DNA of 33,607 nucleotides. It comes from Rubripirellula obstinata (GTDB lineage Bacteria; Planctomycetota; Planctomycetia; Pirellulales; Pirellulaceae). Location of the stretch: NCBI RefSeq assembly GCF_001642955.1, contig NZ_LWSK01000062.1, forward strand, positions 1-33,607, written 5' to 3'. Each line of letters begins with the position of its first letter. The stretch's first letter is position 1. This document shows positions 1 through 33,607 of this stretch, in pieces. The notes under the pieces are model-generated. The model was not told the DNA's origin. It saw nothing but the letters and a program-made list of their open reading frames with translations, and searched no databases. The position numbers were made by a program, and so were the translations under genes.

Positions 1-106
1 CGAAGGTCACCAGTACGAAGCGATTCGCCCGACAACTGCAAATCAGCCGTCCAAACACGAACCTTCGCTCAGTCTCCCAGATTACCTATCGTGGCGCAAT
101 CGCCCT

Positions 107-220
107 GCGAGTTTCGCTACGACACTCTTTGTAGCGAAAGTCGCCAAGACTTTCGGTTTGTCGAATTGCCGAAACTCTTGGCGAGTTTCGCTACGACACT
201 CTTTGTTCCGGCGGTCCTTA
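107..220. repeat. Truncated copy of the palindromic element, touching the TlpA-like gene stop
   Basis: A 64-bp core at 131-194 matches the cores at 19304-19367 and 19409-19472 in reverse orientation, with about one difference. It consists of two hairpins, each with an 8-bp stem and a 5-nt loop (CGAAAGTC-gccaa-GACTTTCG, then CGAAACTC-ttggc-GAGTTTCG). The right end reads into GGCGGTCCTTAG, matching the terminus of the 19277-19509 element. No matching left terminus is visible. Instead 107-130 repeats 181-204, so this copy is truncated and partly re-duplicated. The stop codon of the neighbouring minus-strand gene (218-220) lies inside the CTAAG at its edge. Bases 1-106 hold nothing I can name. 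Confidence 0.8.
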
Positions 221-1591
221 GTCTTTCTTCGACTTGCTTTTGGTCGCCTTCGCCGGCTTCCCAGACGCGATTCGGCCACCCACCGTCAAAACATCTAACT
301 CATCCGTAAGACGTTTTTCCAAGGCTTCCTCGCCGGCAAATCCTAGGTGAACTGATTCGACCAAGCCATCTTTTCCAATCAAAACGGTTTGCGGAATTGC
401 GTCTGCAATAAAACCATCCGCAATTTTCCCTTCCTCGTCCATCAAGATATTCATCTCGATTCCCGTGTCCTTCAGAAAGTCCTGCACCGTTTCAAGGTCT
501 TGGCCGGTATTGATTTCCAGCAATACGACGCCTTTCTTTGAATAGCGGTCCGTCACCTTCTTGACGGTTGGCATCCCGGCAAGGCAGGCCTTACAAGTGG
601 TGGTCCAAAAGTCCACGACGACGACTCGCCCCTTCAGCGATTTCAGATCAAACTTGCGCTGATCAACGGTTTGCGTTTTAAAACGAGGGGCGGGCTGTCC
701 AAGTAACGGGTGATAGCCCTTCGATCCCGCAATCTGCTGGAAATAGTCTTCAAGCGACTCGTACTCCGTCGCACCTTTGGCAGGCTTAAACGTAAACAAG
801 TTATCCTTCAGGTCGCCTTTGACACGCCAAGTCAAAAAGTCGTAACGCACTTGGTACGAAAATCCAGCCGGAACATGAACCTGATCCGAAGCGGCAAGCA
901 TTGGCGTCATGTCGATCAGCAATCGAAGTGGTTGCGGATCTTTTTCGTCATCGGACACCCACAAATCCCAAGTCACCGCGTCCGCCTGAACTCCATGCAA
1001 ATGGATCGCCGGAATCTTTCCCTTGAACGGCTTTCGATCCACCACTTCGATCGACTTCATCGCCGCAACAAAAGTGATGCTGGGGTCGCAGCCAGCCATC
1101 GTCAACGCGAGCACGGGTTCCGGGTAGGGACCAAGGGGGACTGTCAAAGCCGTGACTGCTTTTTGAATCGATACGGCGTTTGGGAGTCGGAAAAAAGCGT
1201 CGGGAGCCATCGCTGCGACCATTTGTTTTCCGTCGCAATAAACTCGCGTGCGTTGTTCGGGCTCTTTCAAGTAAACCGTGAACTTGCCAGGATTCTTTGC
1301 AGCGATCTGAAAGGTTGCTTCGCGACTTTCCACGACTTCGCCCGACATGACCGAATCGGTCAGCATGCGTACCGTTGCTCGAGACACTTTCGCATCACGA
1401 ATCGAATCAATCAGCGGCATCAGTGCGGCGCGAACTTCTTCGGTAATTTGAATCGAAAAGTCTTTTTCCGATGACTTCTTTGGTTTGGGTTTCGCTTCGT
1501 CGCCCTGGACGACGCCCGCGGGAATCAAAAGCAGAATCGCGAAATAAAGAAAAGTAGTTGTAGTTCGGTGCATGAAGTTTAAACCTGACAT
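218..1591 (-). CDS. TlpA-like thioredoxin with N-terminal DUF2092-like domain, exported
   Basis: A predicted exported thiol-disulfide protein of 457 aa. The N-terminus has a hydrophobic signal segment. Met7 (1573) would give an even cleaner signal peptide than Met1, and neither start has an obvious Shine-Dalgarno. Residues ~45-270 resemble the DUF2092 / outer-membrane lipoprotein-sorting fold seen in planctomycete proteins. Residues ~296-430 are a thioredoxin domain with a CKAC active site at C333/C336, preceded by DFWTTT, and a cis-Pro segment (AIPQT). The C-terminus is Lys/Ser-rich. It is the last gene of the operon that begins near 12928, 76 bp after the 2469-aa protein, so it may keep cysteines of the giant ectodomains or another envelope substrate in the right redox state; that is inference. 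Its TAA stop lies in the edge of a palindromic element. Confidence 0.9.
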   Translation of the reverse strand: MSGLNFMHRTTTTFLYFAILLLIPAGVVQGDEAKPKPKKSSEKDFSIQITEEVRAALMPLIDSIRDAKVSRATVRMLTDSVMSGEVVESREATFQIAAKNPGKFTVYLKEPEQRTRVYCDGKQMVAAMAPDAFFRLPNAVSIQKAVTALTVPLGPYPEPVLALTMAGCDPSITFVAAMKSIEVVDRKPFKGKIPAIHLHGVQADAVTWDLWVSDDEKDPQPLRLLIDMTPMLAASDQVHVPAGFSYQVRYDFLTWRVKGDLKDNLFTFKPAKGATEYESLEDYFQQIAGSKGYHPLLGQPAPRFKTQTVDQRKFDLKSLKGRVVVVDFWTTTCKACLAGMPTVKKVTDRYSKKGVVLLEINTGQDLETVQDFLKDTGIEMNILMDEEGKIADGFIADAIPQTVLIGKDGLVESVHLGFAGEEALEKRLTDELDVLTVGGRIASGKPAKATKSKSKKD

Positions 1592-1667
1592 GGGCTGCGT
1601 GATCTTTTCTGAGTCTGGTAGTAGCTCCCAAGATCATCGCTGGACCAAGAAACGATTGCAACCAGCG

Positions 1668-4600
1668 CTACTTTGAAACTGCCGAATGGAGTTTTTGTTT
1701 TCGTTTTTGAGGGAATTGCGGCATACTGATGGCCACCAAGATCAATGACAGAGCGACGTAGCTGGGAGCCACAAACAGTCCCGCAATTCCCAGAATAGCC
1801 AACCAGAACGCGGGATGCGTGATCATCGGCCCCAGGAATCTCTGCAAAGGCTTCAAGCAACATAGCAGTCCAATCACCAACACTAACGTGATAACGTTGC
1901 TCAACAAAATTCTAAACCGGTAATCTGCATTGGGATCCAAACCCAGCGGTATAACGCGATCTGGCGAACCAAGCCGCTCCACCTGGTCCAAACGAAAACC
2001 TGAAACTCTGGTGGACGAAAAGATTGCTTCATCACCTAGAAATTGTAAGTAATCCAAACTTTGACTTGGTGAATCATCGCTTGTTGTGTCAAAAGAATCG
2101 CCGCCTGATTTTACAAAACCAGATCCTGCTGGACGATTTATCTCCCCTAGCTGGCTTTGAAGATCCGGCACGAACCGATTGGCGTAAACTGCAATTCGCC
2201 GATCGAGTAAACGCCACTGCACCTCCTCGAATTTTTGGATGCTCTGGCCCAACAGTTCAGTAGGGTCTGAAACATCTTCCTCCGCCAAAGATTTCAAAAA
2301 CTTCGCTTGGCGTCCCGAAGCCGCTGCAAGTTGCAGGTAACGATAAACCCAAGGCGCAACCCAAGGAACGACTTCGTCGGAAGATCGTTCCGCAACAATA
2401 TCAACCGCCAATTCAATCGATTCAACGGCGCTCCTGGCCAAGGACAAATTACGAAGCTTCGCAATCTCCGTTGAAAGCTCTGGTTCCGAATCAGCGTTTA
2501 TCGCATTGGGTTGATAAATTGCAAGCCATGCTTGGGTCACCGGAATCCCGATCAAACGAGGTGCATAATCGCTTCGTTTGAGTCGGCTGGCAGGCAGTCG
2601 AATCAGTAGTTTTGCTGATTGCGGCAACTGGCTAAGCGAAAGTGGGACTTCTAGTATTTGTCGATCGCTAGCCCCCATTTCAAGCTGTTCCGATTGCGAA
2701 AGACTGGATGCGTCTCGGTTGATTGCAGAAACCGTCATCCCTCCGCTCCAAGCCCCCAGGCATTCGGCGTCCGCCGGAATGCTGATCAACAGCTTTTCCA
2801 TTGACCCCGGCGATATGTCCCAGTTGGAAATCACACAGAATGAATCATCGGCCAGGAATACCTGATTGTCCTGGGCTGTCGCGATCGGTTGCAGGCTAAG
2901 TTCGGGCAGCGGAGCAAGATCGATCGACCATTTTCCACGAACAACGCGAAAAGCGGGCGATGCATCGCTGGTGCCCGGCACGTCGATGTCAGAATACAAA
3001 TCGGTGGCGTCGTTATCGATGCTCCCGCCGCCGAAGTGGTTGGGTAAAGCTGCTTCTTCCACTCCCAATTGACGCCACTGGACCAGTTCACTTGTTAACC
3101 GCTGCGGGACTTGAACGTAGATCGTCCTTTTGCCTGATCCCAAAACACGGATCGTTGGCACACTGACACGACCGTCATCTTTTTGGCTTAACAGGCCCGT
3201 GATTACCAGCGGCTGGTCTTTGTATTTCGTCGCATCACATCGGACGCGAACGATTTGTTGCAAACTGTTGGTGGACGGTGTTCGAGACCATGCGGTTGAT
3301 GGAGAAATTTCTAAAGAATCACACCAGCGTGTTGGTATTTCGATGTCAATGTAGTCAGGAACACGGTCGCCGGGAAAATGAATTTGATGGGTGACCTGCC
3401 AATCTCGATCCAACCGTTCAAGCTTGATCAACTGTTCACAATTAAATCGAGCGGACCGTTGCTGGACTCGGAAAATGCCACCCCAATTTCCTTGCCAAAA
3501 CTTGTCGTTCGTTGTCTTGCCAAGTCGATTCATTGCCGACTCGTCAACTCCGGCCGCACTCGAATCGGCTTTCCAAGTTGCCACCGGCAAATAACCGTCC
3601 GCCAAACTTTCTGCGGTCAGCGTTGCGATGCTGCGTGTTGCGTCAACCGCAAACGGTTCAACAATTTGAATGAATGAATCGTTGGTCCTTGAAACCGTAT
3701 AGTTGGAAGTGCGATTCAATTCTGTGCTTCGATAGACTGGATCGCTTGCCAAGCTGTCGGCAGTTTTTGGTTGCGGCTCACTGGAAGTACTTAAAACCAT
3801 CACGGGCGGTTTAAATTGCTGGCCGGGCGACAGGTCACCAATCGCAAACGCAGAAACACTGAACGCCTCTCCTTGACGCTCGCGACGATCAATCATGACG
3901 TGTCGTCTGCCGCCAAAATCAACCATCAACGGTCGCTGACGAATCTCGTCCACGTACAAATCAACCAGCTCAATGCCTTTGGGAATCGATAACAAGTACG
4001 GTCGATAGATTTCTGAATCGGGTGTCACGTCGGCTCGGTAGGACAGTTCCAACCGCTTTGGTGAAACGCGAAGTCGGTGGCGATCTTCAATCTGCCCGCG
4101 GCTGATCGAAGACCGACGAAACACGGGCGACGGAATTTCACTGAGGGCAACGAAAGCGCGGTCAATGCGCCCGCGATAACCAGACCAACCCGCTAAAAAC
4201 TGGTCCACCGACAAGGGTTCAATCAGGTCCGTCGGCAAGGGATCAAAGTTCAATGAATCCAAACATCGCAGCGCGATCCAAGCGGGCGAGTTTTCGCCTA
4301 GGCTTGATGCGATGACCTCGGGAATACGAATCTGCACAGAATCGTTTGCTAACGGATCGTCAATGCCCGGTGCCACGTAATCGGCCAAGATTCCGACGCC
4401 CAACCCCGTCGAGCTTCCATTTGACAACGACTGCGAAGTCCATTCGTTCTGGTTTGACAGTCTCCATAACAATTGAATCGGCCCCGGGGAATCGCGAACA
4501 CTGATGACGCTGACGCGACGCCGCCGGGGCGCGTAAACCGTCGTGTCAACCAACCGCCAATCCGGCGATATCAAGATCGGCATTGCCGAGTCTCGGATCA

Positions 4601-7600
4601 CGAATTGAAACACTTCACCGGCGGCGAACGCTTCGGGCGGATCGATTTCGCAATCAATCGTTGTCGTGGAAAGTCCCGCTGAAACCCAGTACCGACGTTG
4701 CAGCGGTTTGGGATTCTTCGCCGAGGTAGGGTTGATTCGTGGGTCGATCCGGAAACTAACATCCAGTTTTTCGGTTGGTCCTAAAACCTCAGACCACCGC
4801 CTAAGGTCCGCCTCTTCCACCAAATGCCCCGCCAATCCTCCCACGCGAAGAACTCGCAAATCAACTTCTGATTCGACTTCGATGCGAGAATTCGAGACTG
4901 ACGGTACGCCTAGCATAAACTCGTACCAAGATCCTTGACGCGATCCCGTCAACCGAAGCGTGATCTGAATCTGCGTCGCCCGGTTGCTCGGCAAAGTTAC
5001 GATCGTGTTGCCTTGCGGGCCTGAAGAAAACCGAAAAGTTGTCGGCTCTAATCCCGTCGATTGTATCTTTTCAATTTGTTGGTACGGAAGCGGAATCAAA
5101 TACTGCTTCAGTGATTTCAAAGATTCGATACCGTTTTCTTCTTTCCACTCACTTGGGAAAACAAGATCGAAAGTGGCGATCAGCGAAGCGGAAAGAAATC
5201 CATTGGTTGAAATCTCATTCTCGCGAATCCTCAACTGGTAATTCGCAGATTCGTAGGCCGGCAACTGAACAGTCGATTGAGTTTGGTTGTCGAATAAGCG
5301 TTGATGGAACGAGTCAGGAATGTAGACGAATTCACCGGCGGCCCGATTGTCCAGCCCCATTGGGATGATCACGTTGACGGGACCAGAGACCGCTGGGCCC
5401 GGAATTGTCTCATCCGCATTTTGCACGAAACCGCCTTCAAAAGCAGATGCATTCACCTGAGCGTGCAAGCGAGATCCTTGCACCGCGGGCAAAATAATGG
5501 CCGCCGCAAAAATCCAGCCCCTCAACATCGACTGCCAAGAGAAATCTGACGCCGGTGACGCCTGCGGCCCGATGCGATTTTTCTCTAAAACGCTATCGCC
5601 ACTTCCGACCGGCTGTCGATTAACAGCGCGGTGCCATGTTCTTGCTGATACCAACATTGCCGCGGCGACCAACGGAACAACGAACCAACCGATGATGGTC
5701 ATTCGCCAGGGCCACCAAAGCAGCACAGAGGCTCCGATGACAACCAGACAGAAGACGACTGCGAAAGGTGACCTTTTCATTAACAGCCAAAACACGATGA
5801 AGTTGATGATCGCAATCAACCAGCCCCCAGCCAAAAGAACGTTCCGGCGAATCAATAAGGTGCTCTGGTTTGGCAACATCTCCAACATGCGATGATGAAC
5901 ACTTTCCGCATTCCCGCTAAGCAATGATCCTGGTGCAAACGTGTCAGCGGAAGCCGTCAAATAATACTCGTGCCGTAAAACCACCGCGTCAAAATCGACT
6001 TCAGGGATGCGGCAACGGCGCACCGCATGAAAGCCAATCTGATTTCGATTCCATTCTAAATCGATCACTTCTGGATTGCCTCGGTTGTCTCCGGTGCGAG
6101 GCGGCAGGACCAATGGCAAACTTGACAACTTGGTCAAATCAATCGGCCTACCATCTCGGGTAATCGACGCCAATTGAAGTTCTGGGTCGAAGTCGATGGT
6201 CAAAGGAATTGACAACGCCGCCAAGATCCGTGTTACCACGCGGTCCGATCCGCGACTCGATGCAATGACCCGTGTTTGTGCATGCGTAATCAAGTTCAAC
6301 GAGGCGTCGCGATCTTTGACTCGAAGGTCAATCGACGGCTTCTGAACTGAATCGTAACGAAGGTGCAATCCATCAAAGCGGTTGGATTTGTCATCGCTAA
6401 AACGAATGGACCGCTCTGCGTTGAAATTACCTTGGTTGCGATTAAAACTCGCAAATCTTTCCAACGGCGAAGCGGTGCGGGGAACCAGTTGAACTCCCTT
6501 TGACTTGCTCGCGATTTCCAAGCCGCTGCCGATGTAAAGCTGCGAAGTACCAGACACAGCGTTTGGAACACTGGGCAACTGCAAAGAAATATCCTTCGCT
6601 GGATAGCTTCGATAAGCCATCAAAGGACGCTCCGATAAATCCAAGCCAGCAACATTAACGGTATAGACGCCTTGCCCGTCATTCTCGCTAAGATCGACAT
6701 CGGAGGCCGCCAGCGACATCGACATCGAATCCTTTTCAGCAGGGATCATCCAGCGAAAGGGCGGCCGCCCCACTGCCGGTCCCGCGTGGACAATCAATCG
6801 GTCAAGTCCGCGACCTAGCGAACTAACGTTGACGAAACACTTCTCCATCATTTCGTCGCCGTGTTTGCTGATCTGCAGTGACAAGCTCGCTTGGTAGTCA
6901 ACGCTTGGCGATTCCAAACGCAATTCATCAATCTGACGATGTCGTGGTTTGAAGAACAGAGTTGTTCGGCCCTCTCCATCGAAGAACCGTCGCTGCTTGT
7001 CCGACAGTAAATCGCTATTAACGCGATGCGGCATCATCGCAGTATCTCCTGCCCAATTCATATCAGCCGGCGGGATAACTGCGGCCGTAAAGTCATCGGA
7101 CAACAAGATGCGGGATTGATGATCCGATGCACGAACCATCCAGCTCGCTGGCACCGTCATCCGCGAACGATTGGACCGGACAGACCGCTTGCCATTGATC
7201 TGTATCAGCAGCTCAAACGATTCAGTCTGCTCGCCATCGATCTGCTTCTGATCAATGTCTTTGCCTTCCGGCCAAACAGTTAGCAAACGAAGACGATCGT
7301 TAATCAACGGTGACTCGATCACTCGGCCCGACGATGGAAAACGAACGCTTTGAATTTCCCAATCCTCTTGGATTATAAAATGCAACGGTTCAATCACACG
7401 GCCATCGAGTTGAAACTTGAAAATCGCATCGCAGTCGACACTCGTTTCACCCACCTGTGATCTCAACCACAAGTCTTGGACCTGATAAACCGGTCGCGTT
7501 GAAAGACGAAGTCGCGACCAAGCCCCTACTGCACCTGGTGTCCCTTGCATCGTCGCTCTAAACGCTGCAAACAGGGAAGGTCCGCCTGCCGTTTCCACGT

Positions 7601-9077
7601 TCAAACCTTCAACATCCACGGCCGATTGACGTTGCCATCCGTTAGGCAAATCCCAATCAACGATTCTGCCTACTGAGGCGATGGTGACGCGAGCTTCGTC
7701 CCTGACACAAGCATCCACCACTGGAATACTCTCGTCCGGGTTAGCAACAATTCCCGCCAGCGGCAGGTTGCAAACGTTCCCCCAATCTGTCTGTCCCATC
7801 AACGTCAAGCTAACACGCGTGTCTTGTCGGCCGATTGCTCCGGGTGGTGAGATAGCTTGGTAATCGGCGACGATAACATCTCGATCACGTGAAGATGCCT
7901 CCTCAGATGACGATTCTAAATCATCAGATAATTCCACAAACGACGCGTCGGATGAATTCACTTTAATCGATGTCAATTTTGCACCGATGACACGCAAGTT
8001 TGGAAGCGATACACCGATCGGCAACCCAAGTTCAATTCGCTGAATGAAGCTTAAGCCGGATGAATCAATGTTGTATTCAACGGCATTTCGCCGCAGCACA
8101 ATGGCTTCGGCCGCTGAACTATTTTGTCGTTCAATCGTGCGAATGCGAATCGTGTCTAGTCCCCCCGCATCCAGTTCGTACCAGCGGACTGCGTCACCAA
8201 CAAACGATTCTTTTGGTTCAAGGTCAGTGATTGAATCTGGCACACCGTCAACTAAACGTAATACTCCGTCGTCAGATTCCAACTGAAAGCCTGAGCTGAC
8301 ACAAAACAAGAATCGTGTTTGCAAAGTTCTCGGAAACGTTAGCTTGAACGAGTATCCCCGTGGCCCAATCGTGCCATGATGTTTCCATGTCAACGGTATC
8401 CGATTCACAGCCTTTGACTGGCCGCTGAATCGAGCGATCAAGGTTCCGTCTGAAAGTGAAGCCAATCCTACGGGAGATTTCTGCTTGCTTTCGTTTTCTT
8501 CTAACTCATCGTCAGCGTTCTTGTTTGTAAGCTCGCTATCAGTAAGCTCGCTGTCAGTTAGATCGCTGTCAGTAAGATCATTATTGAGGATTGCAAAATT
8601 GACCTTTCCAAGCGACTGACTCACCCAACCGGTTTGATCAGAGCTGATTTCAATAAAACCACTTTCACACTTCAGAACGTCGTCAATAACTCGCACAACG
8701 TACTCGGATTCTCGCAATCGGTTCTCAGGCGATTCCGCCGTGGCATCTTTCCAACGTTTGATCGCATCAGAAAGTTGTGTTTGCTTGACGGGCGAGTAAT
8801 TCGGCGGAATCAATTCAAACTTCTGCGAGTCTGAAATGCCGATGGATCGAAGCAATCGGCCGTCCGGTAACTGCTGTGGTAATTGCTGTGGTAACTCGAA
8901 ATCAGGTTTTTTTGAGTCACTTGAATCCGATTTTGTATCCGCCTCGTCCACGACCGGTTCGTCGGCTGAAATCGAGACTGATGGATTCAAACCCGCACAC
9001 AGAAATGCAACAAAAATAAATCGACAGATCGTAGCGAGCGGGCGTCGTTTGCCGATTCCGACTGCGTGACTATTCAC
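1668..9077 (-). CDS. Giant exported membrane protein, two fused ectodomain-anchor modules
   Basis: A 2469-aa protein of a family I do not recognise. It starts at GTG (9077), overlapping the TGA of the upstream gene by 4 nt, which suggests translational coupling. Residues 1-38 are a signal peptide ending near SISA. Residues ~40-1065 are a Ser/Thr-rich, probably beta-rich ectodomain. Residues ~1080-1150 hold three hydrophobic helices. Residues 1184-1208 (Met codon at 5528) look like a second signal peptide ending SRLHAQ. A second ectodomain follows to ~2380, then three helices at ~2386-2456 and a short Lys/Arg-rich tail. Splitting at Met1184 gives halves of 1183 and 1286 aa, each with the layout of the 1.3-kaa neighbour. 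Topology suggests an envelope or periplasmic role; the function is unknown. A frameshift artefact is unlikely because the frame is open throughout. Confidence 0.92.
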   Translation of the reverse strand: MNSHAVGIGKRRPLATICRFIFVAFLCAGLNPSVSISADEPVVDEADTKSDSSDSKKPDFELPQQLPQQLPDGRLLRSIGISDSQKFELIPPNYSPVKQTQLSDAIKRWKDATAESPENRLRESEYVVRVIDDVLKCESGFIEISSDQTGWVSQSLGKVNFAILNNDLTDSDLTDSELTDSELTNKNADDELEENESKQKSPVGLASLSDGTLIARFSGQSKAVNRIPLTWKHHGTIGPRGYSFKLTFPRTLQTRFLFCVSSGFQLESDDGVLRLVDGVPDSITDLEPKESFVGDAVRWYELDAGGLDTIRIRTIERQNSSAAEAIVLRRNAVEYNIDSSGLSFIQRIELGLPIGVSLPNLRVIGAKLTSIKVNSSDASFVELSDDLESSSEEASSRDRDVIVADYQAISPPGAIGRQDTRVSLTLMGQTDWGNVCNLPLAGIVANPDESIPVVDACVRDEARVTIASVGRIVDWDLPNGWQRQSAVDVEGLNVETAGGPSLFAAFRATMQGTPGAVGAWSRLRLSTRPVYQVQDLWLRSQVGETSVDCDAIFKFQLDGRVIEPLHFIIQEDWEIQSVRFPSSGRVIESPLINDRLRLLTVWPEGKDIDQKQIDGEQTESFELLIQINGKRSVRSNRSRMTVPASWMVRASDHQSRILLSDDFTAAVIPPADMNWAGDTAMMPHRVNSDLLSDKQRRFFDGEGRTTLFFKPRHRQIDELRLESPSVDYQASLSLQISKHGDEMMEKCFVNVSSLGRGLDRLIVHAGPAVGRPPFRWMIPAEKDSMSMSLAASDVDLSENDGQGVYTVNVAGLDLSERPLMAYRSYPAKDISLQLPSVPNAVSGTSQLYIGSGLEIASKSKGVQLVPRTASPLERFASFNRNQGNFNAERSIRFSDDKSNRFDGLHLRYDSVQKPSIDLRVKDRDASLNLITHAQTRVIASSRGSDRVVTRILAALSIPLTIDFDPELQLASITRDGRPIDLTKLSSLPLVLPPRTGDNRGNPEVIDLEWNRNQIGFHAVRRCRIPEVDFDAVVLRHEYYLTASADTFAPGSLLSGNAESVHHRMLEMLPNQSTLLIRRNVLLAGGWLIAIINFIVFWLLMKRSPFAVVFCLVVIGASVLLWWPWRMTIIGWFVVPLVAAAMLVSARTWHRAVNRQPVGSGDSVLEKNRIGPQASPASDFSWQSMLRGWIFAAAIILPAVQGSRLHAQVNASAFEGGFVQNADETIPGPAVSGPVNVIIPMGLDNRAAGEFVYIPDSFHQRLFDNQTQSTVQLPAYESANYQLRIRENEISTNGFLSASLIATFDLVFPSEWKEENGIESLKSLKQYLIPLPYQQIEKIQSTGLEPTTFRFSSGPQGNTIVTLPSNRATQIQITLRLTGSRQGSWYEFMLGVPSVSNSRIEVESEVDLRVLRVGGLAGHLVEEADLRRWSEVLGPTEKLDVSFRIDPRINPTSAKNPKPLQRRYWVSAGLSTTTIDCEIDPPEAFAAGEVFQFVIRDSAMPILISPDWRLVDTTVYAPRRRRVSVISVRDSPGPIQLLWRLSNQNEWTSQSLSNGSSTGLGVGILADYVAPGIDDPLANDSVQIRIPEVIASSLGENSPAWIALRCLDSLNFDPLPTDLIEPLSVDQFLAGWSGYRGRIDRAFVALSEIPSPVFRRSSISRGQIEDRHRLRVSPKRLELSYRADVTPDSEIYRPYLLSIPKGIELVDLYVDEIRQRPLMVDFGGRRHVMIDRRERQGEAFSVSAFAIGDLSPGQQFKPPVMVLSTSSEPQPKTADSLASDPVYRSTELNRTSNYTVSRTNDSFIQIVEPFAVDATRSIATLTAESLADGYLPVATWKADSSAAGVDESAMNRLGKTTNDKFWQGNWGGIFRVQQRSARFNCEQLIKLERLDRDWQVTHQIHFPGDRVPDYIDIEIPTRWCDSLEISPSTAWSRTPSTNSLQQIVRVRCDATKYKDQPLVITGLLSQKDDGRVSVPTIRVLGSGKRTIYVQVPQRLTSELVQWRQLGVEEAALPNHFGGGSIDNDATDLYSDIDVPGTSDASPAFRVVRGKWSIDLAPLPELSLQPIATAQDNQVFLADDSFCVISNWDISPGSMEKLLISIPADAECLGAWSGGMTVSAINRDASSLSQSEQLEMGASDRQILEVPLSLSQLPQSAKLLIRLPASRLKRSDYAPRLIGIPVTQAWLAIYQPNAINADSEPELSTEIAKLRNLSLARSAVESIELAVDIVAERSSDEVVPWVAPWVYRYLQLAAASGRQAKFLKSLAEEDVSDPTELLGQSIQKFEEVQWRLLDRRIAVYANRFVPDLQSQLGEINRPAGSGFVKSGGDSFDTTSDDSPSQSLDYLQFLGDEAIFSSTRVSGFRLDQVERLGSPDRVIPLGLDPNADYRFRILLSNVITLVLVIGLLCCLKPLQRFLGPMITHPAFWLAILGIAGLFVAPSYVALSLILVAISMPQFPQKRKQKLHSAVSK
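8527..8580 (-). repeat. 15-bp tandem repeat encoding LTDS(D/E) pentapeptides
   Basis: Three full 15-bp units (8527-8541, 8542-8556, 8557-8571) and a 9-bp partial unit lie in frame in the giant gene and encode LTDSD/LTDSE-type pentapeptides around residues 166-183. The segment is acidic and probably a flexible linker after the first N-terminal domain. The unit length of five codons lets copy number change without breaking the frame. Confidence 0.85.
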
Positions 9078-12000
9078 GAGGCTATCTCCGCACCCGAAGA
9101 CGGATCGCTTGGCGGTCGTTCGCTGACGTCTTTGGAATCGGGAAGATCGCGATTCGACACGCCCTTGCCGGTCGGACGCATCGACTCGGTTTCGCTAACT
9201 TCGCCTCGCGGGGGAACGCTAGATGCTGTGTTTTCAACCAACTCGTTGCTAAGAATTCGCGTTGACGAGGATCCCAGATTGCTCGGTGAGTTCGACGCAA
9301 AGACTCGATCGTGTCGCCCCGGAACCAACAACGAACGAATCGCCATCATGACGATGACCAAAACCAAGGAAATGAGTCCCAACTGTCCGGCTAAAACGGC
9401 TGCATCGGGTGCGATCAAGATGAGACCGGCGAAGGCCAACGCGGCAATCACGGCTGTCAGCGGATGCCGGGTCACCGGGATGTAGATCAACATCACGGTC
9501 GCAAACAGAACAGTCGATGCAACAATCAACCATAGGATTGTTCGAGACGCAATTTTGACTTCAAAGGCAGGTAGATCGGTTCCCAGATAAAGGTATCGAT
9601 TGCCCGGCGGCATTTCGACACTGGCACCACCGACCAGTCTCGCCAATTCTTGATCGCTCAAACTCGATTGACGGTACAAACGCCATTGATCAAATTGCCA
9701 CGACATCGCTCGGCCCACCGTCGGCGACGCCCAGACGACATGACTATCAAGCGGCGCAATCACCTGCCAAAAAACGCGACCCAACCCGCTGGGTAACTGC
9801 ACAAGAGGCTGAACCGTCGAAATGGATGCCAAAGAATCTTGCGGAATCCAAACGTTTAATTCCAGCGAATGCGACTCCAGATCACCCGGTAGATCGACAA
9901 CCAACCAACCCCTGCGATTTTCAACACCCACACTTTTCCCGTCAACAAACGCTTCGACCCGAACCTGTTGCATGAGCCTTTCGAGGCGTCGTTCGTTTGA
10001 CGAAGTGCTTTGACTGCTCGTTCGCGCGAGTGAATTTTGTCCTGTTGCCGATGTTGATTCCGACAAGTTCGTGTTGTTGGCTGCCAGTGCTGATCGGCTT
10101 AGGTTGACGCGAAATTCAGAACCACGGCGAATGGTCGCCAAAATCTGTTCTTGCCGAGTGGAATGGCTGACAGCGGTTCGCAAGACCAACTCTTGCACCG
10201 AAAGCTCCTGCAACAAAGCTGTCTGAGCCTTCAAACGCAATTGAATTGGTTCACGAGGAAGTGCGTTCATTGTCAAGAAACGTGTTCGCGGTTCAGCGCC
10301 CTCGACTCGCGATTGCAAGAACTGCGTCTCAGAAAATTGCTGTTCCTCAAAACTCGAATTCTCTGCACCCGTATTCAAACGCTTTGAATCCAATGCGACC
10401 AATTGAGATTGGCCATCACCGCGCAACTGAATCTCGAAGTTGCCACGCATCGTGACATCCGGGATGTGGGGTCGTGGAAAAGACACCTCTTGAATGTCCT
10501 TGGCGTTTTCCGAAGACGAAATCTCTTGTCCATGTCGCCATCGTATCGCCATGGCTCCGCTGGAAAGTCGTTCAGAGATTAATTCAAATCGATCGTTGTC
10601 AAGCTTTCTTAACTTTGCGGGAACACCGTCCACCGTGACGACCCAGGGTTCTTCAGAGTCGCTCCATTGACTTGCTCCTTCTGCCGCCACACGTCCAAAA
10701 ACACTCTCACGATCAAACAAGCTGTCGTCGGATGCTTTGTTTGAATTCTCCTGCCCAAAGAACTTTGGCAACAAGCCGCTGATGGCATCCGAACCTAACA
10801 AAGACTGATCAATCAATGATCGATTGATCCGTCGTTGTGGAATTCGGATTGGCAGCCTACCTTCCAAATCCAACGGAGAATCGATCATCCAATCGACCGT
10901 CGATTTTAGCTGGGAACCGTCGATTTCAACGGTCGCTTCGGGCGAAAGCGTGATGCGAAGCGGTTGGTCTTGCAACGTTCCAGCCAGGATGACTGGCTCG
11001 CCAAACCTTGCTACTTGAAAACGGCTCAACGTCGCCCCGGTGGCACTCTCAGACTCATTTGCCATGATCCTGGTCAGCCCTTCGGATGCAGCCAAATCGA
11101 CCGTCATCAAAGTTCGGCCATTGCCTACCAGATCCAGAGTCGATTCACCAGCAACGACTTCGTTTTCACTTGTGCTAATGCTTGGCAACGGAAATTCAAT
11201 ATCGCCCAGATCCTGACCGAGCGGTCGTTGAGCAGACAAAACGAAGACAAGGTCATCTTGTTGGCTCGCTTGATTCCATTGCAACACGCGATCTTCACCA
11301 ATCAAAAATGTTTCCACTCGCTGACCAGTTTCTTGATTGACGATTGCCAGCACATCCCAAGACGCGTCATCAATTCGCAACATGTTATTGATAACCGAAC
11401 CACCGACAGTGATCTGCATCTGCAAAGAGGCGATCGCATCACGAATGACAACTTCTGATTGAACAGAAAGCGTTAAGCGACGCTCTTTGGTGGACAGCCA
11501 AACCGGCAACTCGAACGAACCGCGATCAAAACGAAAACGATAGGTGCGTCCACTGACCTCTGGATCGGTTTCGTCAACGGGTTCGCTGCGAACCCAAGGC
11601 TTCGTTTCCCAACGCAAACGGTATTCTTCGCCCAAACGAATGGTTATTTCACCACGATGTCGCAGCGAATCGACAACTTGCGGGACCGTCATTTCCAGTG
11701 GCGTTTCAGCCGAAATTTCGCCGCCAGATAGCTGCAACTCAAAATTCAAATCGATCCGCTGCTGTCGCTCTTCTTCCGGCAGGATCACATCGACCAGATT
11801 CGCGATAGCATTAACGGACTGATCACTGTTTGATTCCCCTGATTCTGTTTCGCCTGATTGTGTCTCGCCTGATTTTGTTTCGACAGGGACGAACTGAATC
11901 GATTGCCCGCCGGTGCCCAGACGCGGGACATCCAGCAGCACGGATCCAGGCGGCAATTGAAGCTGAAATCTCTCGATCGATCCTTTGATGTTCCTTGCAG

Positions 12001-12928
12001 TCAAGCGAACCGAAGCAATCGGTTGATCTTGCGGTGAATCCCAACGAACGTCTATTCGGCTTTCGACTTCCAGCAAAGGTTTCTGTTGCGCAGCACTGCG
12101 ACGGTTGTTCCATCGCAAGACAAAATCACCTCCGCTGCTTTCCACCAACAGCTCAGTCGTTTTTTTGTCGGTTGGCTTGGACGTAACGACCTCATCGGCA
12201 CCAGAAATCGCTTCGCCCAAAACATCCTCAGCATCAACCTCTAGTTTTACAGTCGATGGAACTCGGGGCAGTGAAAACTTTAGCGAATCAGCGGGCATGG
12301 TTTCAACGCGAGCGGACACCTTCATTTCCAGCTCGGCTTTGCACGGCGTGTCAGTGCGCACCCACCATTGATATCCCTGATCATTCTCGGTCACGACAAC
12401 GGCATGGTCGGTGACACCCGAAACGGTGGGTGGGCTGAGCAAATGAAAGTTGCTCATGCCCAGTGGGATTTTGGCGAACCCTCCTTCGGTCGGCTCGACA
12501 TTCAGACTGATCGTCACGTTCATTTCCGCGCGACCGTTATTGGTGGAACCGGTAACCCGCAGCGATTGGAAAACGTAGCGGTCGCTATCCGCTTGGTTGC
12601 CAACTTCCAGTCGCTTCAACTTCTCAAGTTGTTCCCAAGTCGTTCCTGGAACGACGACCTGCGAACCCGATTCGCTGAGAAACAGAAACGCATCGACCGG
12701 AACATCAGAACGACTCGGGCGAAACACATCACGCGAAGGAACGAGACCACCCCGGCGAGTTCCGGTCGGATCGGATGCTCGATCGGCACTTGGCCTGTCA
12801 CCGTTTTGTCCAGGATCAGTTTTTTGCCCGGTTGCAACTGACGGGCAAGTTCCCGCTAAAAGGAGCATCAACCAAACCAATCGCATCGAAGAACAGATCA
12901 TTCGGATGGAGAAGCAGGTCGGTCGCAT
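9074..12928 (-). CDS. Large exported membrane protein, first module of the giant operon
   Basis: A ~1284-aa protein of no family I recognise. The open frame runs to 13033 (1319 aa), but a signal peptide fits best at Met codons 12928, 12901 or 12886. From 12886 the protein begins MRLVWLMLLLAG and has a cleavage region near SVATG. I used 12928; no start has a good Shine-Dalgarno. A long ectodomain rich in Ser, Glu and beta-like segments follows. Three hydrophobic helices come next (DNA ~9545-9310), containing HPLTAVIAALAFAGL and an APDAAV turn, then a ~75-residue Ser/Pro-rich tail. The helix cluster matches in pattern both clusters of the 2469-aa neighbour. The TGA stop overlaps the next GTG. 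It is the first gene of the operon; the gene-free block upstream separates it from the DUF1501 operon. Confidence 0.9.
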   Translation of the reverse strand: MRPTCFSIRMICSSMRLVWLMLLLAGTCPSVATGQKTDPGQNGDRPSADRASDPTGTRRGGLVPSRDVFRPSRSDVPVDAFLFLSESGSQVVVPGTTWEQLEKLKRLEVGNQADSDRYVFQSLRVTGSTNNGRAEMNVTISLNVEPTEGGFAKIPLGMSNFHLLSPPTVSGVTDHAVVVTENDQGYQWWVRTDTPCKAELEMKVSARVETMPADSLKFSLPRVPSTVKLEVDAEDVLGEAISGADEVVTSKPTDKKTTELLVESSGGDFVLRWNNRRSAAQQKPLLEVESRIDVRWDSPQDQPIASVRLTARNIKGSIERFQLQLPPGSVLLDVPRLGTGGQSIQFVPVETKSGETQSGETESGESNSDQSVNAIANLVDVILPEEERQQRIDLNFELQLSGGEISAETPLEMTVPQVVDSLRHRGEITIRLGEEYRLRWETKPWVRSEPVDETDPEVSGRTYRFRFDRGSFELPVWLSTKERRLTLSVQSEVVIRDAIASLQMQITVGGSVINNMLRIDDASWDVLAIVNQETGQRVETFLIGEDRVLQWNQASQQDDLVFVLSAQRPLGQDLGDIEFPLPSISTSENEVVAGESTLDLVGNGRTLMTVDLAASEGLTRIMANESESATGATLSRFQVARFGEPVILAGTLQDQPLRITLSPEATVEIDGSQLKSTVDWMIDSPLDLEGRLPIRIPQRRINRSLIDQSLLGSDAISGLLPKFFGQENSNKASDDSLFDRESVFGRVAAEGASQWSDSEEPWVVTVDGVPAKLRKLDNDRFELISERLSSGAMAIRWRHGQEISSSENAKDIQEVSFPRPHIPDVTMRGNFEIQLRGDGQSQLVALDSKRLNTGAENSSFEEQQFSETQFLQSRVEGAEPRTRFLTMNALPREPIQLRLKAQTALLQELSVQELVLRTAVSHSTRQEQILATIRRGSEFRVNLSRSALAANNTNLSESTSATGQNSLARTSSQSTSSNERRLERLMQQVRVEAFVDGKSVGVENRRGWLVVDLPGDLESHSLELNVWIPQDSLASISTVQPLVQLPSGLGRVFWQVIAPLDSHVVWASPTVGRAMSWQFDQWRLYRQSSLSDQELARLVGGASVEMPPGNRYLYLGTDLPAFEVKIASRTILWLIVASTVLFATVMLIYIPVTRHPLTAVIAALAFAGLILIAPDAAVLAGQLGLISLVLVIVMMAIRSLLVPGRHDRVFASNSPSNLGSSSTRILSNELVENTASSVPPRGEVSETESMRPTGKGVSNRDLPDSKDVSERPPSDPSSGAEIAS
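11831..11884 (-). repeat. 15-bp tandem repeat encoding SGET(E/Q)-type pentapeptides
   Basis: Units at 11840-11854, 11855-11869 and 11870-11884, plus a 9-bp partial at 11831-11839, encode a run of SGETQ, SGETE and SGESN within the large ectodomain protein. The repeat is in frame, acidic and five codons long, like the unrelated LTDS repeat in the neighbouring gene. Confidence 0.85.
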
Positions 12929-13161
12929 GAACACGAATCCCGGCCGGTTTCGATACTTGTGACGGGACAAGTACCTCGAATGCGGGGATGAAGATGAGAG
13001 AAGAAAAGACGGGTGCCAGCATCGACACATCAATCATCATAGTTTACGCGAACTGCCCAGCCCGCAAAGCCAAAAGCGACTTGCCGGAAGCTGATTTGTG
13101 CAGGTTAATTGCCGCACAATCGGCATGACCGGAACAGGAACGTCGGTTCGAGGCAACGAGA

Positions 13162-13318
13162 GGGTGCAGCAAGCTAATAGGACGGAACCGCAACGTAGGC
13201 CCTAGCGAGTGGAGCGAGTTACGGCAGGGCTGCAAAAAATGCCGTAACTCGCTCTACTCGCTACGGCCTACAAAGCTACAAAGCTGCAAAACGTCTGCCG
13301 ATTAGCGTGCCTGCACCC
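13162..13318. repeat. 157-bp palindromic element with GTAGGCC arms
   Basis: Outer ends GGGTGCA (13162-13168) and TGCACCC (13312-13318) are inverted, and next to them AGCTAAT faces ATTAGC. Inside, 13195-13226 and 13240-13271 form 32-bp inverted arms with 2 mismatches around a 13-nt centre containing six A. Each arm is itself a palindrome (GCCGTA...TACGGC, one mismatch in the left arm). Half copies occur at 14561-14592 and 27016-27049. The hairpin could also end transcription coming from either side. Confidence 0.85.
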
Positions 13319-13600
13319 GCAACGAGATCCATCCATTCCCTCTGCCCTGAACACTAAATTTTTACGCTCACCAGAAAACTGCGTCGTGCAAAAGCAACGA
13401 TTTCCAGCCCACGAAACGAGAGATTACGAGCTTACGGTAATTCAGAACTACCATCTGTTCGTACTGCGTACGTCTTTTTGCAACCACGCCTTCGCCTGAT
13501 GATGATCCGATTAGGCTGACTTCAAAACCTGACAAGCCATCAAAGCCGATTGCCCACGCTCCGACAAGCTCTTTTATAGATTGGCCACCTGCTGCTAAAG
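13234..13600 (-). pseudogene. Decayed duplicate of the 3' end and flank of the WD40 gene
   Basis: This segment aligns with 14555-14912. The first ~210 bp, which lie outside the gene, are nearly identical (for example CTCACCAGAAAACTGCGTCG in both). The part matching the coiled-coil tail of the 14751-16748 gene is much more diverged. Read on the minus strand in the gene's frame it meets TAG and TAA codons within the region equivalent to QQQVVNLKKS, so it is not translated as a copy of that tail. It still ends in a QYEQM-like stretch matching QYDQM near the real C-terminus. The 5' part of the gene is not found in the duplicate. Confidence 0.8.
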
Positions 13601-14182
13601 CTTCAAAGAGGCTGCTTTGCGCCTTCGCGACCTAGCGACTTTGCGTTTTTGATTTGATAACAATCAATAGATGGTGGGTGGCACCTTCTGGCTTTCGCTG
13701 CCGTCAAACCCGAACCCCAAGTCTGACCCCACGCGAAGCGTTTCCCCCCTGACAAGCCATCAAAGCCGATTGCCCACGCTCCGACAAGCTCTTTTATAGA
13801 TTGGCCACCTGCTGCTGAAGCTTCAAAGAGGCTGCTTTGCGCCTTCGCGACCTAGCGACTTTGCGTTTTTGATTTGATAACAATCAATAGATGGTGGGTG
13901 GCACCTTCTGGCTTTCGCTGCCGTCAACCCCGAAACCCGAGTCTGACCCCACGCGAAGCGTTTCCATGACAAGCCATCAAAGCCGATTGCCCACGCTCCG
14001 ACAAGCCCTTTTATAGATTGACCACCTGCTGCTGAAGCTTCAAAGAGGCTGCTTTGCGCCTTCGCGACCTAGCGACTTTGCGTTTTTGATTTTATAACAA
14101 TCAATAGATGGTGGGTGGCACCTTCTGGCTTTCGCTGCCGTCAAACCCGAAACCCGAGTCTGACCCCACGCGAAGCGTTTCC
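13528..14182. repeat. Three tandem repeats of about 217 bp
   Basis: Units begin with GACAAGCCATCAAAGCCGAT at 13531, 13751 and 13968, with periods of 220 and 217 bp; the last unit ends at 14182. The first ~70 bp of each unit derive from the WD40 gene's coiled-coil tail. The remainder, including TAACAATCAATAGATGGTGG and a closing CTGACCCCACGCGAAGCG, does not. Unit 3, nearest the gene, keeps GATTGACCACC and GCTGCTGAAG exactly as in the gene, whereas unit 1 has changed both. No long open frame is shared by the units. The units are too long and have no spacers, so this is not a CRISPR array. Confidence 0.92.
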
Positions 14183-14298
14183 TTTGACCATGCCTAATGC
14201 AAGTTAGCTGCGATCGGCACGGCGGGTGGATCGCAAGCAATGCAATTTGAGCAGGCCTGCAACAAGACCCGTCAGTGCCGCAGTTCCGGCAATCCGCG

Positions 14299-14389
14299 CA
14301 CCATCGTTTTGCCCCTTCATCGTTTTGCCCAATTTTTTGTCGCTAGTCGATTCCGATCGGCAAAACGATGAAGGGGCAAAACGATGGTG
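14299..14389. repeat. Perfect 31-bp inverted repeat, 29-nt loop
   Basis: Arms 14299-14329 and 14359-14389 are exact inverted copies. Each arm contains the 12-mer CATCGTTTTGCC twice (14302 and 14318; inverted at 14359 and 14375). The loop contains a T run. The hairpin would be stable in DNA or RNA. No open frame of note crosses it, and no gene points at it closely enough to call a terminator. Confidence 0.88.
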
Positions 14390-14470
14390 TGCTGTTCCTT
14401 GGTCCTGTACCAAAGTCGTTATCTCCCTACACCAACATCCAGTTTCCCTGCAAGTTTGCCGCCGGAAAAC

Positions 14471-14546
14471 GCTTCGCGGGGGTCAGGCCTTGTCTTGGGT
14501 TTTCAGTCACGCGAAAACCCAACACAAGGCCTGACCCCGGCGAAGC
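14471..14546. repeat. 33-bp inverted repeat, 10-nt loop
   Basis: Arms 14471-14503 and 14514-14546 match at 31 of 33 positions around the loop CAGTCACGCG. The arms carry GGGGTCAGGCC and its complement, and the flanks read GCTTCGC/GCGAAGC. The CTGACCCC...GCGAAGC part recurs at the end of each ~217-bp tandem unit (for example 14160-14178), so the hairpin and the tandem units share a building block. Confidence 0.85.
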
Positions 14547-14560
14547 CCCTCCCCAAAAAA

Positions 14561-14592
14561 TGCCGTAACTCGCTCAACTCGCTACGGCCTAC
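14561..14592. repeat. Half copy of the GTAGGCC palindromic element
   Basis: This 32-bp single arm (TGCCGTAACTCGCTC...CGGCCTAC) matches 13240-13271 with one substitution. It keeps the internal GCCGTA/TACGGC palindrome but lacks the facing arm. It sits in the duplicated 3' flank of the WD40 gene. Confidence 0.8.
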
Positions 14593-14750
14593 AAAGCTGC
14601 AAAACGTCCGCCGATTAGCTTGCCTGCACCCGCAACGAGATCCATCCATTCCCTCTGCCCTGAACACTAAATTTTTGCGCTCACCAGAAAACTGCGTCGT
14701 GCAAAAGCAACGATTTCCAGCCCACGAAACGAGAGATTACGAGCTCACGG

Positions 14751-16748
14751 TCATTCAGAAATCATCTGGTCATACTGAGCACGCGTTTTGCTCAGTCGCT
14801 CCTTCGCCTGATGGTGATCAGACTTGCTGGACTTCCAAGCCTGACTAGCCTTCACCGCCGATTTCTCAAGCTCCGGTAGGCTCTTTTTTAGATTGACCAC
14901 CTGCTGCTGAAGATTTAAAAATCGCTCCTGTAGCTTCTCGGTCTGATTCGAGATTTCAATGCGGATTTTTCTTTTCGCAGATAACTCAAGCAACAGATTT
15001 GCAGCCGCCTGTTCTGCATCAGCTAATTTCGACTGAGTGTTCTGATCTGTTGTTGATGCATTCTTTGAAGCATTCTTCGAAGCAACGCGGACTGCGATCA
15101 ACTGATCCTGCATGTCACGTGACGATGCGACGATCTTTGGGATAGCAACATCGATCGATTGTAAACGTTTTTGCAGTTTTCCAATCTGCTCGTTCGCCAA
15201 ATCTGCTTGTGCTTGCACCGCCGTGACTTTGGCCTGAATTTCTGCGACGGCCCGTTTCTTTTTATCCGCAACGACCTTGGCTTGGTTCATCCGCTGCTGA
15301 ATCGGCTTCATTTCTATTTGCATTGCCTTGAGTTGTTTCTCAAGCACTCCGACGCGCTCGCTGAGCGGTGGCGGATTGGCGGCCAGGGTTGCGGTTGTCT
15401 TGGGATCCGCGGTGCTGACCAACATGACCGCGCCTGTCCAATCACCGTAAACGATATGCTTTCCATCGTGGGAAATTTCAACTTCTAGAACGTCCTCTTT
15501 CATTGTGGGGAAATCTCGCAGGTGACTGCCAGTTGCGTCCCACAGTTTTGCCTGTTTGTCTCGGCCACCGGTCACCAATCGGCCTTGGTGATCGAACGAT
15601 ACGTCGTGGACAGCTTTGCCAACACTGATCGACTTAACAGCTTTCCCCAGATTCATATCCCAAAGCTTGACGGTCCCATCGGCACTGGCGCTTGCCAAAA
15701 CATTCGAGTCATCTCGCCAGGCAAGACCATGAATGGCGTCCTTGTGATCGGTCAGGTCCAAGAACAACCGCCCCGTGCTTGCTTCCCAAACGCAAAGTCC
15801 ACCGCTGCGGTCACCCGATGCAATCAGCACTCCGTCGGGACTGTAGGCAACCGAGTAAATCCAATCCGTGTGCTTTTTGAGCTCGAATTGTTGACTGCCA
15901 TCTGCCGCATCAAATATCCGCAGCAATTTCTTTGGTCCGCCCAATGCGATTTGAGTCATCGATTGATTGGCGTCTCCGTCAAAGACGGTATCGAGTTCAT
16001 CACCGACCACCGCGACACGTTTCCCCGTCTTGATATCGTAAACCGAAACGATTCCGCGAACGCTGTGTTCACCGCCCGATGCGATCAGGAAATTGCCATC
16101 GCGACTGAACCGCAACCCTTGTGCAATACCTTCGTCAAACGGAAGAATCCCCAGCAGTTCAGCCGTATCGGTGTGGTACAAGACAATCTGTTTTTGCCCC
16201 GCGATGGCGACCAGCGGTGCCCAGGGACTCGTCGCAATCGCAGTGATCGCAGCGGGACGATCAGTCACGACTGGCGAATGGAAGGTGTTAAACTGCGGCA
16301 TCGCGCCGCCACCGTCCGGTCGCCCACCAGTGCTGGCGACAAAGGCGAGAGCGTTCTTCTTTTTTGGCTTCGCTTTTGAACCTAGATTCTCTGGGATTCC
16401 GGCTTCGATCCAACGCCGGACTACTTCCAGTTGGTCTGCGGGAATTTTGTCTTGATTTGGCGGCATCTCCGGTGAATCGTCATGGTTCATCAGTTGCCAC
16501 AATCGGCTGCCATCGTAGTCGCCATCGTCAAAAACAATTTCGCCGCTGCCGCCACCTTCGACCAACGAAGTGTAAGAATCCAAGGCCAGCCCACCTTTTT
16601 GTTCGCCCTGGTTGTGGCAGGAAAAACAATGCTGCCGCAAAATAGGTTTGACATGATCATCGAACGTCACCTTGGCCGAGTCGGCAGACGCGACTGCCAA
16701 ACAAGACATCCAGGCAAAGCCGAACGAGAGATGAACCAGATGTTTCAT
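14751..16748 (-). CDS. Exported PSCyt1 cytochrome c domain plus WD40 propeller and coiled coil
   Basis: A planctomycete-type envelope protein of 665 aa. The start at 16748 is chosen over the longer frame from 16844 because it opens directly with a signal peptide (MKHLVHLSFGFAW, cleavage near ASA) and leaves 13 bp after the upstream gene instead of overlapping it. Residues ~26-120 are the planctomycete cytochrome c domain (PSCyt1) with a CFSCH haem-binding motif (C41, C44, H45) and an EMPPN segment. Residues ~150-450 form WD40 repeats (recognisable units SPDGVLIASGDRSGGLCVW, ADGTVKLWD). Residues ~460-665 are a charged Gln/Lys/Ala-rich coiled coil. It is the last gene of the DUF1501 operon. Such proteins are common in planctomycetes and their function is not established; redox or scaffold roles are inference. 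Confidence 0.9.
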   Translation of the reverse strand: MKHLVHLSFGFAWMSCLAVASADSAKVTFDDHVKPILRQHCFSCHNQGEQKGGLALDSYTSLVEGGGSGEIVFDDGDYDGSRLWQLMNHDDSPEMPPNQDKIPADQLEVVRRWIEAGIPENLGSKAKPKKKNALAFVASTGGRPDGGGAMPQFNTFHSPVVTDRPAAITAIATSPWAPLVAIAGQKQIVLYHTDTAELLGILPFDEGIAQGLRFSRDGNFLIASGGEHSVRGIVSVYDIKTGKRVAVVGDELDTVFDGDANQSMTQIALGGPKKLLRIFDAADGSQQFELKKHTDWIYSVAYSPDGVLIASGDRSGGLCVWEASTGRLFLDLTDHKDAIHGLAWRDDSNVLASASADGTVKLWDMNLGKAVKSISVGKAVHDVSFDHQGRLVTGGRDKQAKLWDATGSHLRDFPTMKEDVLEVEISHDGKHIVYGDWTGAVMLVSTADPKTTATLAANPPPLSERVGVLEKQLKAMQIEMKPIQQRMNQAKVVADKKKRAVAEIQAKVTAVQAQADLANEQIGKLQKRLQSIDVAIPKIVASSRDMQDQLIAVRVASKNASKNASTTDQNTQSKLADAEQAAANLLLELSAKRKIRIEISNQTEKLQERFLNLQQQVVNLKKSLPELEKSAVKASQAWKSSKSDHHQAKERLSKTRAQYDQMISE

Positions 16749-16761
16749 TGGATAAATTTTT

Positions 16762-19548
16762 TTAGTGGTTAAAGACAAATTCGCGGCTATTAAGCACTGC
16801 CCAGAAAACGTCCTGTAACGCGGCGATCTTGTTTTTCTGATCATTCAGCGATGCGATCAGCTTTGTCTTCTCTTCTTGCGACGGCAAACGAGAAAGTGCT
16901 CGGACATAAATTCGATCAATGATCGTTTCAGGTGAGAGCTTTTGTTTATCCAGCCAACGGTTGATAACTTTGCCGGATACAATTTTGTTGTGTACCGAGT
17001 TGCCGTTCAAAAGGTGCAAAGCTTGCGAAAGCGAAGGGCTGGTCGATGCCTCGCAATCGCACGCGGTTGTCCTTGGCGAGCGACCGAACGCGGTCAGGAA
17101 ATAGTTTGATGTCGTCCCGTCCGCAATTTGCACCGCACGTGAACCAAGCGGCAATCCCTTGAATTTGTCTGGCGATTCGGTGACGGATGAGATGCAATCA
17201 AGCAAGCTTTCAGCCGGAATACGCCGAATCGTCGCTGATGCGTAGTTTCGTTGATCGTGGGCATTGGATTCATTTGTTTTGGTGCTGCGCCCGTACGCCT
17301 TGCTGTTGCAAATGTCACGCACCAGAGATCGAAAATCAAACTTGTAGTCGACAAGCCGCTTGCCCAATTCGTCAAACAGTTCCGGATTGCTGGGTGGATT
17401 GCTAATGCGAATATCATCGACGGGATCAACGATGCCGCTTCCCATCATGTGCGCCCAAACCCGGTTCGCGATTGATTTGGCAAAGTACGGATTGTCGGGA
17501 TTCGTCAACCAATCGGCCAACACCACTCTTCGGTCTTTGCCCTTCGTGTTTGGCCGATCCCCGCCCAGGAACGTTGGCGGGACAGGTCTTTCGGTCAGCA
17601 AATGCTTGACCTCGCCTTTAAAGCGATTGAAAACGATCTTCTCGCGGTAGTCTTCGGCGTTCTTGCGACCGACCTGGGAAAAGAACGACGCGAATCCGTA
17701 GTAGTCGTCCATGGTCCAACGATCAAAGGGATGGTTGTGACATTGGGCACATTGAGTTCGTATCCCCATGAAGACCTGAGCAACATTCTCTGCAGTTTTT
17801 AACGTGTCTCGTTCAAGCTCATAGAAATTGGTTGCCGGAGCGGAGAATGTGCCACCCGAACTGGTCAACAATTCTCGCACCATTTCATCAATGGGAACAT
17901 TGCGGGCGAATTTATCAGTCAACCAATTCGCGTAGAGGTAGGCTGATTTGTAGCTCACTTGATTGGTGCTTTTAATCATCAACAACTGAGCAAACTTCAT
18001 CGCCCAGATTTCGCTGAATTCCTTGCGATCGAGAAGCTGATCGATCAAACGAGCCCGCTTATCATCGGCTGGATCGTTTACAAAGCGATGGAATTCTTTT
18101 TCGGTCGGCAACAAGCCAACGATGTCGATGGTCGCACGCCGCAGGAACTCTTCGTCGCTGCATTGATCGCTCGGCAGCATCCGCAATTGCCCCAATTTGC
18201 GATCAACAAGTTGATCGATGTAGTTTGCGTGCGGATCAATTTTCGGAGCGTCGTATTTCAGGTTCTCTGGCAGGACCAAAACCTGGCTGCCTTGGGTGTG
18301 AGTTCCGAAACGAGCCATCACAAAGGCTTCGCCACGAAGCCCCGCGGTCACAAAACCATCGCTATCAATCGCAGCACTGCTGCTATTGTTAGAGGAAAAC
18401 GAAGCTAACCGAGTGACGTCCCGCGTGGTGCCATCTGCATAGCTTGCGATCGCCACGAACTGTTGCCCCGAAACCTCGCCTTCACCCTTGCTTTGAATCA
18501 CCGCTTGTGGCGGATAAATTGCCAGCGAAGTCGCTTCCAACGACGCAGAATCCTTGTCAGCCTTGCCCGCAGCTTTATCTGAAGCCTTATCTGCGGGAAC
18601 ACCATCCTGCAACCATTCCAGCATGGTGGCGTAGTAGTCGCTGTCCTTATCGAACAGTTTGCCGCCGGTGTGCGGTACCGCGCCGATCGATTTCTTGATC
18701 AACAAGCTTTCACTTGGGCGTGCCAGATTGATTCGCCGAACGCCAATTTCCCGAGTGATTCGGTAGTAGTCACCCGCTGGATCAAACCCAAACAGGCTAA
18801 GCCTAAACCCATCTTTCCCGCGTGATGCACCATGACAAGAACCAGTGTTACAGCCTGACCGCGTCAGCACAGGCATCACGTCTTTCGCGAAACTAACCGC
18901 AGGACGCTTGGATCCACCGGAGATTTCGATTGGGATACGCACCTTGTCATTACCGTAAGACGCGATGAGGTTGGTCTTGCCGTCGGCGATCGGAAAAACC
19001 GTGTTTTGATTCAGTTTTACGATCTTCGAGTCGCCGACCGACCAATCAACTTCTTTACTAACATCAACGGTCACGCCGCTGTCTTTCCGAATCATGGCAA
19101 CGAAACTTTGGAAATCGCGCGCGGAACCCAACTGGATCGAGGGGGGATAAACACTCAATTGATCCGCCGACTGTTTCGCCAGCGTGTCAGTCAATTGCTT
19201 CGCGGTCGATTGCCGGCCCTGGTTTGAATGCTTCGCTTCGGCGGGATCCGCCGCGGAAACTGGTGCAGAAATCAGGCTTAGGACCGTCGGAACAATAAGT
19301 GGTGTAGCGAAACTCGCCAAGAGTTTCGGCAACTCGACAAACCGAAAGTCTTGGCGACTTTCGCTACCAGTTTTCCAGCCACTAATTATTTCAACGGACC
19401 TTAGTGGCGTAGCGAAACTCGCCAAGAGTTTCGGCAACTCGACAAACCGAAAGTCTTGGCGACTTTCGCTACCAATTTTCCCGCCACTAATTATTCCGAC
19501 GGTCCTTAGTACCAGGCAGCAAATCAATAGCCATGCATTTGTTTTCAA
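16762..19548 (-). CDS. Exported DUF1549/DUF1553 protein with cytochrome-like motifs and an in-frame element insertion
   Basis: About 928 aa from a TTG at 19548. The frame stays open to an ATG at 19896 (1044 aa, ATGA overlap with the upstream stop), but that extra 116-residue part is translated palindromic repeat with no hydrophobic leader. From TTG the protein starts (M)KTNAWLLICCLVL, then 76 residues from an inserted element containing SESRQDFRFVELPKLL twice, then SLISAPVSA with a cleavage site before ADP. A domain with CNTGSCHG follows, then a BIG2-like domain, DUF1549 with CAQCHNHPFDRW, and DUF1553 to the C-terminus. These families occur by the dozen in planctomycetes, next to DUF1501 genes. 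Start and leader are the uncertain parts; the body is clear. Confidence 0.88.
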   Translation of the reverse strand: MKTNAWLLICCLVLRTVGIISGGKIGSESRQDFRFVELPKLLASFATPLRSVEIISGWKTGSESRQDFRFVELPKLLASFATPLIVPTVLSLISAPVSAADPAEAKHSNQGRQSTAKQLTDTLAKQSADQLSVYPPSIQLGSARDFQSFVAMIRKDSGVTVDVSKEVDWSVGDSKIVKLNQNTVFPIADGKTNLIASYGNDKVRIPIEISGGSKRPAVSFAKDVMPVLTRSGCNTGSCHGASRGKDGFRLSLFGFDPAGDYYRITREIGVRRINLARPSESLLIKKSIGAVPHTGGKLFDKDSDYYATMLEWLQDGVPADKASDKAAGKADKDSASLEATSLAIYPPQAVIQSKGEGEVSGQQFVAIASYADGTTRDVTRLASFSSNNSSSAAIDSDGFVTAGLRGEAFVMARFGTHTQGSQVLVLPENLKYDAPKIDPHANYIDQLVDRKLGQLRMLPSDQCSDEEFLRRATIDIVGLLPTEKEFHRFVNDPADDKRARLIDQLLDRKEFSEIWAMKFAQLLMIKSTNQVSYKSAYLYANWLTDKFARNVPIDEMVRELLTSSGGTFSAPATNFYELERDTLKTAENVAQVFMGIRTQCAQCHNHPFDRWTMDDYYGFASFFSQVGRKNAEDYREKIVFNRFKGEVKHLLTERPVPPTFLGGDRPNTKGKDRRVVLADWLTNPDNPYFAKSIANRVWAHMMGSGIVDPVDDIRISNPPSNPELFDELGKRLVDYKFDFRSLVRDICNSKAYGRSTKTNESNAHDQRNYASATIRRIPAESLLDCISSVTESPDKFKGLPLGSRAVQIADGTTSNYFLTAFGRSPRTTACDCEASTSPSLSQALHLLNGNSVHNKIVSGKVINRWLDKQKLSPETIIDRIYVRALSRLPSQEEKTKLIASLNDQKNKIAALQDVFWAVLNSREFVFNH
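19277..19509. mobile_element. In-frame palindromic element (MITE-like) with 5-bp direct flanks
   Basis: Plus-strand CTTAG occurs at 19277-19281 and again, as a direct repeat, at 19505-19509; in gene sense it is CTAAG. Between these lie inverted ends (GACCGTCGGAA and TTCCGACGGTC, each continuing with an AGTGG/CCACT block) and two 64-bp cores at 19304-19367 and 19409-19472, 105 bp apart. Each core is two hairpins with 8-bp stems and complementary loops (GCCAA, TTGGC). The inserted length is 228 bp, exactly 76 codons, and the internal period is 35 codons, so the gene's frame is kept. No transposase is encoded, so it would depend on an enzyme supplied elsewhere. Confidence 0.85.
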
Positions 19549-19892
19549 ATCCCAGAAGACACAGAGATTGCAACAGTGTTTGCGATGCGCCTCTCTCTTT
19601 GGGAAAGGTCGCGTCGAAGCGAGGGAAACTGCCCAACGCCGTGAAGGGTTTCTTAATCGTTTAACCGCGTTGGGCATCGCCCCGCGCGTCGTGCGGCACC
19701 GAACGCGTGGGGCGATGCCCACGCAGCTAAACGAATCTAACACGTGTTTTCCGAGACCAAAACTCTTCACGGCGTTGGAAACTGCCCCCTGCAACGTTCT
19801 CCCCTGACGGCCGATCAAACGTCCGGCCTCCCTCGCTGCGCGGTGGGGGAAGATGCTAACGTTCGCGGAGAAGTATCGAATTTTTAGCATGA
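19549..19892. repeat. Gap holding a nested palindrome (19633-19778)
   Basis: If the DUF1549/DUF1553 protein starts at 19548, this 344-bp gap holds no gene. CCAACGCCGTGAAG (19633-19646) faces CTTCACGGCGTTGG (19765-19778), an exact 14-bp inverted pair. Inside, 19672-19688 and 19704-19720 pair over 17 bp with one mismatch (GGGCATCGCCCCGCGCG). AAACTGCC occurs as a direct repeat beside the outer arms. The frame happens to be open across it, which produces an Arg-rich translation that I regard as spurious. Confidence 0.75.
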
Positions 19893-22448
19893 TCATTCTT
19901 GCTCCTGCATCTGTCGCAATTGCTCGAGCCTCGATAGCGCCTTGGCTTGTTTTGGCTTGGCCTTTTGCTTGGATACTTTTTTGGCCTGAACCTTTTTCGC
20001 ATTCGTCTTTGGCGGCAACGGCTTGTCGATCCTCAGCTCTCCCGTGCCATTGGTTTGCACAACGACTTCATCACCAATTTTTGCACGAGCAATACAGACC
20101 AAGGTTTTATGCTTCCCAGGCTTTGCATCTTTAGACAGAACGATTGGAAAGCTGAGCGTTTTGGTCTCCGATGTAACTGCTTGTTTGGGTGACGGACTGG
20201 TCACGCCAGCGGGAAGTCCGGCTAATTCAATTTCCACATTCTCGGGCAGGTCGCGTTTGATGTTCAAGCCAACCGAAACGATCGCTTCTGTCCCCAATTC
20301 TGCTGCAACGCGAGGAAATTCAAAGTCAAAATACTCAGCCTGAACATCCAACATGATTGCTTGAGAACTGAATGCGATGTTCCCGAACCTTCCCTTGTAG
20401 GTGGCGACTAAAATGATCGGCCATTTCCCAATCGCAGCACCTCCGTTGGCGGTCATCGGAATATCAGCTTCGACTTTACCCTTTTCAATCTTCCGGCTGT
20501 TGTTGACCGCGATGCCTGGTGGGTTGTAAAGCGTTCGCAATTGAACCTGATCCTCGAACCCTTCATCGCGGATGATCTTGACTTTCAAATTCTTGCTACC
20601 ACGACGCACAATTGGCGTTTGCGGCTGAACGAGTTCAATCTGGAAAGGCGGGGGCTCAGTGACGGCCGCCGCAGCGAAGTCGGTTCGATAGCCGAACATC
20701 ATTCTGCGGTTTTGTCCCAAGACAATTTTGTGAAGCTGGGACATGGGCAGGCTGGCAACCGAACGATCGCCCGACTTCTTTTCGGAAGCTGTTCCATGAA
20801 CGCGAAACAAACTTGATGAGTAATCCGCATCGGCAGATGCCGTTAATAAGACTGGTATTTCAGATCGTCCGGCGGGAATGGGAAACAATTTTGCGGTCAC
20901 GCCATCGGGTAAGCCATCGACCGTAAGTTCGATCTCGCCGTTGTATCCGGCGCGAGTCACCTGAGCCATTACCGCAGTGTGTGCACCGATCGGAACAGCC
21001 GCCACGGTTGCGTTGTCGCGGCGAGTTTCCTTTAGGCCAATCGAAAATGACGGAACCGCCTTCGTGAGTTCAACCCGATACTGATGCAGCTCGCTTCCGC
21101 CGCGCAGATGGTCAAATATTCTAAGTGTGTATTGACCATCGACAGGGCAGGTAAACTCGATCGACGGATCTTTCGCGGTACCAATGTCATCCGCCGACGA
21201 CAATGATTTTGAATTGGGACCAAACACATTCATGACCGCGTCAAGCGGCGACCGAAACGGTTCTCTTGCAAAGCACTGAGCACGAAACTTGTCGCCTTTC
21301 TTCGCCTGAAAAGCAAAGCAATCGTAGTCTCCTGGTTTTTCAATGACTCCGCAAAACGCCGCGGGTGCCTCGGCAATTTGAGGTTTACGGAAACTGTCGT
21401 TGGGTTCCACCTCGGTAATCATTTTCAAATCGTTGACGCGAATCCAGTTCGGCGAGGGGCTGATGCCTGTTTCGTCTTCGGTGGTCACGCCCCAGCGATC
21501 CGTGACGCGTACATGTCCGGTGGAGGATTGTTGAGGCACGGTTGGCAAAAGAGTGCTCGGCAGGTCTACGGTCGCTTCGCTGCGCGAACCATCGATCGAA
21601 ATCAATTCAGCGGTCAAGCTTTTGCCTGATTCGGTACCCGGTTTTGTCGCGACTGGAACCGCCGCGACTGGCCGGGGAAAACTGCCGACGTGAAGTCGGT
21701 AGCCACAAATCGGACCACCGACAAAAGAACTGTCGCGAACCATCACTGAGTAGACGCCATCTTTGGGCGCAACAAACGAACACACGCCGTCTTGTGCTAA
21801 CAGCGCCGAATCATCGCTCGACGCGACCTCGAAACGGCCTTCGTCCAGAATGGCAATGAAGGGATCCAGGATATTGCGGTTATTGATCGTGTAAGACAAA
21901 CGTATGCCTTCGATTTCAGCAGTCAGTCGTTGCCCCGCTTTTAAATCGAACTGGTAAAAATCGACATCTTCTCGACCAGCGATCCCTTCGATCGTGGTCC
22001 CGAAACACTTTCTGGAATGATCCCAGTCAACTTTCTGGGGCGAATCGAAACTGTTGTTCGGTTCGACCTCGTTTGTGATTGGCATCGAACCGACACCGAT
22101 CAGCTTGATGTTTGAAACGCCCGTTCGCGTGACGACTCGAATCGGATACAGACCGGGTGACAGCGCGGCGTCCGTTTTCAACTTCACGGATACCTGTTTG
22201 CCATTGATGGCTTTGACTTCGATAATTTCAACGCCCGGTTGGTCGGCGATCGCGTCGTAAGCATCGCCCAATCGCAAGCCTTTGAAAACGATGGTCGCCT
22301 CTTCGCCGCGAACGACGCCCAGCGGTTTGTTCTGTTCGATCAGCGGGAAAGAAGCGATCGCGGACGACACACCTAGCATCAGGCTGAACGCGAAAACGCT
22401 GGCCGGTCGGATACTGAACCAGTGAATATGAATTGCGGCATCTTTCAT
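19893..22448 (-). CDS. Exported protein with two pre-peptidase C-terminal (PPC) domains
   Basis: An 851-aa exported protein. The signal peptide covers the first ~33 residues (FAFSLMLGVSSAIA). Two PPC-type beta-sandwich domains are announced by the typical opening N/TEVEPNNSF (residues ~125 and ~345, the second TEVEPNDSF), each followed by DVDFYQF/DYDCFAF and a ...GxYxxxV/LRxxD-like strand. The rest appears beta-rich. The C-terminal ~45 residues are Lys/Ala/Gln-rich, possibly wall- or nucleic-acid-contacting. It lies 39 bp after the DUF1501 gene and before the DUF1549/DUF1553 gene, the usual planctomycete cluster order. Its ligand and function are unknown. The TGA at 19893-19895 overlaps the ATG at 19896, which I do not think is the start of the next gene. 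Confidence 0.9.
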   Translation of the reverse strand: MKDAAIHIHWFSIRPASVFAFSLMLGVSSAIASFPLIEQNKPLGVVRGEEATIVFKGLRLGDAYDAIADQPGVEIIEVKAINGKQVSVKLKTDAALSPGLYPIRVVTRTGVSNIKLIGVGSMPITNEVEPNNSFDSPQKVDWDHSRKCFGTTIEGIAGREDVDFYQFDLKAGQRLTAEIEGIRLSYTINNRNILDPFIAILDEGRFEVASSDDSALLAQDGVCSFVAPKDGVYSVMVRDSSFVGGPICGYRLHVGSFPRPVAAVPVATKPGTESGKSLTAELISIDGSRSEATVDLPSTLLPTVPQQSSTGHVRVTDRWGVTTEDETGISPSPNWIRVNDLKMITEVEPNDSFRKPQIAEAPAAFCGVIEKPGDYDCFAFQAKKGDKFRAQCFAREPFRSPLDAVMNVFGPNSKSLSSADDIGTAKDPSIEFTCPVDGQYTLRIFDHLRGGSELHQYRVELTKAVPSFSIGLKETRRDNATVAAVPIGAHTAVMAQVTRAGYNGEIELTVDGLPDGVTAKLFPIPAGRSEIPVLLTASADADYSSSLFRVHGTASEKKSGDRSVASLPMSQLHKIVLGQNRRMMFGYRTDFAAAAVTEPPPFQIELVQPQTPIVRRGSKNLKVKIIRDEGFEDQVQLRTLYNPPGIAVNNSRKIEKGKVEADIPMTANGGAAIGKWPIILVATYKGRFGNIAFSSQAIMLDVQAEYFDFEFPRVAAELGTEAIVSVGLNIKRDLPENVEIELAGLPAGVTSPSPKQAVTSETKTLSFPIVLSKDAKPGKHKTLVCIARAKIGDEVVVQTNGTGELRIDKPLPPKTNAKKVQAKKVSKQKAKPKQAKALSRLEQLRQMQEQE

Positions 22449-22487
22449 TGCAGAATGACTCGCTTCAAAAGGAAAAATCCTGGCCGG

Positions 22488-23825
22488 CTACGCCATCAAG
22501 GAAGTAATCAGCTTTCCGCCATCAACAATTTCGATCGGTCGATCACCCGGTGCCATCAATTCTTTGTCCGAAACAATGCCCAGCAACCGATACATCGTCG
22601 CGGCCAAGTCGGCGGGCGAAACTGGATCCGAATCGGGTTCGGCCGCGGTCGAATCCGAGGCACCGTGAATGATTCCGCCTTTGATTCCGCCACCGGCCAA
22701 CATCACGCTGAACACTTTGGGCCAGTGGTCGCGTCCGGCATCGGTGTTGACCTTAGGCGTACGCCCAAACTCGCTGGTCACCATCACCAAAGTTTCGTCC
22801 AGCATGCCGCGATCAGAGAGATCGTCAATCAAAGCGGCCAACCCTTGATCGAGAGACGGCATTGTTTTCTTCATATTGCCGGTCAAGTTTTGGTGCATAT
22901 CCCATTGTCCGTAGGTCATGGTCACCAGCCTGACGCCGGCCTCCACCAAGCGGCGTGACATCAACAAACGTTGACCTGCTTCGCTGCGGCCGTATTTGTC
23001 GCGAAGCTTGTTGTCTTCCTTGTTAATGTCAAACGCTTCCTTCGCCGCGGGCGTGTCCAGCAGATCGTAGGCTCGTTCATAAAACGTATCCATTGCACCA
23101 ACGTTGTCGGCGGTATGCATTTGATCGAAAGAATGATTCACGATCTGGAGCGCGGACTTGCGTCGGAGGAACCGCTGCTCATCGACTCCGCCAGCCAAAT
23201 TCAGATCGCGCACCTTGAAATCACCGCGAGCAGGATCGCTGCCGAGTGCGAATCCGCCGTAGCTGCTTGGCAGGTATCCCGTTCCGGCAAATTCATTGGG
23301 TACGTTCGGAATGCATACATAAGGTGGCAAATTGTTTCGGGGGCCATATTCGTGACTGACCACGGCACCGAAACTGGGGTACTGAACAGCCGGACTTGGT
23401 TTGTATCCAGTAAACATGTTGTGGACGCCGCGGGGATGAGCCGCTTCGCCATGGGTCATCGACCGAATGATGCTGAACTTGTCGGCCCGTTTGGCAAGCT
23501 GCGGAACGGTCTCGCAGAAATGTTCGCCAGTAGTGGTTTTGATCGGCCGAAGCTCGCCCCGGTATTCCAGCGGACTGTAAGGTTTGGGGTCAAAAGATTC
23601 CTGCTGGGCCATGCCACCCGGCAGAAAAACGTGGATGACGCTTTTCGCTTTTGCTTTGATCGCGTCGTACGTCTTTTGCTCGGCGAAGGCCTGACGCATC
23701 AACAAATCGGGTAGCGTTAAGCCAAAACCACTCATTGCACCGGCGGCCAGCATGCCACGTCTGCTGAGTGAGTTGCCGAAGCAAGGGTTGCGTTGACTTG
23801 GGAAACGAAAGGCAGAACGTTTCAT
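22488..23825 (-). CDS. DUF1501 family protein, Tat-type leader
   Basis: A 445-aa DUF1501 protein; the family is related in fold to sulfatase/alkaline-phosphatase-like enzymes, and its activity is unproven. The N-terminus has a twin-arginine motif (SLSRRGMLAAGAMSG) at ~19-33, so export in the folded state is likely. Family features visible are HVFLPGGMAQQESFDPKP, the HGEAAHPRGVHNMFTGY region, VTMTYGQWDMHQN, and VMVTSEFGRTPKVN...GRDHWP near the C-terminus. The start at 23825 has a good Shine-Dalgarno (GAGGAA, 8 nt before ATG), the best in this operon. It is the first gene of a four-gene minus-strand operon. Confidence 0.95.
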   Translation of the reverse strand: MKRSAFRFPSQRNPCFGNSLSRRGMLAAGAMSGFGLTLPDLLMRQAFAEQKTYDAIKAKAKSVIHVFLPGGMAQQESFDPKPYSPLEYRGELRPIKTTTGEHFCETVPQLAKRADKFSIIRSMTHGEAAHPRGVHNMFTGYKPSPAVQYPSFGAVVSHEYGPRNNLPPYVCIPNVPNEFAGTGYLPSSYGGFALGSDPARGDFKVRDLNLAGGVDEQRFLRRKSALQIVNHSFDQMHTADNVGAMDTFYERAYDLLDTPAAKEAFDINKEDNKLRDKYGRSEAGQRLLMSRRLVEAGVRLVTMTYGQWDMHQNLTGNMKKTMPSLDQGLAALIDDLSDRGMLDETLVMVTSEFGRTPKVNTDAGRDHWPKVFSVMLAGGGIKGGIIHGASDSTAAEPDSDPVSPADLAATMYRLLGIVSDKELMAPGDRPIEIVDGGKLITSLMA

Positions 23826-24213
23826 TGTAAGATTTCCTCAACACACAGCCGATGGATCAAACAAATCAGGTCAACGGGGAATTCGTTGAACCTAGGTTCG
23901 CTTGTCGCATTGGATGCTTAGGCAGGGAACGTTTGTTACGTTAAATTTGAGGCGAAACGGTACAAACGGCGGGAAGGCGGGACAGCAAAAAGTCTGCAAT
24001 CTCGGCGGCGGATTATCTTCGCTGTTGCTCATAGGCTAACGCCGCAAAATTCAAACGTCAAATATCGGCCGCGTCGTGTATACTCATGTACACCGAAGGC
24101 GAGCGATGAAAGGCGTCTTCGCGTTGCTCAATAACGTCAATCATGCGAAAAACTCTGTTATAGTAAATGGAACGACGCAGCGTTCTTCTTCATTCTAATC
24201 AATCCGTGGCTTC
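23826..24213. promoter_or_regulatory. Divergent intergenic region between DUF1501 operon and kinase gene
   Basis: This 388-bp gap must hold promoters for both directions. A -10-like TATAGT at 24159-24164 lies 50 bp before the kinase ATG, but no convincing -35 is placed 16-18 bp upstream of it. At 24076-24093 there is an imperfect dyad, GTGTA-N8-TACAC, also containing the small palindromes GTATAC and TGTACA; it could be an operator. The DUF1501 side carries its Shine-Dalgarno, but I could not pick a promoter. Confidence 0.4.
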
Positions 24214-26430
24214 ATGCCCGAAACCGCCTCTTCCTATCCCTTCCTGACGCCTCCGACCAGCAATGACTACCTGGGTTCGCTGGCTCATTATCGCGTCGTC
24301 AGTGAACTGGGACGTGGGGGAATGGGGTACGTTTTCAAGGCGGAGGACAGCAAGCTAAAACGCAGTGTTGCGTTGAAGGTGATGAATCAGAAGATTGCCG
24401 AGGTCGCCGGTAGCCGCAAACGGTTTATCAGCGAAGCCAGGGCAATGGCTGCGATTCACCACGACAATGTGGCGACCATTTTTGAGGTCGGCGAATCGGG
24501 CGGCACGCCGTTCATGGCGATGGAAATGCTGAAGGGCGAGACGCTGGAGGAACGAAATCGGCGAAAAGAACTGCTCGATTTTGAGACCGTTATTCAGTAC
24601 GCGACCGACATTGCACGTGGATTAGAAGCTGCCCACGTACGCGGAATTGTTCACCGAGATATTAAACCGGCGAACATCTGGATCGAAGCGGAAACCAATC
24701 GAATCAAGATCTTGGACTTTGGATTGGCTTTGGCTAGCACTCCGGTGGACCAACTAGCTGGGCGTGGGTCCGTGGTTGGGACGCCCGGCTATTTGTCGCC
24801 TGAACAAGCCAGGTCAGATCCGTTGGACAATCGCAGCGACTTGTACAGCCTAGGTGTCGTTCTGTACGAGATGTGTACAGGAAAATTGCCGATTCAATCC
24901 AAGTCGGTACACCAACAATTGATTTCGATTTTGGCCCACCGTCCCAAGCCGATCGACGAGGTCAATCCGGACGTTCCCAAGCCGCTGCGTGACATGATTC
25001 ACAAGTTGCTGCGGAAAGAACCACGTTCTCGTTTCCAGTCGGCGAAGCTGTTGGAAGCTGAACTAAAAGTGGTCGAGGAAGCGTGCCATCAGCAATCCGA
25101 AGTTGCGCAAGCGATCAATCGATTGAAGGCTGGCTTAGACCAAGTCACGACCACCGATGCCGCGCCCGTTGCGGCGTCGGCGAGCCCGCAAGTGGTTGAA
25201 AACGGGTTCGCTGGGATCGACGAATTGCCGGCACCCGCGATGGACCCGCTGGCGATCCCAGCAGGCCCGCTTGGTCAGCCGGGATCGATTAGCGGAGCCT
25301 ACCAAGCCGTCAATCCGCATGCGGTCGGCGGCAACCGCCCGACGCGGAAGAAACCACCACCCCAACCGTCCGGGCTGCAAAAGCACCTACCCCTAATTGC
25401 GATCGCCTGCATGGGACTGATTGCTTTGCCGTTGATGACGTTCTTCTTTACGGGACTTGGTCGCAGCAACGAAAACTCGATTGTGATGGTTCCGTCAGGC
25501 GGAAATACGCCGCCCCCCGCAAAACAGCCCCCCGCAAAACAACCCCCTCGCTCATCTATTTCCAAACCAGCCGACCAGAACAAAAAAAAGCCTCAACCTA
25601 AGCCTGTTGCCGCCAAACCGACACCGAAGCCGACACCGAAACAAAAACCACGGCCAGCACCGGAGCCTGCCAAACCCGAACCCAAGCCTGCTGCGACCCC
25701 AAATCCCGCGGGCAAAGAGGAAAACAAAAACAGCAAAAATCCGAACCAAGCAATGACCGCGTCTGATTCGGTTGTTGTTGAAAAACCATCGCTTGAACCG
25801 GAGAATTCAGCGGAGCCATCAAAAGAGGCCTCAAAAGAGCCTGCGGTTACCGCCTATTCAGGACCAACCCGAGTTGTCGCTTTTGGCACGATCGACAAAA
25901 GGGGTGCCGATGCCATGGTGCAGGAAGGATCCAACGACAACATGGGCTTGCGTCCCAGTCTCGGCGTTCGCACCAAAGGCGGAACTGAAGTCAACCACAC
26001 CTACCTGCGGTTCGACATCTCTCAACTAAAAGGAAGTGGCGATCAAATCCAAGACGCTCGTTTGGTGTTGAACCTCTTTGGAGGCAAGCAACCAGTCGGG
26101 GCCACGGTGCGAGTGATAGGAATTAAGGATGCGGGGCTCTGGCCCGAAGACCGAATCGCCTGGATCAATTCGCCATCGAATGAAAAGCTGCCAAAACCGC
26201 TCAGTAAATTCCCCGTCCTTGTCAAAACAACGCTAACCAAGGCGGCGTTAGATAAGCATCCAGGGCAGGTCCATCTTGGCGGCCCGAAAATGGTCGATTT
26301 CCTGCGCCAAGAAAAAGACACCGTGACGTTTGCGATCGCCGGGAAATGGGACGAGCGGTTGCTTCGTTTCAAGAGCCGCGAACGGTCGCTAGAAGAGTCA
26401 CCGCTGCTGCAAATCGTTGTTCCAGAATAA
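24214..26430 (+). CDS. Membrane Ser/Thr protein kinase with C-terminal CBM96/DNRLRE-like domain
   Basis: A Hanks-type kinase of 738 aa. Kinase domain ~26-290: Gly-rich loop GRGGMG (33-38), catalytic Lys55 in VALK, Glu74, HRDIKPAN (H147, R148, D149, N154), DFG (168-170), and TPGYLSPEQA in the activation segment. All catalytic residues are present. One membrane helix lies at ~391-413 after a Pro-rich stretch. A long Pro/Lys/Ala-rich linker with PPAKQ and TPKP repeats follows (~430-545). Residues ~553-738 match the DNRLRE/CBM96 pattern (DAMVQEG...N, TYLRFDISQL, ARLVLNLF, a late VTFAI strand). The kinase domain should be cytoplasmic and the C-terminal domain outside, so it may sense a polysaccharide or wall ligand; that is inference. 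No Shine-Dalgarno is seen. It is transcribed alone, divergent from the DUF1501 operon. Confidence 0.93.
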   Translation: MPETASSYPFLTPPTSNDYLGSLAHYRVVSELGRGGMGYVFKAEDSKLKRSVALKVMNQKIAEVAGSRKRFISEARAMAAIHHDNVATIFEVGESGGTPFMAMEMLKGETLEERNRRKELLDFETVIQYATDIARGLEAAHVRGIVHRDIKPANIWIEAETNRIKILDFGLALASTPVDQLAGRGSVVGTPGYLSPEQARSDPLDNRSDLYSLGVVLYEMCTGKLPIQSKSVHQQLISILAHRPKPIDEVNPDVPKPLRDMIHKLLRKEPRSRFQSAKLLEAELKVVEEACHQQSEVAQAINRLKAGLDQVTTTDAAPVAASASPQVVENGFAGIDELPAPAMDPLAIPAGPLGQPGSISGAYQAVNPHAVGGNRPTRKKPPPQPSGLQKHLPLIAIACMGLIALPLMTFFFTGLGRSNENSIVMVPSGGNTPPPAKQPPAKQPPRSSISKPADQNKKKPQPKPVAAKPTPKPTPKQKPRPAPEPAKPEPKPAATPNPAGKEENKNSKNPNQAMTASDSVVVEKPSLEPENSAEPSKEASKEPAVTAYSGPTRVVAFGTIDKRGADAMVQEGSNDNMGLRPSLGVRTKGGTEVNHTYLRFDISQLKGSGDQIQDARLVLNLFGGKQPVGATVRVIGIKDAGLWPEDRIAWINSPSNEKLPKPLSKFPVLVKTTLTKAALDKHPGQVHLGGPKMVDFLRQEKDTVTFAIAGKWDERLLRFKSRERSLEESPLLQIVVPE

Positions 26431-26469
26431 CTTCAGAACAGATTGTCCTGAATCGCTCGCCGTCTCTTT

Positions 26470-26847
26470 TTAATCTACCGTTGCGGCGCTGATTTTCTTT
26501 CGCGTTCCCATTGGCAACACGTCGTACGGCTTTGCGTAGTAGTAGGTTTCCACGACTCGGCCAGCCTTGCGTTTGTAATCGCCACGATGGGTCGCCGCGT
26601 GCCATGCCATCGCTTCTTGGCTGGTCGGCGCGATCTTGTAAGCGATCTTTCCGCCAATGTTGGTCGGCCGGTTGTACCGACGGCGGTAGGAGATCGGCAA
26701 ACGATTCCCGATCGGGCCGATGACATCGATCCGCGGTCGAACCGGTTGGTTTTCGCGATCAGGGTGATGGGCATCGACTGAAGTGACCGATGCCAAAGCC
26801 AAAAACAAAATGGTCGTCAATCGGCGCACGAAATCTCTATCCAACAT
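26470..26847 (-). CDS. Small exported hypothetical protein
   Basis: 125 aa from the ATG at 26847; the frame extends to 26961, but only Met39 of that frame starts a signal peptide (FVRRLTTILFLALASVTSVDA). The mature part is small, basic and rich in Tyr, His and Arg, with no domain I recognise. It converges with the kinase gene, 39 bp from its stop. It has a downstream neighbour on the same strand only by distance, not as an operon (the ~8-helix protein lies upstream at 27073). Confidence 0.65.
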   Translation of the reverse strand: MLDRDFVRRLTTILFLALASVTSVDAHHPDRENQPVRPRIDVIGPIGNRLPISYRRRYNRPTNIGGKIAYKIAPTSQEAMAWHAATHRGDYKRKAGRVVETYYYAKPYDVLPMGTRKKISAATVD

Positions 26848-27015
26848 TAGCGTGAAACGGTTTGTGGACTGGTGACTACGACGTAGCGAAAGCCACCGTC
26901 CATACGTTGGATCGGCAACGCGATGCCCGCGCATGCATTCGATCACGGATAGCTGATACAACCGAACCTTTTAGAAACGAGCAAGCATCTCCGATGCGAC
27001 TCTTGAAAGCAGAAA

Positions 27016-27049
27016 GTAGGCCGTAGCGAGCTTCCAGCGAGTTACGGCA
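27016..27049. repeat. Single-arm copy of the GTAGGCC palindromic element
   Basis: This 34-bp GTAGGCCGTAGCGAG...GAGTTACGGCA-type arm carries the internal GCCGTA/TACGGC palindrome, without the facing arm. It lies 24 bp beyond the stop of the ~8-helix membrane protein and could act as its transcription end. The 26848-27072 gap holds nothing else I can identify. Confidence 0.75.
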
Positions 27050-27072
27050 ATGCACAATGTTTTTTCATCAGG

Positions 27073-27951
27073 CTAGGGTTTGCCCAACGATGCCGCCAAA
27101 GTGAACGCCATCAAAACGGCCATGTAGCCGCCCATAATTCGTGCGTAGCCTGATGCAGCGTATTCCAGTGCGAATCCTGCGGTGTTGGCGTTAAGTCCGT
27201 ACTCGCCCAGTGAAACCAAAATCGTGATTACGGTCGAGGCAACCAGACCGAGAACAAACCATGAAACTCGTTTGGCGATCGTTGTCTGCGGCCTGACCAT
27301 CGAAAAACAGCAATAGGAAACCAGCGGCATAATGATCCAAACCCAGGCCAAGACGATCCAATAGAAAGGTGCATCGCTGCCAAGGTCGACGCGTTGCATC
27401 AGCGTGAACAATGTTGCCGCTGCGACTGTGCAGGCGATCAGGTCAAAGATGGCGAACTGGTTGCGGTGACTTGCCTGAGTGGTTTGCGATGCGTTAACTG
27501 CTCGCGATCGCCACTGCCACTGGATCGGCGAAAAAAAGTGAAAGCCGACCGTTTGGAAAACAACCAGCCCAAGTGTGTTGGCGAGGTAACGGGCCAGGGT
27601 GTGATCCGAAAACTGTTCAATGACGAATGCCCCGATCAATGCCACTGCGGCTTGAGCGGCAAACATCAAACCACGACGCCGAATGATCATCACCACCCAC
27701 GACGCTCCTGAAACGCCGCCGTAACAGAACCCTCTCAACCAGAACTTGGTCAATTCCAACTTCTCGATTCCGTAGGCCTGTTTGGACTCGTCGGTTTTCA
27801 GGCCGTGCATCAACGAGACGCAGCATGCGATAACGCCAACGATGACGACGACCATCACGATTAGGCTGGCGGCACTGATTGCGATCGCCTGTTGTGGGCG
27901 CTTTGCTGTCTCGCCGGTATCATCTGGGCCGGCAGGCGAAGGATCTGTCAA
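27073..27951 (-). CDS. Polytopic membrane protein, about 8 helices
   Basis: 292 aa. The first ~20 residues are hydrophilic (PSPAGPDDTGETAKRP). About eight hydrophobic segments follow, starting with SLIVMVVVIVGVIACC and ending with MAVLMAFTLAASLG. There is no obvious catalytic motif or family. Conserved-looking features include a Trp-rich helix (YWIVLAWVWIIMPLVSYCCF). It is divergent from the shikimate-dehydrogenase-like gene with only 38 bp between starts, so the two must share a compact promoter region. Confidence 0.82.
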   Translation of the reverse strand: MTDPSPAGPDDTGETAKRPQQAIAISAASLIVMVVVIVGVIACCVSLMHGLKTDESKQAYGIEKLELTKFWLRGFCYGGVSGASWVVMIIRRRGLMFAAQAAVALIGAFVIEQFSDHTLARYLANTLGLVVFQTVGFHFFSPIQWQWRSRAVNASQTTQASHRNQFAIFDLIACTVAAATLFTLMQRVDLGSDAPFYWIVLAWVWIIMPLVSYCCFSMVRPQTTIAKRVSWFVLGLVASTVITILVSLGEYGLNANTAGFALEYAASGYARIMGGYMAVLMAFTLAASLGKP

Positions 27952-27989
27952 TGAAATTTCTCGGGTACGGCGGCTAACGATTTCATCCC

Positions 27990-28865
27990 ATGTTTACCGA
28001 TGGTACCACGGAGCCGATCATTGCGATTATCGGCCATCCAATCGCAGGAAATCCAAGCCAACTGGCGATCGAACGAAGCCTGCATGCGTTGGGGCTTGAA
28101 TGGCGAGTGCTCTCGTTTGACGTCACGCCTGAAAACGTCGCCAAAGCTCTTGACGGTTTCTCAGTCACGGGGATCGCGGGCGTGATGATCGCGACCAACC
28201 TGCAGGATGCTGCCGCGAAGTGGTATTCAGGATACGCCCAAGCAACGCAGCCAACCGATGACGCTCTGCAACCGCCGGCAGATGCCCAGCCAGAAACTCG
28301 CCCAGAAACTCGCCCAGCGTCTGATCAGCCCGTTGATCCACCGTCAACTCAATCGTCCGTTTCGCGAATCAATTGTTTGTATCGAGACGAGCAACTTGGT
28401 TTCGTGGGCAGCGATCAGCAAATCGCGTATCTGGAAACTCGGCTGGCCAAGCATCCAATCAGTGATGCATTATGGCTGGGTGAATTGCCAAGCGAGGAAC
28501 AACGTGCTTGCTGGCCAAGTCATTGGAATTTGTTTTCTGACAGCCCCGCCAGCACGGTTCCGGTCGCGGACGTGGATGCCGACCTCGTTGCCTCGGCCGA
28601 CTTGATTGTCCTAGCTGATATGAATTCCGCCGATCCTGACGAAGACGATTTTGACGAGTGGCCAGCCGACGATGGAACGACTTTTGTGATCGACCTGGTC
28701 GGCAGTGAATCAGTGGTCGAGCAATTAAGGCAACGAGGTTATATCGTCGTTGGTTGCGTCGATTTGCAGGTTGGCATGCTGGCTGGATGCATCGAAAAAT
28801 GGACTCAGCGGCAAGCGTCGCACGAAACGATCGCCGAAGCCATCGAAGAGTACTTTGGCGTCTAA
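27990..28865 (+). CDS. Degenerate shikimate dehydrogenase-like protein
   Basis: 291 aa. Residues 8-75 follow the substrate-binding domain of shikimate dehydrogenase: AIIGHPIAGNPSQ stands where the family has GxPVxHSxSP, and LHALGLEWRVLSFDV and the following helix fit well. The key NVTxPxK segment is replaced by MIATNLQ (66-72), so the catalytic Lys is missing. The middle (~85-125) is a Pro/Gln/Arg-rich insertion. No GxGGxG NADP motif is visible. The C-terminus (VDLQVGMLAGCIEKWT) resembles the family's closing helix. I think it is a real but catalytically dead or re-purposed paralogue; a genuine aroE may lie elsewhere. No Shine-Dalgarno. The SMUG1 gene follows after 133 bp. Confidence 0.78.
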   Translation: MFTDGTTEPIIAIIGHPIAGNPSQLAIERSLHALGLEWRVLSFDVTPENVAKALDGFSVTGIAGVMIATNLQDAAAKWYSGYAQATQPTDDALQPPADAQPETRPETRPASDQPVDPPSTQSSVSRINCLYRDEQLGFVGSDQQIAYLETRLAKHPISDALWLGELPSEEQRACWPSHWNLFSDSPASTVPVADVDADLVASADLIVLADMNSADPDEDDFDEWPADDGTTFVIDLVGSESVVEQLRQRGYIVVGCVDLQVGMLAGCIEKWTQRQASHETIAEAIEEYFGV

Positions 28866-28998
28866 CGCAACCGTGATGGGCCGTCAGTCTATCCGCGAGT
28901 CGCCGAAAAATGCCGTATTTCGCCCCGCTCAAATAGGGCGTACAGCCAATAGGGCGTAACGCTAATTTGGCCTACAGCTCACCTGAAAAACACTGCTG

Positions 28999-29754
28999 AT
29001 GAAAAAAGCATCGACGAAACAAACGTCTTCCAGCTTGGTCAAGCAATTGATTCGCGCGGCAAAGAAGCTGCGTGATGAAGTGGACGAGCTAGAATTTGGC
29101 GCCCCGGTTACTCACGTCTACAACCCGCTTCGGTATGCATGGAAATCGCATCAGGCGTACCTGTCGCTGGTCGCCGGACATTCGCCTGTCAATTTGTTTT
29201 TGGGGATGAACCCCGGGCCTTGGGGAATGGCTCAAACCGGCGTTCCGTTTGGTGAAATCGCTTCGGTTCGCGATTGGATGGGGATCGAAACGGCGGTCGG
29301 TTCGCCACCGGTCGAACATCCCAAGCGAATGATCGAAGGTTTTGATTGCCAGCGAAGCGAAGTCAGTGGCCGCAGGTTGTGGGGTCTGTTTGGAGAGAAA
29401 TATGGGACGCCCGAATCATTCTTCGAGCAGAATTTTGTCGCCAACTACTGCCCGCTGGTCTTCATGGAATCCTCGGGCAAGAACCGGACGCCTGATAAAT
29501 TGAACGCGGAAGAACGCGAGTCGTTGGGCTTGATTTGCGACGAGCATTTGGCATCAGTGATCAGTGCGATGCAGCCCCAGCGGGTGATCGGCGTCGGGGC
29601 TTACGCAGAAAAATGCTTGGCACGCGTCGTGAAGGAACGTTCGATCGACGCCGATATTCATCGAATCCTGCATCCAAGTCCTGCGTCGCCTGCTGCCAAC
29701 AAGGATTGGGCGGGCAAGGTGACCGGGCAATTGAAAGATGTTGGCGTTTGGTAG
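28999..29754 (+). CDS. SMUG1-type uracil-DNA glycosylase
   Basis: A 251-aa single-strand-selective monofunctional uracil-DNA glycosylase, removing uracil (and oxidised pyrimidines in known SMUG1 enzymes) from DNA. Motif 1 is GMNPGPWGMAQTGVPFG (69-85), with N71 as the water-activating residue; vertebrate enzymes have PF where this has PW. Motif 2 is HPSPASPAANK, beginning at H225. Length fits bacterial SMUG1. From memory, SMUG1 is known in a few bacteria, including planctomycetes. The 133-bp gap before it holds two short AATAGGGCGTA repeats and a degenerate GGCCTAC arm. It probably acts alone in base excision repair and sits before the ribosomal protein genes without clear linkage. Confidence 0.9.
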   Translation: MKKASTKQTSSSLVKQLIRAAKKLRDEVDELEFGAPVTHVYNPLRYAWKSHQAYLSLVAGHSPVNLFLGMNPGPWGMAQTGVPFGEIASVRDWMGIETAVGSPPVEHPKRMIEGFDCQRSEVSGRRLWGLFGEKYGTPESFFEQNFVANYCPLVFMESSGKNRTPDKLNAEERESLGLICDEHLASVISAMQPQRVIGVGAYAEKCLARVVKERSIDADIHRILHPSPASPAANKDWAGKVTGQLKDVGVW

Positions 29755-30015
29755 GCGTCCAACCCGACAAGATCGGGCGTATTTAACGAAAATGTCGGCT
29801 CGGTGCCCTGATTGCCGTTGACGATTCGCTAGCAGTTCGCCACATTCTGCCTTCCTGTTGAGCCAACCAGCTTGACGGAAGTGGGAGACCTTGCCGCCGT
29901 GGTCCTGTTTTGGACCGATTAAGGGACTGGTGAAGTCGCCGAACCACCCGACCAACTAGAAGTTTGATCTGAACCATTCAGGTCCTAGCGTCGTGCCCCC
30001 TACTGGGTAATTGAA
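29755..30015 (+). promoter_or_regulatory. Leader region of rplA-rplJ-rplL
   Basis: 261 bp with no gene. Hairpins visible are GGTCC-tgtttt-GGACC (29901-29916) and CTGAA-cca-TTCAG further down. A TTGACG at 29818-29823 resembles a -35, but the matching -10 is weak. L1 regulates its own operon in many bacteria by binding the leader mRNA; a site here is possible but not demonstrated. Confidence 0.35.
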
Positions 30016-30693
30016 ATGGGAAAAAAATCTAAGCGCTATCGTGCTGCACTCGAAAAGCAGCCGGCGGAGCCACTGCCTCTCGATCAGGCGGTGGAAGCTT
30101 TGCAAGCTTTTGACAAAGCAAAGTTCGACCAAACGGTCGAAGTTCACATGCGTTTGGGCGTTGACCCAAACCAAGCCGACCAAATCATTCGCGGCTCATT
30201 GGTTCTGCCAAACGGAATCGGTAAGCAACAACGCGTGGTTGTGTTCGCCAAGGGCGACGCAGCGAAGGCAGCCGAAGAAGCGGGTGCCGATGAGGTCGGT
30301 CAAGAAGATTTGGCAAAGAAAATCAAAGACGGTTGGACTGACTTCGACGTCTGTATCGCAGCCCCCGACATGATGGGCTTGGTCGGACCTTTGGGTCGAG
30401 TCCTTGGTCCTCGCGGATTGATGCCCAGCCCACGTGCTGGCACCGTGACGCCGGACGTCGCTAAAGTTGTCAGCGAATATAAAGCAGGGAAGGTTGAGTT
30501 CCGGAATGACAAGGGCGGAAACGTTCATGCCATGGTCGGAAAGCTCAGTTTTGACAAGACAAAACTGGTTGAAAACATTGACACCTTCATTCAATTCATC
30601 GAAGGCCTCAAGCCGCAAACAGTCAAAGGTGCCTACGTCAAAGGCATCGCTATCTGTGCGACGATGAGTCCAAGTGTCCGAGTTGCAGGTTAG
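30016..30693 (+). CDS. rplA: 50S ribosomal protein L1
   Basis: 225 aa, close to the usual ~230. The L1 signature [22 protein letters not shown]-like segment is present near residues 123-144. The N-terminus ([13 protein letters not shown]) and the C-terminal [21 protein letters not shown] are typical. L1 binds 23S rRNA at the E-site stalk and can repress its own translation. It is the first gene of a three-gene ribosomal operon, 8 bp before rplJ. No rplK lies upstream in the window. Confidence 0.97.
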
Positions 30694-30701
30694 GTGAATC
30701 G

Positions 30702-31226
30702 ATGAGTAAATACGTCAAAGAACTTGTGACACGCGATATCCAACGAAGGCTCGATGGGGTCGAGGATGCCGTGGTGGTCAGTTGCGTCGGAATGGACGCA
30801 AACACAACGAACGAACTTCGCGGTGAGCTTGGGAAGAAAGACATCCACATGTTGGTTGTCAAGAATTCGCTGGCTCGACGTGCTACCGAAGGTACGAACG
30901 TCGCTCCCGCTTTTGAGGGTGCGACAGGTCAAGTAGGCGTCTGTTGGGGAGCGACCGATTTTGTGTCGCTGGTCAAAGAGATCGTCAAGCTGGACAAGGA
31001 CAGCGAGAAGTACGAGAAGTTCGTCGCCGGTGGCGGCGTCATGGATGGCGAAAAGCTAGATGCCGACGGTTTGAAAGCCGTTAGCAAGTGGCCTAGCCGT
31101 GAAGAGCAAATTTCGATGTTGGTCGGTCAAATTCTCGGACCTGGTGCGACGCTCAGTGCGGCGATGCTTGGCCCCGGTAAGATGCTGAACAGCCAGATCA
31201 AACAAAAAGGCGAAGGCGACGAGTAG
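30702..31226 (+). CDS. rplJ: 50S ribosomal protein L10
   Basis: 174 aa, the normal family length. The N-terminal rRNA-binding part (KELVTRDIQRRLDGVEDAVVVS..., VVKNSLARRA) and the C-terminal helical tail that carries L7/L12 dimers are recognisable. It starts 8 bp after the rplA stop, and AGGTG just before ATG serves as Shine-Dalgarno. It anchors L7/L12 in the stalk, so its place before rplL is expected. Confidence 0.97.
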   Translation: MSKYVKELVTRDIQRRLDGVEDAVVVSCVGMDANTTNELRGELGKKDIHMLVVKNSLARRATEGTNVAPAFEGATGQVGVCWGATDFVSLVKEIVKLDKDSEKYEKFVAGGGVMDGEKLDADGLKAVSKWPSREEQISMLVGQILGPGATLSAAMLGPGKMLNSQIKQKGEGDE

Positions 31227-31297
31227 TCCGCCACGCTTCTTTCCATAGTTTTCAAAAAATCAACCGAACTTACTAAATCTGTTTTCGAGGTAGAGAG

Positions 31298-31708
31298 ATG
31301 TCCGAAGAAACCGCAGTTGTCGAATACAGCGACGAATCCAAGTCCATGGGCGACAAGATCGCTGAAATGACGCTGAAGCAAGCCAAAGAGCTGAGCGATT
31401 ACCTGAAAGATGTTCATGGTATCGAACCAGCCGCTGGTGGTGGTGCTGTCATGGTCGCCGCCGGTGGTGGTGAAGGTGGCGAAGCCGCCGCTGAGCAAAC
31501 TGAATTCGACGTGATCCTGACCGGATTCGGCGACAAGAAGCTGAACGTTGTGAAGGTTGTCAAAAACCTGACCGGCGCTTCGCTGATGGAAGCCAAGAAG
31601 ATGGTCGAAGGTTGCCCAGCCACCTTGAAGGAAGGCGCATCGAAAGAAGACGCCGAGAAGGTCAAGGCAGAAATCGAAGAAGCAGGCGGAGCCGTCGAAC
31701 TCAAGTAG
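31298..31708 (+). CDS. rplL: 50S ribosomal protein L7/L12
   Basis: 136 aa, slightly longer than the usual ~120-125. The N-terminal dimerisation part (MGDKIAEMTLKQAKELSDYL) is preceded by an extra ~15 acidic residues. A Gly/Ala-rich hinge is followed by the C-terminal factor-binding domain (EFDVILTGFGDKKLNVVKVV, GASLMEAKKMVEGCP). There is a Cys in VEGCP where many have Ala. A strong Shine-Dalgarno GAGG lies 7 nt before ATG. The multi-copy stalk protein stimulates translation GTPases. A terminator follows 29 bp after the stop. Confidence 0.97.
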   Translation: MSEETAVVEYSDESKSMGDKIAEMTLKQAKELSDYLKDVHGIEPAAGGGAVMVAAGGGEGGEAAAEQTEFDVILTGFGDKKLNVVKVVKNLTGASLMEAKKMVEGCPATLKEGASKEDAEKVKAEIEEAGGAVELK

Positions 31709-31737
31709 TTCCAGGCCAACCGATTCTGATTACAAAC

Positions 31738-31775
31738 AAACCACGCAGCGGCTTACGCTCTGCGTGGTTTTTTTT
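31738..31775 (+). terminator. Intrinsic terminator after rplL
   Basis: An 11-bp stem (AAACCACGCAG at 31738-31748 with CTGCGTGGTTT at 31760-31770) is followed directly by a T run to 31775. Inner AGCG/CGCT bases may pair further with a small bulge. It ends the rplA-rplJ-rplL transcript; rpoB is not next. Confidence 0.92.
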
Positions 31776-31950
31776 CGTTCGTATTGCGAAGTGCTACATG
31801 CCTAAAATAACCGTCATTGGGGCATTGCCGACAAGCAAAGTAGCATGGCGGCCCCCGCCGTGCGTTCAATGCGCCTGACCCAATACGATACTTATCATCG
31901 ATCGCGGCAGTGGGTAACACAGTGAATCAACGTTAGATTGTTAAACCCAA

Positions 31951-32071
31951 CGTAGGCCCGAACAAACGTAGGCCGGAACAAACGTAGGCCGGAACAAGCT
32001 TTGCGCAGTTCCGGCAATTGCATGGTACAGCATTGAATTGCCGGAACTGCGCAAAGCTTGTTCCGGCCTAC
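31951..32071. repeat. 16-bp tandem repeats running into a perfect 36-bp inverted repeat
   Basis: CGTAGGCC(C/G)GAACAA(A/G) is repeated three times at 31951-31966, 31967-31982 and 31983-31998. The third copy is also the start of a perfect inverted repeat with 36-bp arms (31984-32019, 32036-32071) and a 16-nt loop. Each arm has an inner palindrome CCGGAAC...GTTCCGG. The arm resembles the 13195-13226 element (GTAGGCC...CGGCA), so I place it in the same broad family. The rest of the 31709-32149 gap holds the rplL terminator and nothing else that I can name. Confidence 0.88.
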
Positions 32072-32149
32072 ATCGACTGAACCCTGGCGGGCCCAGCTAC
32101 GAAAGATTTCGCCACCTGCGGAACTTGTTTCTTGGCAGATTCCTAAACG

Positions 32150-33028
32150 CTAACGCATGAACGGCAACGATGGCAAGTTCGCGATTCCGACGCCGCCCGA
32201 TGTTGGTGGCAAGGCGTGCCCGTGGACTTGCGATGTCGGGTACAAGTCGTTCGCTCGCATCCCGCTCTGTCCGGAGTTCCGCCGAGGCGGATCGCTGGTC
32301 ATTCGGCCAATCGTGCTGGCGGCGATTTGCGGTGCGCTGTAACTCGGTGCGCTGTAAACCGGCGTGCTATACGTCGTCGCTACTCGTGACTGATTCAATG
32401 GAGCGACTCTGGCATTGCTGTCGAGCGGTCGTAACCTAGCAGCGATCGCGCTCGATGCATCCGTTGGACTTGGGTCTGGTGGTGCGACTTTGCCGACCAC
32501 TTCTAGCTCAGTCTTTTGCTCTCGCTGCATTCGAACCTGTTGCCGGGACACATCAACGGTTCGGTTTTCAGCGATCCATTTCGTCCGCCGTTCGGTTCGG
32601 TTGACGACTTCGTTGCGAGCTTCCCAACGCGTTTCGGGGACGTGATGGTAAGCCACGGTAGGCTGTTGAAACGGATTCCAACGACCATGCATTCTTGGCT
32701 GCCATTTGTACTCAACAACCGGCGTGTACACGGTGCGATTTTCGGGCTTGGTTTCGGTAACCGTTTCTGGTCGGTAAACCGTTTGGTTTTGCTTTACTAC
32801 TTTGGTTTCAATGACCGGCCTTTCGACCGTTTTAGAAACCTGGCGATAGACAATTCCGGTTTGCGGATCCGTGAACAGTCCGCGTGAATTGGTGGCAGGC
32901 GCTTGAGCGCTGGCGCTGGTCCAGTAGACTTGGCTGATACAGCAAAGCGTTAGGGAAGCGAGGATTGCGCGAATGGCAGTGCGACCACCGGTCAGGTGGG
33001 CGGCTTTTGAAAAGATCCGAGCGTTCAT
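32150..33028 (-). CDS. Exported Tyr/Val/Thr-rich repeat protein
   Basis: 292 aa from the ATG at 33028, chosen over the frame start at 33235 because it has AAGGA 7 nt upstream and a signal peptide (FSKAAHLTGG..., LASLTLCC, cleavage near SASA). The mature part carries degenerate repeats of the TVYRPETVTETKP / RTVYTPVVE type, then Arg/Glu-rich RTERRTKWIAENRTVDV repeats, then a Ser/Pro-rich tail. It resembles planctomycete surface proteins with YTV-like repeats, although those are usually cysteine-rich and this one is not. It may be a wall or envelope component. It is divergent from the Trm112-like gene. Confidence 0.8.
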   Translation of the reverse strand: MNARIFSKAAHLTGGRTAIRAILASLTLCCISQVYWTSASAQAPATNSRGLFTDPQTGIVYRQVSKTVERPVIETKVVKQNQTVYRPETVTETKPENRTVYTPVVEYKWQPRMHGRWNPFQQPTVAYHHVPETRWEARNEVVNRTERRTKWIAENRTVDVSRQQVRMQREQKTELEVVGKVAPPDPSPTDASSAIAARLRPLDSNARVAPLNQSRVATTYSTPVYSAPSYSAPQIAASTIGRMTSDPPRRNSGQSGMRANDLYPTSQVHGHALPPTSGGVGIANLPSLPFMR

Positions 33029-33173
33029 GGCAATCCTTCGCCGCGGGTTCGGAAGATGGTAAGCGAGTCCAACCTCATCCCCCAGCGTGTTCGCCTTTTT
33101 GAGCGTAACGAACTGAATACGAAGATGCCTCATGGTGTCATTCGGCACCACTGGCATCCGGTACTGAGAAAAT

Positions 33174-33431
33174 TTGATGATCGACCCAAAATTACTTTCG
33201 CTCCTTCGCTGCCCAACGGGTGGTGGAGCACTCACGATTGCCGACGAATCACTGACAAATCGTCTGAATCAGATGATAGAACAGGGCGATGGAAAAGTTC
33301 GCGATCGCATGGACCAACCGGTGGAAACGGTGGTGGACGGAGGGCTTGTCGATGAAAACAAGCAATGGCTCTACCCCATCCGAATGGGCATCCCAACGCT
33401 GGTAGCAGATCAAGCGATCGCGATTGAGTGA
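33174..33431 (+). CDS. Trm112-like small protein
   Basis: 85 aa, matching the Trm112/UPF0434 pattern: an MIDPKLLSLLRCP opening, a central variable part and a closing LYPIRMGIPTLVADQAI. Family members often bind zinc through CxxC; here the first pair is CPTG, so the second Cys is lost and metal binding is doubtful. In yeast and bacteria such proteins partner methyltransferases; the partner here is unknown. An alternative start is the next Met at 33177. Confidence 0.85.
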   Translation: MMIDPKLLSLLRCPTGGGALTIADESLTNRLNQMIEQGDGKVRDRMDQPVETVVDGGLVDENKQWLYPIRMGIPTLVADQAIAIE

Positions 33432-33460
33432 CTGCGACGTATTTCTTTCGAACAATAATG

Positions 33461-33526
33461 GTGAGCCGCTGGCGGTGAGGCCTCGGGCAATGCGGTAGGC
33501 CCGGCCGCTTACGCGTCGCGGCTCAC
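33461..33526. repeat. Palindromic GC-rich element after the Trm112-like gene
   Basis: GTGAGCCGC (33461-33469) faces GCGGCTCAC (33518-33526), and the interior has further GC-rich complementary blocks such as GGCC...GGCC. It lies 29 bp after the stop and may act as a transcription end, though no T run follows. Confidence 0.6.
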
Positions 33527-33586
33527 TTTAATCGACAGGCCGGCGAGCCCCCGGATGGCTGCCCCCACATCATTTATCTGGCTCGG

Positions 33587-33607
33587 TTTCGCGGCTACGC
33601 CGCGAAA
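33587..33607. repeat. Palindrome at the window edge
   Basis: TTTCGCGG-ctacg-CCGCGAAA is an exact 8-bp inverted repeat that ends at the last base of the window, so the full element may be longer. Confidence 0.6.

What the first reader, a model, noticed from the sequence alone, without database searches (positions are those of the whole stretch)
19277..19509. Palindromic element inserted in frame inside a signal peptide, with a 5-bp target duplication
Seen: CTAAG (gene sense) flanks a 228-bp unit on both sides as a direct repeat. The unit has inverted ends (GACCGTCGGAA / TTCCGACGGTC). The unit plus one flank copy is 76 codons, and its two internal cores are 35 codons apart, so the frame survives. 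Removing the unit and one flank copy joins CTG GTA CTA AGC CTG and gives AWLLICCLVL-SLISAPVSA, a textbook signal peptide that is broken in the present sequence. Protein-coding palindromic elements are known from Rickettsia (RPEs); this would be a planctomycete counterpart, with a translated signature SESRQDFRFVELPKLL. Inference: a non-autonomous mobile element that tolerates translation.
Basis: partly seen in the sequence, partly recalled or inferred. Interest (0 to 1): 0.82.

Follow-up and report, generated by a model that had tools for sequence, protein, structure and literature searches.

The report
Jumping DNA translated inside bacterial genes
A 120-letter hitch-hiking DNA element, whose ends match those of a known transposon family and whose middle is a common bacterial hairpin repeat, sits in frame inside this secreted protein's export signal and in at least two other genes of the same planctomycete, one of them apparently its only tsaB gene, so its letters are probably read into protein.

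Summary
Real, but redrawn. The segment is one insertion of a 120-bp element (36 loci examined, window included) plus a 105-bp tandem duplication in place. The target duplication is 3 bp (TWA), not 5: 15 of 19 copies of exactly 120 bp have identical flanking triplets, and two copies have empty paralogous sites with a single TWA. The ends match ISAzo13-family insertion sequences; two complete 1326-bp copies in a relative have TTA and TAA duplications. So it is an ISAzo13-type MITE. Its 64-bp interior is an inverted pair of GTAG-tagged REPs (a REPIN), mostly bare in relatives. Insertion adds 123 bp, 41 codons, open on both strands. Three of 36 loci lie in frame inside supported genes: this DUF1549/DUF1553 gene and another secreted protein (both in the signal peptide), and apparently the only tsaB. 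The fetched orthologues lack it. It works like Rickettsia palindromic elements but is another lineage and mostly intergenic. MITEs with REPs, REP dimers in palindromes, and translated repeats are each in print; I found no report of the combination with a parental IS. Translation is inferred, not shown.

The parts
16762..19548 (-). Host gene: secreted DUF1549/DUF1553 protein (PF07583, PF07587); proposed TTG start at 19548
   Evidence: protein matches in 60 of 60 genomes searched, own included, many of them paralogues
19281..19505 (.). Inserted element, 225 bp = 120-bp MITE plus 105-bp internal tandem duplication
   Evidence: 120-bp copies
19278..19280 (.). Target duplication TTA, first copy
   Evidence: TWA duplications in other copies, empty sites of two other copies
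19506..19508 (.). Target duplication TTA, second copy
19281..19303 (.). Left terminal inverted repeat arm, ISAzo13-IS type end
   Evidence: IS ends
19483..19505 (.). Right terminal inverted repeat arm (outermost)
   Evidence: IS ends
19304..19367 (.). REPIN 1: two inverted GTAG-tagged REPs with 12-nt spacer
   Evidence: arms 19304-19329/19342-19367; same core in relatives
19409..19472 (.). REPIN 2 (copy in the tandem duplication)
19299..19403 (.). 105-bp tandem repeat, copy 1 (element positions 19-120 plus TTA)
19404..19508 (.). 105-bp tandem repeat, copy 2
   Evidence: 99 of 105 identical
19509..19548 (-). Proximal part of the interrupted signal peptide (MKTNAWLLICCLVL)
19252..19278 (-). Distal part of the signal peptide (SLISAPVSA) just after the element

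Best explanation
The segment is a non-autonomous derivative (MITE) of an ISAzo13-family insertion sequence whose interior is a REPIN (an inverted pair of GTAG-tagged REPs). An ISAzo13-type DDE transposase, acting in trans on ends of the type GGACCGTCGGAACAATTAGTGGCG, inserts the 120-bp unit at TWA and duplicates those 3 bp, adding 123 bp = 41 codons. One frame on each strand is open end to end, so when the unit lands in a gene in a suitable phase it is carried as a translated 41-residue insert; other phases or orientations would be lost by selection. In this gene the insertion split the signal peptide, and a later 105-bp (35-codon) tandem duplication of most of the element kept the frame. Shown from sequence: element boundaries, 3-bp duplication, empty sites for two copies, matching IS ends and duplications, open frames, absence from the fetched orthologues. 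Inferred: movement by an ISAzo13 transposase, translation, and retained export and function of the host protein.
For: Copies: 35 fetched own-genome loci plus the window. Of 19 copies exactly 120 bp long, 15 have identical flanking triplets: 9 TTA, 5 TAA, 1 TAT; none of the 19 shows the TTA/TAA pairing that mere palindrome extension would give. Empty sites: for the L043 copy, 4 other places in the same genome with one TWA and no element; for the L036 copy, 1 (flanks of 19 copies were compared with fetched DNA only, 2 of 19 gave such sites). Parent IS: 4 loci in 3 named planctomycete assemblies carry TTA + a 24-bp end identical to the MITE consensus right arm, the L228 one followed by an ORF piece scoring as ISAzo13 N-terminus; two complete 1326-bp IS in G214 with inverted ends and TTA or TAA duplications, transposase ORF 321 bits against a 200-bit cut-off for NF033519. 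REPIN: element matches in 69 of 199 family genomes, own included, in the listed rows mostly through the core; in most of the 29 fetched relatives' loci the core has no recognisable arms. In-frame: tsaB (TIGR03725, 132.7 bits, cut-off 69.3, with the insert in place), no second tsaB-like locus seen in the own genome; the L059 gene has GGGGGGA before its ATG and no start codon in the open frame between codon 2 and codon 95. 0 of 29, 0 of 29 and 0 of 16 fetched orthologue loci carry the end sequence at up to 2 mismatches (the 16 include three genes fetched twice and one weak match).
Against: No intact ISAzo13 IS with these ends is seen in the own assembly; the only PF07592 copy (C85) appears broken and lacks the ends, so the helper must be lost, unassembled or external. 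4 of 19 copies of 120 bp lack an identical triplet. Only 3 of 36 loci lie inside supported genes, so translation is not the element's usual state. Open frames of this length are not rare, and stop avoidance in the copies is marginal (simulation P 0.028 to 0.071). Of two REPIN-free MITEs in G193 only one has matching triplets. No proteomic data; the TTG start has no clear Shine-Dalgarno; the nearest orthologues are 72-74% identical, so no same-species empty site of this very gene was seen.
Confidence: 0.82

Rival explanations
1. The unit is a REPIN/BIME moved by a RAYT (Y1 transposase); the outer arms are merely a palindromic target or decoration, as Di Nocera et al. describe for some REP dimers lying in larger palindromes.
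For: The core is a GTAG REP pair found without arms in most of 29 fetched relatives' loci; 11 Y1_Tnp matches in the own genome; REP dimers inside palindromes are in print (PMC3733652, Results part 2).
Against: The mobile boundary in this genome is the outer arm: TWA duplications and empty sites lie there. The same arms bound complete ISAzo13 IS and REPIN-free MITEs (L248, L255). None of the 11 Y1_Tnp loci (flanks up to about 1.5 kb, up to 6 mismatches) carries this REP.
Confidence: 0.1
2. In the window gene translation does not start before the element: it begins at an in-element TTG, and the element's own tail (MPKLLASFATPLIVPTVL) plus SLISAPVSA serves as a new signal peptide.
For: In-frame TTG codons at 19332 and 19320; the resulting MPKLLASFATPLIVPTVLSLISAPVSA-ADP has a basic residue near the start, a hydrophobic stretch and a plausible cleavage end.
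Against: TTG only, no Shine-Dalgarno seen; best 11-residue hydrophobicity is lower (2.26) than from the TTG at 19548 (2.54); not possible for the L059 gene, which has no in-element start.
Confidence: 0.2
3. The window gene is a decaying pseudogene and the open frame is chance.
For: The signal peptide is interrupted; the start codon is weak.
Against: 928 codons intact from the TTG, both DUF domains over cut-off; frame kept through two events (123 and 105 bp). Does not explain tsaB.
Confidence: 0.1
4. Assembly artefact at a repeat.
For: At least nine contigs have a copy within about 250 bp of an end, this one included (a copy at window 131-221); the tandem copy number may be wrong.
Against: The two cores differ at 6 of 105 positions; 19 copies of 120 bp in different flanks, 15 with matching triplets.
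Confidence: 0.03

Closest known systems
ISAzo13 family insertion sequences (NF033519; Pfam PF07592 DDE_Tnp_ISAZ013)
   Same: Terminal 24 bp and TWA target duplication
   Different: 120 bp, no transposase gene, REPIN interior
GTAG-tagged REPs / REPINs (Di Nocera et al. 2013, PMC3733652: Results parts 1-2 and passages seen; REP families are listed there for R. baltica)
   Same: GTAG tag, palindromic REP, inverted (HH) dimer; dimers inside genes and inside larger palindromes are described
   Different: Here the mobile boundary is the outer IS-type arm with a TWA duplication; no Y1 transposase gene flanked by this REP found. Figure 1 with the R. baltica consensus was not visible, so identity of the REP families is not tested
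Rickettsia palindromic elements (RPEs)
   Same: Palindromic, in frame in genes, open peptide
   Different: A likely parent IS is found here; GTAG not CGTC core; 3 of 36 loci in supported genes against nearly half for RPEs as reviewed in PMC10969869 (passages)
QMITE2 of Coxiella burnetii (PMC5896051, passages)
   Same: A MITE that contains a GTAG REP
   Different: 7-11 nt duplications of variable sequence, mainly 3' UTR and intergenic
Enterobacterial RU-2 element (Delihas 2007, PMC2759123, passages)
   Different: Enterobacterial, different element; no parental IS in the passages seen

Membership tests
ISAzo13-derived MITE | Short, no transposase gene, inverted ends | tested here: met
   120 bp, 23-bp arms
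ISAzo13-derived MITE | Ends shared with an autonomous IS of the family | tested here: met
   24 bp identical to the consensus right arm in L227-L230; 2 differences of 24 in the complete IS L234/L251
ISAzo13-derived MITE | Same target duplication as the IS | tested here: met
   TTA and TAA in the two IS copies; identical TWA in 14 of 19 MITE copies of 120 bp
ISAzo13-derived MITE | Helper IS with these ends in the same genome (usual, not required) | tested here: not met
   Only one apparently broken PF07592 locus without these ends; draft of 307 contigs
ISAzo13-derived MITE | Mobilised by the ISAzo13 transposase | not testable with these tools
   Needs a transposition assay
REPIN (interior only) | Two GTAG-tagged palindromes in inverted orientation | tested here: met
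REPIN (interior only) | Occurs on its own, dispersed | tested here: met
   No recognisable arms in most of 29 fetched relatives' loci
REPIN (interior only) | RAYT gene flanked by the same REP in this genome | tested here: not met
   0 of 11 Y1_Tnp loci
Rickettsia palindromic element | In-frame, translated insertion in genes | tested here: inconclusive
   In frame inside supported genes at 3 of 36 loci; translation inferred only
Rickettsia palindromic element | CGTC-tagged core (RPE-4, RPE-6) | tested here: not met
   Core is GTAG-tagged; RPE tag from PMC3733652 passages
Rickettsia palindromic element | Sequence homology to RPE families | not tested
   No RPE sequence was compared

The most novel reading that the evidence does not exclude
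A transposon-derived, REPIN-carrying element whose two strands both encode an open 41-residue peptide ending in a hydrophobic run (LPKLLASFATPLIVPTVL or LSLPIFPPLIVPTVL), so that insertion into a signal peptide is self-healing: the element supplies a new hydrophobic region upstream of the native cleavage site. Translatability would then be a maintained trait of the element, a route by which mobile DNA spreads through genes of secreted proteins.
Probability: 0.17. Interest if true: 0.78.

Novelty: new variant of a known kind. Interest (0 to 1): 0.52.

Why it matters
Protein-coding palindromic elements are best known from Rickettsia, and how they move is, to my knowledge (recalled), unsettled. 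Here such an element has a likely parent transposon, a defined 3-bp target, empty sites in the same genome and an in-frame copy in an apparently single-copy tRNA-modification gene (essentiality of tsaB is recalled). That makes the question of how mobile DNA enters proteins without killing them directly testable in a free-living bacterium.

Tried and rejected
5-bp duplication: rejected. IS5/PIF-type parent (suggested by TWA): PF13340 gave 0 matches, and the 7 PF01609 loci had only two 4-mismatch matches to the 16-bp end (L210, L211), at the limit of the scan. RAYT as mover of the whole unit: disfavoured. Viral spread: the end pattern had 0 exact matches in viral contigs. Selection for open frames: 19 of 19 copies open on one strand and 18 of 19 on the other (the one stop is on the unread strand of the L059 copy), but simulation gave only P 0.028 to 0.071 depending on the set and count; substitutions are partly shared between copies (73 distinct of 110), so I draw no conclusion. 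Of 31 ORFs of 100 aa or more that overlap copies, 27 were scanned with Pfam (one search also held two neighbouring ORFs and the window gene); the 20 gave nothing, and 4 were not scanned. L053 (TPR protein) and L054: the element is probably upstream of the true start; left out of the count of three. TsaB was compared with solved structures, but in the TsaB/YeaZ entries only about its first 134 residues aligned, so the insert could not be placed. Structure prediction was not used, because its stated rule does not cover stretches from the genome tools. In one search the L067 spanning hit was dropped: it is that copy's own tandem partner. First run of the BLAST script failed on a typing slip and was repeated. 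Literature searches for a planctomycete or ISAzo13 precedent; beyond the papers cited I saw none in the listings; subscription journals are mostly not held.

Full report
OBSERVATION. The described features are in the sequence: CTTAG on both sides, inverted ends, two cores 105 bp apart, 76 codons in total, and an open frame on the minus strand. The gene carries DUF1549 and DUF1553 over cut-off. From a TTG at 19548 the reading without the insert is (M)KTNAWLLICCLVL-SLISAPVSA-ADP, a standard-looking signal peptide (judged by eye and Kyte-Doolittle, no SignalP available).

THE ELEMENT. The DNA has 71 matches in its own genome at E<=0.001 (40 of 141 first-look candidates scored; several matches per locus and both strands of a palindrome are counted). 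I fetched 60 stretches: 40 meant to hold copies (L031-L070) and 20 with lone ends or related cores (L071-L090). By the filter, 35 of the 40 hold element copies; with the window that makes 36 loci. Nineteen copies are exactly 120 bp, of the form GGACCGTCGGAACAAT...ATTGTTCCGACGGTCC. Their flanking triplets are identical in 15 of 19 (9 TTA, 5 TAA, 1 TAT); the other four (L037, L047, L052, L061) differ. In the whole scan, which included variants and chance pairs, 16 of 33 rows matched. Since the middle base varies between copies but agrees within a copy, this is a duplication and not an extension of the palindrome. Empty sites confirm it: the L043 copy sits in a repeat of which four other copies in the same genome (three in L065, one in L058) have a single TWA and no element, and the L036 copy has one such site in L037 (19 copies compared with fetched DNA). 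So insertion adds 120 + 3 = 123 bp. In the window copy, element positions 19-120 plus the TTA are present twice in tandem, adding 105 bp. Other copies also show internal tandem growth (L002, L009, L015), with units of 49 bp in L058, not a multiple of three, but 45 bp in L049, which is one.

THE PARENT. An exact scan of the genome-contig collection (84,980 species) for TWA plus the end gave four loci in three planctomycete assemblies (records near the window's own genome may be left out). All four start TTA + GGACCGTCGGAACAATTAGTGGCG. The L228 locus runs into an ORF piece that matches the N-terminus of the ISAzo13 transposase model (E 1.5e-14, 53.9 bits, below the whole-protein cut-off of 200; 95 residues given); the same piece gave only a weak HTH_36 match in Pfam (E 0.026). 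In 241 family genomes, own included, 18 had a match to this IS start, a few of them only through the terminal 24-28 bp or other short stretches. Two copies in G214 are complete: 1326 bp, inverted ends GGACCGCCGGAACAATTAGTGTCG, duplications TTA and TAA, with a 331-residue ORF at 321 bits against the 200-bit cut-off of NF033519. The same genome holds a REPIN with one perfect 16-bp arm beside it (L204). G193 holds two 110-bp elements with these ends and no REPIN; one has a TAA duplication, the other no match. The own genome has only one PF07592 locus, in two pieces, one with a stop, without these ends.

THE CORE. Positions 24-87 are GTAG-palindrome, 12-nt spacer, palindrome-CTAC. In 69 of 199 family genomes, own included, the element matches, in the listed rows mostly through this core only (four candidates scored per genome, list cut). 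In the 29 relatives' loci fetched, the core usually has sharp GTAG/CTAC limits in unrelated flanks; 8 of 29 have something arm-like at up to 5 of 16 mismatches, several at chance level, L183 (2 mismatches) and L204 (0) convincingly. This is the anatomy of GTAG REPs in head-to-head dimers (PMC3733652; Results parts 1-2 and passages seen) and of REPINs (PMC3116915, search listing only; the definition is recalled). None of 11 Y1_Tnp loci in the own genome carries this REP within about 1.5 kb. A second carrier in the same genome, 131 bp with CTAGTATTCC...CTACTAG ends, holds a related REPIN.

IN GENES. Three of 36 loci lie in frame inside supported genes. (a) The window gene. (b) L059: ATG preceded by GGGGGGA, then MLRPAFL-[element]-SHLFCSLCFFIGFAAIDAEVTNA-QSFEL; in the open frame the only other start codons in the stretch examined are codon 2 and codon 95 (an ATG 17 codons upstream lies beyond a stop), so the product must run through the element. 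No Pfam family matched this protein; support is from orthologues, in 14 of 40 genomes, own included, one of them weak. (c) L038: tsaB, TIGR03725 at 132.7 bits against 69.3 with the insert in place; orthologues in relatives align on either side and skip the insert. The only other locus of this superfamily seen in the own genome is a 346-codon frame that I take for TsaD (not separately tested). Fetched orthologue loci carry no ends at up to 2 mismatches (0 of 29, 0 of 29, 0 of 16). The REP core is absent too, except in L133, where an array lies before the tsaB match, not in it. These loci were the best-scoring ones returned, not all matches. TsaB essentiality is recalled, not tested.

MECHANISM. 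Best reading: a MITE moved by an ISAzo13 transposase, with a REPIN as passenger; in genes only phases that stay open persist. The consensus has one frame open on each strand whatever the triplet, and four of six with TAA, so survival in a gene needs no special coincidence. Shown: boundaries, duplication, empty sites, parental ends, frames. Inferred: mover, translation, retained function.

AGAINST. No helper IS seen in the assembly; low genic fraction; only marginal sign of selection for open frames; nearest orthologues 72-74% identical, so the empty site of the window gene itself is inferred by reading frame and signal-peptide logic, not seen. The frame is also open for 116 codons upstream of the TTG to an ATG that overlaps the stop of the preceding ORF, so the true start is not certain.

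KNOWN OR NEW. MITEs containing a GTAG REP (PMC5896051, passages), REP dimers in palindromes and in genes (PMC3733652), repeats forming part of a signal peptide (PMC2759123, passages) and in-frame palindromic elements (PMC10969869, passages) are each in print. I saw no paper that joins them with a named parental IS, or for planctomycetes, in the listings. Hence a new variant of a known kind.

Noticed in passing
window 19634-19777: A second, unrelated 144-bp palindromic element (CAACGCCG...CGGCGTTG) with a 9-bp duplication GAAACTGCC, just upstream of the gene; related copies in many fetched own-genome loci. With its duplication it adds 153 bp, also a multiple of three.
   Followed up: partly
window 19548-19896: The gene's frame stays open 116 codons upstream of the proposed TTG, through the second element, to an ATG overlapping (ATGA) the stop of the preceding ORF 19893-22448.
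   Followed up: no
window 131-221: Another copy of the same element close to the contig start; at least nine contigs have a copy within about 250 bp of an end, so the copy number is probably underestimated.
   Followed up: no
L043, L083, L084, L089, L090 (own genome): A second carrier, 131 bp, ends CTAGTATTCC...CTACTAG, nearly identical copies, holds a related REPIN: the same kind of cargo in two unrelated palindromic carriers.
   Followed up: partly
L133 109-1140, L188, G003:C1 about 849-853 kb and 7871-7874 kb: In a relative (G003) the REPIN core forms long tandem arrays, with periods of about 83 and 87 bp at two places and one array just before tsaB.
   Followed up: partly
L069 2976-2990; L047 3148; L055 3137; L042 3022: Elements abut or slightly overlap the 3' ends of neighbouring ORFs (a MraW methylase at L069, a GAF/response-regulator gene at L055, an acetyl-CoA hydrolase-like gene at L042) and may supply their stop codons.
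   Followed up: no
L073 and L075 (own genome): Element-like ends next to other palindromic interiors without this REPIN.
   Followed up: no
L214 1250-1315 (own genome, C210): A REP pair about 190 bp before a PF01609 transposase match, the only one of the 18 transposase loci scanned that has this REP nearby.
   Followed up: no
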